Source: Rhodanobacter thiooxydans
Lineage (GTDB): Bacteria > Pseudomonadota > Gammaproteobacteria > Xanthomonadales > Rhodanobacteraceae
Assembly: GCF_021545845.1 (NCBI RefSeq)
Contig: NZ_CP088923.1
Span: forward strand, 3,038,001-3,102,000
Length of the DNA stretch: 64,000 nucleotides
Reading direction: 5' to 3'
Shown here: positions 1 to 64,000 of the stretch, piece by piece
Layout: each line of letters begins with the position of its first letter
Numbering within the stretch: position 1 is the stretch's first letter
Program-made: the position numbers and the translations under genes
Notes under the pieces: model-generated
Databases searched by the model: none
What the model saw: only the letters and a program-made list of their open reading frames with translations
Told to the model about the DNA's origin: nothing

Positions 1-52
1 TCACCAAAGGCGGACGAAAGCTTCTTGGCCACGAACGACAAGGGCAAGTGCG

Positions 53-121
53 ATGCCGGCCTGCGCCGGCATGACGGTGTGGGGGAGATGACGATGACGC
101 GATTCCGGCCTTCGCCGGCAT
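53..121. repeat. Two REP-like CCGGC palindromes
   Basis: Two 20-base near-palindromes lie at 53-72 and 102-121. Each has ATGCCGG or ATTCCGG arms around a CTGCG/CTTCG-type centre and is followed by ATGACG. They belong to the same family as the copies at 2125-2209 and around 27918-28022. They sit downstream of htpG, in the intergenic DNA at the window edge. No coding capacity is evident in 1-219. Confidence 0.7.
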
Positions 122-172
122 GACGAACGTTGATGGATGGAGTGACGAGTAATCGAGGATGACAGCAGAGAT

Positions 173-195
173 AAGGCCGCCAGATCGGCGGCCTT
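173..195 (-). terminator. Probable htpG terminator hairpin
   Basis: A perfect 9-bp stem (AAGGCCGCC / GGCGGCCTT) with a 5-base loop lies 25 bases after the htpG stop codon. The U tract on the minus strand is poor (TTATCTCTG), so it may be an imperfect intrinsic terminator or an mRNA-stabilising hairpin. Confidence 0.5.
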
Positions 196-219
196 GCACA
201 TCAGCAACGCGCTCCCGCC

Positions 220-2088
220 TCACCCCATCAACACCCGATTCATCCGCTGCACGAACGCTGCCGGATCCGGCAGCTGCGCCCCGGCGGAAATCTCCGCCTG
301 CTCCAGCAGCAAGATGGCGAGATCGCGGGCCCTGCCTTCATCGGTTTCCGTCTCGACGCGCTTGACCAGCGGATGCTGCGGATTGATCTCCAGCGTCGGC
401 TTCGACTCCGGCATGTCCTGCCCCGCTTCGCGCAGCAGGCGCGCCAGATGCGGCGCCATCTCGTAATCGGAAAGGGCCAGGCACGACGGCGAATCGGTGA
501 GGCGGGCGGAAACCTTGACCTCGCCCACGCGGTCGCCCAGCAGCTCCTTCAGCTTCTTCAGCAGCGGCTCGGCCTCCTTGGTGGCCTCTTCCAGCTTCTT
601 CTTGTCGGCCTCGTCCAGCGGCAGGTCGCCCTTCGCCACGTTCTTGAGCTTCTTGCCTTCGTACTCGCTCAAGCTGCCGATCATCCATTCGTCGATGCGG
701 TCGAACATCAGCAGCACTTCGATGTTCTTGGCCTTGAACGCTTCCAGCTGCGGGCTGCCGGCGGCGGCGGCGTAGCTGTCGGCGGTGATGAACCAGATGG
801 TGTCCTGGCCCACGGCCATGCGGCCGATGTAGTCGTCGAACGAGACGGTCTGCTCGATGCCTTCGCCCTTGGTGCTGGCGAAGCGCAGCAGCTTGGCGAT
901 GCGCTCGCGGTTGTTGGCGTCTTCGCTGATGCCTTCCTTGAGCGTGTTGCCGAAGGCTCTGTAGAAGGTGGCGAACTTCTCCGGCTCATCCTTGGCCAGC
1001 TTTTCGATCAGGTCGAGCACGCGCTTGACGCAGGCGGCCTTGATCCGCTCGAGCTGGCGGTTGTGCTGCAGGATCTCGCGGCTGACGTTGAGCGGCAGGT
1101 CGTCGGCGTCGACCACGCCGCGCACGAAGCGCAGGTAGTTCGGCAGCAGCTCCTCGGCGGCGTCCATGATGAAGACGCGCTTGATGTAGAGCTTCAGGCC
1201 CTTGCGCTCGTCGCGGCCGCCCATCATCAGGTCGAACGGCGGCTGCGACGGCAGGTACAGCAGGGTGGTGAAGCTCTGGCTGCCTTCGACGCGGTTGTGC
1301 GTCCACGCCAGCGCGTCGTTGAAGTCGTGGCCGAGCGACTTGTAGAAGCTCTGGTAGTCCGCGTCGCTGATCTCCGACTTCGGCTTGGTCCACAGCGCCG
1401 AGGCGGCGTTGATGGTCTCGAATTCGTCGGTGGGCTTGCCGTCCTTTTCGGTTGGCATGCGGATCGGGAACGCCACGTGGTCGGAGTAGCGGGTGATCAG
1501 CGCGCGCAGCTGCCAGCGGCTGAGGAACTGATCCTCGCCGGCCTTCAGGTGCAGGATCACGGCGGTGCCGCGCTCGGCCAGCTCGACCGGTTCCAGGGTG
1601 TACTCGCCCTTGCCGTCGCTTTCCCACTTCACGCCCTCGGCGGCCGGCGTATCGGCGCGACGGCTGAGCACGGTGACCTTGTCCGCGACCACGAAGGCGG
1701 AATAGAAGCCCACACCGAACTGGCCGATCAGGCGCGCGTCGGCCTTCTGTTCGCCCGACATCGCCTCCAGGAAACGGCGTGTGCCGGAGCTGGCGATGGT
1801 GCCGATGTTCGCCACCACCTCGTCGCGGCTCATGCCGATGCCGTTGTCGCGCACGGTGACGGTGCGCGCATCCGGATCCCAGCTGACGTCGATGTGCAGT
1901 TCGCTGTCGCCGGCCATCAACTCGGGCTTGGCGATCGACTCGAAGCGCAGCTTGTCGCAGGCGTCGGAGGCGTTGGAGATCAGCTCGCGCAGGAAAATTT
2001 CCTTGTGCGAGTACAGCGAGTGGGTGACCAGGTGCAGTACCTGGGCGACTTCGGCTTCGAATTTGCGGGTTTCGGCGGGTGCGTTCAT
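220..2088 (-). CDS. htpG: Molecular chaperone HtpG (bacterial Hsp90)
   Basis: ATP-dependent cytosolic Hsp90 chaperone, 622 aa from this start (E. coli about 624). The N-terminal GHKL ATPase is clear: RELISNASDACDK near residues 34-46 with the catalytic Glu35 and ATP-contacting Asn39, DNGIGMS near 90, and the lid motif GQFGVGFYSAF near 125. Middle and C-terminal dimerisation domains follow at normal length. An ATG further upstream at 2130 is in frame, but it lies inside a dispersed palindromic repeat and adds 14 non-conserved residues. The start at 2088 (MNAPAETRKF) aligns with the family N-terminus. The gene is followed by a hairpin and preceded by a 28-bp inverted repeat. htpX, another heat-stress gene, lies upstream on the same strand, separated by that repeat. 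Confidence 0.97.
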   Translation of the reverse strand: MNAPAETRKFEAEVAQVLHLVTHSLYSHKEIFLRELISNASDACDKLRFESIAKPELMAGDSELHIDVSWDPDARTVTVRDNGIGMSRDEVVANIGTIASSGTRRFLEAMSGEQKADARLIGQFGVGFYSAFVVADKVTVLSRRADTPAAEGVKWESDGKGEYTLEPVELAERGTAVILHLKAGEDQFLSRWQLRALITRYSDHVAFPIRMPTEKDGKPTDEFETINAASALWTKPKSEISDADYQSFYKSLGHDFNDALAWTHNRVEGSQSFTTLLYLPSQPPFDLMMGGRDERKGLKLYIKRVFIMDAAEELLPNYLRFVRGVVDADDLPLNVSREILQHNRQLERIKAACVKRVLDLIEKLAKDEPEKFATFYRAFGNTLKEGISEDANNRERIAKLLRFASTKGEGIEQTVSFDDYIGRMAVGQDTIWFITADSYAAAAGSPQLEAFKAKNIEVLLMFDRIDEWMIGSLSEYEGKKLKNVAKGDLPLDEADKKKLEEATKEAEPLLKKLKELLGDRVGEVKVSARLTDSPSCLALSDYEMAPHLARLLREAGQDMPESKPTLEINPQHPLVKRVETETDEGRARDLAILLLEQAEISAGAQLPDPAAFVQRMNRVLMG

Positions 2089-2124
2089 GCGTGGATGTTC
2101 CGTTGTTGCGTTGACGTTTTGGAT

Positions 2125-2209
2125 CGTCATTCCGGCGCAGGCCGGAATCGCACTTGCGTCTTTGCGTGGTCGTACTGGAAATGCGATTCCGGCCTGCGCC
2201 GGAATGACG
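2125..2209. repeat. 28-bp perfect inverted repeat of REP-like units
   Basis: Arms at 2125-2152 and 2182-2209 are perfect reverse complements over 28 bases, separated by a 29-base spacer. Each arm contains the CCGG(C/G)-type palindrome seen at 53-121. The unit lies between htpX and htpG and covers an alternative htpG start. As RNA it would form one long hairpin. It resembles a BIME or NEMIS-type element; no terminal-repeat transposon is attached. Confidence 0.75.
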
Positions 2210-2236
2210 AATGTGGGGTCTATGGTGCAACCATTC

Positions 2237-3130
2237 TTACGCGCTGCGCTGCAGCGCGGCGATGCGCTCCTCCAGCGGCGGGTGGCTCATGAACAGGCGC
2301 CTGAAGCCGTCGGCCAGCGGACCGGAGATGCCGAACGCGGCGATCGTCTGCGGCAGCGTGTTCTCGCCGTGGTTGGCCTGCAGCCGCTGCAGTGCCGAGA
2401 TCATCGCACCGCGGCCGGCAAACTGCGCGCCCGCCGCGTCGGCGCGGAACTCGCGCCAGCGCGAAAACGCGGCCACGATGACCGAGGCGAACAGGCCGAA
2501 CACCAGCTGCAGCACAATCACGGTCACGAAATAGCCTATGCCGGTACCGCCTTCGCGGTCGTCGCGACCGCCGCTCATCCAACTGTCGACCAACCGGCCC
2601 ACGATGCGCGCGGCCAGGATCACCAGCGTGTTCAGCACGCCCTGGATCAGGGTCAGGGTGACCATGTCGCCGTTCGCCACGTGGCCGATCTCGTGGCCGA
2701 GTACGGCGCCGGCCTGCTCGCGGTTCATCTGTTGCAGAAGACCGGAGCTGACCGCCACCAGCGAGCTGTTCTTGGTCATGCCGGTAGCGAACGCGTTCAT
2801 TTCCGGCGCGTCGTAGATCGCCACCTCGGGCATGCCGATGCCGGCGTTCTGCGCGTGGCGGCGCACGGTGTCGACCAGCCAGCGCTCGGTCTCGTTCTGC
2901 GGCTGCTCGATCACCCGCGCGCCGGTGGACATCTTGGCCATCCATTTGGACATCGCCAGCGAAATGAAGGCGCCGCCCATGCCGAACACGGCGGCGTAGG
3001 CCAGCAGGCCGCCCATGCCGCCGTAACCGCGGGCGGCGGCCATCTGGTCGATGCCGAACAGGCGGAGGACGATGCTCAGCAGGAGCAGGACGGCAAGGTT
3101 GGTAGCAATGAACAATGCGATGCGACGCAT
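2237..3130 (-). CDS. htpX: Membrane zinc metalloprotease HtpX (M48B)
   Basis: Inner-membrane quality-control protease that degrades misfolded membrane proteins. It has 297 aa from the chosen ATG, which is preceded by GAGAGA; E. coli HtpX has 293. Two N-terminal membrane segments lie near residues 5-25 and 40-60. The catalytic zinc site HEIGH is at 146-150, and a downstream REFRADAAGA segment supplies the third ligand. More hydrophobic stretches follow near 155-215. The longer frame to 3232 adds 34 residues without family support. The gene is likely expressed with heat or envelope stress, consistent with its position next to htpG, but no specific operator was recognised. Confidence 0.95.
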   Translation of the reverse strand: MRRIALFIATNLAVLLLLSIVLRLFGIDQMAAARGYGGMGGLLAYAAVFGMGGAFISLAMSKWMAKMSTGARVIEQPQNETERWLVDTVRRHAQNAGIGMPEVAIYDAPEMNAFATGMTKNSSLVAVSSGLLQQMNREQAGAVLGHEIGHVANGDMVTLTLIQGVLNTLVILAARIVGRLVDSWMSGGRDDREGGTGIGYFVTVIVLQLVFGLFASVIVAAFSRWREFRADAAGAQFAGRGAMISALQRLQANHGENTLPQTIAAFGISGPLADGFRRLFMSHPPLEERIAALQRSA

Positions 3131-3244
3131 GGCTGTCTCTCTGTGGCAGTCATGAAGGAAACGGAAAAACCGTGGCTCAAGATTCGGGGCGCAAGCGACC
3201 GCTTTCAAGGGTTGCGGGCGGCGACCGGGCACGCGCCGCTACCC

Positions 3245-3250
3245 TAGAAT
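3245..3250 (+). promoter_or_regulatory. -10 box TAGAAT of gluQ, leaderless architecture
   Basis: TAGAAT ends exactly six bases before the gluQ ATG at 3257. Initiation about 7 bases after the hexamer would place the RNA 5' end at the start codon. No convincing -35 hexamer was found. The same TAGAAT-N6-ATG arrangement recurs at 46914 and 47349. Confidence 0.5.
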
Positions 3251-3256
3251 GCGCCG

Positions 3257-4123
3257 ATGATCCACCGCGGTCGCTTCGCCCCCTCGCCCACCGGGCAACT
3301 GCACTTCGGCTCGCTGGTCGCCGCGGTGGGCAGCTGGCTGTGCGCGCGGCATGCCGGCGGCGAGTGGCTGCTGCGGGTGGAAGACATCGACCCGCCGCGC
3401 GAGGTTCCCGGCTCGGCCGCCGGCATCCTCGCCGCGCTGCCGGCGTTCGGCCTGGTCGCCGACGCGCCGGCGTTGTTCCAGTCACGGCGCATCGCCGCCT
3501 ACGACGCGGCGTTCGAACAGCTGCGCGTGGCCGGCCAGGTGTTCCCCTGCTGGTGCAGTCGCAGCGAACTGGCCGGCGCCGGCGGCATCCACCGCGATGG
3601 CCGCTGCGTCGCACTGCCGCAGCCCGGCCAGGCGCCGGCCTGGCGATTGCACGTGCCGGATATCACCATCGCCTTCGACGACGCGCTGCAGGGTCCGCAG
3701 CAGCAGAACCTGCGCGACGACGTGGGTGACTTCGTGGTCCGCCGGGTCGAGGGCCTTTATTCCTACCAGCTCGCCTGTGTGGTCGACGACGCCTTCCAAG
3801 GCATCACCGAGGTGGTGCGCGGGCAGGACCTGCTCGACTCCACCGCGCGGCAGATCTGGCTGCAGCGCTGCCTCGGCCTGCCCACGCCGGGGTATCGCCA
3901 CCTGCCGCTGGTGCTCGATGCGGAGGGGCGCAAGCTGTCGAAGTCCGAGCGGGCGTTTCCGGTCGACCCGGCCGATCCGCTGCCGGCGCTGCGGCGGGCG
4001 CTGGCGTTCCTGCGCGTGCCGGCGCCGGCCATGGCAGCCGATGCCGGCGACCTGCTGGCCCAGGCGCTGGCCAACTTCGAGCCGGCGGATTTGCCGCATT
4101 GCAGCGGTCACTCTTTCGCCTGA
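3257..4123 (+). CDS. gluQ: Glutamyl-Q tRNA(Asp) synthetase
   Basis: A class I aminoacyl-tRNA-synthetase paralogue that attaches glutamate to the queuosine base of tRNA(Asp). It has 288 aa and lacks the anticodon-binding domain of GluRS, as expected for GluQ-Rs. Visible motifs are RFAPSPTGQLHFGSL (HIGH-like) at 6-20, the acidic pocket RVEDIDPPR near 40, zinc-binding cysteines in PCWCSR near 97, and KLSKSE near residue 226 (KMSKS-like). It is divergent from htpX. There is no Shine-Dalgarno sequence before the ATG, but a TAGAAT hexamer ends six bases upstream, suggesting a leaderless transcript. Confidence 0.95.
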   Translation: MIHRGRFAPSPTGQLHFGSLVAAVGSWLCARHAGGEWLLRVEDIDPPREVPGSAAGILAALPAFGLVADAPALFQSRRIAAYDAAFEQLRVAGQVFPCWCSRSELAGAGGIHRDGRCVALPQPGQAPAWRLHVPDITIAFDDALQGPQQQNLRDDVGDFVVRRVEGLYSYQLACVVDDAFQGITEVVRGQDLLDSTARQIWLQRCLGLPTPGYRHLPLVLDAEGRKLSKSERAFPVDPADPLPALRRALAFLRVPAPAMAADAGDLLAQALANFEPADLPHCSGHSFA

Positions 4124-4233
4124 AACGCTATAAATGCCGGACGCGCCGGCGCCTGGCGACAGCGGCTGAAACATGCCCTCGCCATGCTCCGGCGCGACAG
4201 TCCACGCTTCACCTGCACAGGAGTTCCAAGGAC

Positions 4234-4974
4234 ATGACGCAGCGCACGGCATTGGTCACAGGCGGCACCGGCGGCATCGGCAGCGCGATCGTTCGCTACC
4301 TCGCCGGACAGGGACATCGGGTGGCCACCAATTATCGTGACCCGGGCAAGGCCGAAGTCTGGCGCAAGGCGATGGCGGCCGATGGCATCGAGGTGTGCAT
4401 GGTGTCCGGCGACGTCTCCGACCCCGTCGCCTGCGCGGCGATGATCCAGGCGATCGAGGAGAAGTGCGGCGCGGTCGACATCCTGGTCAACAACGCCGGC
4501 ATCACCCGCGACACCACCTTCCACAAGATGAATTACCAGCAGTGGACGGACGTGATCAACACCAACCTCAACGCCTGCTTCAACGTCACCCGCCCGGTGA
4601 TCGAGGGCATGCGCGCGCGCAAGTGGGGCCGCATCGTGCAGATCAGCTCGATCAACGGCCAGAAGGGCCAGTACGGCCAGGCCAACTACGCCGCGGCGAA
4701 GGCCGGCATGCACGGCTTCACCATCTCGCTGGCGCAGGAGAACGCGAAGTTCGGCATCACCGTGAATACCGTCTCGCCCGGCTATGTCGGCACCGACATG
4801 GTGATGGCGGTGCCGGAGGAAGTGCGCGAGAAGATCGTGGCGCAGATCCCGGTCGGCCGCCTCGGCAAGCCGGAGGAGATCGCCCACGCGGTGGCCTTCT
4901 TCACCGGCGACCAGGCCGCCTGGATCACAGGCGCCAACCTGGCGATCAACGGTGGGCATTACATGGGCTGGTAA
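4234..4974 (+). CDS. phbB: Acetoacetyl-CoA reductase, SDR family
   Basis: NADPH-dependent short-chain dehydrogenase, 246 aa, that probably reduces acetoacetyl-CoA to (R)-3-hydroxybutyryl-CoA for polyhydroxyalkanoate synthesis. It shows the cofactor motif GGTGGIG near 9-15, NNAGITRD near 88, Ser in ISSINGQKGQ near 140, and the catalytic pair YAAAK near 152-156. GQYGQANY and the C-terminal NGGHYMGW are typical of PhaB rather than FabG. AGGAG precedes the ATG at 4234. No phaA or phaC is adjacent, so the substrate is inferred from family resemblance. Confidence 0.88.
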   Translation: MTQRTALVTGGTGGIGSAIVRYLAGQGHRVATNYRDPGKAEVWRKAMAADGIEVCMVSGDVSDPVACAAMIQAIEEKCGAVDILVNNAGITRDTTFHKMNYQQWTDVINTNLNACFNVTRPVIEGMRARKWGRIVQISSINGQKGQYGQANYAAAKAGMHGFTISLAQENAKFGITVNTVSPGYVGTDMVMAVPEEVREKIVAQIPVGRLGKPEEIAHAVAFFTGDQAAWITGANLAINGGHYMGW

Positions 4975-5182
4975 GCGAGCAGGCGCGTGCGGATGAGCGG
5001 GATGTGCGCGGTCACGGAGCGCACCGCGATCACCGCAAGCCCCCGGACACATCCTGTGGAGTTCGATCGCGGGACGCTCCAGCGAGCGGATGGCGAGCCG
5101 GCATGACCTGGGCCGGGCTTGCATCACCGATCACCCCAGGCGTATATCCCATGGTCACCAACCTGGTGAAAGGAGATCGCTC

Positions 5183-6115
5183 ATGGTCATGGAACGTGTT
5201 TCCGGCACCTGCGCATGGATGCTTGCTGGCCTGGCGCTCACCATGGCGCTGCCGGCCTGGGGGCAAAGCGGCGCCGCGGCTACCAGCACCCCAGCTTCTC
5301 CAGCCTACCTTCCCTCCACCGCCGCGCCCTCGTACGACAGTGACCCGAACTTCGGCGCCTCGCCGAACGAGGACTTCACCAGCCCCGAGAGCGATGCCAG
5401 GCCGGGCGTGTATTTTTTCAGGATAGCCGCCCGCGCCTACGAGCAGAAGAACTACCGCTACGCGATCGACATGTACAAGGTCGCGGCGTCATGGGCGTAC
5501 AAGCCGGCCGAATACAACCTCGGGGTGATGTATTACCGCGGCCAGGGGGTGCCGGTGGATCGGCCGCTGGGCGCCGCCTGGATGGTTCTGGCGGCTGAGC
5601 GCAACACACCGCAATACGTCGCGACGCGCAACCTGATGATCACGCCGCTGAGCGAAGCCGACTTCGCCCGGGTCGATACTCTGTGGAACCAGCTGAAGCC
5701 TACTTACGGCGACGCCACCGCCCTGCACCGGGCCAAGGTGCGCTGGGCCCAGGTGCGCGCAGGCATGACCGGCTCACGCACCGGCGGCGCCACCGGGCCG
5801 CTGAAGGTCGGCTCGACAGGCGGCCCCTCGGCTCCCAGGACGGGCAAAAGCATGACGGGCACGCCCTTGCATACGGACACCACAGGCTTCGAGATCACCA
5901 GTGGGCATGACATGCATGGCGTGGTGGCCTATCAGCAGTTCCGCGAAAGCGACAATCCCTACGACCCGAAATTCAAGACGGATCCGGTCGGCACCACCTC
6001 GGTGGGCGCCCTGATTCCGGTTTCCGCCAGCGAGGGCAAGGCGGCTACGGACAAGACCCCGGATGACAAGACCTCGGATGGCAACCCACCGGCCGACAAG
6101 CCTGGCAATTTGTAG
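5183..6115 (+). CDS. Secreted Sel1-like repeat protein
   Basis: A 310-aa exported protein of unknown role. An excellent ribosome-binding site (AAAGGAGATC) fixes the ATG at 5183. Residues 1-30 form a signal peptide ending near AWGQS. A low-complexity Ser/Thr/Pro linker follows, then one to two Sel1-type helical repeats near residues 75-145 (YRYAIDMYKVAASW, YNLGVMYYRGQGVPVD, AAWMVLAAE). The C-terminal half is Gly/Thr/Pro and Asp/Lys rich and probably disordered. A 6-bp hairpin (TCACCA/TGGTGA, 5155-5169) abuts the ribosome-binding site. Sel1 repeats usually mediate protein contacts; no catalytic motif is visible. Confidence 0.75.
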   Translation: MVMERVSGTCAWMLAGLALTMALPAWGQSGAAATSTPASPAYLPSTAAPSYDSDPNFGASPNEDFTSPESDARPGVYFFRIAARAYEQKNYRYAIDMYKVAASWAYKPAEYNLGVMYYRGQGVPVDRPLGAAWMVLAAERNTPQYVATRNLMITPLSEADFARVDTLWNQLKPTYGDATALHRAKVRWAQVRAGMTGSRTGGATGPLKVGSTGGPSAPRTGKSMTGTPLHTDTTGFEITSGHDMHGVVAYQQFRESDNPYDPKFKTDPVGTTSVGALIPVSASEGKAATDKTPDDKTSDGNPPADKPGNL

Positions 6116-6185
6116 CCATTCTCCGCCCGGACGCGAGAACCGCATGGCGAGTTTGACCTGACGCCGGCCGGCCGTCTCTACATGT

Positions 6186-6211
6186 GGACACGGGCGCGCG
6201 CGCCCGTGTCC
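6186..6211. terminator. 26-bp perfect GC palindrome between convergent genes
   Basis: A perfect palindrome with half-site GGACACGGGCGCG lies two bases from the tcdA stop codon and about 70 bases after the Sel1 gene. It probably acts as a bidirectional terminator or stabilising hairpin. Neither strand has a U tract. Confidence 0.5.
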
Positions 6212-6213
6212 AG

Positions 6214-7065
6214 TCACCCCATCAGCTTCTCCAGCACTTTGCCCACCGCCGCGAACGCGAAGGCGCCGGTGACATGGGTGGCCGCGCCCAGCCCACCGCC
6301 GCAGGCCAGGTTCATCGCGTCGCCGCCGGGCGGGCGGGTGCCGCAGACCGTGCCGTCCGGTTGCGGATACTGCACGTTCTGCAGCGAATAGACGGCTGAA
6401 ACGCCGAAATAGCGATCCGGGTTGCGCGGAAAGTTGAAGTCGGCGCGGAGCTTCTTGCGGATCAGGCTGAACATCGCGTCGTGTTCGGTGCGCGAGAGGT
6501 CGCGCACGCGGATCTGGGTCGGGTCGGTACGCCCGCCGGCCGAACCCACGCTGACGATCGGCAGCTTGCGCCGGCGGCACCAGGCGATCGTTTCGAGCTT
6601 CACGCGGAACGCGTCGCAGGCGTCCAGCACCACGTCGTAGCCGCGGTCGAGCAGTTCATCCAGCGTGGACGGGGTGAGGAAACGCTCGACCGCCTCCAGC
6701 CGGATAGTCGGGTTGATCGCGTGGGCGCGCGCCGCCATTACGCCTACTTTGGGCTTGCCGTACTCGCCGTCCAGCGCGTGCAGCTGGCGGTTGGTGTTGG
6801 ACACACAGACCTCATCGGCGTCGATCAGGGTGAGCTGCCCCACGCCACTGCGCGCGAGCGCCTCGACCGCCCACGAGCCGACGCCGCCGATGCCGATCAC
6901 GCAGACGTGCTTGCCTGCCAGCGCGGCCACGCTGCCGCTGCCGTACAGCCGCTCGACGCCGGCGAAGCGTTCGGCCGGGAACGTCGCCGCGCCGGTGGTG
7001 CCGCCGGGCGGGTGCGTGGTCGTATCTGCGTGGGTCACCGGGGAATCCTGTTGCAAAGGCGCCAT
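6214..7065 (-). CDS. tcdA: tRNA threonylcarbamoyladenosine dehydratase
   Basis: ThiF/E1-like enzyme, 283 aa, that uses ATP to cyclise t6A37 of tRNAs to ct6A. The adenylation Rossmann motif GIGGVGSWAVEALARSG lies near 58-74, DADEVCVSNTNRQ near 81-93 and DACDAFRVK near 148-156. The C-terminal TcdA signature GTVCGTRPPGGDAMNLACGGGLGAATHVTGAF is partly visible near 235-267. The ATG at 7065 lacks a ribosome-binding site. A GTG at 7038 has AGGA eight bases upstream and would remove nine non-conserved residues. The gene converges on the Sel1 gene. Confidence 0.93.
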   Translation of the reverse strand: MAPLQQDSPVTHADTTTHPPGGTTGAATFPAERFAGVERLYGSGSVAALAGKHVCVIGIGGVGSWAVEALARSGVGQLTLIDADEVCVSNTNRQLHALDGEYGKPKVGVMAARAHAINPTIRLEAVERFLTPSTLDELLDRGYDVVLDACDAFRVKLETIAWCRRRKLPIVSVGSAGGRTDPTQIRVRDLSRTEHDAMFSLIRKKLRADFNFPRNPDRYFGVSAVYSLQNVQYPQPDGTVCGTRPPGGDAMNLACGGGLGAATHVTGAFAFAAVGKVLEKLMG

Positions 7066-7139
7066 TTTATCGTGCCTGCGCGGATGACGTGCGACGGGCC
7101 GCGCTATCCTGCGGGTTTCCCAACCTCGGAATCGTAGCG

Positions 7140-7529
7140 ATGCGTGCAGCCCTGCTGATCCTGCTTGGCCTGGTGATCGGTGTGATCGGCACGGCCAACG
7201 TGATGAATGCGCTGGCCGCGCGCAACCCGATGCCGAAGGCGGTGATGGAAACCATGGGCTACCACGTGGGTGAACTGAAGAACGCGATCAAGGCGAAGCA
7301 GTGCGACCCGGCGAAGGTGCAACATCACCTGGCCCGCCTGGAGTCCACCGCCAGCGACGTCATGCCGGTGTTCGGCATCGACGAAAAGGCCTTCACCGAC
7401 GATGCCACCCAGTTGCAGGAACGCCTGCACCAGGCCGTGCAGGCCGCGCCAGCGAGCTGCGAAGCGGTGACGGCCGCGATCGAGCCGGTCGGCGAGACCT
7501 GCAAGAGCTGCCACCAGCAGTACCGCTGA
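7140..7529 (+). CDS. Cytochrome c'-type haem protein
   Basis: A 129-aa exported or membrane-anchored haem protein. An N-terminal hydrophobic segment (residues 1-20) acts as a signal. The rest is predicted to be helical, with a single CKSCH haem-binding motif at the very C-terminus. That placement is characteristic of class II (c') cytochromes, which bind NO or other gases or relieve nitrosative stress. The length matches the family. A TATCCT hexamer near 7104 is a possible -10 box. No electron-transfer partner is adjacent, so the role is inferred from the fold. Confidence 0.82.
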   Translation: MRAALLILLGLVIGVIGTANVMNALAARNPMPKAVMETMGYHVGELKNAIKAKQCDPAKVQHHLARLESTASDVMPVFGIDEKAFTDDATQLQERLHQAVQAAPASCEAVTAAIEPVGETCKSCHQQYR

Positions 7530-7551
7530 GGCGAAGAGCACCCCACCCCGG

Positions 7552-7575
7552 CCCTCCCCTGCGAGCAGGGGAGGG
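7552..7575. terminator. CCCTCCCCT hairpin between convergent genes
   Basis: A 9-bp stem (CCCTCCCCT / AGGGGAGGG) is followed by GAGAAAA on the plus strand. The same stem recurs at 19564-19588, so it is also a dispersed repeat. It separates the cytochrome gene from the convergent Mpo1-like gene. Confidence 0.45.
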
Positions 7576-7584
7576 AGAAAATCG

Positions 7585-7887
7585 TCAGAAGCGGATCCTG
7601 CCGCGCAGCATCTGGCCGTACATCACCCAGTCGCCCATCAGGCTGTACAGCGGGTGTTTGAACGTGGCCGGGCGGTTCTTCTCGAACGCGAAGTGACCGA
7701 TCCAGGCAAAGCCATAGCCGAACACCGGCGCCAGCCACAGCCAGCGCAGCTGACCACTTGCCAGGGCCAGCACGATCACCGCCAGCACCAGCGTGCTGCC
7801 GATGAAGTGCATCCGGCGGCAAATGCGGTTGCCGTGCTCGCTGAGGTAGAACGGATAGAACTCGGTGAAGCTGCTGTAGCCGGACAT
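7585..7887 (-). CDS. Mpo1-like (DUF962) membrane protein
   Basis: A small integral membrane protein, 100 aa, of the DUF962/YGL010w family, whose yeast member Mpo1 is an Fe(II) dioxygenase acting on 2-hydroxy fatty acids. It has histidines in SEHGNRICRRMHFIGS near 15-30, two hydrophobic segments near 31-65, and the family-typical GHFAFEKNRPATFKHPLYS near 64-83. GGAGCAG precedes the ATG at 7887. Longer frames extend into a dispersed GGGCGGGCA repeat and are not credible. The enzymatic role in bacteria is inferred only. Confidence 0.8.
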   Translation of the reverse strand: MSGYSSFTEFYPFYLSEHGNRICRRMHFIGSTLVLAVIVLALASGQLRWLWLAPVFGYGFAWIGHFAFEKNRPATFKHPLYSLMGDWVMYGQMLRGRIRF

Positions 7888-7944
7888 GTTTCTGCTCCGC
7901 GGCGGGACGCGCCGATTCTGCCACTCAACCGATCCGTGCGCGCT

Positions 7945-8013
7945 GTAGGGCGGGCACTGCCCGCCGGCCTTTGCCTTGTTGAAGCCGAGAGCGGCGGACA
8001 GTGTCCGCCCTAC
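7945..8013. repeat. GTAGGGCGGGCA / GCCCTAC dispersed element
   Basis: Two palindromic units face each other: GTAGGGCGGGCACTGCCCGC at 7945 and a GCGGACAGTGTCCGCCCTAC unit ending at 8013. Similar units occur at 25995, 28636 and 37574-37638. All are intergenic. They resemble REP sequences arranged as a BIME. Confidence 0.7.
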
Positions 8014-8036
8014 GAGGCAAGGCAATCCGCGTGCGC

Positions 8037-8912
8037 CTACTCCGGCAGCGGGATGAATTCCTTGTCGTCGCCGGCCACTTTCGGGAAGCGCCCCTCGCGC
8101 CAGTCGGCCTTGGCCTGCTCGATGCGCTCGCGCGTGCTGGCCACGAAGTTCCACCACAGGTGCCGTTCGCCATCCAGCGGCGCGCCGCCGAACAACATCA
8201 GGCGGCTGGCCTCGTGCGCACGCAGCGTCGGCGCCGACGGGCCGGCCTGCACCGCCATCTGCTGCGCGCCAATCTCCAGCTCGCCCCAGCGCACCGCGCC
8301 CTCGACCACATGCACACCGCGCTCGGCGTGTTCCGGCGGCAACGCCAGTTCGGCGCCGGCCTCCAGCCGCACTTCGAGGAAAAACATCGGCGCGAACACC
8401 TTCACCGGCGAACGTTCGCCGTAGGCAGTCCCCGCGATCAACACCGCCTCGACGCCGGACTGGCGAATCCGCGGCAACGCGTCGCTGTCGTGATGGTGGA
8501 ATTCCGGCGCCACCTCGGCGTCGGCCTGTGGCAGCGCCACCCAGACCTGGATGCCATGCAACAGCTGGCTGCCCTGACGCGCCTCCGGCGGCGTGCGCTC
8601 GGAATGGGCAATGCCATGGCCGGCGGTCATCCAGTTCACCGCGCCGGGGTGGATATCGGCCAGGCTGCCAATGCTGTCGCGATGGCGGATCACGCCGTCG
8701 AACAGCCAGGTCACCGTAGCCAGGCCGATGTGCGGATGCGGCCGCACGTTCATGCCGTTGCCGGCGGCAAAGGTGACCGGCCCCATGTGGTCGTAGAACA
8801 CGAACGGGCCGACGTGCCGCGCCAGCAATACCGGCAGCATGCGGCGCACCATGAAGCCGTCGCCGAGGTCATGCAGACGGGTACCTTCGATCAGGGCAGG
8901 TGCAGCGTCCAT
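8037..8912 (-). CDS. Pirin family protein
   Basis: A bicupin iron protein of the pirin family, 291 aa. Bacterial pirins can act as quercetin 2,3-dioxygenases or redox-dependent partners. The N-terminal cupin shows the metal-ligand pattern HPHIGLATVTWLFDG near 67-81 plus a later HGIAHSERT near 109-117. The C-terminal half carries the Pirin_C region. The start at 8912 has GAGGAG seven bases upstream; longer frames are unrelated. It lies 17 bases after an Old Yellow Enzyme gene on the same strand, so the two are probably co-transcribed, possibly for xenobiotic or flavonoid redox chemistry. Confidence 0.9.
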   Translation of the reverse strand: MDAAPALIEGTRLHDLGDGFMVRRMLPVLLARHVGPFVFYDHMGPVTFAAGNGMNVRPHPHIGLATVTWLFDGVIRHRDSIGSLADIHPGAVNWMTAGHGIAHSERTPPEARQGSQLLHGIQVWVALPQADAEVAPEFHHHDSDALPRIRQSGVEAVLIAGTAYGERSPVKVFAPMFFLEVRLEAGAELALPPEHAERGVHVVEGAVRWGELEIGAQQMAVQAGPSAPTLRAHEASRLMLFGGAPLDGERHLWWNFVASTRERIEQAKADWREGRFPKVAGDDKEFIPLPE

Positions 8913-8929
8913 CACGTTCTCCTCGATGA

Positions 8930-9988
8930 TTACCAGGCCCGCTGATATTGCACTGGCGGGTCGATCTTCGCACCCAGCCGCTGTGCCGCGCGCCGCGGGA
9001 AGTACGGGTCGCGCAGGCTCTCGCGCGCAATCAGCACCACGTCGGCCTCGCCGGTGGCGACGATCTGTGCGGCCTGCTCCGCGCCGGTGATCAACCCCAC
9101 CGCACCGGTGGCGACACCGGCCTCGCGGCGGATCTGCCCGGCGAACGGCACCTGGTAACCCGGCCCCAGCGGAATCTTCGCGTGCGGCACCAGGCCGCCG
9201 CTGGAGACGTCGATCAGGTCCACGCCCAGCGCCCGCACCTGGCGCGCCAGCTCCACGCTTTCCGCCGCCGTCCAGCCGCCGTCGGCCCAGTCCGTCGCCG
9301 AGATGCGCAGCCACAACGGCAGTTCGGCCGGCCACGCCTCGCGCACGGCAGCAAGCACCTCGCGCAGCAGCCGGGTACGGTTGTCGAAGCTGCCGCCATA
9401 GCGATCGTCACGCCGGTTACTCAGCGGCGACAGGAACTGGTGCAGCAGGTAGCCGTGCGCGGCGTGCACTTCAACCAGCTCGAAGCCCGCCGCCAGCGCG
9501 CGCCGGGTGGTTTCGCGAAAATCCGCGATCACCGTCTGGACGCCGGCCTCGTCCAGCGCCTGCGGAACCTGCCAGCCGTCGTCGAACGGCAGCGCCGAGG
9601 GCGCCACGATGCGCCAGTCGCCCTGTCCGCTCGGCACCGGGCCGTGCCCTTCCCACGGCCGCAGCGTGCTGGCCTTGCGCCCGGCGTGCGCCAGTTGCAC
9701 GCCGGCGACCGCGCCATGCGCCTTGATGAAGCGGGTGATCGGCTGCCAGGCGTCCACCTGGGTCTGGTTCCACAGGCCGGTGTCCTGCGGCGAGATGCGG
9801 CCTTCGGCGGAGACCGCGGTGGCCTCGGCGATCACCGCCCCCGCGCCGCCCACCGCGCGGCTTCCAAGGTGCACCAGGTGCCAGTCGTTCGGCACGCCGT
9901 CGACGGCGGAGTATTCGCACATCGGCGAGACCACCAGGCGGTTGCGCAGGCTCAGGCTGCGCTGGGTGAACGGATCGAACAGTTTCAT
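8930..9988 (-). CDS. NADH:flavin oxidoreductase (Old Yellow Enzyme, YqjM/XenA class)
   Basis: FMN-dependent ene-reductase, 352 aa, TIM-barrel. It shows the N-terminal LFDPFTQRSLSLRNRLVVSPMCEYS with the Cys that marks the thermophilic-like YqjM/XenA class, and QLAHAGRKAS near 100. EVHAAHGYLLHQFLSPLSNRR near 170-190 carries the active-site histidine and the tyrosine. SSGG and the phosphate-binding VGLITGAEQA segment follow. It reduces activated alkenes, nitroesters or quinones with NAD(P)H. No good Shine-Dalgarno sequence precedes the ATG at 9988, but the start aligns with the family. It heads a probable operon with the pirin gene. Confidence 0.92.
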   Translation of the reverse strand: MKLFDPFTQRSLSLRNRLVVSPMCEYSAVDGVPNDWHLVHLGSRAVGGAGAVIAEATAVSAEGRISPQDTGLWNQTQVDAWQPITRFIKAHGAVAGVQLAHAGRKASTLRPWEGHGPVPSGQGDWRIVAPSALPFDDGWQVPQALDEAGVQTVIADFRETTRRALAAGFELVEVHAAHGYLLHQFLSPLSNRRDDRYGGSFDNRTRLLREVLAAVREAWPAELPLWLRISATDWADGGWTAAESVELARQVRALGVDLIDVSSGGLVPHAKIPLGPGYQVPFAGQIRREAGVATGAVGLITGAEQAAQIVATGEADVVLIARESLRDPYFPRRAAQRLGAKIDPPVQYQRAW

Positions 9989-10041
9989 AGGGGGTATCCG
10001 GTGACGTGGGTACCTCGACATGCAGTCGGGCCCGCGCCGAA

Positions 10042-10959
10042 TCAACCCGCCGCGCTGTCGCCTGCGACAAACGCTGCGTCCGGCGCGGCCAGCCAGTCGG
10101 CAATGCGCGCGGCGACCGGCACGGGCGTCCCCATCCAGCCGAAATGGTCGGCCGGCTGGCCGCCGAGGTCGTCGCGTGCGATCGTTTCCACGCGCCGTGC
10201 GCCCGGCCCCAGCTTGCCCAGCAGCCACTCCAGCGACGCCGCTGGACCCAGCCAGTCCTCCTGCAGCCGCAGCGCCAGCAACGGCAATGGCAGCGCGGCC
10301 AGCTGACGTTCGAAATCCTGCGTCATCCCGCTCGCCGCGTAGCGGCCAGTGCGCCCGCTGCGCGCCCAGTCGGCGATCACCCCGCGCGCCTCGTTGCCGC
10401 CGAAGCCGAGCCGCCGTCCGGGCAGGTAACCCATCAGCCCGGCCAGCAGGGGCGCCAGCACATAAGCCTGCCGAATCAGCCCGCCATGCCGGAAGCATCG
10501 CCAGTACGGCGAACCGCTGGCCACCAGCAGCAAGCCAGTGAAGTCGCACGGATGCAGGCTGGCGTAGAGCAGGCCGAGCTGGCCGCCCAGGCTGTGCCCG
10601 CCGAGCAGGCAGCTCGCCTGCGGCCAGCGCTGGCGCACGGTGGCTAGGCCAGCGGGCAGGTCGTCCTGCAGCAACTGGCGATAACCCCAGTTGCTACCAC
10701 GGCCGGCGCGTCGGTCGCTGGAGCCGATGCCACGCCACTCGTGCAGCACCACCGCGATGCCCCGCGCCGCCAGCGCTTGCGCCAGCGGCAGGTAATGCCG
10801 GGCCGGTATGCCCATCGCCGGAATCCAGTACAGCAGGCGCTGCCAAGCCGCGGCCGGACACACGGCCAGCAGTTCGAAACGGGCACCGTCGGCGGCGGTT
10901 GCCGGAAGCACCAGCGACTCAGCCGCGGCGGGGATGCTGTCGATGGAGGGGTCGGCCAT
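10042..10959 (-). CDS. Alpha/beta hydrolase (serine hydrolase)
   Basis: A 305-aa predicted cytosolic alpha/beta-hydrolase. The nucleophile elbow is GGHSLGG near residues 120-126 and an oxyanion region PAMGIPARHY lies near 47-56. A late His in ADHFGWMG near 270 fits the third triad member. The overall pattern is that of the uncharacterised COG4757-type hydrolases rather than a named esterase. No signal peptide is seen. It is upstream, on the same strand, of the Old Yellow Enzyme/pirin pair with a 53-base gap, so weak coupling is possible. Substrate unknown. Confidence 0.8.
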   Translation of the reverse strand: MADPSIDSIPAAAESLVLPATAADGARFELLAVCPAAAWQRLLYWIPAMGIPARHYLPLAQALAARGIAVVLHEWRGIGSSDRRAGRGSNWGYRQLLQDDLPAGLATVRQRWPQASCLLGGHSLGGQLGLLYASLHPCDFTGLLLVASGSPYWRCFRHGGLIRQAYVLAPLLAGLMGYLPGRRLGFGGNEARGVIADWARSGRTGRYAASGMTQDFERQLAALPLPLLALRLQEDWLGPAASLEWLLGKLGPGARRVETIARDDLGGQPADHFGWMGTPVPVAARIADWLAAPDAAFVAGDSAAG

Positions 10960-10991
10960 GGCTGCAGGCTAGCGAATTGTCCCCGCCACCA

Positions 10992-11023
10992 CAAAAGAGA
11001 GGCCGGCTTGCGCCGACCTCTTC
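10992..11023 (-). terminator. Intrinsic terminator of the first csp gene
   Basis: On the minus strand a stem AGAGGTCGGC / GCCGGCCTCT (one mismatch) is followed by CTTTTG, 20 bases after the csp stop codon. This is a convincing rho-independent terminator. Confidence 0.75.
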
Positions 11024-11043
11024 AAACGGATGCCGTCACCGCC

Positions 11044-11253
11044 TCAGACCGGGGTGACGTCTTCGGCCTGCAAGCCCTTCTGGCCGTCGACGACCTTGAA
11101 GCTCACCTTCTGGCCTTCCTGAAGGCTTTTGAAACCCGAGCCGGTGATGGCGCGGAAATGCACGAATACGTCAGGGCCGTTCTCACGGCTGATGAAGCCG
11201 AAACCCTTGGCGTCGTTGAACCACTTGACGGTACCTACTTCACGATCCGACAT
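11044..11253 (-). CDS. Cold-shock domain protein (CspA family), copy 1
   Basis: A 69-aa single cold-shock domain, an OB-fold RNA chaperone that melts secondary structure in mRNA. RNP1 (KGFGFIS, 16-22) and RNP2 (VFVHF, 29-33) are intact. GGAG lies nine bases before the ATG. It is followed by its own terminator and is 82% or more identical by eye to the second copy at 11510. The leader upstream is about 135 bases if the TATGCT box at 11402-11397 is used, which fits cspA-type 5' UTRs that control translation. Confidence 0.96.
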
Positions 11254-11396
11254 GACTCACTCCGATCCTATCCAGACGCTGAGACAAACCGGCCCCTGCG
11301 GGCCGACGTTTACTGAGCATGCAGGGTCCGGTGCAACAGTCGGATTCAGGAAATCCTTACCGGGCACTCACGTAGCCAAGCAGACGCAGCGGCCCA

Positions 11397-11402
11397 AGCA
11401 TA
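11397..11402 (-). promoter_or_regulatory. Candidate -10 box (TATGCT) of csp copy 1
   Basis: TATGCT on the minus strand is preceded by CCGT, as is the TATGAT of csp copy 2. A TTGACA at 11433-11428 is 25 bases upstream, too far for a normal spacer, so the -35 is unresolved. The predicted leader is about 135 bases. Confidence 0.35.
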
Positions 11403-11463
11403 ACGGATTTTCAGCCGGCGAGTGATTTGTCAAGCGGGCTGCCGGGGACATTATCCAGGCCGG

Positions 11464-11492
11464 AAAAAACCGGGCATCCCTGTCCGGTTTTT
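11464..11492 (-). terminator. Intrinsic terminator of the second csp gene
   Basis: On the minus strand AAAAACCGGACAGGGATGCCCGGTTTTTT-type sequence gives a CCGG(A/G)C stem with a U-rich 3' side, 18 bases after the stop codon. It also insulates the copy 1 promoter from copy 2. Confidence 0.75.
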
Positions 11493-11509
11493 GCTGCATC
11501 GCAGGGCGC

Positions 11510-11719
11510 TCAGGCGGGGGTCACTTCCTCGGCCTGCAGACCCTTCTGGCCCTGCACCACCTTGAACGAGACCTGCTGGCCTTCCTGCAGGCTCTTGAAG
11601 CCGCTGCCGGTAATGGCGCGGAAATGCACGAAAACGTCCGGGCCATTGTCGCGGGCAATGAAACCGAAGCCCTTGGCGTCGTTGAACCACTTGACGGTAC
11701 CCACCTGACGATCAGACAT
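11510..11719 (-). CDS. Cold-shock domain protein (CspA family), copy 2
   Basis: A 69-aa cold-shock domain RNA chaperone with intact KGFGFIA and VFVHF motifs, a tandem paralogue of the gene at 11044. GTGGAG precedes the ATG by nine bases. Differences from copy 1 are conservative and mostly near residues 20-25 and 50-69. Each copy has its own promoter and terminator, so they form a tandem duplication rather than an operon. Confidence 0.96.
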
Positions 11720-11878
11720 GTTTAATCACTCCACAGGGTTTATGGACAGCCGCCGCGAGGCGACCGGCCGGCTTGACTGGTGTGCAAGGAAACAACCCAG
11801 GGGTGAACGATGAGGCAGATCGCGGATCGGCAGCATCGGGCCACAAACTCTGCTGACCCCGGCAAACTCAGTGGACGG

Positions 11879-11884
11879 ATCATA
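11879..11884 (-). promoter_or_regulatory. Candidate -10 box (TATGAT) of csp copy 2
   Basis: A TATGAT on the minus strand would start RNA near 11872, giving a leader of about 150 bases like that of cspA. It lies in a 323-base gene-free stretch (11720-12042) that otherwise shows no open frame or repeat. A weak TTCCGT lies about 18 bases upstream as a possible -35. Confidence 0.4.
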
Positions 11885-12042
11885 ACGGCACAACCGGGCC
11901 GAACGGAATGGAGCCGGTTCACCGTTCCGCACCGCTGCGGCGACAAATTCAGATTTTCTTGACCTTCGGCGCAGTCTAGTGGCAGACAGTCCCCGGATCC
12001 GCCCGCCACCCGGCCGGCACGGTCGCCACCTGGAGAAGAGCC

Positions 12043-12513
12043 ATGCCAGCACTGTCCCGCCTGATCCTGACCAGCGCGCTCGTAGGCCTGCTGGCGGCTT
12101 GCGGCGCGCCCCATGAGACCACACGGACCACGACAACGGCCAGCGCCAGCGCGGCAAGCCCGTCCGTGTCCGCCCACAAGGCTTCCCCTCAGCGGGAACG
12201 GGAGCGTGCCCGCAGCGCTTCCAGCAAGCCCGCCGCCGCCAAACCCGACCTGTCCGAGGACACCGGCATCGCCGCCTGCGACGACTACCTGGCCAGCTAT
12301 CTGGCCTGCCATCGCGCGGCGGCGATCTTCCCGCAGAACCAGTTGCAATCCCGCTACGAGGCGATGCGCAGTAGCCTGCTGCGCGACTCGAAGAACCCAG
12401 ACATCCGGCCACAGCTGGCGGCGCGCTGCAACTCGCTGGCCAGCCAGCTGCGCCAGGCCCTGCACGGCAAGTCGTGCGCGGAGAATCCCGCACCCGGGAG
12501 CGGCACACCGTAG
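12043..12513 (+). CDS. Small lipoprotein of unknown function
   Basis: A 156-aa predicted lipoprotein. The signal peptide ends in the lipobox LLAAC with the acylated Cys at residue 20. A Thr/Ser/Ala-rich linker with basic residues spans about 25-70. A helical domain with four cysteines (ACDDYLASYLACHR, RCNSL, KSCAENP) follows and could form two disulfides in the periplasm. GGAGAAG precedes the ATG. It resembles small Cys-paired periplasmic helical domains, but I do not recognise a family. It converges on ycaQ. Confidence 0.7.
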   Translation: MPALSRLILTSALVGLLAACGAPHETTRTTTTASASAASPSVSAHKASPQRERERARSASSKPAAAKPDLSEDTGIAACDDYLASYLACHRAAAIFPQNQLQSRYEAMRSSLLRDSKNPDIRPQLAARCNSLASQLRQALHGKSCAENPAPGSGTP

Positions 12514-12551
12514 ATCGCTCGGGATCCGGGATCAGACAGGAAAGATGCCCG

Positions 12552-13787
12552 TCAGCCCACGTGCCGCCATGCCGCGCGCAACGGCCGCGCCAGCGCGGCC
12601 GGCGAAGTGCGCCCCAGCCGGATCTTTGGGGTGCCGTGCCAGCGCGCGGTATCGGCGATCGCTGCGGCCACCGCCTGCACCAGTGCCGGCTGGGGCGACA
12701 CCCCGGGCTCCAGGAACACGGCCTTGACCTCGAACACGCCGCTGTCACGGTGGGCCTTGGCGTCGAGCCGGCCGATCAGCCGGCCCCGATGCAGGATCGG
12801 CAGCACGAAGTAGCCGTAGCGGCGCTTCGGCGCCGGCGTGTAGCACTCGATGGTGTACTCGAAACCGAACATGGCCTGGGCGCGCGCCCGGTCCCATACC
12901 AGCGGGTCGAACGGCGACAGCAGCACGGTACGCGTGGCGCGCAGGCGCCCCGCCAGTGCCTGGGCCAGCGTTGCGGCATGGTCGCGGTGCACATAGCCGG
13001 GAGTGTGCCAGCCCTCCACCGGCACCGCCAGCAGTTCGCCGCTGGCCACCAGCGGCGCCAGTTCGCGCTCGCCGACCTTCGGCTTCAGGCGGAAGTAGTC
13101 GGCGACCCAGGCCGCCTGCGTCACCCCCAGCGCACGCACGCTGTCGAGGATGAAGCGTTCGCGCTGTTGCGCCGCCGAAGGCGCAAAGGCCGGATCGAAC
13201 GGCGGCTCGAGCCGGGCCAGCACGTTTTCGGCCAGATCGTAGACGCGCTGGAAGTTGTCGCGCCGCGCCACCATCAGCTCGCCCAGTGCGAACCACGCCT
13301 CCAGCCAGCGCTTCTCCGGTTTCCACTCCCACCAGCCCGCCTTGGCGACGCCGGCCCTGCGCGAGAAATCGGCTGCCCGCACCGGGCCGGAGGCACGAAT
13401 CGACTGCAGCAGCGCATCCATGTCGGCACGTTGCTCGCGGTGCATGCGCGCCGCATGGCGATGCGCCCAGTGATGCGCGCGGTGATCATGGCCGCCACGG
13501 TGCCAGGCGACATCGGCGGCGCTGACAAAACATGCCTCATGCGCCCAGCACTCGGCCAACCGGCCTTGCGCGAGCGCCTCGTCCAGCCAGGCCGCCGGGT
13601 AATCGCCCAGGCGCGAATGCAGCACCAGGTAGGGGCTGCGCGCCACCACGTGGATGGTGTCGATCTGCAGCAGGCGCATGCGCGCGACCGCCGCCACCAC
13701 GTCGTCGCGCCGGGGCCGTCGTCGCGGCGCCTGCAGCAGGCCCTGCGCCGACAGCTGCAGCGCCCGCGCCTGCGCCAGGCTCAACAC
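12552..13787 (-). CDS. ycaQ: YcaQ/AlkX-family DNA glycosylase
   Basis: A winged-helix HTH_42 DNA glycosylase, 411 aa from a GTG start; E. coli YcaQ has about 410. The family unhooks interstrand crosslinks from nitrogen mustards. Visible features are LSLAQARALQLSAQGLL at the N-terminus, the catalytic Q-phi-D motif in MRLLQIDTIHVVARSPYLVL near 35-54, WAHEACF near 85, and a C-terminal region ending near KIRLGRTSP. The GTG at 13787 is preceded by AGGTGA and aligns with the family. An ATG-initiated frame reaching 13937 would add about 50 unrelated residues. The gene stands alone and converges on the small lipoprotein gene. Confidence 0.88.
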   Translation of the reverse strand: MLSLAQARALQLSAQGLLQAPRRRPRRDDVVAAVARMRLLQIDTIHVVARSPYLVLHSRLGDYPAAWLDEALAQGRLAECWAHEACFVSAADVAWHRGGHDHRAHHWAHRHAARMHREQRADMDALLQSIRASGPVRAADFSRRAGVAKAGWWEWKPEKRWLEAWFALGELMVARRDNFQRVYDLAENVLARLEPPFDPAFAPSAAQQRERFILDSVRALGVTQAAWVADYFRLKPKVGERELAPLVASGELLAVPVEGWHTPGYVHRDHAATLAQALAGRLRATRTVLLSPFDPLVWDRARAQAMFGFEYTIECYTPAPKRRYGYFVLPILHRGRLIGRLDAKAHRDSGVFEVKAVFLEPGVSPQPALVQAVAAAIADTARWHGTPKIRLGRTSPAALARPLRAAWRHVG

Positions 13788-13967
13788 GTGGCCATCACCT
13801 GAAGCGGCGCCCAATGGCCGCCTGCCTTCACGACTTCGTGACCTGGATATTGAGTCGGCATTTACAAGGCCCCTGTTAGCGTGAAACGCGAATCGGCAGG
13901 AGAACGCCCGCTCGATGGAGTGCAGGGCACCGCACAACTCCGCCGATCATTCTGGCATGGAGTACCG

Positions 13968-14411
13968 ATGATGAAATCCCGCAAGCCATTATTGAGCGCC
14001 CTCGCCGCCGGCACCCTGCTGTTCGCCGGCAGCCTGATCGCGCAGCAGGACATGCCGCCGCAGACGCCTCCGCCATCGCCCACGGACACGGCGCCGCAAC
14101 CGCTGCCGCCGCAAACCGTCCCGCCGACACCGCCAGCGGCCGGCACGGCGGCAGCGGCACCGACCAGCCAAGTCGACACGGCCACCATGAACACGCCGGC
14201 GGGCCAGTTGGAGGTGCGTTCGAGCATGCCTCCGCCCCCGCCGGCCGGCCCGGCGCCGAGTTTCGAGCAGCTGTCCGGTGGCGGGAAATACATCAGCGAG
14301 GAACAGGCCTCGGCCTACCCCCTGCTTGCCAATGACTTCCTGCACGCCGACCGCAACCGTGACGGGCGCATCAGCAAGAGCGAGTACAAGCGCTGGACCG
14401 ACGACAAGTGA
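13968..14411 (+). CDS. Secreted Pro-rich EF-hand protein
   Basis: A 147-aa exported protein. Residues 1-25 form a signal peptide (ALAAGTLLFAGSLIAQQ). A long Pro/Thr/Ala-rich disordered region spans about 25-95. A single canonical calcium loop DRNRDGRISKSE near 126-137 follows a helix ending in NDFLHAD. One EF-hand per chain suggests pairing by dimerisation or a structural calcium switch. GGAG lies seven bases before the ATG at 13968, and a second ATG follows directly. It has its own downstream terminator. Function unknown. Confidence 0.78.
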   Translation: MMKSRKPLLSALAAGTLLFAGSLIAQQDMPPQTPPPSPTDTAPQPLPPQTVPPTPPAAGTAAAAPTSQVDTATMNTPAGQLEVRSSMPPPPPAGPAPSFEQLSGGGKYISEEQASAYPLLANDFLHADRNRDGRISKSEYKRWTDDK

Positions 14412-14426
14412 GCCTCCACGCCACAG

Positions 14427-14455
14427 ACGCCGGTCGCACGCGCGGCCGGCGTTTT
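14427..14455 (+). terminator. Intrinsic terminator after the EF-hand gene
   Basis: ACGCCGG / CCGGCGT stem with a GC-rich 12-base loop, followed by TTTC, 16 bases after the stop codon. Confidence 0.65.
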
Positions 14456-14526
14456 CATGTGCCGATCACCGCCGTCCGCGCTCGCTCCGCTAAACTGGTC
14501 CGCCGACCCGCCAGGAACTTTCCTCC

Positions 14527-15621
14527 ATGAAACGTCCGACCGCGGCCGTCCTGATGGCGCTGTGCGCCGGCGCCCTGGCCAGCGCCGCGCACGCGCAGAA
14601 CCCCGACCCCACCGACATCCGCGCCTGCACCGCGATCGAGAGCGATGCCCAGCGGCTGGCCTGCTACGACCACGCCACCGGCCGGGTCAACCTGCCGATC
14701 GCGCAGAAGCGCATCGACCAGACCACCGCCACGCCGGGCATTTTCAGTCGCGATCATCCGAAGGTCTCCGCCAGCGCGGAAACCAACCGCGAAGTGGCGA
14801 CCCCACTGTCGCTGCTCGACAGCCGCTGGGAACTGTCACCGGAAAGCAAGCTCGGCACCTTCAACATCCGCGGCTACAAGCCGGTCTATGCGCTGCCGGT
14901 TTTCGCCACCAGCAACCAGAACAAGCGACCGCACAGCCCGAACCCGGACAACACCGTGCCGGGCCCGGGAGAACAGCTGGACAACGCGGAGATGAAGTTC
15001 CAGCTCAGCCTGAAGACCAAGCTGTGGCAGGGCGTATTCGGCGACGCCGGCGACCTGTGGGTGGGCTATACCCAGTCCTCGCGCTGGCAGGTGTACAACG
15101 CCAAGGCCTCGCGGCCGTTCCGCGAAACCAACTACGAGCCCGAGGCGATGCTGGTGTTCGACACCCACTACCAGGCGCTGGGCTGGGAGGGGCGGATGCT
15201 CGGCATCGGCTTCAACCACCAGTCCAACGGCCGCAGCAATCCGCTGTCGCGCAGCTGGAACCGGGTGATCGCCAGCGTCGGCTTCGAGCGCGACGGCTGG
15301 GCCGTGATGCTGCGCCCGTGGTGGCGCGTCCCGGAGGCGCGCCGCGACGACAACAACCCCGACATCAGCGACTACATGGGCCGCGGCGAGATGCAGGTCG
15401 TGCACGAATGGCGCGGCCAGGAGTTCGGCATGCTGCTGCGCCATTCGCTGCGCGGCGGCAACCGCAGCCACGGCTCGGCGCGCTTCAGCTGGAGCTTCCC
15501 GGTCGCCGGCAACCTGCGCGGCTACATGGAGGTGTTCAAGGGCTACGGCGAAAGCATGATCGACTACAACCACAACGCCACCTACCTCGGCCTGGGCGTG
15601 TCGCTGCTCGACTGGTATTAG
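14527..15621 (+). CDS. pldA: Outer-membrane phospholipase A1
   Basis: Calcium-dependent beta-barrel phospholipase of the outer membrane, 364 aa, which hydrolyses phospholipids that flip to the outer leaflet. A signal peptide (1-23, ending AHAQN) is followed by an N-terminal extension with a Cys pair (ACTAIESDAQRLACYDH) found in Xanthomonadales homologues. The barrel carries the catalytic block GFNHQSNGRSNPLSRSWNRV near 230-249, with His and Ser spaced as HxS and the Asn of the triad. It ends in an aromatic residue (LLDWY), the usual BamA signature. A TAAACT hexamer near 14491 is a possible -10. Confidence 0.93.
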   Translation: MKRPTAAVLMALCAGALASAAHAQNPDPTDIRACTAIESDAQRLACYDHATGRVNLPIAQKRIDQTTATPGIFSRDHPKVSASAETNREVATPLSLLDSRWELSPESKLGTFNIRGYKPVYALPVFATSNQNKRPHSPNPDNTVPGPGEQLDNAEMKFQLSLKTKLWQGVFGDAGDLWVGYTQSSRWQVYNAKASRPFRETNYEPEAMLVFDTHYQALGWEGRMLGIGFNHQSNGRSNPLSRSWNRVIASVGFERDGWAVMLRPWWRVPEARRDDNNPDISDYMGRGEMQVVHEWRGQEFGMLLRHSLRGGNRSHGSARFSWSFPVAGNLRGYMEVFKGYGESMIDYNHNATYLGLGVSLLDWY

Positions 15622-15637
15622 GGCGGAGGGTGGAACG

Positions 15638-15669
15638 GCGAAGGCCCGGTGCAAGCACCGGGCCTTCGC
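15638..15669. terminator. Bidirectional hairpin between pldA and the FKBP gene
   Basis: A perfect 15-bp stem with a two-base loop (GCGAAGGCCCGGTGC and its complement) lies 16 bases after pldA and 19 bases after the convergent FKBP stop. There is no U tract, but position and stability indicate shared termination. Confidence 0.65.
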
Positions 15670-15688
15670 GTTGCGGCAGCAGCCGCGA

Positions 15689-16171
15689 TCAGTGGTGGTG
15701 GCCGCCGGCGCCGTGTACGTGGCCGTGCGCCAGTTCTTCCGCGGTGGCGCCGCGCACGTCGGTCACCTCGATGGCGAAGTGCAGGGTCTTGCCGGCCAAC
15801 GGGTGGTTGGCGTCGATGAACACCACGTCGTTCTCGACCTTGGTGACGGTGACGTTGACCTGGCCTTCCGGGCCGTTGCCCTGGAACTGCATGCCGGGCT
15901 GGATGTCCTCGACGCCCTGGAATGCCGCGCGCGGCACTTCCTGCATCAGCTCCTCGTGGCGCACGCCGTAACCTTCCTCGGGCGCCACGTGGGCGGTGAA
16001 CTTGTCGCCGGCGGCGCGGCCTTCCATCTGTTTTTCCAGGCCCGGCACGATATGGCCGCTGCCATGCAGGTAGGTCAGCGGCTCGCGGCCCGCGGAGCTG
16101 TCGATGACCTGGCCATCGTCGTCGGTCAGCGTGTAATGGAAGGCGGCAACGGCGTTCTGGGCAATCTGCAT
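15689..16171 (-). CDS. FKBP-type peptidyl-prolyl isomerase (SlyD-like)
   Basis: A 160-aa cytosolic prolyl isomerase/chaperone of the SlyD class. The split FKBP domain (residues 5-70 and 120-145) contains VIDSSAGREPLTYLHGSGHIVPGLEKQMEG and flanks an insert-in-flap chaperone domain (about 70-118, EEGYGVRHEELMQEV). The C-terminal tail HGHVHGAGGHHH is histidine-rich and could bind nickel or other metals, though it is shorter than that of E. coli SlyD. The ATG at 16171 has a GAGA upstream. It lies 89 bases downstream of the glutathione peroxidase on the same strand. Confidence 0.93.
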   Translation of the reverse strand: MQIAQNAVAAFHYTLTDDDGQVIDSSAGREPLTYLHGSGHIVPGLEKQMEGRAAGDKFTAHVAPEEGYGVRHEELMQEVPRAAFQGVEDIQPGMQFQGNGPEGQVNVTVTKVENDVVFIDANHPLAGKTLHFAIEVTDVRGATAEELAHGHVHGAGGHHH

Positions 16172-16260
16172 GATGGTCTCGTGAAAGGTTCGGCGCCACC
16201 CACCGGCGACGAGGACCGGCAAGGTTAGCAGAAGCGCATCAGGCCGCCATGATCGGACCG

Positions 16261-16746
16261 TCAACCGCCCAGCCGGGCCCGCGTGTCCTTGCCGATCTTT
16301 TCCGGCGTGTCGGTAGAGGCGTAACGCTTCACCACCTGGCCGTCCGCGTCGACCAGGAACTTGGTGAAGTTCCACTTGATCGACTCGCTGCCGAGAATGC
16401 CCTTGCCTTCGCTCTTCAGCCATTTGTACAGCGGATCGGCGTGCTCGCCGTTGACCTCGAGCTTGGCGAACAACGGAAAGGTCACGTCGTACTGGGTGCT
16501 GCAGAACGTCTTGATCTCGGCCTCGTCGCCGGGTTCCTGGTGGCCGAACTGATCGCACGGGAAACCGAGCACCACCAGGCCCAGGTCGCGCTGGTCCTGC
16601 CACAGCGTCTCCAGCCCCTGGTATTGCGGGGTGAAGCCGCATTTGGATGCCACATTGACGATCAGCAGGGTCTTGCCGCGCCATTCGGCAAGCGAGCGCG
16701 GGTTGCCGTCGATATCGCGAACGGTGAAATCGTAAACGCTGGACAT
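16261..16746 (-). CDS. Glutathione peroxidase family protein
   Basis: A 161-aa thioredoxin-fold thiol peroxidase (BsaA/BtuE class) that reduces hydroperoxides. The peroxidatic Cys is in [17 protein letters not shown] near 30-46. [12 protein letters not shown] near 62-73 supplies the Gln of the tetrad, and [10 protein letters not shown] near 124-133 supplies Trp and Asn. Cysteine replaces selenocysteine, as in most bacteria; a second Cys at FPCDQ could be resolving. GGAG precedes the ATG. It is divergent from metN. Confidence 0.94.
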
Positions 16747-16825
16747 GGACGGACTCCGTCGTGATGGATCAATCCCGCAGCATACGCCACCGCCGCCGCT
16801 GCCCGTGGCACAGCTTCCCGTGGCA

Positions 16826-16831
16826 TAGAAT
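16826..16831 (+). promoter_or_regulatory. -10 box TAGAAT upstream of metN
   Basis: TAGAAT at 16826 would start RNA near 16838, giving a 25-base leader to the GTG at 16863. An ATG at 16830 overlaps this hexamer, which argues against it as the metN start. Confidence 0.4.
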
Positions 16832-16862
16832 GGCGCACCCGTCCGCAGGCCACTTCCCCGCC

Positions 16863-17873
16863 GTGATCCGCTTTGTCGATGTCCACAAGTCCTACCGCGT
16901 CGACGGCAGGGACATGCCCGCGCTGCAGCCGTTCAGCCTCGACATCATGGACGGCGAGGTGTTCGGCATCATCGGTCTGTCCGGTGCCGGCAAATCGACG
17001 CTGATACGGCTGATCAACCTGCTCGAACGGCCCAGCGGCGGGCGCATCTTCGTGGGCGACACCGAGATGACCACGCTGGCCGAACCGGCGCTGCGCGCGC
17101 AGCGCCGGCGGATCGGCATGATCTTCCAGCACTTCAACCTGCTCGCCTCGCAGACGGCGGCGGACAACGTGGCGTTCCCGCTGCGGCTGACCGGCGAACG
17201 CGACGCCGGCGTCATCCGCGCGCGCGTCGACGAACTGCTGGCGCGGGTGGGATTGGCCGCCCACGCCGACAAGTACCCCTCGCAACTTTCCGGCGGCCAG
17301 AAGCAGCGCGTCGGCATCGCCCGTGCATTGGCCAACCGGCCCACCGTCCTGCTGTGCGATGAGGCCACCAGTGCGCTCGACCCGCAGACCACCGCCTCGG
17401 TGCTGGAACTGCTGGCCGAGATCAACCGCGAGCTGAAGCTCACCATCGTGCTGATCACCCACGAGATGGACGTGGTACGCCGCGTGTGCGACCGCGTGGC
17501 GGTGCTCGACGCGGGCGCCATCGTCGAGCGCGGCGCGGTCGCCGACGTATTCCTGCACCCGCAGCACCCCACCACGAAGCGCTTTGTCAACGAGGCGCTG
17601 CCCGAGGAGGCCGCCAGCGAACTGGCGCCGTTCACCCGGGTCGACGGCCGCATCCTGCGCCTGAGCTTCCGCGGCGACGCCACGCTGAGTCCTTCGCTGA
17701 GCCGGGTGGCGCGCGAGACCGGAGTGGAGTTCAACCTGCTCGCCGGGCGCATCGACCATATCAAGGAGCTGCCCTACGGCCAGCTCACCCTGGCGATGCA
17801 GGGCGAACGGACGGACGCTGCACTGGCCATGTTGCGCGAGGCCGGTATCGAGATCGAGGAGCTGCACCGATGA
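16863..17873 (+). CDS. metN: D/L-methionine ABC transporter ATP-binding protein
   Basis: ATPase subunit of the MetNIQ methionine importer, 336 aa. Walker [10 protein letters not shown] near 39-47, Q-loop MIFQHFNLL near 87-95, signature LSGGQKQR near 142-149, and Walker [14 protein letters not shown] near 162-174 are all intact. A C-terminal ACT-like C2 domain (about 250-336), which mediates feedback inhibition by methionine, is present. GTG 16863 ([11 protein letters not shown]) matches the family N-terminus. An upstream ATG at 16830 lies within the -10 box. The stop overlaps the metI start by four bases. Confidence 0.94.
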
Positions 17874-18547
17874 ACCCGCTGCAGAAACTTTTTCCAAACA
17901 TCGACGACTGGGGCGAGATCGGCCGCGCCTGCGTCGACACCCTGCTGATGCTGGGCGGTTCGCTCGCCCTCACCGTGCTGATCGGCCTGCCGCTGGGCGT
18001 GCTGCTGTACCTCACCGGCAAGGGCCAGCTGCGGCCGATGCCGAAGCTCTACGCCATCACCTCGCTGCTGGTGAACATCCTGCGCTCGGTGCCGTTCATC
18101 ATCCTGATGATCGTGCTGATGCCGCTCACCTACGCCCTGGTCGGCAGCAAACTGGGCATCCGCGGCGCGATCCCGCCGCTGGTGATCGGCGCGGCGCCGT
18201 TCTTCGCGCGGCTGGTGGAGACCGCGCTGCACGAGGTGCAGCGGGGCGTGATCGAAGCCAGCCAGGCAATGGGCGCCAGCCTGTGGCAGATCGTGCGCCA
18301 CGTGCTGCTGCCGGAAGCCCGCGGCGGCCTGTTCGCCGGCATCACGGTCACCGCGATCGCGCTGGTCGGCTACACCGCGATGGGCGGCGCGATCGGTTCC
18401 GGCGGCCTCGGTGACCTGGCCTACCGCTACGGCTATCTCAGCTACAAGTCCGACTACATGCTGGTCACCGTGGTGTTGCTGATCGTACTGGTGCAGGCAC
18501 TGCAGATGCTCGGCGACCACATCGTGACGCGTTATAAGCGAAGCTGA
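17870..18547 (+). CDS. metI: Methionine ABC transporter permease
   Basis: Inner-membrane permease, 225 aa, with five predicted membrane segments. The coupling-helix EAA motif appears as [22 protein letters not shown] near 124-145. It is typical in length for MetI (217-225). It overlaps metN by ATGA, so it is translationally coupled. metQ follows 222 bases later, separated by a hairpin and a possible 25-aa frame. Confidence 0.95.
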
Positions 18548-18572
18548 TCGGTTATTTGCGCGTGGCGGTACG

Positions 18573-18596
18573 GGCGGCCTACTTTTGTTGGCCGCC
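18573..18596 (+). terminator. Hairpin in the metI-metQ gap
   Basis: A GGCGGCC / GGCCGCC stem with loop TACTTTTGTT lies 25 bases after metI. Its flanks GTGGC/GCCAC extend the pairing. The lack of a downstream U tract suggests attenuation or RNA processing between metNI and metQ rather than full termination. Confidence 0.35.
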
Positions 18597-18612
18597 ACCG
18601 GAAATCACCGCC

Positions 18613-18690
18613 ATGAGCCTGCTGCTCGCCGCCGTCGCCGCTATCCTGGCCCTGCTCCTGCTGGCCGGATATGCCAAGCCGAAGGCATGA
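18613..18690 (+). CDS. Possible 25-aa single-pass membrane microprotein
   Basis: A short ATG frame between metI and metQ encodes 25 residues: MSLLLAAVAAILALLLL, then a Gly-Tyr and a Lys-rich tail (AKPKA). The hydrophobic stretch could span the membrane once with a positive C-terminal end. A GGAAA lies about 11 bases upstream. It could equally be chance in GC-rich DNA. No family is recognised; a small membrane partner of MetI is only a conjecture. Confidence 0.3.
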   Translation: MSLLLAAVAAILALLLLAGYAKPKA

Positions 18691-18769
18691 CGCGCGAGCC
18701 ATGCCAAGCCAGGATTGTGTTTGGCGGTATAGACGGCTTATTATTGTGCGCCGCACAAACGAATTCCCC

Positions 18770-19561
18770 ATGAAACTCCTACGCGCCGCCTTCGTCACCG
18801 CCCTGCTCCTGCTGGCGGGCTGTTCCGCACCGAAGGAGGACGGCCAGACGCTGCGCGTGGCCGCCACCGCGATCCCGCACGCGGAAATCCTCAAGCAGGC
18901 CAAACCGCTGCTGGCCAAGGAAGGTGTAGACCTGCAGGTCAAGGTGTTTGCCGACTACGTGCAGCCGAACACCCAGCTGGCCGAGAAGGCCATCGACCTG
19001 AACTACTTCCAGACCAAGCCCTACCTGGATGCGTTCAACCGCGAGCGCGGCACCCACCTCGTCGTCATCACCGGCGTGCACATCGAGCCGTTCGGCGCGT
19101 ACTCGAAGAAGTACAAGAACATCGACCAGTTGCCCGACGGCGCCAGCGTGACGCTGCCGAACGATCCCAGCAACAACAGCCGCGCGCTGCTGCTGCTGGC
19201 GAAGCACGGCCTGATCACGCTGAAGGACCCGACCGACCAGATGGCCACGTTGAAGGACATCACCGCGAATCCGAAACACCTGAAGTTCCGCGAGCTGGAA
19301 GCGGCGATGCTGCCGCGCACGCTGGACGAGGTCGACCTGGCGCTGATCAACACCAACTACGCGCTGGCCGCCGGGCTGAACCCCACGAAAGACGCGCTGC
19401 TGATCGAGGACAAGGACTCGCCCTACGTGAACTACCTGGTCGGCCGCCCTGACAACCAGAACGACCCGCGCGTGCAGCAGCTGGCCAGGGTGCTGCACAG
19501 CCCCGAGATCAAGGCGTTCATCGAGCAGAAGTACCACGGCGCCGTGCTGCCGGCGTTCTGA
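18770..19561 (+). CDS. metQ: Methionine-binding lipoprotein MetQ (NlpA family)
   Basis: Substrate-binding component of the methionine importer, 263 aa. The lipobox LLLAGC places the acylated Cys near residue 18. The mature domain has family blocks VAATAIPHAEIL, DYVQPNTQLAEKAIDLNYFQTKPYL and VTLPNDPSNNSRALLLLAKHGLI. ALINTNYALAAGL is the methionine-contact region. It completes metNIQ but is set apart from metNI by 222 bases. The start fits the signal peptide; no strong ribosome-binding site is visible. Confidence 0.94.
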   Translation: MKLLRAAFVTALLLLAGCSAPKEDGQTLRVAATAIPHAEILKQAKPLLAKEGVDLQVKVFADYVQPNTQLAEKAIDLNYFQTKPYLDAFNRERGTHLVVITGVHIEPFGAYSKKYKNIDQLPDGASVTLPNDPSNNSRALLLLAKHGLITLKDPTDQMATLKDITANPKHLKFRELEAAMLPRTLDEVDLALINTNYALAAGLNPTKDALLIEDKDSPYVNYLVGRPDNQNDPRVQQLARVLHSPEIKAFIEQKYHGAVLPAF

Positions 19562-19563
19562 CG

Positions 19564-19588
19564 CCCTCCCCTGCAAAGCAGGGGAGGG
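19564..19588. terminator. CCCTCCCCTGC hairpin between metQ and pncB
   Basis: An 11-bp perfect stem (CCCTCCCCTGC and complement) with an AAA loop lies three bases after metQ and ten bases before the convergent pncB stop. It matches the hairpin at 7552, so it is a dispersed palindrome used as a shared terminator. Confidence 0.5.
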
Positions 19589-19597
19589 GCACAGCGA

Positions 19598-20812
19598 TCA
19601 GCCCTGCGACGCGGGAATCTGGAACACCTTCCGCAAATACGCCACGTAGGCCTCGTCCTCGCACATGTTCTTGCCCGGCGAATCGCTCAGCTTGGCCACC
19701 GGCTGGCCGTTGCAGCGGATCATCTTGATCACGATGTTGAGCGGCTCGGGGCCCACGTCGTTGGTGAGGTTGGTGCCCACGCCGAACGAGAGCTGGCAGC
19801 GGCCGCGGAAGTATGCGTACAGCTGCATCACCCGGGGGATGTCCAGGGCGTCGCTGAACACCAGCACCTTGCTGCGCGGGTCGACGCGATTCGCGGCGTA
19901 GTGCGCCAGCACCCGCTCGCCCCAGGCGAACGGGTCGCCGGAGTCGTGGCGGGTGCCGTCGAACAGCTTGCAGAAGTACATGTCGAAGTCGCGCAGGAAC
20001 GCGTCGAGCCCGTAGACGTCCGACAGCGCGATGCCGAGGTCGCCGCGGTACTCCTTCGCCCACGCCTCCAGCGCCGCCACCTGCGAGTCGCGCAGGCGCG
20101 GCCCCAGCGCCTGGTGCGCCTGCAGGTACTCGTGTGCCAGCGTGCCCAGCGGGGTCAGGTTGAGCTTGCGCGCCAGCCACACGTTGCTGGTGCCGGCCAG
20201 TTGCTCGCCCAGCCCGTCGCGCAGCGCGGTCACCGCCTCTTCCTGCCACACCCGCGAGTAGCGCCGGCGCGTGCCGTAGTCGGCGATCTTGCAGCCCTCG
20301 TAGCCGGACGCGTCATGCAGCAGGGCGATCTTCGCCTGCAGTCGCTGGCGCCCCTCGGCAAGGTCGAGGCCGCCGCTGGTCCTGCGGAAGTACACCTCGT
20401 TGACGATCGCCAGCAGCGGCACCTCGAACAGGATGGTGTGCAGCCACGGCCCGCGGATGCGGATCTCGATCTCGCCGTTGGCCGCCGCGGCCGGTGCGAT
20501 CTCCACATACTTCTCGTTGAGCTGGAACAAGCCCAGGAAGTCCACGAAATCGCTCTTGATGAAACGCCACGTGCGCAGGTAGTCGAGCTCGTCCGGCGCG
20601 AAACGCAGCGAACACAACCCCGCCAGTTCGGCGCGGATCTCGTCGATGTACGGCACCAGGTCGATGCCAGGCGTGCGGCACTTGAAGCGGTATTCGACCT
20701 GGGCGGCCGGATACTGGTGCAGCGCCACCTGCATCATCGAGAACTTGTACAGGTCGGTGTCGAGCAGTGATTCGATGATCATCGGCGGCAGGGAGCGGAG
20801 CGGGACGGCCAT
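19598..20812 (-). CDS. pncB: Nicotinate phosphoribosyltransferase
   Basis: NAD salvage enzyme, 404 aa, converting nicotinate and PRPP to nicotinate mononucleotide. The N-terminal block [14 protein letters not shown] is diagnostic, as are FKCRTPG and the active-site segment near [17 protein letters not shown] with the regulatory His region. [23 protein letters not shown] near 270-292 and [10 protein letters not shown] supply the phosphoribosyl-binding elements. The ATG at 20812 is preceded by GAGTGG. An ATG at 20782 is possible, and a longer frame to 20944 is not supported. The small-RNA terminator ends about 30 bases upstream. Confidence 0.95.
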
Positions 20813-20842
20813 TATCCACTCGAACCGCGCGGCTTGTTCCGC

Positions 20843-20885
20843 CCAAAAAGAAACCCCATCAGCCAGGGGAGGGCTGATGGGGTTT
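20843..20885 (-). terminator. Strong intrinsic terminator with C-rich loop
   Basis: A perfect 14-bp stem (AAACCCCATCAGCC and complement, 20851-20885) with a seven-base loop is followed on the minus strand by CTTTTTGGG. It is the 3' end of the predicted small RNA and could also attenuate transcription into pncB. Confidence 0.85.
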
Positions 20886-20968
20886 GTCAGGCGGCATCCA
20901 GGGGAGGAATGCCGGCCCCTCAGTGGTGCGGTGGATTGCGCCACTTCCTGTCGCCGTCACGGCGATAC
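20843..20968 (-). ncRNA. Probable small regulatory RNA with C-rich loops (sX13-like)
   Basis: A gene-free interval between pncB and the divergent cytochrome gene contains a strong minus-strand terminator with no open frame feeding into it. Reading toward it, three stem-loops appear. The first is AGTGG/CCACT (20922-20945). The second is GGCAT/ATGCC (20893-20913), with a UCCCCU apical loop. The third is the 14-bp terminator stem, with loop CUCCCCU. Repeated C-rich loops are the hallmark of sX13-type RNAs of Xanthomonadaceae (about 115 nt), which pair with G-rich motifs at ribosome-binding sites. A weak promoter (TTGAAC at 21003, CACTAA at 20980) would start RNA near 20968. The boundaries, and homology to sX13 itself, are inferred. 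Confidence 0.6.
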
Positions 20969-21082
20969 ACCTGCTTAGTGTGGCCGCCGGCAGGTGAGTT
21001 CAACGTGCACAGCGGCGCTCGTTCAGCTTTCCGACAGGCTTGCCGTCACGAGACGGACGGGACGGTTCGCGCGTACGCCGCC

Positions 21083-21088
21083 TACAAT
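21083..21088 (+). promoter_or_regulatory. Candidate -10 box (TACAAT) of the cytochrome gene
   Basis: TACAAT lies 26 bases upstream of the ATG at 21115, followed by a pyrimidine-rich leader. No clear -35 hexamer was found. Confidence 0.4.
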
Positions 21089-21114
21089 TTCTTCTTCCTC
21101 TCGCGGGATCGACC

Positions 21115-21921
21115 ATGAAGCTGCTCGCCGTATACCTGCTCGCGCTGTGCCTGGCCCTGCCCGCGGCAGCGGCCGAGCTGAAGGTCGACCTCGGCCATGG
21201 CGTGATGGCCTACAACAGCGAAACCCTGCTCAGGCGCCCCGACGCGCGCACGATCGACGTACCCGCCGACGTGGCATTTCGCCGCACGATGCATTACCGC
21301 GCGGTGCCGCTGGCCGCACTGCTCGACGGCATCGCTCCCGGCGACCACCTGCAGTTCGTGGCTGGCGACGGCTTTGCCGCCGAGATTCCCGCTGCGCTGC
21401 TGCTGAACACGCAAGGCAGCGAAGCCTGGCTGGCGATCGAGGACCCGGCCCGACCGTGGCCCGCGTTGCCTGGCCACGGCCGGGCCGGACCGTTCTACGT
21501 GGTGTGGACGCGCCCGCAGGCTGCCGGCATCGGCCCGGAACAATGGCCGTACCAGCTGGCCAGCATCCGCAAGCTGGCCGACGTGGCCGCGCGCTTCCCG
21601 GCGCTCCTGCCCGATCCCTCGCTGCCGCCGGACAGCGAGGTGCGGCGCGGCTTCGCGGTATTCCAGCGTACCTGCCTCGCCTGCCACACGCTCAACGGTC
21701 AGGGGGATGCGAAGCTCGGCCCGGATCTGAACATCCCGCACAATCCCACCGAGTACCTGCGCGCCGACCTGCTGCGCGCATTCATCCGCGATCCGCAGTC
21801 GCTGCGACGATGGCCGCAGGCGAGGATGCCCGGGTTCGACACGCATGCGCTGTCCGATGCCGACCTCGACGCCGTGCTGGCCTACCTGCGGCACATGGCG
21901 GGACGCAGGCACGGCAGCTGA
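21115..21921 (+). CDS. Exported c-type cytochrome with a molybdopterin-oxidoreductase-like N-terminal domain
   Basis: A 268-aa periplasmic protein. A signal peptide (1-20, AAAAEL) precedes a domain of about 150 residues. Patterns such as YRAVPLAALLDGI, DHLQFVAGDGFAAEIP and GPFYVVWTRP in that domain resemble the SUOX/YedY-like molybdopterin-binding fold, but the molybdenum-ligating Cys of true enzymes is not evident. The C-terminal 90 residues are a class I cytochrome c: CLACH near 192-196, LGPDLN near 207 and a distal Met in ARMPGF near 240. It probably shuttles electrons to an oxidase or reductase. No partner enzyme is adjacent. Confidence 0.75.
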   Translation: MKLLAVYLLALCLALPAAAAELKVDLGHGVMAYNSETLLRRPDARTIDVPADVAFRRTMHYRAVPLAALLDGIAPGDHLQFVAGDGFAAEIPAALLLNTQGSEAWLAIEDPARPWPALPGHGRAGPFYVVWTRPQAAGIGPEQWPYQLASIRKLADVAARFPALLPDPSLPPDSEVRRGFAVFQRTCLACHTLNGQGDAKLGPDLNIPHNPTEYLRADLLRAFIRDPQSLRRWPQARMPGFDTHALSDADLDAVLAYLRHMAGRRHGS

Positions 21922-21935
21922 GGCGACCGCGCCAT

Positions 21936-23030
21936 TCACCGCCCGGCCGCCGCCCCGGCCTGCCGAGAATCGCACAATGCCTGCAGTGCCTGTTCGCGCT
22001 GCGCCTTCGGTTCGCGCGCCAGCTTGCGCACGCTGGCGTAGAACGCCGGCCACTGCCCCTCGGCCTGGCGGAACAGCACGGCGAATGCCGGCGTCCACTG
22101 CTCGTACAGGCCGAACGGCAGCAGCCGCGCGTTGTTGATCGGCTGCGCGATCCAGGCGTCGTAGCGGTGATCGCCCGGCCAGTCGCGCTCGCGCCACTGC
22201 GCATAACGGACGCGGAACGCCGCGATCTCGCGCTGTTTGCCCGCCTCCATCGCCGCCGCGTCCGCACTGCCGGCGTACAGCGCCGCCAGGCGCGTGCGCA
22301 GGTCCAGCACCAGGCGGGTGAAGCCCCGTTCCATCGCGTGGACGCGCTCATCCGGCGGCGGCAGCCCGCGTGACTGGCGCCATTCGCGCAGCCCCTCGGT
22401 CTGCACGAAGGTCGCGAAGGATTCGTTGAACGCGGTGTCGCCCTTCACGTAGACCAGTTGGTGCGCCAGCTCGTGGAAGATCGTGCCATCCAGCTCATCG
22501 TCGTCCCAGCGCAGCATGCTCGACAGGATCGGATCGGCGAACCAGCCCAGCGTGGAGTACGCCGGCACGCCGCCGATCCACACGTCGTCGCCGCGCGCAT
22601 GCAACCGCGCTGCATACTCCTTCGCCGCCGCCTCGCGGAACCAGCCGCGATAGGCCACGCAGCCGCTGATCGGGAAACACTGCGGCACGGCCTGCACCGA
22701 GTAGCGCGGCGTGGCGAACACGTTCCACACCACGTAGGGCCGATCCAGCGCGACGTACCCGGTGTAGCTGCGGTTGTCCGGCAAGGCCAGCCGCTGCGAG
22801 GCGAACCGGCGCGCCCGCTGCGCCTGCTGCAGCCGCGCGGCGAGCTGCGGATCGGTGGCCGGATCGCGCAGCAGCTTGCTTACCGCACGCCGGTGCACGA
22901 CCAGCTCGCCCTGCCCGTGCACCGCCTGCGCGTAGTAGCGCAGGCTGCCGCAGGCGCACAGCAAAAGGCCCATCGCCGCGATGGCGATGAGCCTTGGAAT
23001 ACGGCGGCGCGGGGGGGCGAATCCGGGCAT
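21936..23030 (-). CDS. Putative zinc aminopeptidase lipoprotein (COG4324)
   Basis: A 364-aa predicted lipoprotein of the PF10023 aminopeptidase family. The signal segment near 15-28 ends in LLLCACG, with the acylated Cys near 28. The zinc site FHELAHQLVYVKGDTAFNESFATFVQTEG near 195-222 contains HELAH and the downstream Glu ligand (NESFA). The domain context YRGWFREAAAKEYAARLHARGDDVWIGGVPAYSTLGWFADP is typical of the family. The ATG at 23030 is preferred over a TTG at 23048. It sits in tandem with the small lipoprotein at 23052 and may be co-transcribed with it; the gap is 21 bases. Confidence 0.83.
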   Translation of the reverse strand: MPGFAPPRRRIPRLIAIAAMGLLLCACGSLRYYAQAVHGQGELVVHRRAVSKLLRDPATDPQLAARLQQAQRARRFASQRLALPDNRSYTGYVALDRPYVVWNVFATPRYSVQAVPQCFPISGCVAYRGWFREAAAKEYAARLHARGDDVWIGGVPAYSTLGWFADPILSSMLRWDDDELDGTIFHELAHQLVYVKGDTAFNESFATFVQTEGLREWRQSRGLPPPDERVHAMERGFTRLVLDLRTRLAALYAGSADAAAMEAGKQREIAAFRVRYAQWRERDWPGDHRYDAWIAQPINNARLLPFGLYEQWTPAFAVLFRQAEGQWPAFYASVRKLAREPKAQREQALQALCDSRQAGAAAGR

Positions 23031-23051
23031 GCCCCGATACTGCCTCAACCC

Positions 23052-23459
23052 TCAGCGACGATCGCGGTCGTCGCGGTCGCGGCGGGCGTCGCGTCGCGGC
23101 GGGCGCTCGTCGCGATGGTCGCCGCGGTCATGGCCCTGCCACCGACCGGCGTGGCCGTGATAATCGCGGTAACCGCCGTAGTCGCGGTAGTGGTAGTCGC
23201 TGTCCCGGTAGCGCGGGGCGCCGTACCACACGCTGCCGACGCCCACGCTCACGCCGGGCGCATAGCAGCAACCGTAGTAACCGCCGTAATAGCCGTCGTA
23301 GTAGCCCGGCGTCGCGTAATAGGTGTTGCCGCCATCGCCATAGTAGGCATCGCCGCTGTAGCCGGAGCCACGCACATAGCTGTAGCCCGGGTCGTAATAG
23401 CAGCCCGACAGCGTCGCGGCGGCGACGCTCAGGACAACGCTGGCCAGCAGGCGTTTCAT
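23052..23459 (-). CDS. Tyr/Gly-rich small lipoprotein with an Arg/Asp tail
   Basis: A 135-aa low-complexity exported protein. The signal peptide ends in the lipobox LSGC (Cys 20). Residues 21-75 are Tyr/Gly repeats (YYGDGG, YYDGYYGGYYG). Residues 85-135 are mixed-charge Arg/Asp/His repeats (YRDYHGH, RRDARRDRDDRDRR). Such composition suggests a disordered surface protein that could coat, bind metal or phase-separate. No family is assigned. It lies 21 bases upstream of the aminopeptidase lipoprotein on the same strand. Confidence 0.75.
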   Translation of the reverse strand: MKRLLASVVLSVAAATLSGCYYDPGYSYVRGSGYSGDAYYGDGGNTYYATPGYYDGYYGGYYGCCYAPGVSVGVGSVWYGAPRYRDSDYHYRDYGGYRDYHGHAGRWQGHDRGDHRDERPPRRDARRDRDDRDRR

Positions 23460-23605
23460 GATCGGTCTCCATCGGGAGTTGCGACTTCACGCTAGGCCGC
23501 TGCACTTGAACGCGCACTGAGTTGCAGCGCACCGTCCGCCGGCGTTTACCCGCCAGCCACGTATCGCCACCCGGCTTCGATTCAGGTCGGCGGAGCGGAG
23601 CCGAC

Positions 23606-24208
23606 TCAGCCGTTGCGCTTGCTCTGTTCGCCCCGCTGGGGAGCCAGCACGCGCCTGTCGGCGCCTTCGCCGCCCACCGGACCGGCCAGCGGCGGCTGCA
23701 GTTCCGCCCGGCCTGGCCCCGGCTGGGACGGGTTGGCGTCCGGCCAGATCGGCGCCTGTCTTGCCCGTTCCTGCTTGACCGCAAGCAAGGCCTGGATCTT
23801 TGCCACGGCATCCTCCTGGCTGAGGTAGCGGGTTGCCGGCTCCGGCGCACGCTTGCGCGGGGCCGGCCCTTTCGCAGCAACGGCGGGTTGGCCAGCAGCC
23901 CTGGCCATGCGCGGTTTGGCCACCGACTTCGCCACGGGCTTTTTCGCCGCCGCCTTCTTCACGGCGACCTTGCGGACCGCCACTTTTTTCGTCGCCGGCT
24001 TCTTCGCGGTCTTCCCTGCCACCGCCTTGCCGGCGGCAGGCTTCCGCACTGGCGTCTTCTTCGCGGCAGCCTTCTTCGCGACGGTCTTCTTCACCGCGAC
24101 CTTGCGCGGGGCGGACTTCTTCGCGACGGTCTTCCCGGCCGGCACTTTCCTGGCGATAGCTTTCTTTGCCGCGGATTTCTTCGCAGCCGACTTGCGGGTC
24201 ATAGCCAT
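23606..24208 (-). CDS. Lys/Ala-rich histone H1-like DNA-binding protein
   Basis: A 200-aa highly basic protein. Residues 1-110 are built of KKxAxKK/KAAAKK-type repeats (SAAKKSAAKKAI, KTVAKKAAAKKTP), as in AlgP and bacterial H1-like proteins that bind DNA through disordered tails. The C-terminal third is different. It has a short helix (YLSQEDAVAKIQALLAVKQERARQA, about 128-152), then a Pro/Gly-rich tail. The repetitive sequence is prone to length variation. Gene control or nucleoid compaction is the likely role by analogy. The ORF stands alone between a lipoprotein gene and the rhomboid gene. Confidence 0.8.
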   Translation of the reverse strand: MAMTRKSAAKKSAAKKAIARKVPAGKTVAKKSAPRKVAVKKTVAKKAAAKKTPVRKPAAGKAVAGKTAKKPATKKVAVRKVAVKKAAAKKPVAKSVAKPRMARAAGQPAVAAKGPAPRKRAPEPATRYLSQEDAVAKIQALLAVKQERARQAPIWPDANPSQPGPGRAELQPPLAGPVGGEGADRRVLAPQRGEQSKRNG

Positions 24209-24297
24209 GCGTTCGTTCTCCTGCGGTGGGCGATATAGCTGTGGCCAGTATGCACGCCCCGGCCGCGGCAGGCATTACGCAGCGCAAGAAGCGTTCA

Positions 24298-24906
24298 TCA
24301 TCGGAAGCTCGGATGCATCAGCGCGTCGAGGAAATGCGGCAGCACCCGCGGCTCCACCAGCAGGGTGAAGATCACGCCGTAGGCTGCGCCCCACAGGTGC
24401 GCGCTGTGGTTGACGTTGCCCTGCCCGCGCCGGTCCATGTAGATCGAGTAGCCGGTGTACAGCACGGCGTAGACGATCGCCGGCATCGGGATCACCAGCA
24501 CGATGATGCGCGACCACGGCGCCAGCAGGATGAAGGCGAACAGCACCGCCGACACCGCGCCCGAGGCGCCGAGGCTGCGGTAGTTCGGGTTGCCGCGGTT
24601 CTTCAGGTAGGTCGGCAGGATCGAGACCACCAGGCCGCCGATGTAGAACAGCGCGAAACCGAACGGCCCCATGCGCGAGGCGAAGAAGCCCTCCATCACC
24701 CGGCCGAAGAAGAACAGCGTGATCATGTTGAACAGCAAGTGGCCGAAGTCCGCATGCACCAGGCCGTAGGTCACCAGGCGGTGGTACTCGCGCTGGCGGG
24801 CGATCGCCGGCGGCCACAGGATCAGGTCGTTCAGCAGGCGGCTGTTCTTGAACGCCATGAACGAGACGATGCAGGTGATGGCGATGATGGCCAGGGTGAT
24901 CAGCAT
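24298..24906 (-). CDS. Rhomboid-family intramembrane serine protease
   Basis: A 202-aa polytopic membrane protease with six predicted membrane segments. The Ser of GASGA (SLGASGAVSAVLFAF near 112-126) and the His of NHSAHLWGAAYG near 165-176 form the catalytic dyad. HADFGHLLFNMITLFFFGRVME near 51-72 is the conserved N-terminal histidine/asparagine region of rhomboids. The start at 24906 (MLITLAI) is the first residue of segment 1; longer frames are unsupported. Rhomboids cleave transmembrane helices; the substrate is unknown. Confidence 0.92.
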   Translation of the reverse strand: MLITLAIIAITCIVSFMAFKNSRLLNDLILWPPAIARQREYHRLVTYGLVHADFGHLLFNMITLFFFGRVMEGFFASRMGPFGFALFYIGGLVVSILPTYLKNRGNPNYRSLGASGAVSAVLFAFILLAPWSRIIVLVIPMPAIVYAVLYTGYSIYMDRRGQGNVNHSAHLWGAAYGVIFTLLVEPRVLPHFLDALMHPSFR

Positions 24907-25083
24907 GGGCGGTTCCGCGTCCGGCAACAAAAGCGGACATCTTGGCGCCGTCGCCGCGGCTTGTCGACTTTCGCGCTTATGCATCTGCCGTCGCGCCATA
25001 TTCCGGGAAATCACTGCCCGCACCCATGGCAGGCGGCTATCATTCGCCGCTTTACGCGGCCGTCCGGTCGCCCGGCGCATGCC

Positions 25084-25962
25084 ATGACCTCACTTCGCTA
25101 CCTGCATCTGGACGTCTTTACCGCCACCCAGGGCGGCGGCAACCACCTCGGCGTGGTACTCGGCGCGGACCGCTGGAGCGCCGCGGCGATGCAGCGCTTC
25201 GCGCGCTGGACGGCGTTGGTCGAGACCACCTTCCTGCTGCCGCCGACCGATCCGCGCGCCAGCTACCGCGTGCGCATCTTCACCCCGCACAAGGAGATTC
25301 CGTTCGCCGGCCACCCCAGCATCGGCAGCGCGCACGCCGCGCTCACCTGCGGCCTGGCCGAGCCGCGCGACGGCCTGCTGTGGCAGGAATGCGGTGCCGG
25401 CGTGCTGCCGATCCGCGTACTGGGCAACGGCGCCGGGCGCGAACTGCTGCTGCAGTCGCCCGGCGAGCGTGTACTGGATACCGGCCACGACGCCCACCCG
25501 CGGCTGGCGGCCACGCTGGCCGGCATCAAAGCGGGCGTGCTGCCGCCGGCGCTGGTCGACGGCGGCCGCCGCTGGTGGCTGGCCGAGCTGGCCGACGAAG
25601 CCAGCCTGCGCGCGTGGCAACCCGACCATGCGGCGATCGCCGCACTGGCCCACGCCAGCGACAGCATGGGCCTGTGCGCGTTCGCACGAAGCCGTCAGCC
25701 TGATTACCAGTTGGCAGTACGCGCATTCCCGGCGGGTGTGGGCATCGTCGAGGACCCCGCCTCCGGCGCCGCCAACGGTCTGATCGCCGCGTATATCGCC
25801 CATGCCGAACCGCACGGCCCGCTGGCCCGCGGCTACAAGGTCAGCCAGGGCCGCGAGATCGGCCACGACGCACAACTGATCGTGCACATCGACGACAACG
25901 CGATCTGGGTCGGCGGACGCAGCCATACGGTGATCGACGGCTCGCTGGCCTGGCAACCATAG
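25084..25962 (+). CDS. PhzF-family isomerase
   Basis: A 292-aa protein with two hotdog-like PhzF/diaminopimelate-epimerase-type domains. The catalytic Glu lies in ALVETTFLLPP near 44-54, the family phosphate/substrate loop in FTPHKEIPFAGHPSIGSAHA near 64-83, and the C-terminal loop in VEDPASGAANG near 224-234. True PhzF isomerises a phenazine precursor, but no phenazine genes are nearby, so this is a PhzF-like isomerase of unknown substrate. It is divergent from the rhomboid gene. TATCAT near 25037 could be its -10. Confidence 0.9.
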   Translation: MTSLRYLHLDVFTATQGGGNHLGVVLGADRWSAAAMQRFARWTALVETTFLLPPTDPRASYRVRIFTPHKEIPFAGHPSIGSAHAALTCGLAEPRDGLLWQECGAGVLPIRVLGNGAGRELLLQSPGERVLDTGHDAHPRLAATLAGIKAGVLPPALVDGGRRWWLAELADEASLRAWQPDHAAIAALAHASDSMGLCAFARSRQPDYQLAVRAFPAGVGIVEDPASGAANGLIAAYIAHAEPHGPLARGYKVSQGREIGHDAQLIVHIDDNAIWVGGRSHTVIDGSLAWQP

Positions 25963-25994
25963 CGCCACCGCCCGCCGCTCTGGGTCAGGCAGAA

Positions 25995-26018
25995 GCCGGC
26001 GGGCAATGCCCTCCCTAC
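25995..26018. repeat. GCCGGCGGGCA...TAC dispersed palindrome
   Basis: A single unit of the family seen at 7945-8013, 28636 and 37615, degenerate in one arm (CCCTCCCTAC). It lies between the PhzF-like gene and the convergent dehydrogenase. Confidence 0.55.
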
Positions 26019-26043
26019 GAAACCACACGATCCAGATGCAGGG

Positions 26044-26928
26044 TCATTCGCGTTCGTCCAGATGTGCCCGGCGCGCGGCGACCAGCGCCAGCGCCGACCA
26101 GTCCAGTTCCGCATCGCCGGCAGCCAGCGCCTCCAGCATGGCGTCGCGCAGCACGCCGGCGAACGGCAGCGGTACGCGCTGCGCCTCCCCCGCTGCCAGC
26201 GCCAGCCCCACATCCTTGTAGCCCAGCGGCAATGCGAACCCGGCCGGCTTGAAGCGCTGCTCGGCGATCAGCTTGCCGTAGCCCTGATAGGCTGGCGCAG
26301 CGAACAGGGTACTGGTCATCACGTCGAGAAACTCCGCCGCGCTGACGCCGTGGGCGCGGGTCAGCGTGGTGGCTTCAGCCATGCTCTCGATCGCGGCGGC
26401 CAGCATGAAGTTGCCGGCGATCTTCGCCACGTTCGCGCGCTCCGGCGCCTCGCCCATTGGCCACAGTTTGCTGCCCATCGCCTCCAGCAAGGGCCGTACG
26501 CGTTCGATGGCGGCAGGCTTGCCGGCCACCAGGATGTTGAGCTTCGCCGCGGCGGCCAGGTCCGGGCGCCCGAACACCGGCGCGGCGACGTACTCCAGCC
26601 CGCGCCTGCCGTGTTGCGCGGCCAGCTCCTGCGCCAGTGCCACCGAGATGGTGGCGTGGTTGACGTGCACGGTGCCGCGATCCATCGCATCGAGCACACC
26701 GCCCTCAAGGAACACTTCGCGTACCGCCTGGTCGTTCGCCAGCATGCTGCACAGCACTTCGCCCTGCACGGCGCGGTCGGCCGTCTTCACCACCTTTGCG
26801 CCCAGCGAGGCCAGCGGCTCGGTGGCTGCCGCCGAGCGGTTCCACACCGTCAGCGTGTGGCCGGCCGCCAGCAGGTTGCTGGCCATCGCACTGCCCATCG
26901 CGCCGAGGCCGATGAATCCGACTTCCAT
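26044..26928 (-). CDS. NAD(P)-dependent beta-hydroxyacid dehydrogenase-like oxidoreductase
   Basis: A 294-aa member of the 6-phosphogluconate dehydrogenase superfamily (tartronate semialdehyde/3-hydroxyisobutyrate reductase-like). The N-terminal Rossmann motif is VGFIGLGAMGSAMASNL (3-19). The substrate-binding segment VNHATISVALAQELA lies near 109-123. The catalytic Lys and Asn are in KIAGNFMLAAAIESMAEA near 170-187. GAGGA sits seven bases before the ATG. The exact substrate is uncertain; succinic-semialdehyde/glyoxylate reductases share this layout. It is tandem with the truncated flavoprotein at 27002. Confidence 0.88.
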   Translation of the reverse strand: MEVGFIGLGAMGSAMASNLLAAGHTLTVWNRSAAATEPLASLGAKVVKTADRAVQGEVLCSMLANDQAVREVFLEGGVLDAMDRGTVHVNHATISVALAQELAAQHGRRGLEYVAAPVFGRPDLAAAAKLNILVAGKPAAIERVRPLLEAMGSKLWPMGEAPERANVAKIAGNFMLAAAIESMAEATTLTRAHGVSAAEFLDVMTSTLFAAPAYQGYGKLIAEQRFKPAGFALPLGYKDVGLALAAGEAQRVPLPFAGVLRDAMLEALAAGDAELDWSALALVAARRAHLDERE

Positions 26929-27001
26929 GCAGGTGTCCTCATGCCGAAACCGGCGCCCAGTGAAACACGCGCGATATTCAGTCCGCGCGAAATCCGCCAT
27001 A

Positions 27002-27905
27002 TCACGCCACTGTTCCCGCCGCCTGCCCCGAGGCCCGCGCCCACTGGAAGTTGTAGCCGCCGAGCCAGCCGGTGACGTCGACCACCTCGCCGATGAAATA
27101 CAGCCCCGGCACCCGCTTCGACTGCATGGTGCTGGAGGACAGCTCGTCGGTATCGACCCCGCCCAGGGTGACCTCGGCGGTGCGATAGCCCTCGGTGCCG
27201 CTGGCGGTGATCGGCCAGGCGCTGAGCTGCGTGCCGAGCTGCACCAGCTCGGCTTCGCGGTACTGACGCATCGGCCGATTGCCAAGCCACTGCTCGCACA
27301 GGCGTTGCGCCAGGCGCTTCGGCAGCACCTCGCCGAGCACGGTCTTCAGTTCCGCCAGCGGCCGTGCGGTGCATTGTTCGACCAGGTACGCGCCGATGTC
27401 GAGGTCCGGCAGCAGATCGATGCGCAGGTCGTCGCTCGGCTGCCAGTACGAGGAAATCTGCAGGATCGCCGGTCCGCTGAGGCCACGATGGGTGAACAGC
27501 AGGCCGGCGCGAAAGCCCTGCTTGCCGACCCGCGCCTCCACCGCAGGCAGCGCCACGCCGGCGAGGTCCTGGTAATGCTCCTGGTGTTTGCCGCTCAAGG
27601 TCAGCGGCACCAGTCCCGCGCGCGTGGGCAGCACGGCGTGGCCGAACTGGCGCGCCAGTTCGTAGCCGAAGCCGCTGGCGCCCATGCTGGGGATCGACAG
27701 GCCACCCGAGGCGACCACCAGCGACTCGGCATGCACCTCGCCGCGCGCGGTGAGCACGTTGAAGCCTTCCGGCGTCCTGCGCACACGCTGCACGCCGCAA
27801 CTCGCCTCCACCGTCACGCCGGCCGCAGCGCACTCGTCCAGCAGCATGCGCACGATCTGCTTGGACGAGTCGTCGCAGAACAGCTGGCCCAGTCCATGGC
27901 CACGC
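27002..27905 (-). pseudogene. 5'-truncated BaiN/YhiN (HI0933) flavoprotein
   Basis: The remaining frame covers the C-terminal 300 or so residues of the roughly 390-residue HI0933/YhiN family. It begins abruptly at GLGQLFCDDSSKQIVRML and continues through VASGGLSIPSMGASGFGYELA, LFTHRGLSGPAILQISSYWQ, GTEGYRTAEVTLGGVDTDELSS and GLYFIGEVVDVTGWLGGYNFQ (the FAD-contact end). The first 90 or so residues, with the GxGxxG FAD-binding fold, are missing. In their place, from about 27906, are two CCGGC palindromes flanking a short element (27918-28022). An ATG upstream at 28051 keeps the frame open but encodes unrelated residues. The truncated protein should not bind FAD normally. Confidence 0.8.
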
Positions 27906-27917
27906 CATTGCGCTTTT

Positions 27918-28022
27918 GTTCGCCATCCCGGCGAAGGCCGGAGGCGCTTTACAACAGCGCAGCTGGTCATCCAGTGCCTCGCAACCGGTACAGGCACTGG
28001 GTCCCGGCTTTCGCCGGAATAA
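27918..28022. repeat. Palindrome-bounded short element at the baiN breakpoint
   Basis: CCGGC-GAAG-GCCGG at 27928-27941 and CCGGC-TTTC-GCCGG at 28004-28017 bracket about 60 bases containing a CAGTGCC/GGCACTG stem (27972-27999). The outer palindromes match the REP family near htpG. The unit sits exactly where the flavoprotein homology ends, next to yajQ, and looks like a NEMIS/MITE-scale element or a deletion scar. Confidence 0.6.
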
Positions 28023-28107
28023 AGGAAATGAAGGAAATGAAGGTCGTGCATTATCGCCCAGCCGCATCGCTTACACTCCGTTCTTCAGCTACCAGCGAGC
28101 CGCCGCC

Positions 28108-28590
28108 ATGCCTTCCTTTGACGTGATTTCCGAAGTCGACAAGCACGAGCTGACCAACGCGGTCGACCAGGCCAACCGCGAACTGGGCAACCGCTTCGAC
28201 TTCAAGGGCGTGGACGCGAGTTACGTGCTGGACGACGGCGTGATCACCCAGAGCGCACCCAGCGAATTCCAGCTGCAGCAGATGCTGGACATCCTGCGCG
28301 GACGGCTGACCGCGCGGAAGATCGACATCCGCGCGCTCGACGCGGGTGAGCCGGAAACCAACCTGGGTGGCTCGCGGCAGAAGATTACGGTCAAGCAGGG
28401 TATCGAGCAGCCGATCGCCAAGAAACTGGTGGCCGAACTGAAGGCGGCCAAGCTCAAGGTCGAGGCGCAGATCAACGGCGACAAGCTGCGCGTCAGCGGC
28501 AAGAAGCGCGACGACCTGCAACTGGCGATGGCCGTGCTGCGCAAGTCCGACGTGGAACTGCCGCTGCAGTTCGACAACTTCCGGGATTGA
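28108..28590 (+). CDS. yajQ: YajQ family nucleotide/c-di-GMP-binding protein
   Basis: A 160-aa cytosolic protein with two ferredoxin-like domains. It shows the family start MPSFDVISEVDKHELTNAVDQANRE, the RFDFKGVDAS block near 29-38, and the C-terminal VSGKKRDDLQLAMAVLRKSD near 130-149. In Xanthomonas the homologue (XC_3703) binds cyclic di-GMP and affects virulence gene expression; it can also bind nucleotides or tRNA. A TACACT hexamer near 28072 is a possible -10, right beside the repeat element. Confidence 0.94.
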   Translation: MPSFDVISEVDKHELTNAVDQANRELGNRFDFKGVDASYVLDDGVITQSAPSEFQLQQMLDILRGRLTARKIDIRALDAGEPETNLGGSRQKITVKQGIEQPIAKKLVAELKAAKLKVEAQINGDKLRVSGKKRDDLQLAMAVLRKSDVELPLQFDNFRD

Positions 28591-28635
28591 GCCGGAATTC
28601 GGGATACGGGCAAGCGTCACGCGTGCGCGAACCGC

Positions 28636-28660
28636 GTAGGGCGGGCACCGCCCGCCGGCT
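28636..28660. repeat. GTAGGGCGGGCACCGCCCGCC unit
   Basis: A single copy of the GTAGGGCGGGCA palindrome family, 45 bases after yajQ and about 40 bases before the larger GTAGGAGC repeat. Confidence 0.6.
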
Positions 28661-28697
28661 CTTGCCTTGCGACATTGCGACAAACTGATCCTTCGCC

Positions 28698-28765
28698 GTA
28701 GGAGCCCGCTGGCGGGCGATGCTCTTCGATACAACGAAAGGCATCGCCCGCCAGCGGGCTCCTAC
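28698..28765. repeat. GTAGGAGC-type element with 25-bp perfect inverted repeats
   Basis: Arms at 28698-28722 and 28741-28765 are perfect reverse complements beginning GTAGGAGCCCGC. They are separated by 18 bases. The element lies between yajQ and the convergent nrsF-type gene and could terminate both. A second member occurs at 31963-32075 and a variant at 48076-48161. Confidence 0.75.
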
Positions 28766-28780
28766 GGGCAGCGGCGGGAT

Positions 28781-29452
28781 CTACGCTTTCGACAGCAATC
28801 GCCCGCCCATCGCGGCGTTGACGGCCACCACCACCGCCACCGCCAGCGCATGCGTCAGCAGGTCGGTAGCGGCCGAATCGTAGGCGTGGCAGATCTCCAG
28901 CAGGCTGGCCGAGGCAGCCGCGCTGGCCAGCCCGATCAGCACGGCCGTGAGCACCGGCCGCAGCGGGCAGGCACGGCGCAGCAGCACGATCAATAGCGCC
29001 GACAGCGGAATCGAGAAGCCGATGATGAAGAGCAGGCAGTCGGCACTCTGATGCAGGCCGGCAATCTGCGTCCCCGGCGCGATCCACGTGCGCAGGCAGC
29101 CGAGGCCGCTGGCGCCGATCCACAGCAGGGCACCGGGCAGCGGCAGCCATGCCCACGCCGCCCGCCGCCCGGGCACGCCCAGCGCGAATGCGGCCCACGC
29201 CGCGGTGACCGCAGTGATCGCCGCGCCGACGCCGGCCCAGGCCAGGTCCGGCGTGGCGGCCCAGCGCCGCAGCATCGGGCCTGCGCCGTAGTGCAACAGC
29301 AAGCCGGCCGCCAGCGCAGCCACCAACAGCAGCCAGCCGACGGTGCGCAGCCATGGCGGCAACAGCCGCCGCACCGGCACCAGCCCGGTACCGAGACGGT
29401 CGATCAGCGCCTCATGGGATGACGGCTCGGGCATCACGTCAGGGTTCTCCAT
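28781..29452 (-). CDS. NrsF-type (DUF1109) anti-sigma factor, membrane protein
   Basis: A 223-aa inner-membrane protein with six predicted transmembrane segments and a short cytoplasmic N-terminus (ALIDRLGTGLVPVRRLLPP) that should bind the sigma factor. The length and layout match NrsF (DUF1109), which in Caulobacter holds SigF at the membrane through periplasmic/membrane cysteines until chromate, cadmium or hypochlorite-type stress. Cysteines in GLGCLRTW, SADCLLF, RRACPLRP and LLEICHAYDS could sense oxidants. The start overlaps the sigma factor stop by 14 bases, so the two are translationally coupled. Confidence 0.85.
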   Translation of the reverse strand: MENPDVMPEPSSHEALIDRLGTGLVPVRRLLPPWLRTVGWLLLVAALAAGLLLHYGAGPMLRRWAATPDLAWAGVGAAITAVTAAWAAFALGVPGRRAAWAWLPLPGALLWIGASGLGCLRTWIAPGTQIAGLHQSADCLLFIIGFSIPLSALLIVLLRRACPLRPVLTAVLIGLASAAASASLLEICHAYDSAATDLLTHALAVAVVVAVNAAMGGRLLSKA

Positions 29453-30104
29453 GGAAACGTTCGCGCAGCGCTTTCAGCGCGCGATGCAGGTTCACTTTCA
29501 GCGCACCGGCGTTACGTCCGGTCAGCTCAGCCGCCTCGCTGAGCGAGCGCTCGCGCAGGCCCAGCTGTTCCACCGCCTCGCGCTGGCCCGGCGGCAGTTC
29601 GGCGATCGCCTCGTGCAGGCGCTGCGCGCGCTGGCTGCTCTCGGCAGCGGCACTGGCGTCGTCGCCGTCCGGGCACCGATCGAGCGCGTAGTCGTCGTGC
29701 AGTTCGCGGCTGTCGCGACGGCCACGGCGGCGCAGCGCGTCGATCGCGCGGCGGGTGGCGATCGCGCTTAGCCACGCATCGTACGAACGGGCCGGGTCGT
29801 AGGTATGGCGCACGCGGTGCACGGTGATCAGGGTCTCCTGCACCACGTCGTCCAGGCTGTCCGGCGCCACGCCCTGGCGTCGCGCGACGGCGCGGATCAG
29901 CGCCACCGAATCGGCCAGCAGTTTCTCGTAGGCACGCCGGTCGCCGGCCTGCGCCGCGGCCATCCACGCTGCCCGGCGCCGGTCGGGCGATGCGCTGTCG
30001 TTCACCGTGGCGACATCGGCTGGCATGCTCTGCTCGAGACTCGCCCGCAGGGAAAGTCCACTATCTAGACCCATGCCGGCGGTGGCGGTCAAGGCTTGCG
30101 ACAT
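29439..30104 (-). CDS. ECF sigma factor of the NrsF-linked SigF type
   Basis: A 221-aa extracytoplasmic-function sigma factor. Region 2 spans AYEKLLADSVALIRAVARRQG...DVVQETLITVHRVRHTYDPARSYDAWLSAIATRRAIDALRRR near 75-140 in parts. Region 4 has LPPGQREAVEQL, SLSEAAELTGRNAGALKVNLHRALKALR near 175-215. GGAG lies seven bases before the ATG at 30104; internal ATGs at 30074 and 30026 are possible. It is coupled to the downstream anti-sigma gene. Its own promoter and that of the divergent dipZ share GTAAC-N16-CGAA elements, implying autoregulation. Confidence 0.9.
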   Translation of the reverse strand: MSQALTATAGMGLDSGLSLRASLEQSMPADVATVNDSASPDRRRAAWMAAAQAGDRRAYEKLLADSVALIRAVARRQGVAPDSLDDVVQETLITVHRVRHTYDPARSYDAWLSAIATRRAIDALRRRGRRDSRELHDDYALDRCPDGDDASAAAESSQRAQRLHEAIAELPPGQREAVEQLGLRERSLSEAAELTGRNAGALKVNLHRALKALRERFHGEP

Positions 30105-30136
30105 GCTTCGCTCCACGGCGGAACGCCTGTGGGGTA

Positions 30137-30162
30137 TTCGCCGCATCCGGCCACGGCGTTAC
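30137..30162 (-). promoter_or_regulatory. ECF-type promoter of the sigma/anti-sigma operon
   Basis: On the minus strand GTAACG (30162-30157), a 16-base spacer and CGAA (30140-30137) match the SigF promoter pattern described for Caulobacter (GTAACC-N16-CGAA) with one change in the -35. The predicted RNA start is about 26 bases before the ATG at 30104. Confidence 0.65.
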
Positions 30163-30175
30163 TCCGTACCTGCAG

Positions 30176-30201
30176 GTAACCGCCGTCGGCACGCCGGCGA
30201 A
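30176..30201 (+). promoter_or_regulatory. ECF-type promoter of dipZ
   Basis: GTAACC (30176-30181), a 16-base spacer and CGAA (30198-30201) give a full match to the SigF-type consensus as I recall it. The ATG of dipZ is 30 bases downstream. It is divergent from, and only 13 bases away from, the sigma operon promoter. Confidence 0.7.
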
Positions 30202-30231
30202 TAACCAGACAAGCTCCCGCGGATACCTCCC

Positions 30232-31953
30232 ATGCTCGTGTTGATCCTCGCTTACCTCGGCGGCGTACTGACCATCCTCAGCCCGTGCATCCTGCCGGTG
30301 CTGCCATTCGTGTTCGCCCGCTCCGACCGGCCGTTCATGCGCAACGGTTTCCCGATGCTGCTGGGCATGGCGATCACCTTCGCCGCGGTCGCCACGCTGG
30401 CCGCGCTGGGCGGCAGCTGGGCGGTGCACGCGAACCAGTACGGCCGCTGGGTGGCGATGGCGGTGCTGGCCGTCCTCGGCCTCACCCTGCTGTCGACCCG
30501 GCTGGCCGAATGGATCACGCGGCCATTCGTGGCGCTGGGCAACCGGCTGTCGCAGCGTTCGGCCGCCGATGGCGACTCGATCTGGGGATCGGCCGGCCTC
30601 GGCGTGGCCACCGGCCTGCTATGGGCGCCGTGCGCGGGGCCGATCCTGGGCCTGCTGCTGACCGGTGCGGCGCTGAACGGCGCCAGCGTGCAGACCACCC
30701 TGCTGCTGCTCATCTACGCCGCCGGCGCGGCCACGTCGTTGGGCCTGGCACTGCTGATCGGCGGCCAGGTATTCGCGCTGATGAAGCGCTCGCTCGGCGC
30801 CGGCGAATGGGTGCGCCGCGCGCTCGGCGTGCTGGTGCTCGGTGGCGTCGCCGCGATCGCGCTGGGTCTGGATACCGGCGTGCTCACCCGCGTCTCGCTG
30901 GCCAGCACCGGCGGCATCGAGCAGAAGCTGATCAACGCCGTACGCCCGGCGCCCGCGCCGCGGCCGGCGCCGAAAGCCGGCGAGCCGCTGCCGGTGGAAG
31001 GCACGTTCCCGTCGCTGGCCGGCGCTACGCAGTGGTTGAACAGCCCCCCGCTCACCGCCGAGTCGCTGCGCGGCAAGGTGGTGCTGGTCGATTTCTGGAC
31101 CTACTCCTGCATCAATTGCATCCGCGCACTGCCGTACGCACGTGGCTGGGCCGACAAGTACAAGGACCACGGCCTGGTGGTGATCGGCGTGCACGCACCG
31201 GAGTTCGCGTTCGAGAAGGACCCGGTCAACGTGGCGAAGGCGGTGAAGGACCTAGGCGTGGACTACCCCGTCGCGCTCGACAACGACTACGCGATCTGGA
31301 AAGGCTTCAACAACGAATACTGGCCGGCGCACTACTTCATCGACACGCAGGGGCAGATCCGCCACCACCACTTCGGCGAAGGCGAGTACCGGGAAAGCGA
31401 GGACGTGATCCGCCAGCTGCTGGCCGATGCCGGCCAGAACAACCTGCCCGGCGGCTACGTCAGCGACGACCATCGCGGCGTCGAAGCCGCCGCGTCGGAC
31501 GACCTGACCCGCTCGCCGGAAACCTACGTCGGCTACGCCCGCACGATGAACTTCGTCGGCGGTCGGGTGGCGCGCGATGAAACGCACGACTATCGCGCGC
31601 CCGCCTCGCTGGCCGCCAACCAGTGGTCGCTCGACGGCCGCTGGACCGTGCGCGACGAGAACGCGCAGCTGGACCGGGCCGGCGGCGCCATCGTCTACCG
31701 CTTCCGCGGCCGCGACCTGCACCTGGTGCTCGGCCCCGCCAGCGACGGCAAGCCCATCCGCTACCGCGTCAGCATCGACGGCCAGCCGCCCGGCGCCGAC
31801 CACGGCATGGACACCGACGCCGAGGGCAACGGCACGGTCACCGGCCAACGCCTGTACCAGCTGGTGCGCCAAGCCGGCGGCAGCGGCGAGCGGCTGTTCG
31901 AGATCACCTTCCTCGACCCCGGCGTGCAGGCGTACGCCTTCACCTTCGGCTGA
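30232..31953 (+). CDS. dipZ: DipZ-type thiol-disulfide reductant transporter with periplasmic thioredoxin domain
   Basis: A 573-aa three-part protein. Residues 1-220 are a CcdA/DsbD-beta-like membrane domain with SPCILPVLPFVFA near 15-27 and WAPCAGPILG near 128-137, whose Cys pair moves reducing power across the membrane. Residues 255-410 are a TlpA/thioredoxin-like periplasmic domain with the active site YSCINC near 292-297. Residues 440-573 form a beta-rich domain (YVGYARTMNF, GAIVYRFRGRDLHLVLGP) typical of DipZ C-termini. It probably feeds electrons to periplasmic repair enzymes such as the adjacent MsrB. It is driven by a sigma-factor-type promoter (30176). Confidence 0.9.
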   Translation: MLVLILAYLGGVLTILSPCILPVLPFVFARSDRPFMRNGFPMLLGMAITFAAVATLAALGGSWAVHANQYGRWVAMAVLAVLGLTLLSTRLAEWITRPFVALGNRLSQRSAADGDSIWGSAGLGVATGLLWAPCAGPILGLLLTGAALNGASVQTTLLLLIYAAGAATSLGLALLIGGQVFALMKRSLGAGEWVRRALGVLVLGGVAAIALGLDTGVLTRVSLASTGGIEQKLINAVRPAPAPRPAPKAGEPLPVEGTFPSLAGATQWLNSPPLTAESLRGKVVLVDFWTYSCINCIRALPYARGWADKYKDHGLVVIGVHAPEFAFEKDPVNVAKAVKDLGVDYPVALDNDYAIWKGFNNEYWPAHYFIDTQGQIRHHHFGEGEYRESEDVIRQLLADAGQNNLPGGYVSDDHRGVEAAASDDLTRSPETYVGYARTMNFVGGRVARDETHDYRAPASLAANQWSLDGRWTVRDENAQLDRAGGAIVYRFRGRDLHLVLGPASDGKPIRYRVSIDGQPPGADHGMDTDAEGNGTVTGQRLYQLVRQAGGSGERLFEITFLDPGVQAYAFTFG

Positions 31954-31962
31954 CCGGCTCTC

Positions 31963-32075
31963 GTAGGAGCCCGCTCGCGGGCGATGCTCTCGCGAATCCT
32001 GAATCCTGAATCCCGAATCCCGAATCCCGAATCCCGAATCCCGGTGGAAAGCATCGCCCGCGAGCGGGCTCCTAC
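31963..32075. repeat. GTAGGAGC element enclosing seven tandem heptamers
   Basis: Perfect 26-bp inverted arms at 31963-31988 and 32050-32075 enclose seven direct copies of GAATCC(C/T) from 31994 to 32042. The first two copies end in T and the last five in C. The element lies between dipZ and msrB, within their presumed operon, and could modulate readthrough. Slippage is likely to vary the heptamer number. Confidence 0.8.
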
Positions 32076-32099
32076 AAAGCAACATCCACGGAGGTTGCC

Positions 32100-32702
32100 A
32101 TGCCACGCATTGACGAAACCCTCGCGATGGACCGCCGCCGCTTCCTGCGCGCCGTACTCGGCGGCGGTGCATTGCTGGCCATCGGCGGCGGATGGCTGCT
32201 GCCGCGCCTGCTGGCGGCGGCGAACACGCCGGTCGGCAAGCCCGGCGAGGTGTTGCTGGAAATCTTCGACGACGCCGGCCGCGACCTCGGCGCGCGCCAG
32301 GTGGCGAAGCTGGTGCTCAGCGACGCGCAATGGCGGCAGCGGCTGGCGGCGGCATCGTACGAAATCATGCGCCGCGACGGCACCGAACGCGCGTTCAGCG
32401 GCGAGCACGAACGGCCCGCCGTGCCCGGCCTGTTCCGCTGCATCGCCTGCGCCACCGCGCTGTACGACGCCGCCACCGAGTTCGACTCCGGCACCGGCTG
32501 GCCCAGCTTCTGGCAGCCGATCGCCGCCCGCAACGTGATCGAGCGCCACGACAGCATGTTCGGCATGGACCGCATCGCGATCAGCTGCGCCGGCTGCGAC
32601 AGCCACCTCGGCCACGTCTTCGACGACGGCCCGCAGCCGACCGGCCTGCGCTACTGCATGAACTCGGTGGCGCTGCGTTTCGTGCCGCACACGGCGGCCT
32701 GA
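32100..32702 (+). CDS. msrB: Tat-exported methionine-(R)-sulfoxide reductase
   Basis: A 200-aa periplasmic MsrB. The N-terminus has a twin-arginine motif (MDRRRFLRAVLGGGALLA, 10-27). The MsrB domain covers about 70-198, with zinc-binding CIAC near 116-119 and CAGC near 163-166. It includes FDSGTGWPSFWQPI near 128-141, HLGHVFDDGP near 169-178 and the catalytic Cys in RYCMNSVALRF near 184-194. It repairs oxidised methionines in exported proteins, with reducing power probably from the DipZ thioredoxin domain upstream. A cytosolic MsrB would lack the Tat signal. It lies 146 bases after dipZ across a repeat. Confidence 0.92.
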   Translation: MPRIDETLAMDRRRFLRAVLGGGALLAIGGGWLLPRLLAAANTPVGKPGEVLLEIFDDAGRDLGARQVAKLVLSDAQWRQRLAAASYEIMRRDGTERAFSGEHERPAVPGLFRCIACATALYDAATEFDSGTGWPSFWQPIAARNVIERHDSMFGMDRIAISCAGCDSHLGHVFDDGPQPTGLRYCMNSVALRFVPHTAA

Positions 32703-32715
32703 CCGCGCAAGCGGC

Positions 32716-33192
32716 TCAGCGACCCTCCCGCGACCACGGCCACCAGCCGCGGCCCGTGCGTGCATAGCGGTCGGCTGCGCGCTCGAACGGATTGCGCACG
32801 CTGATGCCGCCGCACAGCAGGTACAGCGGCAGGAACAGCGGACCGAGCAGCATGTACTGGTAGACGTGGGCGCGCTCATGGTCAGCCAGCGATACCGGCG
32901 GCTCGATGCAGCGGCCGGCGCGATGCGCGTAGGTGAGGCACGGCACGTCCAGCCGCTCGCCGGTGTGTACGATCACGTTGCCCAGGGTCAGCGCCCCGCC
33001 GCGCCCCCACGGCCAGCGCCGCACCACCAGCGCCAGCTCGCGCCGCCGCCAGCGCAGCCGCGCGCCGAAGGGAAGGCCGGCCAGGCCCAGCAGCAGGCCG
33101 GGCAGGCTGTTCGGCAACGTCCACAACATGCCCAGCGCAAGCAGGCTCCGCTGCGGCCAGCGTGAAGCGGATGTGTCGGGGCGTTGCGGCAT
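32716..33192 (-). CDS. Small membrane protein with HERAH motif
   Basis: A 158-aa protein of unknown function. Hydrophobic stretches lie near 15-40 (LLALGMLWTLPNSLPGLLLGLAG) and 117-133 (MLLGPLFLPLYLLCGGI), with a Trp/Arg-rich C-terminus. Between them SLADHERAHVYQY contains a HExxH-like HERAH that could bind zinc. A second ligand cannot be assigned by eye. The ATG at 33192 is preferred to a TTG at 33216. Its neighbours are msrB (convergent) and trxC (divergent). Whether it is a peptidase is unproven. Confidence 0.65.
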   Translation of the reverse strand: MPQRPDTSASRWPQRSLLALGMLWTLPNSLPGLLLGLAGLPFGARLRWRRRELALVVRRWPWGRGGALTLGNVIVHTGERLDVPCLTYAHRAGRCIEPPVSLADHERAHVYQYMLLGPLFLPLYLLCGGISVRNPFERAADRYARTGRGWWPWSREGR

Positions 33193-33276
33193 GTCGGCTC
33201 GGCTTGGTTTCGGCAAAGGGCGCCGCCATCTTGTCGGCGTTGGCGCTTGGCGCCTGACCTGTTACCGGAGTCTGCC

Positions 33277-33720
33277 ATGAGTACACCACTGGCCATCCCC
33301 TGCCCGCATTGCGGCGCGCTGAACCGCGTGCCGGCCGAACGCGTGGGCGAACATCCGAACTGCGGCCGCTGCAAGCAGCCACTGTTCGAGGGACATCCGG
33401 TGGAATTGACCACGGCAAACTTCGACGCGATCGCCGGTCGCGGCGACCTGCCGGTGCTGGTGGATTTCTGGGCGCCATGGTGCGGGCCGTGCGTCGGCTT
33501 CGCGCCGGTGTTCGTGCAGGCCGCCGGCAAGTTCGAACCACGCCTGCGGCTGGCCAAGCTGGATACCGAGGCGCAGCCGCAACTGGCCGGGCGCTTCGGC
33601 ATCCGCAGCATCCCCACGCTGATCATGTTCAAGCAGGGCCGCGAGATCGCGCGGCAATCCGGCGCACTGAACGCGGCGCAGCTCACGCAGTTTGTCGAGA
33701 GTGCGCTGGCGCGCGGCTGA
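33277..33720 (+). CDS. trxC: Thioredoxin TrxC (thioredoxin 2)
   Basis: A 147-aa cytosolic thioredoxin with an N-terminal zinc finger: CPHC near 9-12 and CGRC near 29-32. The thioredoxin fold (about 45-145) has the active site WAPWCGPC near 64-71 and the cis-Pro loop SIPTLIMFK near 110-118. It reduces disulfides and is usually induced by oxidative stress. CCGGAG precedes the ATG. Its stop codon abuts the convergent LysR gene with no gap. Confidence 0.96.
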   Translation: MSTPLAIPCPHCGALNRVPAERVGEHPNCGRCKQPLFEGHPVELTTANFDAIAGRGDLPVLVDFWAPWCGPCVGFAPVFVQAAGKFEPRLRLAKLDTEAQPQLAGRFGIRSIPTLIMFKQGREIARQSGALNAAQLTQFVESALARG

Positions 33721-34620
33721 TCAGCGCGCTCCGGCGCCGGCCGCCTGCCAGCGCAGCCAGTCGATCACCGCGGCCACCGCCGCGCGCGGTTTCGCCGGCG
33801 GCCGCACGATCCAGTATGACGGCCCCAGCGGCACGTCGAGGTCGCTGAACAGGCGCAGCAGGCTGCCGTTCGCCACGTCGTCCGCGGCCAGCCGATGGCG
33901 TGCCAGTGCCACGCCCTGGCCCTGCATCGCCGCGCGCAGCACCAGATCGGACGAGGTGTAGCGCGCGCCGCCCTGCAGCGAAAGCTTTGCCGGCCCGTGC
34001 GCCTGCCGCCACAGCTCCCACGCCGCCTGCGGATCGCGGTCGTGCAGCAGGCGCAGGTCGGCCAGTTGCGCCGGCTTCGACGGACGCCCGGATGCCTGCC
34101 ACAGTGCCGGACTCATCACCGGATACAGCGCGTCATCCATCAGCGGCTCGGCGTGCAGCTCCGGCCACAGTCCGTTGCCCATGCGGATCGCCAGGTCGAT
34201 GCGTCCGTCGTCCAGCGCGTCCAGCCGCTGCTCCACCTGCACCGACAGCTCGATCTTCGGGTGCGCCTTCTCCAGCGCGGGCAACCGCGGCAGCAGCCAG
34301 CGGATCGCGAACGACGGCGAGGTGGACAAGGTCACCGCATGCGCCGGGCGGGTCTCGCGCAACGCCGCCACCGCCTGTTCGATCTCGCGCAGGCCGGACA
34401 GTGTGGCGCGACCCAGCGCGTCGCCCTGTGGGGTGAAAACCAGCGGGCCGCGCCCGGCCGCCGCGCGCAGCAGCGGTACGCCCAGCCAGCGATCCAGCTC
34501 GCCCAGGTGCCTGCTCACCGAGGAGTGCGCCATGCCCAGCTCGCGCGCGGCGGCGCGCACGCCACCATGCGCGTAGACCATGGCGAACGCGCGCAGGGCA
34601 TTCAGCGGCAGCTCGTTCAT
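33721..34620 (-). CDS. LysR-family transcriptional regulator (GcvA-like)
   Basis: A 299-aa DNA-binding regulator. The N-terminal winged HTH is LPLNALRAFAMVYAHGGVRAAARELGMAHSSVSRHLGELDRWLG (5-48). A periplasmic-binding-protein-like effector domain spans 90-290, starting at VTLSTSPSFAIRWLLPRL, typical of the GcvA/AmpR branch. It is divergent from a LysE-type exporter 91 bases away, the usual layout in which the LysR protein controls the exporter in response to an amino acid. The intergenic region is AT-richer than its surroundings, but no clean T-N11-A box was identified. Confidence 0.9.
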   Translation of the reverse strand: MNELPLNALRAFAMVYAHGGVRAAARELGMAHSSVSRHLGELDRWLGVPLLRAAAGRGPLVFTPQGDALGRATLSGLREIEQAVAALRETRPAHAVTLSTSPSFAIRWLLPRLPALEKAHPKIELSVQVEQRLDALDDGRIDLAIRMGNGLWPELHAEPLMDDALYPVMSPALWQASGRPSKPAQLADLRLLHDRDPQAAWELWRQAHGPAKLSLQGGARYTSSDLVLRAAMQGQGVALARHRLAADDVANGSLLRLFSDLDVPLGPSYWIVRPPAKPRAAVAAVIDWLRWQAAGAGAR

Positions 34621-34711
34621 GGTCGGAATTCTAGACCATAAGCTATGCGGCACAGACCACTTAGCCGCTTGAACATGCACTTTATTCGACCATTGCCGAT
34701 GAGAAACCTGC

Positions 34712-35308
34712 ATGGATTCGCTGCTCACCGCGTGCGGCCTGCTCTTGGTGGCCGCGATCACGCCCGGCCCGAACAACCTGGTGGTGCTGCGCGCGGCGGG
34801 GCACGCCGGCCTGCGCGGCGCGCTGCCGGCGATCGCCGGCATCGTGTGCGGCGGCCTGCTGCTGCTCGCGGTGACGGCGCTGGGCGCGGGCGCGATGTTA
34901 GCAGCGCACCCGCCGCTGCGGCGCTGGACCGGCGCGATCGGCGCGCTGTACCTGGCCTGGCTCGGGTTGTCGCTGTGTGTGGCCGGCATGGCCCCACGAC
35001 ACGCCGCCGCGACGTCGGCGGCCTTGCCGGCCGGCACCCTGGGCTTGATCGGCTTCCAGTTCCTCAACCCGAAAAGCTGGGTGATCGTGCTGACCGTGCT
35101 GGCGACAGTGCCGGCCACCAGCCTGCGTGATTACCTGCCGCTGGCCGGACTGTTCGTGCTGATCCCCATCCTGTGCCTGCTGCTGTGGGCTGCGCTGGGC
35201 GCGTGGCTGGCCCGCTGGCTGGTGCGTCCTGCGGTGCGCCGCGGCGTCGACGTCGTGATGGGCGTCCTGCTGGTCGCCTGCGCCTTGCTGCTGCTGATCG
35301 AACCCTGA
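34712..35308 (+). CDS. LysE/RhtB-family amino acid exporter
   Basis: A 198-aa membrane exporter with six predicted segments. The N-terminal signature LLLVAAITPGPNNLVVLRAAG (10-30) is diagnostic of LysE/RhtB. LIGFQFLNPKSWVIVLTVL near 112-130 carries the second conserved NPK motif. It exports amino acids or derivatives to relieve excess; the specific substrate is unknown. It is divergently arranged with the LysR gene, its likely regulator. An FMN reductase follows 25 bases downstream on the same strand. Confidence 0.9.
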   Translation: MDSLLTACGLLLVAAITPGPNNLVVLRAAGHAGLRGALPAIAGIVCGGLLLLAVTALGAGAMLAAHPPLRRWTGAIGALYLAWLGLSLCVAGMAPRHAAATSAALPAGTLGLIGFQFLNPKSWVIVLTVLATVPATSLRDYLPLAGLFVLIPILCLLLWAALGAWLARWLVRPAVRRGVDVVMGVLLVACALLLLIEP

Positions 35309-35333
35309 CGCCTTGCTCACCGGAGACACCGAG

Positions 35334-35960
35334 ATGACCACGTTCCACCCGACTCCCGCCCGCCGCGTGCTGTGCCTTGCCGGCAGCCTGCGCCGCGATT
35401 CCTGGAACCGCCGCCTGCTGCAGGCGGCCGTGGCCCAGGCACCGGCGACGCTGCAACTGGACGTCTACGACGCGCTGACTGCCGTGCCGCTGTTCGACGA
35501 AGACCTGGAGCAGCACGACCCGGCCGGCCCCGCCGGCGTGCAGGCGCTGCGCGCGGCGGTCGCCGCCGCGGACGGCCTCGTCATCGCCACGCCCGAGTAC
35601 AACCACTCCATGCCTGGCGTGCTGAAGAACGCGCTGGACTGGCTCTCGCGCGAAAGCCCTGCCGGCGACGTGCTGGCGGAAAAACCCGTGGCCGTGCTCG
35701 GCGCCAGCAGCGGCCCGTGGGGCACACGCCTGGCGCAGGCCTCGCTGCGCCAGGTGCTGCACACCTGCTGCGCGCTGGTGATGCCAGCGCCGACCCTGTT
35801 CGTGGCGAACGCGGCCAGCCGCTTCGACGCCGATGGCGCACTGGCCGACCTGGCTACCGTGCAGTCGCTGCAGGACTTTCTGCTGGCGTTTGAGCGCTGG
35901 ATGGCACGCGTGGCGCCGCCGCGCGCCAGGCCGGAACCGGTCGCAGCGGCGCGGTGCTGA
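35334..35960 (+). CDS. NAD(P)H-dependent FMN reductase (ChrR/YieF type)
   Basis: A 208-aa flavodoxin-like quinone/chromate reductase. The FMN phosphate loop is CLAGSLRRDSWNRRL (14-28). The isoalloxazine-binding motif is TPEYNHSMPGVLKNALDWLSR near 88-108, followed by GASSGPWGTRLAQASLRQVL near 122-141. It performs two-electron reduction of quinones, limiting radical formation, and may reduce chromate. The start at 35334 follows CGGAGACACCGAG. It is probably co-transcribed with the LysE-type exporter. Confidence 0.92.
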   Translation: MTTFHPTPARRVLCLAGSLRRDSWNRRLLQAAVAQAPATLQLDVYDALTAVPLFDEDLEQHDPAGPAGVQALRAAVAAADGLVIATPEYNHSMPGVLKNALDWLSRESPAGDVLAEKPVAVLGASSGPWGTRLAQASLRQVLHTCCALVMPAPTLFVANAASRFDADGALADLATVQSLQDFLLAFERWMARVAPPRARPEPVAAARC

Positions 35961-36042
35961 ACGCGCTCACCCATGCCTTTATGCACGCCTCCGCCGCCGC
36001 GGCGCCGGTTATGCTGGCCGCTTTCGTCCGCGAGGAAACGTC

Positions 36043-37548
36043 GTGCGCCAATCCCTGCCCTCCGTGCTGCTGGCCGCCTTCGTGCTGGCCGGTTCAAGCG
36101 TCGCCCCAGCCTTCGCCGCCGACAGCCACAAGCCGGCGGCAGCGGAGGCAAGCAGCAGCGATGGCTTCCAGCTGCCGCCGCTGCCGGCCGATGCGCACGT
36201 GACGCAATCGGCCACGGTGGACGGCAAGACGCTCAAGTACACGGTCACCGTCGGCTCGCTGCCGGTGCGCGACGAGAAGGGCAAGACCACCGGCGAAGTG
36301 GTGTTCACCGCCTACACCATGACTGGCAAGGACCGCCCGGTGACGTTCGCGCTGAATGGCGGCCCAGGCGCCGCGTCGGTGTACTTGAACCTCGGTGCGA
36401 TCGGGCCGAAGAAGGTGAACTTCGGCGTCGAGGGCGACAGCCCGTCCGACCCGGCCACGCTGCACGACAACCCCGGCACCTGGCTGGGCTTCACCGACCT
36501 GGTGTTCATCGACCCCGTCGGCACCGGCTACAGCCGCGCGCTGATCGACGACAAGGAAGCCGCCAAGCAGTTCTACAGCACCGACAACGACATCAAGTAC
36601 CTGTCGCGCATCGTCTACGACTGGCTGGTCAAGAACGGTCGCATGGGTTCGCGCAAGTACCTGGTCGGCGAGAGCTACGGCGGCTTCCGCGGCCCGCGCA
36701 TCACCGAGTACCTGCAGACCCGGCTCGGCGTGGCGATGAAGGGCGTGGTGCTGCTGTCGCCCTACCTCGACCCGGCGGCCTACCACGACGAGAACGTGTC
36801 GCCGCTGCCGTGGATGCTCACCCTGCCCTCGATCGCCGCGGCGCACCTGGAGCGCGAGCACAAGCTTAGCGCCGAAGCGATGGCGCCGATCGTCGAATAC
36901 ACCCGCGGCGAATACGCCAGCGACCTGATGCGCGGCCGTTCCGACCCGCAAGCCACCGAACGCGTGGTGAAGAAGGTCACCGAGCTGACCGGGCTCGACC
37001 CGCTGTTCGTGAAGCGCTCCGGCGGCCGCATCGAGACCCAGGCCTACCTGCGCGAGGTGTACCGCGCCGAAGGCAAGCTGGGCAGCCGTTACGACTCCAA
37101 CGTCACCGCCTGGGACCCGTTTCCCTACGCGCCGCACCAGCAAACCGGCGACCCGATCCTCAACGGCATCATCGCGCCCACCACCAGCGCGATGGTCGAC
37201 TTCGTCACCCGCGTCGTGGGCTGGAAATACGACGGCCGCTACAACGCGCTCAGCTACGAGGTGAACAAGCTGTGGCACGAAGACGAGGACGCCGATAAGG
37301 GGTCGGTGTCGCAGCTGCGCGAGGCGGTCGCCAACGACCCGGGCCTGCGCGTGCTGATCACGCACGGCTGGGACGACCTGTCCTGCCCGTTCATGGCCTC
37401 GGTGCTGATCGTCGACCAGATGCCGGCGATGGGCGACCCGATCCGCGTGCAGGTGAAGAACTATCCCGGCGGCCACATGTTCTACGCGCGGGCCGACAGC
37501 CAGGCCGCGCTGACCGCCGACGTGAGGGCGTTGTACGGCATCCACTGA
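36043..37548 (+). CDS. Exported S10-family serine carboxypeptidase
   Basis: A 501-aa periplasmic peptidase with an alpha/beta-hydrolase fold. A GTG at 36043 follows AGGAAACG, and the product begins with a signal peptide (SLPSVLLAAFVLAGSSVAPAFA). The oxyanion motif LNGGPGAAS lies near 104-112 and the nucleophile GESYGG near 207-212 (RKYLVGESYGGFRGPR). The Asp is in ITHGWDDLSCPF near 440-451 and the His in YPGGHMFY near 472-479. S10 enzymes remove C-terminal residues at acidic pH and are more common in eukaryotes; periplasmic forms occur in Xanthomonadales. Substrates are unknown. Confidence 0.9.
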   Translation: MRQSLPSVLLAAFVLAGSSVAPAFAADSHKPAAAEASSSDGFQLPPLPADAHVTQSATVDGKTLKYTVTVGSLPVRDEKGKTTGEVVFTAYTMTGKDRPVTFALNGGPGAASVYLNLGAIGPKKVNFGVEGDSPSDPATLHDNPGTWLGFTDLVFIDPVGTGYSRALIDDKEAAKQFYSTDNDIKYLSRIVYDWLVKNGRMGSRKYLVGESYGGFRGPRITEYLQTRLGVAMKGVVLLSPYLDPAAYHDENVSPLPWMLTLPSIAAAHLEREHKLSAEAMAPIVEYTRGEYASDLMRGRSDPQATERVVKKVTELTGLDPLFVKRSGGRIETQAYLREVYRAEGKLGSRYDSNVTAWDPFPYAPHQQTGDPILNGIIAPTTSAMVDFVTRVVGWKYDGRYNALSYEVNKLWHEDEDADKGSVSQLREAVANDPGLRVLITHGWDDLSCPFMASVLIVDQMPAMGDPIRVQVKNYPGGHMFYARADSQAALTADVRALYGIH

Positions 37549-37573
37549 TGACGTGCGTCTCTCCGGCTTCGCA

Positions 37574-37638
37574 CGGCGGACACTGTCCGCCGCTGCTGCG
37601 TCACGGAATCGAAAGCCGGCGGGCGGTGCCCGCCCTAC
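37574..37638. repeat. GGCGGACACTGTCCGCC / GCGGGCGGTGCCCGCCCTAC pair
   Basis: Two facing palindromic units of the family seen at 7945-8013, with the same order and spacing class. They lie between the S10 gene and the convergent egtD gene and may serve as a shared terminator. Confidence 0.65.
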
Positions 37639-37668
37639 ACAAGGAAGCGGCAGCAAGCGGTCGCGGCG

Positions 37669-38655
37669 TCACACCGACATGCCGGCGCGCACCAGGTACT
37701 GCACGCTGAACATCCTTTGCGGGTCGGTCCACACTTGCTGCACGGCCAGCCCGGCGCGGCCGGCCAGCGCGGCGAAGTCCTCCGGCGAATATTTGCAGCT
37801 GTACTCGACCTGGATCGCCTCGTCGGCGCGGAACGGCACGTTGACCCGGCCGACTTTGACCTGCTGTTCGCGGCGGCTGACCAGGTGCGTCTCGATGCGA
37901 CCGGCCATCGGGTTGTAGTGCGCGCGGTGGGCGAACGCGGACAGCTCGAAGTTGCTGCCGATCTCGCGGTTCAGCCGCGCCAGCATGTTCAGGGTGAACT
38001 CGGCGGTGACGCCGGCGCGGTCGTTGTAGGCCGCCTCGATCAGCGCCGGATCCTTCTTCAGGTCCACCCCGATCAGGATGCCACCGGCATCGCCCATCTC
38101 GTTGCGCATCTTGCGCAGCAGCACGGCGGCTTCGCGGTTCTCGAAATTGCCGATGGTGGAACCGGGGAAGTACAGCACGGTGCGCCGCGGCGCGCGCGGC
38201 GGAATCGGCAGCCGCAGCGGCTTGCTGAAATCCGCGCACAACGGCTGCAGCGGCAGCTGCGGGAACGCCGTCGCCAGCCGCTCGACGCTCTGCCGCAGCG
38301 GCTCGGGCGAAATCTCCACCGGCACGTAGGCCACCGGCGCATGCAGGTGCTGCAGCAGCATGCGGGTCTTGTGCGCATTGCCGCTGCCGTATTCGACCAG
38401 CCGCACGCCGCTGCCCAGCGCGTCGGCAATCTCGGCAGCATGCTCGTCCATCAGCGCGATCTCGCAGCGCGTGAGGTAATACTCCGGCTGCTCGCAGATG
38501 CGCTCGAACAACGCCGAGCCGCGCTCGTCGTAGAACAGCCACGACGGCAGCCGCTTGGGGCGGGCGCCGAGGCCGCGCTGGACGACTTCCAGCAGATCGC
38601 TCGAAGGCGGGCGACGGTCGTCGTCGCTGAGGCCAAAGGGTTGCACACTGCTCAT
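37669..38655 (-). CDS. egtD: L-histidine N-alpha-methyltransferase
   Basis: SAM-dependent methyltransferase, 328 aa, converting histidine to hercynine (trimethylhistidine), the first step of ergothioneine synthesis. The family blocks are LPSWLFYDERGSALFERICEQPEYYLTR near 37-64, SAM-binding LVEYGSGNAHKTRMLL near 85-100, and FPGSTIGNFE near 155-164. YNDRAGVTAEFTLNMLARLNRE near 196-217 is the histidine-binding region, and YSCKYSPEDF lies near 285. The start overlaps the egtB stop by four bases. It is a two-gene ergothioneine operon with egtB; no egtA, egtC or egtE is adjacent. Confidence 0.94.
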   Translation of the reverse strand: MSSVQPFGLSDDDRRPPSSDLLEVVQRGLGARPKRLPSWLFYDERGSALFERICEQPEYYLTRCEIALMDEHAAEIADALGSGVRLVEYGSGNAHKTRMLLQHLHAPVAYVPVEISPEPLRQSVERLATAFPQLPLQPLCADFSKPLRLPIPPRAPRRTVLYFPGSTIGNFENREAAVLLRKMRNEMGDAGGILIGVDLKKDPALIEAAYNDRAGVTAEFTLNMLARLNREIGSNFELSAFAHRAHYNPMAGRIETHLVSRREQQVKVGRVNVPFRADEAIQVEYSCKYSPEDFAALAGRAGLAVQQVWTDPQRMFSVQYLVRAGMSV

Positions 38656-39902
38656 CGGTCCTGTCCCAATCGCAGCCCGGCGAATTGCCACCGGGCCTGG
38701 GGTGGAAAGAAATTGCGGTAGGTGGCGCGGATGTGATCGCGCGGGGTGGCGCAGGAACCGCCGCGCAACACCCACTGGCCGCACATGAACTTGCCGTTGT
38801 ACTCGCCCAGCGAACCGGGCAGCGGGCGGAAGCCCGGGTAGCCGATGTAGGGCGAGGCGGTCCATTCCCACACGTCGCCGTAAAGCTGCTGCAGGCCGCT
38901 GCCGACGCCGGCCGCACGCGGCTGGAAGCGCTGCGCGTCCTGCAGGTTGCCGTCGATCGTGACGCCCTGCGCCGCCGACTCCCACTCCGCCTCGGTAGGC
39001 AGCCGCGCGCCGGCCCAGTGCGCAAACGCCTCGGCTTCGTAATAGCTGAGGTGGCACACCGGCTCGTACGGGTCGAGCGCACGCACGCCGGCCAGGGTGA
39101 ACTCGCTGGCCAGGTCGTCCTGCCAGTAGAGCGGATGCTGCCAGCCCTCGCGCTGCAGCGTGGCCCAGCCGTCGGACAGCCACAGGCCGGGTTCGCGGTA
39201 GCCGCCTTCGCGCACGAAGGCCAGGTACTCGGCATTGGTCACCAGTCGGTTGGCCAGCGCGTGCGGCTGCAGCAGGGTGCGGTGGCGCGGGGTCTCGTTG
39301 TCGAACGCGAAACCCTCGCCGCGATGGCCGATCTCGGCGATGCCCTCGCGGCCCGCGACGAACTGCAGCGGCACCGCCTTGGCGTCCGCCGGCGCGGCGA
39401 TCGGCGCGCGATACGCCGGCTGCAGCGGATTGCACCAGAACGCATGCTTGATGTCGGTCAGCAGCAGCTCCTGGTGCTGCTGCTCATGCTGCAGACCCAG
39501 CTCGACCAGCCCGGGCGCCTCCGCGTCGTCGCCGCGGTCGAGCAGCTCGGCCACGGCGTCGTCGATGCGGCGACGGTAATCGCGCACCTCGTCCAGCGAC
39601 GGCCGCGACAGCAGGCCGCGCTGCGGCCGCGCATGCATCGGGCCAACCGACTGGTAGTAGGAATTGAACAGGTAATGCCAGGCCGGATCGCGCGGCCGGT
39701 ACGCCGGGTCGCGGCCCAGCACGAACTGCTCGAAGAACCAGCTGGTATGCGCCAGGTGCCACTTGCCGGGACTGGCGTCGGGCATCGACTGCAGTTGCAG
39801 GTCCTCGGCGCTGAGGCCGGCACAGAGTTCAAGCGTTCGCTGCCGCAACTGCAGGAATCGGGCGGCGATGCCTGCAACGGCGCACGTGTGCCCGGTCGTC
39901 AT
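38652..39902 (-). CDS. egtB: Ergothioneine biosynthesis sulfoxide synthase
   Basis: Non-haem iron enzyme, 416 aa, joining hercynine with a thiol (cysteine or gamma-glutamylcysteine) through O2. The N-terminal DinB-like domain supplies the iron ligands: WHLAHTSWFFEQF near 42-54 and LQHEQQHQELLL near 128-139, with HxxxH spacing. The C-terminal formylglycine-generating-enzyme-like domain shows NAEYLAFVREGGY, RLPTEAEWESAA, YGDVWEWTASPY and WVLRGGSCATP. The ATG at 39902 lacks a clear ribosome-binding site; an in-frame extension to 39998 seems unlikely. It is translationally coupled to egtD. The product protects against oxidative stress. Confidence 0.94.
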   Translation of the reverse strand: MTTGHTCAVAGIAARFLQLRQRTLELCAGLSAEDLQLQSMPDASPGKWHLAHTSWFFEQFVLGRDPAYRPRDPAWHYLFNSYYQSVGPMHARPQRGLLSRPSLDEVRDYRRRIDDAVAELLDRGDDAEAPGLVELGLQHEQQHQELLLTDIKHAFWCNPLQPAYRAPIAAPADAKAVPLQFVAGREGIAEIGHRGEGFAFDNETPRHRTLLQPHALANRLVTNAEYLAFVREGGYREPGLWLSDGWATLQREGWQHPLYWQDDLASEFTLAGVRALDPYEPVCHLSYYEAEAFAHWAGARLPTEAEWESAAQGVTIDGNLQDAQRFQPRAAGVGSGLQQLYGDVWEWTASPYIGYPGFRPLPGSLGEYNGKFMCGQWVLRGGSCATPRDHIRATYRNFFPPQARWQFAGLRLGQDR

Positions 39903-40118
39903 GGGGACTTGCCGCCGGTGGCCATCGGAGTGGCCGCATGAGCTGGGGTGCCGGATGCTGGAGTGCTGCGATGCATGACCGCCAGCATGCCGCCTCAACC
40001 GTTCACTTATCGTGATACCCAGGTGGCAGATACTTTGCAGCCGCCCTGCCGGATACCGGCATGCAACCGCGCCACCGCATCACGGCACGCACGCATACGA
40101 ACGGACGAGGTAACGCCG

Positions 40119-40565
40119 ATGAAAACGCCCCTCCCCTCCCTGCTGCTCGCGCTCGTTGCCGGCAGCGGTGCCGCGTACGCTGCCGAGGCGGTGCCGGCGC
40201 GCTCGCCGCTGCCGGCCGCCGACTGCATCGACACCACGCAGATCAACGAGTGGCATATCGTCGACGCCCGCACCGCCATCGTGCGCACCGGCCCGAAACG
40301 CTACCTGGTGACATTGCAGAACGATTGTCCGCGCCTGGGTACGCCGCCGCCAGGGCTGATCTTCCGGGCCAACCCGTCCAACACCGTCGTCAATCGCGGC
40401 CGCATCTGCGGCGAAGTGGGCGAGACCGTGCATTCGCGCTACCAGCCGCCGTGCGCGATTCAGTCGGTCCGCAAGATCGACAAGGCGCGCTTCGACCAGC
40501 TCGGCGCGCACGCGCTGCACCACGGCAGCGGCGCGGAACTACCCACGCGCATGCCCGCACATTGA
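40119..40565 (+). CDS. Secreted DUF6491-like protein
   Basis: A 148-aa exported protein. A signal peptide (1-21, SGAAYAAEA) precedes a compact beta-rich domain with conserved cysteines: DCIDTTQINEWHIVDARTAIVRTGPKRYLVTLQNDCP, ICGEVGETVH and PPCAIQSVRKIDKARFDQL. This fits a DUF6491 family commonly seen in Xanthomonadales, function unknown. GAGG precedes the ATG by eight bases. Its natural terminator was split by the IS element downstream. Confidence 0.78.
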   Translation: MKTPLPSLLLALVAGSGAAYAAEAVPARSPLPAADCIDTTQINEWHIVDARTAIVRTGPKRYLVTLQNDCPRLGTPPPGLIFRANPSNTVVNRGRICGEVGETVHSRYQPPCAIQSVRKIDKARFDQLGAHALHHGSGAELPTRMPAH

Positions 40566-40601
40566 GCGCCAAGCCGGCATGGCCGTGAAAACGGAAAGGC
40601 C

Positions 40602-40611
40602 CGGCATGGCC
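40602..40611. repeat. 10-bp target-site duplication of the IS4 element
   Basis: CGGCATGGCC occurs directly before the left end (40602-40611) and again directly after the right end (42016-42025). Removing the element and one copy restores AAAGGCCCGGC-ATG-GCCGGGCCTTT, a perfect 11-bp stem with a three-base loop. This was a terminator shared by the genes at 40119 and 42067. Confidence 0.9.
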
Positions 40612-42015
40612 TAATGCCAGTCAGTTAAGGTATTGACGCGACGGGAACGACCCAAGAGGCTCATGGTTTTCCATGAGCCTCTTGCTTTGACCACCACTCT
40701 GCAAGCCCAACTCGATGCGGTAGGCGAGCTGTCGGCGGAGGCGTTCGATCGCTTCAGTCAGCTCATTCCGGCCGCCTGGATCGAGCAGGCCCTGCAAGCG
40801 ACCGGTACCGCGTCCCTGCGCCGTCGTCGCCTGCCCGCCGAGCGACTGATCTGGCTGGTCATCGGGCTGGCGCTGTTTCGCAACGAACCGATCTGGCACA
40901 TCGTGCGTCAGTTGGGCTTGGCGTTGGGTACTGAGGCGCAAGTCGTGCCCGTACCGAGTGCGGCTGCCCAAGGGCGGCAGCGCCTGGGCGAAGCACCACT
41001 GGCGCACTTGTTCGACCAGATCAGCCGTGCGTGGTGCACCACGCCGCTGCCGGCCGCCGGCCGCTTCCAGGGACTTCGCCTGTTGGCGGTCGATGGCGTG
41101 GTGTGGTCGACGCCCGATACCGCCGGGCATCGCGAGGTCTTCGGTGGCGGGCGCTCGCAGCATGGCGACGGGAGTTGGCCGCAGGTGCGCGCCGTGTGCC
41201 TGATGGAGGTCCATACGCACCTGATCCGGGCCGCCGCTTTCGGGGCGTACACCACCGGCGAGCTCAGCTATGCCCAGAACCTGATGGCCGCGGCCCCCGA
41301 TGAGTCGCTGACGATCTTCGATCGCGCCTACTACTCGGCCGCCTTCCTGCTGGCGTGGCAGCGCGCGGGAAAGCAGCGGCACTGGTTGATGCGGGCCAAG
41401 TCCTCGTTACGTTACGAGGTGCTCCACCCGCTCGGGGAAGGCGATGCGTGGGTGCGCCTGCCGGTCTCGCCGCAGGCGCGCCGCCAGCATCCGGAGCTGC
41501 CGGCATTCTGGGAAGCCCGGTTGATCGTCTGCTCGTCCGGCCGGCGCTATCTGACCTCACTGGCCGATCCGGCCCGCTATCCGGCCGAGCAGGTGGCCAC
41601 GTGCTATCGCGAACGCTGGGAGATCGAACTGGGCTTCCGGGATATCAAGCAGGGCATGCAAGCCAACGACACCGTCTTGCGCAGCAAGCGGCCGGAACTG
41701 GTGCGACAGGAAATCTGGGGCCTGCTGATTGCCTACAACCTGCTGCGCTGGGAAATGCACCAAACTGCCGATGCACTGGGCGTGCCGCCGGCCCGGCTCA
41801 GCTTCCAGGGCTTCACGCGCGCCATCGTCGCGGAGCTGCGCCATGCCCCGCTGGAAACCCCCGGCGCCTTTCCCAAACGGCTGGCCCGGCTCCGACAACA
41901 AGCCCGCGTCTACCTGTTGCCGCCGCGACGACGACGATCTTGCCCCCGTGAAGTCAAACGGCGACCCCACAAGTACCCCACGAAAAACGCCAGTCAGCTT
42001 AACTGACTGGCATTA
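40612..42015 (+). mobile_element. IS4-family insertion sequence, complete, 1404 bp
   Basis: Terminal inverted repeats are 18-bp perfect: TAATGCCAGTCAGTTAAG at 40612-40629 and its complement at 41998-42015. A 10-bp duplication of the target flanks the element. It carries one intact transposase. The right end contains a second inverted GCCAGTCAG copy just inside the terminus. The intact ends, open transposase and perfect target duplication point to recent insertion. Confidence 0.93.
40663..42006 (+). CDS. IS4-family transposase (DDE)
   Basis: A 447-aa transposase filling the element. The N-terminal IS4 domain (about 10-110, LSAEAFDRFSQLIPAAWIEQAL) is followed by the RNase H-like core. The catalytic acids are the Asp in LLAVDGVVWS near 142, the Asp in TIFDRAYYSA near 219, and the Glu of the Y-x2-R-x3-E-x6-K signature in CYRERWEIELGFRDIKQ near 314-330. 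The ATG at 40663 (MVFHEPLAL) is likeliest; a start at 40633 is in frame. The stop codon TGA lies inside the right inverted repeat. No frameshift or stop interrupts the gene. Confidence 0.94.
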   Translation: MVFHEPLALTTTLQAQLDAVGELSAEAFDRFSQLIPAAWIEQALQATGTASLRRRRLPAERLIWLVIGLALFRNEPIWHIVRQLGLALGTEAQVVPVPSAAAQGRQRLGEAPLAHLFDQISRAWCTTPLPAAGRFQGLRLLAVDGVVWSTPDTAGHREVFGGGRSQHGDGSWPQVRAVCLMEVHTHLIRAAAFGAYTTGELSYAQNLMAAAPDESLTIFDRAYYSAAFLLAWQRAGKQRHWLMRAKSSLRYEVLHPLGEGDAWVRLPVSPQARRQHPELPAFWEARLIVCSSGRRYLTSLADPARYPAEQVATCYRERWEIELGFRDIKQGMQANDTVLRSKRPELVRQEIWGLLIAYNLLRWEMHQTADALGVPPARLSFQGFTRAIVAELRHAPLETPGAFPKRLARLRQQARVYLLPPRRRRSCPREVKRRPHKYPTKNASQLN

Positions 42016-42066
42016 CGGCATGGCCGGGCCTTTCGCGGTCACACGCTGCCGACGCGGTCGCCGGGC

Positions 42067-42480
42067 TCAATCGTCGTCGTCATCGTCGTAGCCATCGTCG
42101 CGGATGTAGCGCACCCGGTACGGGTCGTCGTACACCACCGTGCGCTCGACCACACGACGACGCACCACCGGGGCATCCTCGTAGATCACCGTGCGCGGCG
42201 GGCCGTACACCACCGGTGCCTCGTAGTACACCGGCGCCGGGCGCAGCGCATCGCTGACCAGGCCCGCCACTGCGCCGGTGACGATGGCGCCGGCGATCCA
42301 GTGGTCGCCGCTCCAGTGCCCGCCATGGCCGTAGTAACCACCGTGGTAACCGTGGTAGTCACCACCCCAGCCGTGACCACCATGGTCGTGCGCCGACGCG
42401 CCCAGTGGCACCGCCACAGCCACTGCAACCGCCAGGCCGATGGCCGCCAGCCTGCCCGTCCTGCCGATGCTCTTGGTCAT
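42067..42480 (-). CDS. Secreted His/Gly-rich protein with glycine-zipper segment
   Basis: A 137-aa exported protein. A signal peptide (1-30, ending GASAHD) is followed by a His/Gly/Tyr-rich metal-binding-like stretch (HDHGGHGWGGDYHGYHGGYYGHGGH, about 31-55). A glycine-zipper-like hydrophobic segment WIAGAIVTGAVAGLVSDAL lies near 61-79. The tail is Val/Tyr/Arg-rich and ends in six consecutive Asp residues. The composition suggests a periplasmic or outer-membrane protein. Its family is uncertain. The original downstream terminator is interrupted by the IS4 element. Confidence 0.72.
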   Translation of the reverse strand: MTKSIGRTGRLAAIGLAVAVAVAVPLGASAHDHGGHGWGGDYHGYHGGYYGHGGHWSGDHWIAGAIVTGAVAGLVSDALRPAPVYYEAPVVYGPPRTVIYEDAPVVRRRVVERTVVYDDPYRVRYIRDDGYDDDDDD

Positions 42481-42542
42481 GATCGTTCTCCGTTGTACGG
42501 GGCGGATGCTCATCCGATCACGCTTAATCTGCACTGAAGGGT

Positions 42543-44729
42543 TCACGTTTTCGGGCGTGCGTTTTCCCAGGGATTGATCCCCGTCACGGCCTGGCGCCGG
42601 CGCAGCAGCCAGCAGCCGTGGATGTCGCCCCGGCGGGCGAAGTCGAACGGGATGCTGGGCGCGCTCCAGTCCTCGATCTCGAAGTGCGCCTGCAGCGCTT
42701 CCCGGTCGAGCTTGAAGCGGCGGAAATTGTTGGAGAACACGATCACGCCGTCGCGGGTCAGCCGCTCGTTGCAGGCTTCCAGCAGGGCCACATGGTCGCG
42801 TTGCACGTCGAAATCCTCGGCGCGCTTGGAGTTCGAGAAGGTCGGCGGGTCGACGTACACCAGCCCGTAATGGCCGCGGTCGCGCTGCAGGAATTCCATG
42901 GCGTCGAACTGCATCAGCCGGTGGCGCGCACCGCTGAAGTCGTTCAGCACGAGGTTGCGCGAAGCCCATTCGAGATAAGTCGCCGACAGGTCCACGCTGG
43001 TGGTCTCCAGCGCGCCGCCAGCTGCGGCGTATACGCTGGCGGTAGCGGTGTAGGCGAACAGGTTGAGGAAGCACTTGCCGCGCGCCAGCTCGCGCAGCTT
43101 GGCGCGCACCAGGCGATGATCGAGGAACAGGCCGGTATCCAGATAGTCGGTGAGGTTGACCAGGAACTTCAGGCCGCCCTCCTCCACTTCGATGAACTCG
43201 CCGCGCTGGTCGAACTGGCCGTACTTGGAGCCGCCCTTGCCGCGCTCGCGGGTTTTCAGCACGATGCGCTCGCGCGGCACGCCGAACACCTCGCCGGCGA
43301 CGCGGGCAATCTCGCGCAGGCGCAGCCGCGCCATGTCGGCCGGCACGTCGGCGGGCGCGCGGTATTCCTGGATATGCAGGTGCTCGTCGCCACGCGTGTC
43401 GCCGTAGACGTCGATCGCGGCGGCGTACTCGGGCAGGTCCTGGTCGTAGGCACGCCAGCAATGGATGGCTTCGCGGGCCAGCCGCTTGCGCAGGTGCCTG
43501 GCGTTCTTTTCCAGCCGGTTCTTCAGCATCTGTGCGCCGGCGGACAGCGGCTTGGCTTCGCGCGGCGGTTGCTCGCGCGTTTTCAGGTCGAAGGTCAGCA
43601 GCACGGTTTCCAGCGCGCCGTTGTACAGCGCGTAGCGCTTGTCCGCATGCAGCTGCATCGCGCGACCCAGTTCCACATCCCCGGCCAGCACCGCGGCGCG
43701 CCAGCCGACGAAGCGCTGGCGCAGGGTGTCGCCCAATGCGCGGTACAGCTTCGGCATCTCGGCGCGATCGCCGAGGCGCTCGCCGTACGGCGGGTTGGTG
43801 ATGACCAGGCCGTGGTCGATGCCCGGCGGCGGCGCGGCATGCGCCATGTCCTGCCGGTCCAGGGTGAAGAAGCCGGCCACGCCCGCCTGCTGCGCATTGC
43901 GCTTGGCCGTCTGCACCATGCGCGGGTCGGCGTCGCTGCCGAAGAAGCAGGGGCGCAGCGCACGCAGGCCGGCTTCGGCGCGCTGCTGCGCCTCGTCCAG
44001 CAGGCTGCGCCACAGCGCGATATCGTGCTGCTGCCAGCCGAGGAAGCCGAAGTATTCGCGGCGCAAGCCGGGCGCCACGTCGGCCGCCATCAACGCGCCT
44101 TCGATCAGCAGCGTGCCGGAACCGCACATCGGGTCGAGCAGCGCTCCGCCGGCGGCGTACACCTCGGGCCAATGCGCGCGCAGCAGCATCGCGCTGGCGA
44201 GGTTTTCCTTCAGCGGCGCCTCGCCCTGCTCCTCGCGCCAACCGCGCCGGTGCAGCGGCGAGCCGGCCAGATCCAGCGACACGATCGCGCGGTCGCGGCG
44301 CAGGCGCAGGTTGATGCGGATGTCCGGCTCCTCGGTGTCGATGCCGGGGCGCGAGCCGTCGCGCTGGCGGAACTGGTCCACCACGGCATCCTTCACGCGC
44401 AGGCCGATGAACTGGCTGTGGGTCAGCTTGCTCAATGCGGTGCCGGCGTCCACCGCGAAGGTGGCGTGCGCGGCCAGATGTTCACTCCAGTCGATCGCCT
44501 GCACGCCGCGGTACAGTGCCTCGTCGTCGGCGGCGTCGAACTCGGCCAGCGGCAGCAGGATGCGGCTGGCCAGGCGCGACCACAGGCAGGCCCGGTATGC
44601 GGTTTCCAGCGTGCCGGCGAAGTGCGCGCCGGCCAGCGCCTCGCGCACGTCGAGCGCACCCAGTGCAGCCAGCTCGTCGCGCAGCAGGTATTCCATGCCT
44701 TTCGGGCAGGTGGCGAAGTACTGACTCAT
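42543..44729 (-). CDS. rlmL: Bifunctional 23S rRNA methyltransferase RlmKL
   Basis: A 728-aa fusion enzyme that makes m2G2445 (RlmL half) and m7G2069 (RlmK half) of 23S rRNA. The N-terminal ferredoxin-like/THUMP region spans 1-155 (FATCPKGMEYLLRDEL). The first methyltransferase has LLDPMCGSGTLLIEGALMAAD near 195-215 and VITNPPYGERLG near 306-317. The second has KCFLNLFAYTATASVYAAAGGA near 550-571, VYVDPPTFSNSKR near 617-629 and VIVFSNNFRRFKLD. The length matches the E. coli enzyme (702). The start overlaps the upstream hydrolase stop by four bases. Very long antisense frames across this gene are GC-bias shadows. Confidence 0.96.
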   Translation of the reverse strand: MSQYFATCPKGMEYLLRDELAALGALDVREALAGAHFAGTLETAYRACLWSRLASRILLPLAEFDAADDEALYRGVQAIDWSEHLAAHATFAVDAGTALSKLTHSQFIGLRVKDAVVDQFRQRDGSRPGIDTEEPDIRINLRLRRDRAIVSLDLAGSPLHRRGWREEQGEAPLKENLASAMLLRAHWPEVYAAGGALLDPMCGSGTLLIEGALMAADVAPGLRREYFGFLGWQQHDIALWRSLLDEAQQRAEAGLRALRPCFFGSDADPRMVQTAKRNAQQAGVAGFFTLDRQDMAHAAPPPGIDHGLVITNPPYGERLGDRAEMPKLYRALGDTLRQRFVGWRAAVLAGDVELGRAMQLHADKRYALYNGALETVLLTFDLKTREQPPREAKPLSAGAQMLKNRLEKNARHLRKRLAREAIHCWRAYDQDLPEYAAAIDVYGDTRGDEHLHIQEYRAPADVPADMARLRLREIARVAGEVFGVPRERIVLKTRERGKGGSKYGQFDQRGEFIEVEEGGLKFLVNLTDYLDTGLFLDHRLVRAKLRELARGKCFLNLFAYTATASVYAAAGGALETTSVDLSATYLEWASRNLVLNDFSGARHRLMQFDAMEFLQRDRGHYGLVYVDPPTFSNSKRAEDFDVQRDHVALLEACNERLTRDGVIVFSNNFRRFKLDREALQAHFEIEDWSAPSIPFDFARRGDIHGCWLLRRRQAVTGINPWENARPKT

Positions 44730-45253
44730 GCGGCCGCCGCCCGTTGGTCGAGCATGCCGCGGAACTGCGCCGCGATCATGCCCATGCTGGAACCCAGCCG
44801 GTGGTCGTCGTCCAGCACCAGCAGCGGCAGGCGGCGCTTCGCGGCGAACGCGTGCACGCCGGCCAGCGGGCAGATCTCGTCGCGCCAGCCGTGGATCAGC
44901 AGCGCGGGCACGTCCTCGCGCAAGTCGAACTTGCGTGCGTAGCCGGGGATTTCGCTGGGCGTGGCCAGCAGCAGCAAACCGGCCACTGGCACATCCAGCG
45001 AGACCAGCCCGGAGACGAAAGCACCCATGCTGGAGCCGACCAGCAGCGGCGGAGCATCCTGCGCCTCGATGGTGGCGCGCAGGCGAGCGACCCGCGGCGC
45101 CACCGAACCGGCAAAGCCGCGTGCGTCGTCGGCGCGGTAGTCCGGCCGCTGCGTGCGCCAGCCCAGCGATTCGGCCAGAGTGGCCAGCGCGCTGACCTTG
45201 GTGGCGTCCGGCCCGGAATCCGAGCCGTGCGAAAGAATGATCTGGCCGCGCAT
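44726..45253 (-). CDS. Small alpha/beta hydrolase (YqiA/RBBP9-like)
   Basis: A 175-aa minimal alpha/beta-hydrolase. N-terminal ILSHGSDSGPDATKVSALATLAESLGW (6-32) is typical of small cytosolic hydrolases. The nucleophile is GSSMGAF near 73-79, and Asp and His are in LIHGWRDEICPL near 118-129 and DDDHRLG near 147-153. The reaction is unknown; similar proteins are thioesterases or carboxylesterases. It is translationally coupled (ATGA overlap) to rlmKL, which is probably only a co-transcription arrangement. Confidence 0.85.
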   Translation of the reverse strand: MRGQIILSHGSDSGPDATKVSALATLAESLGWRTQRPDYRADDARGFAGSVAPRVARLRATIEAQDAPPLLVGSSMGAFVSGLVSLDVPVAGLLLLATPSEIPGYARKFDLREDVPALLIHGWRDEICPLAGVHAFAAKRRLPLLVLDDDHRLGSSMGMIAAQFRGMLDQRAAAA

Positions 45254-45343
45254 GGCGGTCTCCGTGGAAAGTGCCGAAAGCCGAGGCGTGCATGGTAACA
45301 GGCAGCGTTTTCGCCCCCGCCCGCCGCATGCGAGACTTGGCCG

Positions 45344-45898
45344 ATGCCATTGACCATCCACGACCAGCCGTTGCCCTACGTCGACCTGTTGCCGGAACGT
45401 CCGGCCGCAGCGGTCGAGCTGGTGGTGATCCACTGCACCGAGCTGCCGGACCTGGCCACCGCGCGCGAATACGGCGAACGCGCGCTGCACGCCAGCGGTA
45501 CCGGCAACAGCGGCCACTATTACGTCGACCGCGACGGCGCGGTGTATCGCTACGTACCCGGCACCCGCATCGCCCATCACGTGCGCGGGCACAATCCGAA
45601 TTCCATTGGCATCGAGCTGGTGAACGCGGGCCGCTATCCCGACTGGTTCGACTCGCGCCGCCAGACCATGACCGAGCCCTACCCCGCCGCGCAGATCGAC
45701 GCGTTGCTCGCCCTGCTGGCGCAGTTGCGCGCGGAGTTCCCGCACCTGCGCCGGATCGCCGGCCACGAGGAGCTGGACACCGATCTGATGCCCGCCAGCG
45801 ACGATCCTGCGCGACAGATCCGCCGCAAGCTCGACCCCGGCCCGCGCTTTCCATGGGATGCCATCGTGCCCGCCAGCGGCCTCGAGCGGCTGCGCTAG
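45344..45898 (+). CDS. N-acetylmuramoyl-L-alanine amidase (AmpD/amidase_2 type)
   Basis: A 184-aa zinc amidase that cleaves the bond between MurNAc and the stem peptide. The zinc ligands are the His in ELVVIHCTELPD near 31, HHVRGHNPNSIGIELVN near 78-94, and the late GHEELDTDLMPASDDP near 144-159. That last motif differs a little from the usual GHxDIAPGRKxDPGP, but RRKLDPGPRFPWD follows. No signal peptide is seen, so it probably acts in the cytosol on recycled muropeptides, as AmpD does. It is divergent from the hydrolase/rlmKL pair. Confidence 0.88.
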   Translation: MPLTIHDQPLPYVDLLPERPAAAVELVVIHCTELPDLATAREYGERALHASGTGNSGHYYVDRDGAVYRYVPGTRIAHHVRGHNPNSIGIELVNAGRYPDWFDSRRQTMTEPYPAAQIDALLALLAQLRAEFPHLRRIAGHEELDTDLMPASDDPARQIRRKLDPGPRFPWDAIVPASGLERLR

Positions 45899-46015
45899 AC
45901 GCGCCCTGCGCGCCCGCTGCGCAGGTGGCGATGCCCGTCGCCCCGTTCGGTGATCGCCAGACTCGACCACGCCCCGCCACACACTTCGCCATGCCCGGAC
46001 GCAGGCCGCCGCCGC

Positions 46016-46021
46016 TATACT
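46016..46021 (+). promoter_or_regulatory. -10 box TATACT of tesB
   Basis: TATACT lies 24 bases before the tesB ATG at 46046; CAGGGA in between is the ribosome-binding site. No clear -35 was seen. Confidence 0.45.
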
Positions 46022-46045
46022 GGCACCCTTTTGCAGGGATCCGCC

Positions 46046-46912
46046 ATGAGCGAAGACCACGTCGCCGAACTGGTCCAGCTGCTTCGCCTGGAGCGACTGG
46101 AAGACAACCTGTTCCGCGGCCAGAGCCGCGACATCGGCACGCGCTTCGTGTTCGGCGGCCAGGTGCTGGGGCAGGCGCTGTCGGCGGCGCAGCAGACCGT
46201 CGACCCCTCGCGCGAGGCGCATTCGCTGCATGCCTACTTCCTGCGTGCCGGCGACATCGAGGCGCCGATCATCTACAGCGTGGAACGCACCCGCGACGGC
46301 GGTACGTTCTCCTCGCGCCGGGTGGTGGCGATCCAGCACGGCCAGCCGATCCTGAACGGCTCGATCTCGTTCCAGGCGCCCGAGCCGGGCGTGGAACACC
46401 AGATCAGCATGCCCGAGGTGCCCGCGCCGGAAGACATCGAGCCGCTGCATCCGCTGCCGCCCGACGAGCTGGTGCGGCTGCCGGTGAAGCTGCAACGCTG
46501 GCTTGGCATTGACGGCCCGTTCGAGTTCCGCCAGGTGTGGCCACGCGACGAGATGCACCCGGTCAAGCGCCCGCCGATCCAGCACATTTGGTTCCGGCTC
46601 ACCTCGCCGATCGACGACGCGGCGATCCTGCACCGCGCGCTGCTGGCCTATGCTTCCGATTTCCACCTGATCGGCACCGCTACCCTGCCGCACGGCATCT
46701 CCTACATGACCCACAACGTGCAGATGGCCAGCCTCGACCACGCGCTGTGGTTCCACCGTCCGGTCCGCGTCGACGAATGGCTGCTGTACTCGTTCGATAG
46801 TCCCACCGCGCAGGGCGCGCGCGGCCTGGCGCGCGGGCAGATCTTCAGCCGCGACGGTCGCCTGGTGGCTTCCTCCGCGCAGGAAGGGCTGATCCGCGTG
46901 CGCGGCGACTGA
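46046..46912 (+). CDS. tesB: Acyl-CoA thioesterase II
   Basis: A 288-aa double-hotdog thioesterase hydrolysing medium- and long-chain acyl-CoAs. Family blocks are NLFRGQSRDIGTRFVFGGQVLGQALSAA near 18-45, HSLHAYFLRAGD near 60-71, and RDGGTFSSRRVVAIQHGQPI near 85-104. YASDFHLIGTATLPHG near 209-224 supplies the Asp, SLDHALWFHRP near 235-245 follows, and the catalytic Gln is near SSAQEGLIR 276-284. The ATG at 46046 follows CAGGGATCC. The length is typical (E. coli 286). Confidence 0.95.
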   Translation: MSEDHVAELVQLLRLERLEDNLFRGQSRDIGTRFVFGGQVLGQALSAAQQTVDPSREAHSLHAYFLRAGDIEAPIIYSVERTRDGGTFSSRRVVAIQHGQPILNGSISFQAPEPGVEHQISMPEVPAPEDIEPLHPLPPDELVRLPVKLQRWLGIDGPFEFRQVWPRDEMHPVKRPPIQHIWFRLTSPIDDAAILHRALLAYASDFHLIGTATLPHGISYMTHNVQMASLDHALWFHRPVRVDEWLLYSFDSPTAQGARGLARGQIFSRDGRLVASSAQEGLIRVRGD

Positions 46913-46913
46913 G

Positions 46914-46919
46914 TAGAAT
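46914..46919 (+). promoter_or_regulatory. -10 box TAGAAT six bases before an ATG (leaderless)
   Basis: TAGAAT overlaps the end of tesB's 3' region and ends six bases before the ATG at 46926, so RNA would begin at or next to the start codon. This is the same spacing as at 3245 and 47349. Confidence 0.5.
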
Positions 46920-46925
46920 CGCCGC

Positions 46926-47315
46926 ATGCGTCAGATCTACACCTCGCCCCGCCCGGAAAGCGTCGACGCCGTGGTCGCCCTGATGGCCGAGCACGGCATC
47001 GCCGCGACGGTGGAAAACCGCTCCAACTACAACCGGCCGAGCTACCAGCGTTTCAGCTACTCGGCGCGCAACGATGATCGCGGCCGCTGGGCGCAGGTGT
47101 GGATCACCCACGCCGACGACTACCCCAGGGCGCGCGCGCTGCTGCGCCAGATCGGCATCGAGCCGGTGGTGCGCCACGGCGAGGAACTGGCCGCGGCGCG
47201 CAACCCCAGCCCGCTGGACCGGCGCAACCGCACGGTAACGCGGGTGCGCCGCATCGTGCTGCTGGTGGTGCTGGCGGTGCTGGCCGTGGCGATGCTGCGC
47301 TTCCTGCGCATGTAA
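46926..47315 (+). CDS. Small tail-anchored protein (DUF2007/DUF6164-like)
   Basis: A 129-aa protein. Residues 1-80 form a small alpha/beta domain (MRQIYTSPRPESVDAVVALMAEHGIAATVENR, ADDYPRARALLRQIGIEP) resembling DUF2007-type putative signal-transducing domains. A basic linker precedes one C-terminal transmembrane helix (RIVLLVVLAVLAVAMLRFLRM, about 109-129). In Xanthomonas, similar genes are annotated as pathogenicity-like proteins without proof. It lies 13 bases after tesB and has its own leaderless-type promoter. Confidence 0.75.
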   Translation: MRQIYTSPRPESVDAVVALMAEHGIAATVENRSNYNRPSYQRFSYSARNDDRGRWAQVWITHADDYPRARALLRQIGIEPVVRHGEELAAARNPSPLDRRNRTVTRVRRIVLLVVLAVLAVAMLRFLRM

Positions 47316-47348
47316 CACCCCCGGGATGCGCCGTCGCGGCGCGCGGCA

Positions 47349-47354
47349 TAGAAT
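47349..47354 (+). promoter_or_regulatory. -10 box TAGAAT six bases before the bpt ATG (leaderless)
   Basis: TAGAAT ends six bases before the ATG at 47361. CGGGGA occupies the gap and is too close to act as a ribosome-binding site. No -35 hexamer was recognised. Confidence 0.5.
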
Positions 47355-47360
47355 CGGGGA

Positions 47361-48068
47361 ATGCGCCGTTCCGACCAAGTCCGCCTGTTCCAGACGCTGC
47401 CCCACGCGTGCGGCTACTACGCCGACCGCACGGCGCAGAACCTGGTGCTGGACCCGGCCGCACCGAACCTGGACAAGCTGTACGGCCCGGCGCTCGAACG
47501 CGGCTTCCGCCGCGCCGGCGGCCACTTGTACTTCCCGCACTGCGCGCAATGCCACGCCTGCACGCCGTGCCGCATCGACGTGGCGAATTTCCAGCCGGAC
47601 CGCGCCCAGCGCCGCTGCCTGAAGCGCAACGCCGACCTCGTGCTCAGCGAGTCGATCCCCGGCTACAACCGCGAGCGCCACGCGCTGTACGAGCGCTACC
47701 TGCAGAGCCGCCACGCCGGCGGCGGCATGGACGATGCGGAAGCCAGCGACTTCCGCCGCTTCCTCACCGCACCGTGGAGCCCCACCCTGTTCATGGAGCT
47801 GCGCCTGGGCGAGCGCCTGCTCGCGGTGGCGGTTACCGACGTCTGCCCGAACGGCGCGTCGGCCGTCTATACCTTCTACGACCCCGACGAGACCGCGCGC
47901 AGCCTCGGCACCTGCGCCATCCTGCAGCAGGTGGCGTTGTGCCGCCGTCGCGGCCTGCCCTGGCTGTACCTGGGCTTCTGGATCGACGGCCACCCGAAGA
48001 TGGACTACAAGCGGCGCTTCAAGCCGCTGCAGATCCGCACCGCCGAAGGCTGGCAGGCGATGCCGTAA
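47361..48068 (+). CDS. bpt: Aspartate/glutamate leucyltransferase (Bpt)
   Basis: A 235-aa aminoacyl-tRNA-protein transferase that adds leucine to N-terminal Asp or Glu, marking proteins for ClpS/ClpAP (N-end rule). The N-terminal Cys cluster is HACGYYADRTAQNLVLDP near 12-29, then PHCAQCHACTPCRID near 54-68. The C-terminal GNAT-like domain shows CPNGASAVYTFYDPDE, SLGTCAILQQV and WLYLGFWIDGHPKMDYKRRFKP near 204-226. The length is typical. A TAGAAT box implies a leaderless mRNA. It is followed by a repeat and the convergent GltS-like gene. Confidence 0.95.
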   Translation: MRRSDQVRLFQTLPHACGYYADRTAQNLVLDPAAPNLDKLYGPALERGFRRAGGHLYFPHCAQCHACTPCRIDVANFQPDRAQRRCLKRNADLVLSESIPGYNRERHALYERYLQSRHAGGGMDDAEASDFRRFLTAPWSPTLFMELRLGERLLAVAVTDVCPNGASAVYTFYDPDETARSLGTCAILQQVALCRRRGLPWLYLGFWIDGHPKMDYKRRFKPLQIRTAEGWQAMP

Positions 48069-48075
48069 GCGCACC

Positions 48076-48161
48076 CTGTGCGCGATGCTCCGATGTCGAC
48101 CAGAGCGAAGAGCATCGCGCACAGAGCCTGCCCCGGACTCGATCCGGGGGTGCGCTCCTAC
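48076..48161. repeat. GCGCGATGC/GTAGGAGCGCAC composite palindrome
   Basis: A 15-bp perfect inverted pair (CTGTGCGCGATGCTC, 48076-48090 and 48110-48124) is followed by a CCCCGG/CCGGGG hairpin and a terminal GTAGGAGCGCACCC (minus strand, 48161-48148). This is the GTAGGAGC family with GCGCAC in place of GCCCGC. The unit overlaps the stop codon of the GltS-like gene by four bases, so it supplies that gene's last residues. Confidence 0.7.
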
Positions 48162-49675
48162 AGGCGTTGGGCCTGGGCGTCTGCCTGCGGATACGGAAAC
48201 AGCTGCTCCAGCGGGATCGACAGGCCGTCGTCGCCGACCACGCGGCAATGGCTGCGCCTGAGCTGGCGCGGTTCGCTGACGCCGCAGCTGTGCGCGATGA
48301 TGCCGACCTCGTGCATCAGGTTCTTCGCGTAGTGGTACACCCGCTCGCTCTTGTCGCTGACCACCAGGCCGCGCTGCAGCTTCGGGTTCTGCGTGGTGAT
48401 GCCGGTGGGACAGGTGTTGCGGTTGCACTGCAGCGACTGGATGCAGCCCAGCGCCAGCATGAAGCCGCGCGCCGAGTTGACGAAGTCCGCACCGAGCGAC
48501 AGCGCCCACGCCACGTCGTAGGCGGTGATGCACTTGCCCGAGCAGACCACCTTGATGCGCTGGCGCAGGCCCTTGACGATCAGCATGTCGAGCAGTGCCG
48601 GCAGCGCCTCGTGCAGCGGCAGGCCGACGCCTTCCATCAAGGTTTGCGGCGCCGCGCCGGTGCCGCCCTCGGAGCCGTCGACGATGATGAAGTCGGGCGC
48701 GCTCACGATACCGCGCTTCCTCACCTCGTCGCACAGCTCGCCGATCCACTCCACGCCACCCAGCACCGCCTTGAAGCCGACCGGCTTGCCGGTGAGCTCG
48801 CGGATATGGCCGATGCTGTCCATCAGTTGCGTGACATTGCCGATGTCGAGGTGCCGGTTCGGGCTCTGCGAATCCTCGCCGACCGGAATACCGCGGATCG
48901 CCGCGATCTCGGCGGTGACCTTGGCGCCGGGCAGCAGGCCGCCCATGCCGGGCTTGGCGCCCTGGCCCAGCTTGATGCTGACCATCTTCACCTGCGGGTG
49001 GGCGCAGATTGCCAGCAGCTTGTCATCGTCGAGCTTGCCGTCCGGCGTACGCACGCCGTACTTGGCCGTGCCGATCTCGAAGATGATGTCGCAGCCGCCT
49101 TCGAGGTGGTACGGCGCCAGGCCACCCTCGCCGGTATCCATCCAGATGCCCGCCTTGGCCGCACCGCGCGACAACGCACGCACCGCTGGTGCCGACAATG
49201 CGCCGAAACTCATCGCCGAGATGTTGAAGAACGCCGCGTGGCTGTATGGCTCGCGCACATACGGGCCGATCGTCACCGGCACCGGCTCGACGTGGTCCAC
49301 GCCCAGGTCGGGGAACGGCGCATTGACGAAGAACGGCACGCCCTCGGCGCGCAGGTCGCGACTGGAACCGAACGCGTTGGTGTTGTCCACGTTCTTCGCC
49401 GCGCGGTAGACCCAGGTGCGCTGCGCGCGGTTGAACGGCAGCTCCTCGCGGTCGCTGGAATACAGGTACTGGCGGAAGAACTCGCCCAGGTGCAGGAACC
49501 AGTAGCGGAAGTGGCCGACCACCGGAAAGTTGCGCAGCACCGCGTTGCCGGTCTGGTTGCGGTCGACCACCCAGGTCACCGCCAACACCACCACCGCCAG
49601 GGCCAGCAGCAGGGCAAAAGCCGTGACCAGTTCGACCAGCACCACCAGCCAGTGCGCAAAGCCGCTTGATTCCAT
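48158..49675 (-). CDS. FMN-binding glutamate-synthase-like protein with N-terminal membrane helix
   Basis: A 505-aa protein related to the FMN-binding central domain of glutamate synthase (archaeal GltB type). A transmembrane helix covers about 8-35 (LVVLVELVTAFALLLALAVVVLAVTWV). The TIM barrel includes NISAMSFGALSAPAVRALSRGAAKAG, NTGEGG-like DTGEGGLAPYH, KLGQGAKPGMGG, SPDFIIVDGSEGGTGAAP and a C-terminal [3Fe-4S]-type cluster motif CIQSLQCNRNTCPTGITTQ. No glutaminase domain is present, so it probably uses ammonia or acts on a different substrate. AAGGAG precedes the ATG at 49675. Its last codons overlap a dispersed repeat. Longer frames run through a 36-bp tandem array. Confidence 0.88.
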   Translation of the reverse strand: MESSGFAHWLVVLVELVTAFALLLALAVVVLAVTWVVDRNQTGNAVLRNFPVVGHFRYWFLHLGEFFRQYLYSSDREELPFNRAQRTWVYRAAKNVDNTNAFGSSRDLRAEGVPFFVNAPFPDLGVDHVEPVPVTIGPYVREPYSHAAFFNISAMSFGALSAPAVRALSRGAAKAGIWMDTGEGGLAPYHLEGGCDIIFEIGTAKYGVRTPDGKLDDDKLLAICAHPQVKMVSIKLGQGAKPGMGGLLPGAKVTAEIAAIRGIPVGEDSQSPNRHLDIGNVTQLMDSIGHIRELTGKPVGFKAVLGGVEWIGELCDEVRKRGIVSAPDFIIVDGSEGGTGAAPQTLMEGVGLPLHEALPALLDMLIVKGLRQRIKVVCSGKCITAYDVAWALSLGADFVNSARGFMLALGCIQSLQCNRNTCPTGITTQNPKLQRGLVVSDKSERVYHYAKNLMHEVGIIAHSCGVSEPRQLRRSHCRVVGDDGLSIPLEQLFPYPQADAQAQRL

Positions 49676-49702
49676 CCTGCCTCTCCTTACCGTCAGAGCT
49701 TG

Positions 49703-49733
49703 TGAAGAAAACCACATCCTGTGGTTTTCTTCA
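49703..49733. terminator. AT-rich hairpin upstream of the GltS-like gene
   Basis: A perfect 13-bp stem TGAAGAAAACCAC / GTGGTTTTCTTCA with loop ATCCT lies 28 bases before the GltS-like ATG. As RNA on the minus strand it would be a leader hairpin ending in CUUCA. It could be a terminator for readthrough from purT or a translational control element. Confidence 0.45.
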
Positions 49734-49738
49734 GTCGC

Positions 49739-49846
49739 CATCGGGCAACCGCTCCTGCGTTGCCTCAACTTGGGCATCGGGCAACTGCTCCTGCGTTGCC
49801 TCAACTCGGGCATCGGGCAACTGCTCCTGCGTTGCCTCAACTCGGG
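49739..49846. repeat. Three tandem 36-bp direct repeats
   Basis: Units at 49739-49774, 49775-49810 and 49811-49846. The last two are identical and the first differs at two positions. On the minus strand each unit contains AGGAG followed nine or so bases later by ATG, so each holds a potential ribosome-binding site and start; in frame they encode MPELRQRRSSCP repeats. Degenerate CATGCC(C/A)TCGC copies continue to about 49895. The array fills most of the 331-base gap between purT and the GltS-like gene. No spacers separate units, so it is not CRISPR. Confidence 0.85.
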
Positions 49847-49904
49847 CATCCATGCCCTCGCCATGCCCTCGCCATGCCATCGCCATGCCATCGCCCTGGC
49901 CGAC

Positions 49905-49935
49905 CTGAGAGGTTGAAAAAATTACAACCTCTCAG
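49905..49935 (-). terminator. Possible purT terminator
   Basis: A perfect 11-bp stem CTGAGAGGTTG / CAACCTCTCAG lies about 70 bases after the purT stop. Its loop on the minus strand is TAATTTTTT. The U run is in the loop rather than after the stem, so termination is uncertain. Confidence 0.4.
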
Positions 49936-50006
49936 TCGAATACCGGTGGCGACGACGCGGCCGCCATCGCCAAGCCTATCGCATGGACTCGTTCAGGCGG
50001 ATGCGC

Positions 50007-51188
50007 TCACAGCTCGATGCGCAGATGGCCCGCCGCACGCACCGCCTTGCCCACTGCCGCCTCCAGCGTGGCCCCGCGCGCCAGCGTCACCGCCATGCGC
50101 CGGCGCCCCTTCACCGCGGGCTTGCCGAAGATGCGCAGCTGCGTATCCGGCTCGGCCAGCGCCGCGGCCACGCCGTGGTAGCGCGGCCCGGCGCCGGCGC
50201 CTTCGACCAGCACCGCGCACGACGCCGCCGGCCCGTACTGGTGGATCACCGGAATCGGCAGGCCGAGGATCGCCCGCGCGTGCAGCGCGAACTCGGAGAA
50301 CTCCTGCGAGATCAGCGTGACCAGGCCGGTGTCGTGCGGCCGCGGGCTGACCTCGGAGAAGATCACCGCGTCGCCCTTGACGAAGAACTCCACGCCGAAC
50401 ACGCCCCAGCCGCCCAGCGCACCGGTGACCGCGGCAGCCTGCCGCTGCGCCTCGGCCAGCGCGGCGTCGCTCATCGGCTGCGGCTGCCATGACTCGCGGT
50501 AGTCGCCTTCTTCCTGGCGATGGCCGATCGGCGCGCAGAAGCTGACGCCGTCGACATGCCGCACGGTGAGCATGGTGATCTCGTAGTCGAAGTCGACGAA
50601 ACCCTCGACGATCACCCGGCCCTTGCCCGCGCGCCCGCCGGATTGCGCGTAATCCCACGCGCGCTGCAGCGCGTCGGCACTGCGCACCACGCTCTGGCCC
50701 TTGCCCGACGAACTCATCACCGGCTTGATCACGAACGGGTAGCCGATCGCGGCCACCGCGTCGCGGTATTGCGCCTCGTCGTCGCAGAAGCGGTAGGGCG
50801 AGGTGGGCAGCCTGAGTTCCTCGGCGGCCAGCCGGCGGATGCCCTCGCGGTCCATGGTCAGCCACGCCGCGCGCGCGGTCGGGATCACCCGCTGGCCTTC
50901 CTTCTCCAGTTCGATCAGGGTCGGCGTGTGGATCGCCTCGATCTCCGGCACCACCACGTCGGGCTTTTCCCGCTCGATCACCGCGCGCAGTGCCTGGCCG
51001 TCCAGCATGTCGATCACGTGGCTGCGATGGGCCACCTGCATCGCCGGCGCGTTCGCGTAGCGATCCACCGCGATCACCTCCACCGCGTAGCGCTGCAGCT
51101 CGATCGCCACCTCCTTGCCCAGCTCGCCGGCGCCCAGCAGCAGCACGCGCAGCGCGTGGTCGGAATGGGGCGTGCCGAAAGGTTTCAT
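50007..51188 (-). CDS. purT: Formate-dependent phosphoribosylglycinamide formyltransferase
   Basis: ATP-grasp enzyme of purine synthesis, 393 aa, making formyl-GAR from GAR, formate and ATP. It has the N-terminal pre-ATP-grasp domain with [30 protein letters not shown] (15-44) and [18 protein letters not shown] near 80-97. ATP-grasp motifs are [16 protein letters not shown] near 153-168 and [27 protein letters not shown] near 262-288, where the metal-binding Glu/Asn-type residues lie. GGAGAACCCG precedes the ATG. It substitutes for, or complements, folate-dependent PurN. It is divergent from the SPFH operon. Confidence 0.96.
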
Positions 51189-51290
51189 CGGGTTCTCCGC
51201 TGCGGACGAGCCGGCATTGTATGCGCTACGCCGCCCGGCGCCGCGCGCCTTGGCCGATGCCGGAGGAAGCATGCCACATTACTTTAATGT

Positions 51291-51307
51291 GATATCAATT
51301 TGATATC
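51291..51307 (+). promoter_or_regulatory. GATATCAA-T-TTGATATC operator-like dyad
   Basis: A perfect 17-base palindrome, made of two GATATC boxes 11 bp apart (one helical turn), lies 28 bases before the SPFH gene in a strikingly AT-rich island. A second dyad CACATT-N5-AATGTG overlaps its left side (about 51275-51291). The position suits an operator overlapping the promoter of the SPFH-Arc-CPBP operon, perhaps also acting on purT. The cognate regulator is unknown. Confidence 0.55.
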
Positions 51308-51335
51308 TAATCAGCAAACCTCAGGGAGATCGCAC

Positions 51336-52199
51336 ATGAACGAACGCCATGGTTTTTCCGTCGCCGGCATTCCCTTCGTCAGCCTGTGCCTGGTGCTCGC
51401 CGCGATCGGCGTCGCGCTGGTGCTGTCCACGGCGCAGGGGCAGTCGCCAACGCCGGCGATTGCCGGCGCGATCGTGCTGGCCATCGACGGCTTCATGCTG
51501 AAGGGCTTTTTCCAGGTCGCGCCGAACGAGGGTCAGGTGCTGCAGCTGTTCGGCGAATACGCCGGCACCGTGCGCAGGGAAGACCTGCGCTGGACCAACC
51601 CGTTCTGCAGCCGCCAGCGCATCTCGCTGCGCGTGCGCAATTTCGAGAGCGGCAAGCTAAAGGTCAACGACAACGACGGCAATCCGATCGAGATCGCCGC
51701 AGTGGTGGTGTGGCAGGTGATCGACACTGCCGAGGCGGTGTTCTGCGTCGACGATTACGAGAATTTCGTGCACATCCAGAGCGAATCGGCGCTGCGGCAG
51801 ATGGCGCAGAGCTACCCGTACGACGCCCACGACGACGGCAAGCCGTCGCTGCGCAGCCACGGCGAGGTGATCAACTCGCACCTGCGCGACGAGATCCAGA
51901 CCCGCCTCGGCAAGGCCGGCGTGCAGGTGGTCGAGGCGCGCATCAGCCACCTCGCCTACGCCCAGGAAATTGCCCAGGCGATGCTGCAGCGGCAGCAGGC
52001 CGGCGCGATCATCGCCGCCCGCACGAAGATCGTCGAGGGCGCGGTGAGCATGGTCGAGATGGCACTGGACCAGCTCAACCGACGCGGCGTGGTGAGCTTG
52101 GACGAGGAGCGCAAGGCGGCCATGGTCAGCAACCTGCTGGTGGTGCTGTGCGGCGAGCGCGGCACCCAGCCGGTGCTGAACACCGGCACCTTGTACTGA
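51336..52199 (+). CDS. SPFH/Band 7 membrane protein
   Basis: A 287-aa stomatin/prohibitin-like protein. Two hydrophobic stretches cover about 10-50 ([37 protein letters not shown]). The SPFH domain follows (about 55-215) with [30 protein letters not shown] in parts, [36 protein letters not shown], and [37 protein letters not shown]. The C-terminal helix promotes oligomerisation. GGGAGATC precedes the ATG. It heads a three-gene run with a small Arc-type protein (8-base gap) and a CPBP protease, a combination that suggests a membrane-stress or immunity module. Confidence 0.9.
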
Positions 52200-52207
52200 T
52201 CGTCGCG

Positions 52208-52402
52208 ATGGCCGGCGAGAAAAAAGCCTATCCGCTGCGCATCAGCGCTGCCGTACTGGAGGCCATGCAGCGCTGGTCCGACGACGAGTTGCGCAGCCTC
52301 AACGCGCAGATCGAGTACGTGCTGCGCGAGGCGCTGCGCAAGGCCGGCCGGCTGAAGGCCGGTCCGGCGAGGCCGGCGGCCGACGACCACGACGCCGATT
52401 GA
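52208..52402 (+). CDS. Arc/ribbon-helix-helix-like small protein
   Basis: A 64-aa protein starting [26 protein letters not shown], then [20 protein letters not shown], the pattern of a ribbon-helix-helix (Arc/CopG) fold with a short N-terminal strand and two helices. The last 15 residues are an Asp/Ala tail. It lies eight bases after the SPFH gene and 25 bases before the CPBP gene. In many genomes this Arc-like protein follows an SPFH gene. It may bind DNA, possibly the GATATC dyad, or act as an SPFH partner; neither is shown. Confidence 0.85.
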
Positions 52403-52427
52403 GCAACCCACGAAGGAGGACGAGCGC

Positions 52428-53201
52428 ATGCCTGCCCATCCGCCGGTCAGCGGCCCGCACCTGAAGCTCGCCGCGCTGCTCGGTCTCGCCGGCGCGCTGG
52501 CCACGCTGGCGCTGATGCCCTACGCGATGGTGCTGATGCCGCAGCAGTTCGCCGCAGCGCCGTTGCCCTTGCCCGTCATCGTGCTGCAAGCGGTGGTGGA
52601 GACTGGCGTGCTGTGCTGGCTGCTGGGCTGGCTCGGCTTGCGTCTGGGCGCGCCGTATGGCCTCGATGCGCCCTGGCTGCGCGCCTGGGTGTACCGGCGG
52701 CCGCGCGATCCGGCGTGGCACTCGCGCTGGTGGCTGGCCGGCCTGCTCGGCGTGGCCGCAGCGCTGCTGGTGGCGGGACTGTCGCTGCTCGGCCCGCAGG
52801 CGAGCGCCGGACACGCCCACGTTGCCATCCCGGCGTGGCGGGGCGCGCTGGCCTCGTTCTACGGCGGCACGGTGGAAGAAATATTGATGCGGCTGCTGCC
52901 GATCAGCGCGCTGATCTGGCTGCTGGCGCGCGGCAACCGGCGCGTGGCGCGCCCGTGGATGTTCGTGCTGGCGATCGTGCTGGCCGCGCTGTTGTTCGGC
53001 ATCGGCCACCTGCCCGCCGCGCATGCCGCCGGCCAGCTCGGCACGCCGCTGCTGATCGCGCGCATCGTCCTGCTCAATGCCATGGTCGGCGTCGCCTGCG
53101 GCGGACTGTTCTGGAAGTACGGGCTGGAGCACGCGATGCTGGCGCACTTCTGCGCCGATCTGGTGCTGCACGTGGCACTGCCGCTGACCGGTACCGCCTG
53201 A
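52428..53201 (+). CDS. CPBP-family intramembrane metalloprotease
   Basis: A 257-aa membrane protease (Abi/CAAX type) with about seven predicted segments. Motif 1 is the EExxxR in [17 protein letters not shown] near 145-161. Motif 2 is the [10 protein letters not shown] region near 191-200, and a final H in [10 protein letters not shown] near 240-249 may complete the metal site. A very strong ribosome-binding site (GAAGGAGGACG) precedes the ATG. CPBP enzymes process prenylated or membrane peptides and often confer self-immunity to bacteriocins. It is the last gene of the SPFH-Arc-CPBP run. Confidence 0.9.
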
Positions 53202-53210
53202 CCCACCGCC

Positions 53211-53621
53211 TCAGCGGCCGCTGGCGGCCACCGCCTGCAACTGCGGCAGCTTCAGCCGCACCGTCGGATGCTGCTTGCCCGTTACCCACAGCCATGGTCC
53301 CTGCCGCGCGATCGACTGCACCTCCGGCAGGCCGTCGTCAGCGCCCAGCCGCTGCAGCGGACGACCGCTGGCGGCGTCGTAGACCACCAGTTCGCGGGTC
53401 GCCGGGTCGACCACCAGCAGCCAGTCGTGGGCTGCGTCCTGCCAGTGCACCAGCGACGACGTCGACGGTGTTCCCGCCGCGCGACCGGCAACCGGCCAGC
53501 ACCACCACAACGGCGCTGCCGCCAACGCCAGCAGCAGCGCGGCGCCGGCCATGCCGCGGGAGAAGCGGCCTGGCGACCACGCCACGGCGGGCCATTGGCG
53601 AAGGACGATCTGCGGGTTCAT
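53211..53621 (-). CDS. Membrane-anchored protein of unknown function
   Basis: A 136-aa protein with one N-terminal transmembrane helix (MAGAALLLALAAAPLWWCW, about 24-42). A periplasmic domain follows with beta-propeller-like repeats (WQDAAHDWLLVVDPATRELVVYDAASGRPLQRLGADDGLP and IARQGPWLWVTG in part). The short domain is one to two blades only. The start at 53621 is the most N-terminal credible ATG; the frame continues to 53924 as a shadow. It converges on the CPBP gene with a ten-base gap. No family recognised. Confidence 0.55.
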   Translation of the reverse strand: MNPQIVLRQWPAVAWSPGRFSRGMAGAALLLALAAAPLWWCWPVAGRAAGTPSTSSLVHWQDAAHDWLLVVDPATRELVVYDAASGRPLQRLGADDGLPEVQSIARQGPWLWVTGKQHPTVRLKLPQLQAVAASGR

Positions 53622-53671
53622 GCCCCGCACCATCGCAAGCGGCGATGACCGGCGGATGACAGCCGCAAGAA

Positions 53672-54049
53672 CTATTCGTCGCGCGTGCGCAACGCCCAGC
53701 CGAGCGCGAGCCAGCCGAGGATGAAGGCCACGCCGCCAAACGGCGTGATGATTCCGACCCAGCGCGGCACGCCCAGCGCCAGCGCGTACAGGCTGCCGCT
53801 GAACAACACGATACCGACGGCAAATGCCGTGGCCGCAAGACGTCTGCTGCGGCCGCGCCCGAGTGCCACCGCCACGGTCAGCGCCAACGCATGCCATGCG
53901 TGATAGTCCACCGCCGTGCGCCACAGCTCATTGCTACGGACATCAAGCACGCCGCGCAGCGCATGCGCGCCGAACGCGCCCAGCAGCACCGCGCTGGCTC
54001 CGGCCAAGCCGACCAGCAGGGCAACGCGGGAAGTGACAGGTGCTCGCAT
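53672..54049 (-). CDS. DUF423 membrane protein (YgdD-like)
   Basis: A 125-aa integral membrane protein with four predicted helices. It shows the DUF423 signature LLVGLAGASAVLLGAFGAHALRGVL near 11-35, then TAVDYHAWHALAL near 45-57 and LFSGSLYALALG near 81-92. E. coli YgdD has the same layout; function unknown. It is divergent from the SCO gene, sharing a short intergenic region with a TATGCT box at about 54096 for the latter. Confidence 0.88.
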   Translation of the reverse strand: MRAPVTSRVALLVGLAGASAVLLGAFGAHALRGVLDVRSNELWRTAVDYHAWHALALTVAVALGRGRSRRLAATAFAVGIVLFSGSLYALALGVPRWVGIITPFGGVAFILGWLALGWALRTRDE

Positions 54050-54128
54050 CGTGCGTATCCGGCCCGGACGAACCCGGCCATGCGGCCGGTGTCGTATGCT
54101 TGAATAGGTGAACACCCAGGATTCTCGC

Positions 54129-54746
54129 ATGAAGCCCCGCCACTGGCTGCGCCCCGCCCTGCTGCTCCTGCTGCTCGCCACCGGCGTGCTGCTGGGCGCT
54201 TGCCATCGCGGCGAACCGTTGCCGCTGCGGCTGACCAATATCAGCGGGCACATGCCCGACCTCGATTTCAAGCTCACCGACGACAACGGCAAGGCCGTCA
54301 CCGGTGCCGACTACCGCGGCAAGGTGGTGCTGCTGTACTTCGGCTATACCCACTGCCCCGACGTCTGCCCGCTGACCCTGGCGCAACTGCACGTGGTGAT
54401 GCAGCGGCTGGGACCGCTGGCCGACGGTGCGCGCATCCTGTTCGTCAGCGTCGACCCGGCGCGCGACACGCCGGCGATCATGCACGGCTACGTCAACGCG
54501 TTCGACAAGCGGTCGGTGGGCCTGGTCGGTGATGCGCGCAGCGTCGAGGCGCTGAGCAAGCGCTACCGCTCGGCCTTCACCCGCGAACCCAGTTCGCCCG
54601 ACGGCAGCTACGAAGTCAGCCACAGCTCGGCGATCTACGTGTTCGACCGCGACGGCCGCGCCCGTCTGCTGGCCACCCCGTCCGCCTCGCAAGACGACCT
54701 GGTGCACGACCTGCACCTGCTGCTCGACACCGGAGCCACGTCATGA
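54129..54746 (+). CDS. SCO1/SenC copper chaperone lipoprotein
   Basis: A 205-aa periplasmic lipoprotein with a thioredoxin-like fold. The lipobox LLGAC places the Cys near residue 25. The copper-binding CxxxC is in YFGYTHCPDVCPLTLAQL near 72-89, with the third ligand His in VSHSSAIYVFDRDG near 169-182. SVDPARDTP near 115-123 is diagnostic. It delivers or reduces copper for the CuA site of cytochrome oxidase. The stop overlaps the next gene by four bases. Confidence 0.94.
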   Translation: MKPRHWLRPALLLLLLATGVLLGACHRGEPLPLRLTNISGHMPDLDFKLTDDNGKAVTGADYRGKVVLLYFGYTHCPDVCPLTLAQLHVVMQRLGPLADGARILFVSVDPARDTPAIMHGYVNAFDKRSVGLVGDARSVEALSKRYRSAFTREPSSPDGSYEVSHSSAIYVFDRDGRARLLATPSASQDDLVHDLHLLLDTGATS

Positions 54747-55273
54747 AGTCATCCCGCCTGAAGTCAGCCGCCCTGCCACTGCTGCTGGCCGGCCTGCTGC
54801 TGGCCGGCGGCGCCTACGCCGCCGATGCCGACCACGTCCGCGCCAGCCACGCCTGGATCCGCGTGCTGCCGAGCGCACTGCCGGCCGGCGCCTACGTCAC
54901 GCTGGAGAACGACGGCGACCAGCCAGTCGCGCTGCGCGGCGCCGGCAGCACGGTTTATGCCGAGGTGATGCTGCACCAGAGTTCGCGCGGAGGCGGCATG
55001 AGCCGCATGAGCATGGTCGACGCGCTGAACGTACCCGCACACGGCAAGGTGGAGTTGGCGCCGGGTGGCTACCACCTGATGCTGATGCGGCCGCATGCAC
55101 TAGTGAAACCCGGCGACACGGTGACGCTGACGCTGCAGTTCGCCGACGGCAGCACGCTGGCCACCGACTTCATCGCACGGCCGGCCAATGCCATGGACGC
55201 GGGCGACGAGCACGCCATGCCGGCGATGAATCACAGCACGATGGACCACGGCGCCATGCCGCACGGCCACTGA
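54743..55273 (+). CDS. Periplasmic PCuAC copper chaperone
   Basis: A 176-aa exported copper chaperone. A signal peptide (1-27, GGAYAADA) precedes the PCuAC domain, whose Cu(I) site H(M)x10Mx21HxM appears as EVMLHQSSRGGGMSRM near 74-89 and the later GGYHLMLMRP near 109-118. The C-terminal tail MDAGDEHAMPAMNHSTMDHGAMPHGH is rich in Met/His pairs and may bind extra copper. It is translationally coupled to the SCO gene. Together with the CtaG-type gene downstream on the opposite strand, it serves oxidase assembly. Confidence 0.93.
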   Translation: MKSSRLKSAALPLLLAGLLLAGGAYAADADHVRASHAWIRVLPSALPAGAYVTLENDGDQPVALRGAGSTVYAEVMLHQSSRGGGMSRMSMVDALNVPAHGKVELAPGGYHLMLMRPHALVKPGDTVTLTLQFADGSTLATDFIARPANAMDAGDEHAMPAMNHSTMDHGAMPHGH

Positions 55274-55288
55274 GCCGCAGCGAAGTTC

Positions 55289-56170
55289 TCAGTCCGGCGC
55301 GCTCGCATCCACCGCGGCCGCATGGCGCGCGGCAGGCCGCGGCAGCGGCTTGCGCGGCAAGCGGCCATGGCGCGACAGCCGCAACCACATGCGCAAGGCC
55401 ATCAGGCCGCCGATGGACTCCACCAGCGCCGACGGCACCCAGATGATCACGCCGCCGATCAGCTGCCCGGTCAGCACGTTGAAGATGAACGCGCGGCCGC
55501 AGATCTCGAAGATCGGGTACAGGTCGGTCTTGGAAAACGTGACGATCGCGCCGGCGACGATCTGCGGCGTCATGGTGATCGCGGGCGACAGCACGCGCAG
55601 CCCGGCGGTCATCCGCCCCGGCGGATGCGGCCGGTGATCGAGCACCAGCGACCAGTAGGCGAAGCCGCTGACCAGCATGCTCCAGTTCATGAAGCGGTAG
55701 ATGCGCCAGTCCAGCATCGCCAGCGTCTGCATCGACGGGATCAGCCAGATCAGGATGAAGACGATGAACAGCAGCGTCGCCACGGTGGGATTCAGCAACA
55801 CCCCGCCGACCAGCCGCCACGGCCATGAACGCTGCAGCGGCCGCAGCAGGCGCACCCGCCACGCCAGCGGCAGGCCGGCGCGCAGCACCGTGGCCGGATA
55901 GGCGGTGACGATCAGCAACGGCGCAATGTGATGCAACAGCAGCTGCTGGATGCGGTGCATGAAGAACTCATGCTCGGCGTAGTAATCCAGATAGGTGTGC
56001 AGCGACAGGTAGATGATCGCCATGCCGCACCAGAACGCGAGCTTGCGGCCGAAACCCACCGACCGCCGGCGGCTGCCGCGCAGGTACAGCACGGCGGCCG
56101 TCACGAAGCACGCGAGCAGCACCCACGAGAACTCCCATGGCACGATCCATTTCAGCAAGGTAGCGGTCAC
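55289..56170 (-). CDS. Cytochrome c oxidase assembly protein, caa3 CtaG type
   Basis: A 293-aa polytopic membrane protein with about seven helices. It shows the caa3_CtaG pattern: WEFSWVLLACFVTAAVLYL near 12-30, FFMHRIQQLLLHHIAPLLIVTAYPA near 69-93 with the His cluster, and MNWSMLVSGFAYWSLVLDHRPHPPG near 161-185. RVLSPAITMTPQIVAGAIVTFSKTDLYPIFEICGR follows in parts. It promotes copper insertion into haem-copper oxidase. It converges on the PCuAC gene with a 15-base gap. The basic C-terminal tail is variable. Confidence 0.88.
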   Translation of the reverse strand: MTATLLKWIVPWEFSWVLLACFVTAAVLYLRGSRRRSVGFGRKLAFWCGMAIIYLSLHTYLDYYAEHEFFMHRIQQLLLHHIAPLLIVTAYPATVLRAGLPLAWRVRLLRPLQRSWPWRLVGGVLLNPTVATLLFIVFILIWLIPSMQTLAMLDWRIYRFMNWSMLVSGFAYWSLVLDHRPHPPGRMTAGLRVLSPAITMTPQIVAGAIVTFSKTDLYPIFEICGRAFIFNVLTGQLIGGVIIWVPSALVESIGGLMALRMWLRLSRHGRLPRKPLPRPAARHAAAVDASAPD

Positions 56171-56281
56171 TGCAACGGCACTTCGGTCTGCACCGGTAAC
56201 GGCCGGCGACCGCCCAGCATAATGCCGCGCGCCGGAGGAGTCAGCCTCGGGCTCGCGCCGGGTTGCCGCGCAAGAGCCGAC

Positions 56282-58198
56282 TCAACGCCGCCGCCGGCCG
56301 TGGCGGGTTCGTCGCCAGCCATACAGCAGGCCCAGCAGCACCACCAACGCCGGCACCAGCACGATGTTGATGAACTTCAGGCGCAGGCCCAGTGCGTCGA
56401 TCTCGGCATTGAGCTGGTGCTGCACGTCGCGCAGTTCCTTGTTGATCGCCAGCTGGCGCTGGCGGAACTGTTCGATCTCGCGGCGCTGCTCGGTGGTGGC
56501 GGTGCTGGCATGACTGCCCTTGGCCGGCTGCAGTTCATCCAGCCGGCGGCGGGTGTCGGCCAGCTCCCGTTCCAGTTCGTGTTCCTTCTGCAGGAACTTC
56601 TGGTCGGCCACGTTGCGCAGCGCCTGTACCCGCGTGAACGGCCGTTGCGAGGTGGAGCGCCCGCGGATCGACAGCAACGCCGAGGAGCCGCTGAGGTTGT
56701 CCACCAGGTTGGTGACGAAATCCCCGTTGTTGGCGAACACCCGCATCATGGTCTGGCCGAGGATGGTCTGCGGCTCCACCCACAGCCGGTCGCTGAGCAG
56801 GTCGGTGTCGGCGACCAGGATCACCTCGGCATCCGGCGCCGACCTGGCGCGGTGGCCCGCCACGCCGGCACGCTCGGGGAACGCGCTGTCGAAGGTGCCA
56901 CGCAGGCGCGCCGCCAGCACGTAGTGCGCGTTGTCGGGCTTGTAATCCTGCAGCAGCGAGGTGGGGTCGCTGCTCGCGTCCAGCACCCGCTGGGTCGGCA
57001 CCACCTCGGCCTCGGCGCTGCTCTGCAGCAGCGGCAGCAGCCGCGCGTGCGCATTCGCAGCGAGGTCGAAGTAGCCGGCGGTGGACACGTTGATCCGCTG
57101 CAGGCTGGCGGTGACCACGTCGTTGCGGTTCAGCTCCTGCGTGCCCAGGTCGAGCATCGCCGGATGGTTGAGGCTGCTGCCGGCCAGTTCGATCTGCAGC
57201 GCGCGGGCGCGGTCCAGCACCACCTTGTGCGGGTCGTAGCTCACACCCCAGGCCTTGAACAACCGCGGCAGGTCCGAGCCGTGGTCGGGAAAGGTGGTGC
57301 TGTCCGGCGCATACGGCGAGGCGTCGAGCTCCGCATCAGGGTCGACGAACACCGCCAGGTGGCCGCCACGCAGCACGTACTGGTCGATCGCGTACTGCGC
57401 ATCGGGCGGCAGCCGCTTGGGGTGGATCAGCAGCAGCACCTTGATGTGCTCGTCGATGCTGCGCAACGTCGATGCATCCAGCGATTGCACGTCGAACAGC
57501 TGGCCCAACTGCTGCAACACCGCCCACGGCGGCGCGCCGAGCACCGGGTTGCCCTGCACCGGCAGCGAACTGATCACCCCAATCGGCGGCTTGCTGGTCT
57601 GGTTCAACTCGTACAGCAGCCTGGCGATGTCGTATTCCAGGAAGGCCTCGCGGGCCGGATCGAAGAACGCGATCGCCAGTGCCTTCTCCGGCATGCGATC
57701 GTCCATGGCCTCGTTCTCCAGGCCGCCGGACATGGCGCTGCCGGCCAGGCCGAAGAACACCCGCTCGCCGTTGCTGCCGCCGTTCGCTGCGGTCAGGCCG
57801 TTGTCCTCGGCGCTGGCCTCGTCGTCGGAATACGGCACCGGGTCGATGATCTGCAGCCGGATGCGCCCATGCGAACGCGCCACCATCTCCTGCAGCATCT
57901 CGCGTACGCGCTGCTCGTAGCTGCGTAGCTGCGGCAGGTCGCGGGTGGCGTGTTCGGAGAAGTACAGGGTCAGCCGCAACGGCCGCTGCAGCGTGTCGAC
58001 GATGTGCAGCGTGCCCGGCGTCAGCGTGTACAGCTTGTCGGTGGTGAGGTCGACCCGCGAGGCATGCAACCAGCGGCTGCTGGCCACGATCAGCGGCACG
58101 AACAGCAGCAGCAGCAGCGCCAGCGCACCGTACAGCGCACCGCGCCGGGTCAGGTGCAGCGGGGTGGCAAGCAGTCGATGCAGGCGCGAGCGGGGCAT
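56282..58198 (-). CDS. GldG-family auxiliary protein of an ABC transporter
   Basis: A 638-aa membrane-anchored protein. An N-terminal helix (GALYGALALLLLLFVPLIVASSRW, about 20-43) precedes a GldG/IFT52-like periplasmic domain (TPGTLHIVDTLQRPLRLTLYFSEHATRDLPQLRSYEQRVREML in parts, then LLLIHPKRLPPDAQYAIDQYVLRGGHLAVFVDPDAE). A coiled coil lies near 540-600 (KFLQKEHELERELADTRRRLDEL, QRREIEQFRQRQLAINKELRDVQHQLNAEID). A final helix (FINIVLVPALVVLLGLLYGW, about 608-627) ends in a basic tail. It forms an operon with the permease and ATPase (58203, 58934). The transported substrate is unknown. Confidence 0.88.
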   Translation of the reverse strand: MPRSRLHRLLATPLHLTRRGALYGALALLLLLFVPLIVASSRWLHASRVDLTTDKLYTLTPGTLHIVDTLQRPLRLTLYFSEHATRDLPQLRSYEQRVREMLQEMVARSHGRIRLQIIDPVPYSDDEASAEDNGLTAANGGSNGERVFFGLAGSAMSGGLENEAMDDRMPEKALAIAFFDPAREAFLEYDIARLLYELNQTSKPPIGVISSLPVQGNPVLGAPPWAVLQQLGQLFDVQSLDASTLRSIDEHIKVLLLIHPKRLPPDAQYAIDQYVLRGGHLAVFVDPDAELDASPYAPDSTTFPDHGSDLPRLFKAWGVSYDPHKVVLDRARALQIELAGSSLNHPAMLDLGTQELNRNDVVTASLQRINVSTAGYFDLAANAHARLLPLLQSSAEAEVVPTQRVLDASSDPTSLLQDYKPDNAHYVLAARLRGTFDSAFPERAGVAGHRARSAPDAEVILVADTDLLSDRLWVEPQTILGQTMMRVFANNGDFVTNLVDNLSGSSALLSIRGRSTSQRPFTRVQALRNVADQKFLQKEHELERELADTRRRLDELQPAKGSHASTATTEQRREIEQFRQRQLAINKELRDVQHQLNAEIDALGLRLKFINIVLVPALVVLLGLLYGWRRTRHGRRRR

Positions 58199-58202
58199 GG
58201 CG

Positions 58203-58937
58203 TCAGCGCGTCCGCTTCAGGTCGAGCAGCAACACGCCGGCGGCCAGCCAGCCGAGCGTGCTGAGCAGGAAATAGATCAGGTCGCGCGCGTCCAGCACGC
58301 CGCGTGCGATCGCCTCGAAGTGCCGCAGCATGGACAGGTGCGCCACCGCGTTGATCAGTTTGCGCGGCAGCGTGCCGGAGAAGAAATCCAGCACCTGCGG
58401 CTGGCCAACCAGAATCAGCAGCACGCATACCAGCGCAGTCAGGATGAACGCCACCACCTGGCTGCGGGTCAGCGCGGACAGGCAGGCGCCGATCGCCACG
58501 AAGCTGCCGGCCATCAGCCAGCTGCCCAGGTAGCCGGCCAGGATCACGCCGTTGTCCGGCGAGCCGAGGTAGTTGACGGTGATCCAGATCGGAAAGGTCA
58601 GCAGCAAGGCCAGCCCGATGAACAGCCATGCGGCGAGGAACTTGCCCAGCATCGCCTGCCACAGCGTCAGCGGCAGGGTCAGCAGCAGTTCCAGCGTGCC
58701 GCCCTTGGCTTCCTCCGCCCACATGCGCATGGTGATCGCCGGCACCAGGATCAGGTACAGCCACGGATGCATGGTGAAGAACGGCTGCAGGTCGGCCTGG
58801 CCGCGCTCGTAGAAGTCGCCCGCATAGAAGGTGAGGATGCCGGCCAGCACCAGGAAGATCACCAGGAACACGTACGCCACCGGCGTCACGAAGTAGCTGC
58901 GCAGCTCGCGCCGCAATACCGCATTGACCGGACTCAT
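58203..58937 (-). CDS. ABC-2 type permease (GldF-like)
   Basis: A 244-aa membrane permease with six predicted helices. It starts with VLRRELRSYFVTPVAYVFLVIFLVLAG (about 7-33). The cytoplasmic coupling segment MRMWAEEAKGGTLELLLTLPLTLWQAMLGKFLAA near 71-104 is the classic ABC-2 signature. It is linked to the ATPase by a four-base overlap and to the GldG gene by a four-base gap, so the three act as one transporter. Confidence 0.92.
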   Translation of the reverse strand: MSPVNAVLRRELRSYFVTPVAYVFLVIFLVLAGILTFYAGDFYERGQADLQPFFTMHPWLYLILVPAITMRMWAEEAKGGTLELLLTLPLTLWQAMLGKFLAAWLFIGLALLLTFPIWITVNYLGSPDNGVILAGYLGSWLMAGSFVAIGACLSALTRSQVVAFILTALVCVLLILVGQPQVLDFFSGTLPRKLINAVAHLSMLRHFEAIARGVLDARDLIYFLLSTLGWLAAGVLLLDLKRTR

Positions 58938-59875
58938 GCGCGCCCCTCCGCGACGTCGCCGCCGGTGGTGATCTGGCGGAACACCTCGTCCAGCCGGCCG
59001 CGCTCGAGCTGGATCTCCGACACCTCCAGGCCCTGCTCGCGCAGCAGCGTCTCCACCGGCTCCAGCACCCGCGCACCCGGCTTCGGGAACACCGTGATGC
59101 GGCCGTCCAGCGGATCCACCTCGATCGCCGCCACCTGCGGCAGGCGGCCCAGCATTTCCTGCGACATGCCGCTGCCCGGCGCACTGAACGACACCGCGCC
59201 GTGATAGCGCGAGCGCGCCTCCAGTTCGGCCGGGGTGGCGTCGGCGAGCAGCTTGCCGCGGGCAATGATCACCACCCGGTTGCACAGCGCGTGCACCTCC
59301 TCCAGCAGGTGGGTGGAGATCAGGATGGTGCGGTCGCGCGCCATCACGTCGATCAGCTGGCGCACCGCGTGCTTCTGGTTCGGGTCGAGGCCATCGGTGG
59401 GTTCGTCCAGCATCAGCACCGGCGGGTCGTGCAGGATCGCCTGGGCCAGCCCGACGCGCCGGCGCAGGCCCTTCGACAGCGTGTCGATGCACAAGCCCAG
59501 CACTTCCTCCAGCTGCAACTGCTGCACCACCGCGTCGAAGCGGCGGTAAGCGGCCTCGCCGCTCAGCCCGCGCATGCGCGCGATGAACTGCAGGAATTCG
59601 CGCACGGTCATCTCGCCGTAGCTCGGCGCGCCTTCGGGCAAATAGCCCAGGGCGCGCTTGGCCTGCAGCGGCTCGCGGCCGACATCGTGCCCGCACACCC
59701 GCGCGGTGCCCGAGCTGGGCACCAGGAACCCGGCGATCATGCGCATCGCGGTGGACTTGCCCGCGCCGTTGGGTCCGAGCAGCCCCAGCACCTGCCCCGG
59801 CTCGACACGGATGCTCAGCGCATCCACTGCGGTCAGGTTGCCATAGCGTCGGGTGAGCTGGTCGGTTTCGATCAT
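58934..59875 (-). CDS. ABC transporter ATP-binding protein (GldA-like)
   Basis: A 313-aa ATPase. Walker A GPNGAGKST near 34-42, signature LSKGLRRRVGLAQAI near 136-150 (LSKGL variant typical of this subfamily), Walker B VLMLDEPTDGLDP near 156-168, and H-loop ISTHLLEEV near 190-198 are all intact. The C-terminal 90 residues (YHGAVSFSAPG..., DEVFRQITTG) form the DUF4162-like regulatory domain. It heads the operon ATPase-permease-GldG. The export substrate is unknown; GldAFG homologues in non-gliding bacteria are uncharacterised. Confidence 0.93.
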   Translation of the reverse strand: MIETDQLTRRYGNLTAVDALSIRVEPGQVLGLLGPNGAGKSTAMRMIAGFLVPSSGTARVCGHDVGREPLQAKRALGYLPEGAPSYGEMTVREFLQFIARMRGLSGEAAYRRFDAVVQQLQLEEVLGLCIDTLSKGLRRRVGLAQAILHDPPVLMLDEPTDGLDPNQKHAVRQLIDVMARDRTILISTHLLEEVHALCNRVVIIARGKLLADATPAELEARSRYHGAVSFSAPGSGMSQEMLGRLPQVAAIEVDPLDGRITVFPKPGARVLEPVETLLREQGLEVSEIQLERGRLDEVFRQITTGGDVAEGRA

Positions 59876-59983
59876 GTCCGATGGTGGGCTGGGCGGGTGC
59901 GCGCATGGCGCGGGCGAACCCGCCTGCCGTCGCCGCGGATCGCCCCGCAATGTACCGCAAGACGCCGGCTCGCGGCCCGAATA

Positions 59984-60014
59984 GAAAAAGGCCCTTCCGA
60001 ACGGAAGGGCCTTT
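59984..60014 (-). terminator. Strong intrinsic terminator of the SRPBCC gene
   Basis: On the minus strand a 13-bp GAAAGGCCCTTCC stem and its complement with loop GTTC ends in a run of five T, 23 bases after the stop codon at 60037. This is a textbook rho-independent terminator. Confidence 0.88.
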
Positions 60015-60036
60015 CATGCGCCGCAGCGATGCCGGC

Positions 60037-61404
60037 TTACTTGCCCGCGCTGGCCGCCGCGGCCGGCTTGGCGGCGCTGGCGGCCGGTGCCGGGGCGGAG
60101 CCCGCTGCGGCCGGGGCGCCCTCGTCGAGCGTCGGCGGCTGCAGGCCGGCTTCCTGCTCCGGCGTGTGCTCCGGCGCGTTGCTGATCGGCAGGAACACGT
60201 TGTACTTGGCGTAGGCGGTGATGTTGCCGCCGGCATCCTTCACTTCCGGCGTGGCGATCACGTCGTACGGGCGGTTGACCACCTCGTCGTACTTGTAGCC
60301 GTGGGTCTGCGCGTAGGCCTTGAGCATGTCGCGGGTCTGCGGCACGCCGGCGAAGGTGCCGGTCCACACGCCCTTCAACGCCGCGCCGCCGAAGGCCAGC
60401 GTGGCGCGCACGTTGCCGTCCACCACCAGGCGGCCGTAGCGGTCGCGGCTGCCGGCGGCGGCGTTGGCGTCCGCGGCGACAGCGGCGCTGCTGGCCTCGG
60501 CCGGCGCGCCGGCGGCATCCAGCGCGGGCGGCGTCGCCGCGGTCAGCTGCTCGCTCTGGCCGTTGATGGTCAGCGTGCTGGAGTCGATCGGGAACGCCAC
60601 GTCGAAGCTGTAGGTCTGGTCGCCGTAGTTGGTGGTGATCAGGATGCGCGAGCCGGTGACGTTCACGCCGAGCTTCTTGGCGGCCGCCTGGATTTCAGTA
60701 TTGGCCTTGGCGATGGCGTCTTCCACCGCCTCCATGCCGTCCTTGCGCTGGATCGAGGTGGACACCAGCAGCACCGGAGTGGGCTGGGTCTGTTCGATGT
60801 ACGGGATCAGCTGGCTGTAGTCGATGTTCGGCACGCCGGCCAGCACGTTCTGCAGGTTGTTCAGGCTGAACTGGATGAACGAGTCCGGATCGCCGTGGAT
60901 GTACAGGTTGGCGAAGCGGTTGACCAGGTTCCAGCCGTAGGCGACGTCATACGACCAGGTGACCTGGGTCAGCTGGCCGCGGCTGCCCTGGCGCTCCAGG
61001 TCCAGCGTGAAATGCTTGTCCAGGCCGCGCCAGCTGTTGTCCAGGTTCCAGACGATGCTGGCGGACTTGGTGTTGCTGTCGATCTTGTTGAAATCCGGGG
61101 TGGCGCTGGCAATGGTCAGGCCGCCTTTGCCGACCTTCGGGTCGGTACTGGCCCAGCTGATCTCGGCGCCCGGGCCGTAGGTCTTGCCAGAGAAGCTGAA
61201 CTCGATGCGCGGGTCGTACGAGCGCAGCACCGAGTAGTCGGGCAGCCGCCGGTAGTTGTTGAGCACGTCGTAGACCTGCCGCATGTCCTTGCCGACGACC
61301 AGCTGGCGTTCCACGTGGCCACTGCCGGGCATGACCACAGCCGCCAGGACGCCGATGACCGCCACAATGACCAGGGCAGCAAGAAATTCAAAGACACGCA
61401 TCAT
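60037..61404 (-). CDS. SRPBCC-domain membrane-anchored protein
   Basis: A 455-aa protein. One N-terminal helix (FLAALVIVAVIGVLAAVVM, about 7-25) anchors a domain of about 150 residues with the SRPBCC/polyketide-cyclase layout: VERQLVVGKDMRQVYDVLNNYRRLPDYSVL near 31-60, then ISWASTDPKVGKGGLTIASA and WRGLDKHFTLDLE. A second domain (180-415) is repetitive in form, with two GyrI-like or SOUL-like halves (IQRKDGMEAVEDAIAKANTEI, RDMLKAYAQTHGYKYDEVVNRPYDV). The C-terminal 45 residues are Ala/Pro-rich. Tandem ATGs start the gene after GGAGAACTCTGG. A role in lipid or ligand binding in the periplasm is inferred. Confidence 0.78.
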   Translation of the reverse strand: MMRVFEFLAALVIVAVIGVLAAVVMPGSGHVERQLVVGKDMRQVYDVLNNYRRLPDYSVLRSYDPRIEFSFSGKTYGPGAEISWASTDPKVGKGGLTIASATPDFNKIDSNTKSASIVWNLDNSWRGLDKHFTLDLERQGSRGQLTQVTWSYDVAYGWNLVNRFANLYIHGDPDSFIQFSLNNLQNVLAGVPNIDYSQLIPYIEQTQPTPVLLVSTSIQRKDGMEAVEDAIAKANTEIQAAAKKLGVNVTGSRILITTNYGDQTYSFDVAFPIDSSTLTINGQSEQLTAATPPALDAAGAPAEASSAAVAADANAAAGSRDRYGRLVVDGNVRATLAFGGAALKGVWTGTFAGVPQTRDMLKAYAQTHGYKYDEVVNRPYDVIATPEVKDAGGNITAYAKYNVFLPISNAPEHTPEQEAGLQPPTLDEGAPAAAGSAPAPAASAAKPAAAASAGK

Positions 61405-61629
61405 TCCAGAGTTCTCCGAAGCGTCTTTACGCCATACCTAGATTAGGGTTGCCCCAGCCGTCCACGCGGGCCCGCCCGAGGGTTCACCCGTAGGCCACGG
61501 CAGGGGGTCGGCAAACGCCGAAGCAACGGATGTTACTTGCTCGCGGGCCGGAACGCTATCGCCCGTCGCATGCCATCCGGAAGGCCAAAAGCGGGCCACG
61601 GCGTGGCCGCCGCAGCGGCCCCGATCGCC

Positions 61630-62271
61630 TCAGACGATGCCCATTTCCAGCGCCTTCAGCACGGCACGGGTGCGGTCGCGCACGCCGAGCTTGGACAGGA
61701 TGTTGGACACGTGGTTCTTCACCGTGCCCTCGGCCACCTTCAGCGAGTTGGCGATCTCCTTGTTGCTGTAGCCGCCGGACAGCAGGCGCAGGATCTCGGT
61801 CTCGCGCTCGGTCAGCGGGTCGGGCTGCTCCAGGCTGGTGAAGCTGTTCTGCATCCGCGCCACCCCGGCCATCAGCCGCTGGGTAACCATCGGCGCCACC
61901 AGCGAGCCGCCGCCGGCCACGGTGCGCACCGCCTCGACCAGCTGTTCCAGCGAGACGTCCTTCAGCAGATAGCCGCGCGCGCCGGCCTTGAGCCCCTGCA
62001 GCACCAGCTGGTCGTCGTCGAAGGTGGTCAGGATGATCGTCGGCGGCAGCTCGTTGCGGGCGGACAGCGCCTGCAGCACCTCCAGCCCGCTCATGTTCGG
62101 CATGCGCAGGTCCAGTAGCACCACGTCCGGCTTGACCCGCGGAATGTCCTGCACGGCCTGGGCGCCGTCGGCGCACTCGGCCACCACGCGGATGTCCTCG
62201 GCGAGGTCGAGCAGCGAGCGAACCCCCTGGCGCACCAGATTCTGGTCGTCGACGAGACAAACGGAAATCAT
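61630..62271 (-). CDS. NarL/LuxR-family response regulator
   Basis: A 213-aa two-component response regulator. The receiver domain has acidic pocket DD (8-9), phospho-acceptor Asp in DVVLLDLRMPNMSG near 49-62, Thr in TIILTTFDDD near 78, and Lys in GYLLKDV near 101. The LuxR-type HTH is LTERETEILRLLSGGYSNKEIANSLKVAEGTVKNHVSNILSKLGVRDRTRAV, about 150-200. GAGGATCC precedes the ATG at 62271. It pairs with the DesK-like kinase 104 bases upstream on the same strand. Confidence 0.95.
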   Translation of the reverse strand: MISVCLVDDQNLVRQGVRSLLDLAEDIRVVAECADGAQAVQDIPRVKPDVVLLDLRMPNMSGLEVLQALSARNELPPTIILTTFDDDQLVLQGLKAGARGYLLKDVSLEQLVEAVRTVAGGGSLVAPMVTQRLMAGVARMQNSFTSLEQPDPLTERETEILRLLSGGYSNKEIANSLKVAEGTVKNHVSNILSKLGVRDRTRAVLKALEMGIV

Positions 62272-62375
62272 CGCGGATCCTCGGGCAGACATGACTCAAG
62301 AAAGTGATGTTGACAGCCACCGGGCCGGACCGCTGCCGACACCGGCGCATTTTTGCGCGCCGCGCGGCTGCCAGA

Positions 62376-63599
62376 TTACGACACATTCAGCGCCGGCGGC
62401 TCAAGCCGGGTCGGCGCGTGCGCCAGTGCGATGTGCTCACCCAGCGGCAGCCGCACGGTCAATGCAAAGCCCTGGCTGAGGCCGGTGTCCAGCACCACGC
62501 TGCCGCCAAATTCGGCCAGCCGCTCGCGCATGCCGGACAGGCCGTTGCCCGGCTCGACGTTCTCCGCGCCGCGGCCGTCGTCGCGCGCGTGCAGGCCGAG
62601 CAGGTTTTCCCCCGCGTAGGCGAAGTTCAGCCACAGGTTGCGCGCGCCGGCGTGCTTGGCGGTGTTGGTGATGATTTCCTGCGCGCAGCGCAGCAGCACC
62701 TGCGCGCGGCGCGGGTCCTCCACGCTGAAGCGCGGCGGCATGATCACGTGCACATTCAGGCCGGGCACGCCTTCGGTGAGGCTGCGCAGCGCCTGGGTCA
62801 GGTCGATCGCATCGTCCTGGCGCAGCTCGCTGACCACCTCGCGCACGTCGGCCAGCAGCAGCTTGGCCGTACCCTGTGCCTTGCGCACGTGCGCGCACGC
62901 CGCCTCGTTGCTGAGGTGGCTGGCCACTTCGAGGTTCAGGCTCAGCGCGGTCAGGTGGTGGCCGATCAGGTCGTGCAGGTCGCGCGCGATGCGCATGCGC
63001 TCGGCGATCCGGCTGGACTCGGCCAGCAGCGCGCGGGTGGCGCGCAACTCGGAGTTCAGCCGACGCTGCACCTCGCGCTGCTCGGCCTGCTGGCTGGCCA
63101 CGGTCGAGGTGATGAACACCAGCACCGAGATGCCCAGGTAGATGCTGGCCTGGATGAAGCCCACCGCGATACTGTGGTCGTATTCGGGGAAGGTGGCGAA
63201 CACCGCCACCAGGCTCAGGTGCTGCAGCACCAGCCAGGAAGCGGCGAGCCAGAACGGCAGCAGCCACGGCAGCACCAGCGAGGCCACCACCATCAGCATC
63301 GCCGACAGGCCGCTGTGGCTGTACCAGCCCACCGCGACGGCCGCCGCGGTCATCAGGGTCAGCCCCAGCAATTTCAGCCCCGGATAGCGGCGCGAACCGA
63401 GGTTGCTGGTCAGCAGCCAGTACATCAGGCCGAAGATCAGGTAGCACAGCGTCCACAGCAGCAACGAGAAGTTCGGGCGATGCAGCTGGTCGAGCCTTTC
63501 GGTGGCCCAGCTGGTGACCAGCGGCGTGCCCGCCGACAGGTAGGTGAAGAAGCCCGCATAGCGGAGCAGGCGGATGTGGTTGATGAATGGCCAGCGCAT
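62376..63599 (-). CDS. DesK-like sensor histidine kinase
   Basis: A 407-aa membrane kinase. Five to six hydrophobic segments lie between 10 and 165. A coiled-coil linker (ASQQAEQREVQRRLNSELRATRALLAESSRIAERM) leads to the HisKA_3 box RMRIARDLHDLIGHHLTALSLNLE near 200-223, with the phospho-acceptor His in DLHD. The HATPase domain has CAQEIITNTAKHAGARN (N box), ARDDGRGAENVEPGNGLSGMRERL (G boxes, about 340-365) and a final RLPLG. Xanthomonadales homologues may sense membrane fluidity or envelope state; the signal is unknown here. Confidence 0.92.
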   Translation of the reverse strand: MRWPFINHIRLLRYAGFFTYLSAGTPLVTSWATERLDQLHRPNFSLLLWTLCYLIFGLMYWLLTSNLGSRRYPGLKLLGLTLMTAAAVAVGWYSHSGLSAMLMVVASLVLPWLLPFWLAASWLVLQHLSLVAVFATFPEYDHSIAVGFIQASIYLGISVLVFITSTVASQQAEQREVQRRLNSELRATRALLAESSRIAERMRIARDLHDLIGHHLTALSLNLEVASHLSNEAACAHVRKAQGTAKLLLADVREVVSELRQDDAIDLTQALRSLTEGVPGLNVHVIMPPRFSVEDPRRAQVLLRCAQEIITNTAKHAGARNLWLNFAYAGENLLGLHARDDGRGAENVEPGNGLSGMRERLAEFGGSVVLDTGLSQGFALTVRLPLGEHIALAHAPTRLEPPALNVS

Positions 63600-63682
63600 C
63601 CGCGCATCATTGGTCGTGACGGGGCTTCGCGCAATGCGCGGGAAGTCATGCCGCGGGCGACGATGCCGGCTTTACGAAGCTT

Positions 63683-63707
63683 TTACATGTGCCCTTGCGA
63701 GATGTAA
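63683..63707. promoter_or_regulatory. TTACAT-N13-ATGTAA dyad in a divergent promoter region
   Basis: A perfect six-base dyad with 13-base spacing lies between the kinase gene and the divergent acetyltransferase gene. The half-sites are about 1.8 helical turns apart centre to centre. A CATAAT hexamer at 63725 is a likely -10 for the plus-strand gene. The dyad could be an operator for the adjacent response regulator. Confidence 0.4.
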
Positions 63708-63791
63708 GGCTCACGGCCGCATGTCATAATGGGCCATTGCGCGAGGCTGTGGCCCGACCTCGCACCCGAATCCACCATTGCGGAGCAACGA

Positions 63792-64000
63792 ATGGCCCTT
63801 GCCATCCGCGACGTGCGCGAGCACGACCTGGATGCCGTACTGGCGCTCAACAATGCCGCCGGTCGCTCCATCCTCGCCCTCGATGCGGCCCAGCTGCGCT
63901 ATTTCTACGAGCACGCCGAGTATTTCCGCGTGGCCGAGATCGACGGCCACCTGGCCGGGTTCCTGATCGCCTTGCGCGAAGGCGGCGACTACGCCAGCCC
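63792..64000 (+). CDS. GNAT-family N-acetyltransferase (partial, runs off the window)
   Basis: The first 69 codons of an acetyltransferase are present; the 3' part lies beyond the window. MALAIRDVREHDLDAVLALNNAAGRSILALDAAQLRYFYEHAEYFRVAEIDGHLAGFLIAL (in parts) matches the beta1-alpha1-alpha2-beta2-beta3 start of GNAT folds. GGAG lies seven bases before the ATG. The acetyl-CoA-binding motif A is not yet reached, so the assignment rests on the N-terminal half only. Confidence 0.75.
   Translation, partial: MALAIRDVREHDLDAVLALNNAAGRSILALDAAQLRYFYEHAEYFRVAEIDGHLAGFLIALREGGDYAS

Follow-up and report, generated by a model that had tools for sequence, protein, structure and literature searches.

The small RNA (sRNA) sX13 of Xanthomonas is among the closest described systems to the RNA considered here. 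According to the accessible part of the sX13 study, sX13 always lies after polA in the species covered, acts without Hfq, and accumulates at 37 °C and at high salt (PMC3771888). The same part of that study reports that the hfq and pilus mRNAs rise in Xanthomonas without sX13, that one TonB-receptor mRNA fell rather than rose, that repression of an hfq reporter by sX13 requires the C-rich and G-rich motifs, and that compensatory mutations failed to restore the control (PMC3771888). The word RpoE is absent from that paper, and the terms sX13, sigma factor and RpoE occur together in PMC4652430. MicA and RybB of enterobacteria and VrrA of Vibrio are likewise comparable with the present RNA: the points of likeness are a sigma-E-like promoter (PMC1804206) and candidate targets in the envelope and outer membrane (PMC8103513), and VrrA is about 140 nt long and not stringently dependent on Hfq in the portion available. 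A survey of the open-licence literature returned no report of the pncB-type sRNA described below, nor of a sigma-E link for sX13, and the words sRNA and small RNA are absent from the accessible part of PMC6085468.

The window (the whole 64-kb stretch of DNA that was analysed) belongs to a Rhodanobacter genome of 4.2 Mb. It very probably encodes, on the minus strand at 20844-20968, a regulatory RNA about 125 bases long that is kept in much of the Rhodanobacteraceae, and we regard the existence of this sRNA gene as close to certain. The 5' end (about 20968) was placed from the promoter and the conservation. The downstream neighbour is pncB (nicotinate phosphoribosyltransferase, Pfam NAPRTase; 19598-20782, minus strand), which probably starts at the ATG at 20782. 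On the other side, a divergent cytochrome c gene begins at 21115, and no minus-strand gene was found between it and the sRNA. An earlier note on this DNA had described a minus-strand terminator that no gene feeds and had proposed an sRNA gene of about 120 nt upstream of pncB, at a locus other than polA. These proposals held up: the terminator was recovered, the conserved block was present throughout the genus, the region folds more stably than its shuffles, copies occur at other loci, and the polA site carries a separate copy. Beyond the far end of pncB, a perfect palindrome, CCTCCCCTGC-AAA-GCAGGGGAGG, is located at 19565-19587, after a gene ending at 19561, and longer composites of this repeat type recur at several sites of the genome (loci L004-L009).

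The DNA of the sRNA was found once per genome in 45 of 45 Rhodanobacter genomes, with pncB downstream in all of them. Across these genomes, identity was high between about 20968 and 20845 but much lower on both flanks, except for promoter-like blocks just upstream and the partly conserved GGATAATGG before pncB. The latter element (20810-20818, between the terminator and pncB) is perhaps pncB's own promoter. RNAalifold predicted 38 base pairs, and 18 of them showed two-sided changes, so the compensatory changes sought by aligning the pncB-upstream region were present genus-wide; they fell in helices 2, 3, 4 and 6. Paired cells amounted to 98.3% in 44 distinct sequences, against only 32-51% in slid controls. 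None of 500 shuffles reached the observed values on any of five measures, a count that cannot be read as a probability because the 44 aligned sequences share kinship. A small protein was rejected as the product, since no reading frame was open in more than six of the 45 genomes and the distances between anchors varied by up to 3 nt. Poor conservation of the stems or loss of the C-rich loops, either of which the earlier note would have counted against an sRNA, did not occur in these 45 genomes.

The RNA is predicted to form four hairpins, with C-rich loops on the last two, towards the 3' end. The 5' hairpin TCGCCGTGAYGGCGA (20951-20965, minus strand) has a small loop, and five of its six pairs were invariant in the 44 distinct sequences. 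The second hairpin (20922-20945, minus strand) is variable in sequence, with two-sided changes in six of eight pairs. The third hairpin (20886-20921, minus strand) carries the apical loop CUCCCCU at 20906-20900, which is nearly invariant in the genus, and GAGGGG at its base (20916-20921). The fourth is a rho-independent terminator (20845-20885, minus strand), consisting of a 14-bp stem (20885-20851) with a 7-nt loop, again CUCCCCU (20871-20865), followed by a T-run. The count of terminator-like sites was two, of which one lies inside the other, against 0.3 expected. The terminator loop CCTCCCCTGG was invariant in the genus while its stem pairs changed on both sides (9 of 14 pairs). Both C-rich loops were predicted to be unpaired when the transcript was trimmed, with means of 0.97 and 1.00 across the 45 genomes, whereas the minimum-energy fold of a longer 136-nt stretch pairs most of the first C-rich loop. 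The GAGGGG at the base of the third hairpin was invariant in all 45 genomes; it could pair with the RNA's own C-rich loops or with those of sX13, as a switch or a sponge.

The 136-nt region had a folding z of -4.22, and none of 200 shuffles was equally stable. Strong terminators by themselves lower folding energy, and a terminator with chance folding around it and no functional RNA could account for such a value; the conserved promoter motif, the conserved loops and the two-sided changes in helices 2, 3, 4 and 6 leave this explanation a negligible probability.

The covariance model of sX13 (RF02232) matched the pncB-upstream RNA over its full length with 33.2 bits (E 8.6e-5 in 341 bases). The comparison proposed by the earlier note thereby fell short of the gathering score of 50, and membership of RF02232 was rejected. 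The best RF02232 match in the genome, at 39.5 bits also below 50, is the copy at polA, and the pncB-upstream RNA ranks second. This sX13 orthologue of the genome lies about 136 bp after polA (locus L010, 5771-5883, minus strand), with CAAC-N19-CTAA upstream. Matches three to eight resemble palindromic CTCCCCTGC repeats and were set aside as not being sRNAs of the same kind, and ten other Rfam matches at E up to 10 were all under their own cut-offs. We built a model (R1) from the 45 genus sequences; it scored 142.1 bits at the window's sRNA, which was among its own inputs. In the reverse direction, R1 matched sX13 over the full length in 32 of 32 sources tested, with 46.7 to 16.5 bits, and scored 17.8 bits on the sX13 copy of the window's genome.

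The pncB-type sRNA shares with sX13 its length, a structure with C-rich apical loops, a C-rich terminator loop and the presumed G-rich ribosome-binding targets including hfq; it differs in lying upstream of pncB, where the site downstream of polA is held by the other copy, in having two C-rich loops on four hairpins rather than a C-rich loop on each of three stems, and in its sub-gathering score. Judged by sequence, it is a second, sX13-like sRNA and not sX13 itself, and perhaps a paralogue. The sX13-like design suggested earlier, with further stem-loops sharing a C-rich motif, was thus retained, with two C-rich loops instead of three, whereas the identification with the genus's sX13 was not. 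Common descent with sX13 appears likely, and is unproven because the alphaproteobacterial RNA ar14 (RF02344), with CUCCUCCC hairpin loops, also reaches 27.4 bits. That score is below the cut-off of 58.8 for ar14, which belongs to another class, and its likeness is probably a convergent design.

R1 matched at E<=0.01 in 119 of 197 Rhodanobacteraceae genomes and 21 of 26 genera, some weak matches among these overlapping the polA sX13 copy. The sRNA was counted in 107 of the 197 genomes (17 of 26 genera), a count that omits genomes whose sole match is weak and unread. A pattern scan of a species-genome collection gave 50 stretches, and R1 matched 43 times in these: 40 matches, in 40 different stretches, scored at least 64 bits, and three scored below 20 bits, two of the three being in Streptomyces and Sporichthya records. 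One copy (L150), found in a small draft genome, has neither the promoter motif nor clearly C-rich loops.

The positions of these copies bear on whether the RNA is a cis-acting leader whose terminator attenuates pncB on NAD or another signal. Such a leader would fit the 82 of 130 R1 hits, one per genome, that precede pncB in the same orientation. The spacer between the sRNA and pncB, however, is poorly conserved in the alignment of the 45 genus genomes and ranges from 60 to 372 nt, with a single outlier of 1459 nt in which an ISL3-type transposase gene (locus L129, 1852-3069) intervenes, and no Rfam family, riboswitches included, reached its gathering threshold in a scan of the window. Moreover, 24 other genomes have copies away from pncB, which indicates a free-standing sRNA gene and not a pncB leader. 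Six of these genomes score 52-77 bits and eighteen 30-46 bits. The higher group includes Oleiagrimonas, where a recN-like gene stands beside four of seven copies, and one genome of another genus with its copy elsewhere. In the lower group one genome has tandem copies after purH, and the other 17 are of a single genus. Thirteen of these 17 all have a phhA-like (biopterin-dependent hydroxylase) gene nearby and none has polA or pncB there; of the remaining four, three have a phhA-like gene and one has three tandem copies. The tandem arrays (loci L124 and L125) comprise two copies and one weak copy (18.8 bits) in one genome, and three in another. Adjacency could not be judged in one genome (G083), because contig ends interrupt the sequence both at its copy and at its pncB. 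The attenuator, named by the earlier note among the findings that would refute its proposal, is accordingly very improbable. Action in trans through the C-rich loops is likely.

A promoter of the alternative-sigma type, which the earlier note had missed, extends from TTGAAC (21003-20998) to CTAA (20978-20975) on the minus strand, in the form GAAC-N19-CTAA (20975-21003). Further upstream, a conserved element CCTGTCG..AAGCTGAAC (21020-21038, minus strand) is perhaps an activator site. The pattern GAAC-N18-20-C[TC]AA was present upstream of the sRNA in 43 of 45 genus copies and 46 of 49 other family copies, and the spacing was exactly 19 bases (GAAC-N19-CYAA) in 85 of the 94. The 49 family copies are the fetched ones and no random sample, and they exclude L106 (a strong copy) and a weak tandem copy; when examined later, L106 had the motif, as did 12 of 13 additional copies, while the thirteenth was truncated at the 5' end. 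Among 7135 control windows, 19 contained the loose form of the promoter, as did 62 of 9400 shuffles. GAACTY-N17-CTRA occurs once in the 64-kb window, at the sRNA promoter, and a genome scan for the exact GAACTT-N15-17-TCTAA gave 0 sites. We consider it likely, from this motif, that an alternative sigma factor drives the sRNA.

The elements of sigma-E promoters are GGAACTTTT and GTCAAA, as given in the accessible part of PMC1804206. The genome's RpoE gene (318.7 bits to TIGR02939) has GAACTC-N15-GTCTGA upstream. The form GAACTY-N15-GTCTGA, with the same GAAC-N19 spacing, precedes rpoE in 16 of 20 Rhodanobacter loci and in 0 of 10 loci from other families; 30 of 41 rpoE loci were inspected, and the loose pattern occurred in 27 of 237 control windows. 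A like motif was found at 21 of 30 polA-type sX13 copies of the family, polA adjoining 27 of them; these 30 are the best-scoring copies, and two of the nine without the motif had too little flank. In contrast to the pncB-type sRNA, none of 29 sX13 copies from a second family (f2) had the motif; this family was taken as Xanthomonadaceae because the highest RF02232 scores occur there.

The same free-standing sRNA with C-rich loops might instead be driven by sigma-32 (RpoH) or another ECF factor, a reading that we hold to be unlikely. The sigma-32 consensus was used in scoring the promoters. Within the genus the two consensuses scored alike (z 1.78 for sigma-32 vs 1.62 for sigma-E), GTTGAA-N15-CCACAC fitting as well as the sigma-E motif, and the polA-type copies often show the sigma-32-like CCCCAT across the -10 region. 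Sigma-E scored far better, however, at the 16 copies away from pncB (4.06 vs 1.53) and at 28 polA-type copies (4.09 vs 2.87); the sRNA promoter and the site upstream of rpoE agree in spacing, and the fixed letters are GAAC and C[TC]AA, though these were fixed by the search pattern. Taken with this scoring, sigma-E (RpoE) would rather probably be the factor concerned and is our first choice.

In the window's genome hfq has AGGGGAG as its ribosome-binding site, to which the loop sequence CUCCCCU is exactly complementary; the site is an in silico counterpart of the G-rich hfq site complementary to sX13. The earlier note had called for a search for GGGG motifs at start sites, and a scan of the genome gave 34 occurrences of AGGGGAG-N3-10-ATG and 7 of the reversed pattern, with sites of the former before hfq, pilin, TonB-receptor and MscL genes. 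Among the 34 is the sRNA terminator itself, read on the opposite strand. Thirty of the 34 sites were inspected and Pfam scans were run on 18 of the proteins, identifying Hfq, a pilin, MscL, LemA and, in three proteins, TonB-receptor plug domains; for two of the 18 Pfam gave no match, and no convincing gene starts at several of the other sites. The three TonB-receptor genes are a raw count among the 30 inspected sites. GGGG was absent from the pncB start in all 45 genus genomes. The global regulatory role that the earlier note proposed would be plausible.

Every family genome searched (107 of 107) had an hfq gene, and its upstream site was inspected in 50, made up of the 30 best matches and a further 20 selected for breadth. 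Within 25 nt of the hfq start, GGGG was present in all 30 of the first set and in 16 of 20 of the second (46 of 50); the exact AGGGGAG was present in 18 of 30 and 8 of 20 (26 of 50). Among genomes that carry the sRNA, the G-run was present in 40 of 40, one of which qualifies through a 30-bit copy; among those that lack the sRNA, it was present in 6 of 10. These genomes are related and not independent. The G-run in those six suggests that it may be maintained by sX13 alone or by ribosome binding. Both the pncB-type sRNA and the hfq GGGG run are missing from L333, L341, L342 and L344, four genomes that belong to two genera. Across 15 genera, no co-variation was seen between the lengths of the sRNA C-run and the hfq G-run (rho 0.21, p 0.45).

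From the gene, its structure and conservation, its different loci, the promoter motif and the hfq site, all read in the DNA, we infer transcription, sigma-E dependence, pairing and repression. On balance we favour a stress-induced, independent, trans-acting sRNA that is transcribed by RpoE and blocks G-rich ribosome-binding sites beside the polA sX13. An alternative sigma factor, most likely RpoE, would transcribe the sRNA from its own promoter, and the sRNA's own terminator would end transcription ahead of pncB. The RNA would fold into four hairpins, the two at the 3' end exposing CUCCCCU, and this loop would pair with AGGGGAG-like ribosome-binding sites, thereby blocking translation. The likely targets would be hfq, type IV pilin, TonB-dependent receptors and MscL. 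MicA, RybB and VrrA pair by a single-stranded seed, whereas the pncB-type sRNA would pair by C-rich hairpin loops. It may work beside the sX13 of the polA locus, most family copies of which carry the same kind of promoter.

A wider reading is offered tentatively and with some doubt. The Rhodanobacteraceae may possess a repressor arm of the sigma-E response made of two C-rich-loop sRNAs, the polA sX13 and the pncB-type sRNA, which would silence the G-rich sites of receptor, pilus and hfq genes, and the sX13 of the Xanthomonadaceae would have left sigma-E control. If true, sX13, a known regulator of the Xanthomonadaceae, would be a rewired stress sRNA. The finding would add a second gene family to the sX13-type sRNAs with C-rich loops, name an alternative sigma factor as their likely inducer together with testable targets, and connect them to the envelope-stress sRNAs of enterobacteria. 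It could also explain why a G-rich ribosome-binding site of hfq is retained in most of the Rhodanobacteraceae.
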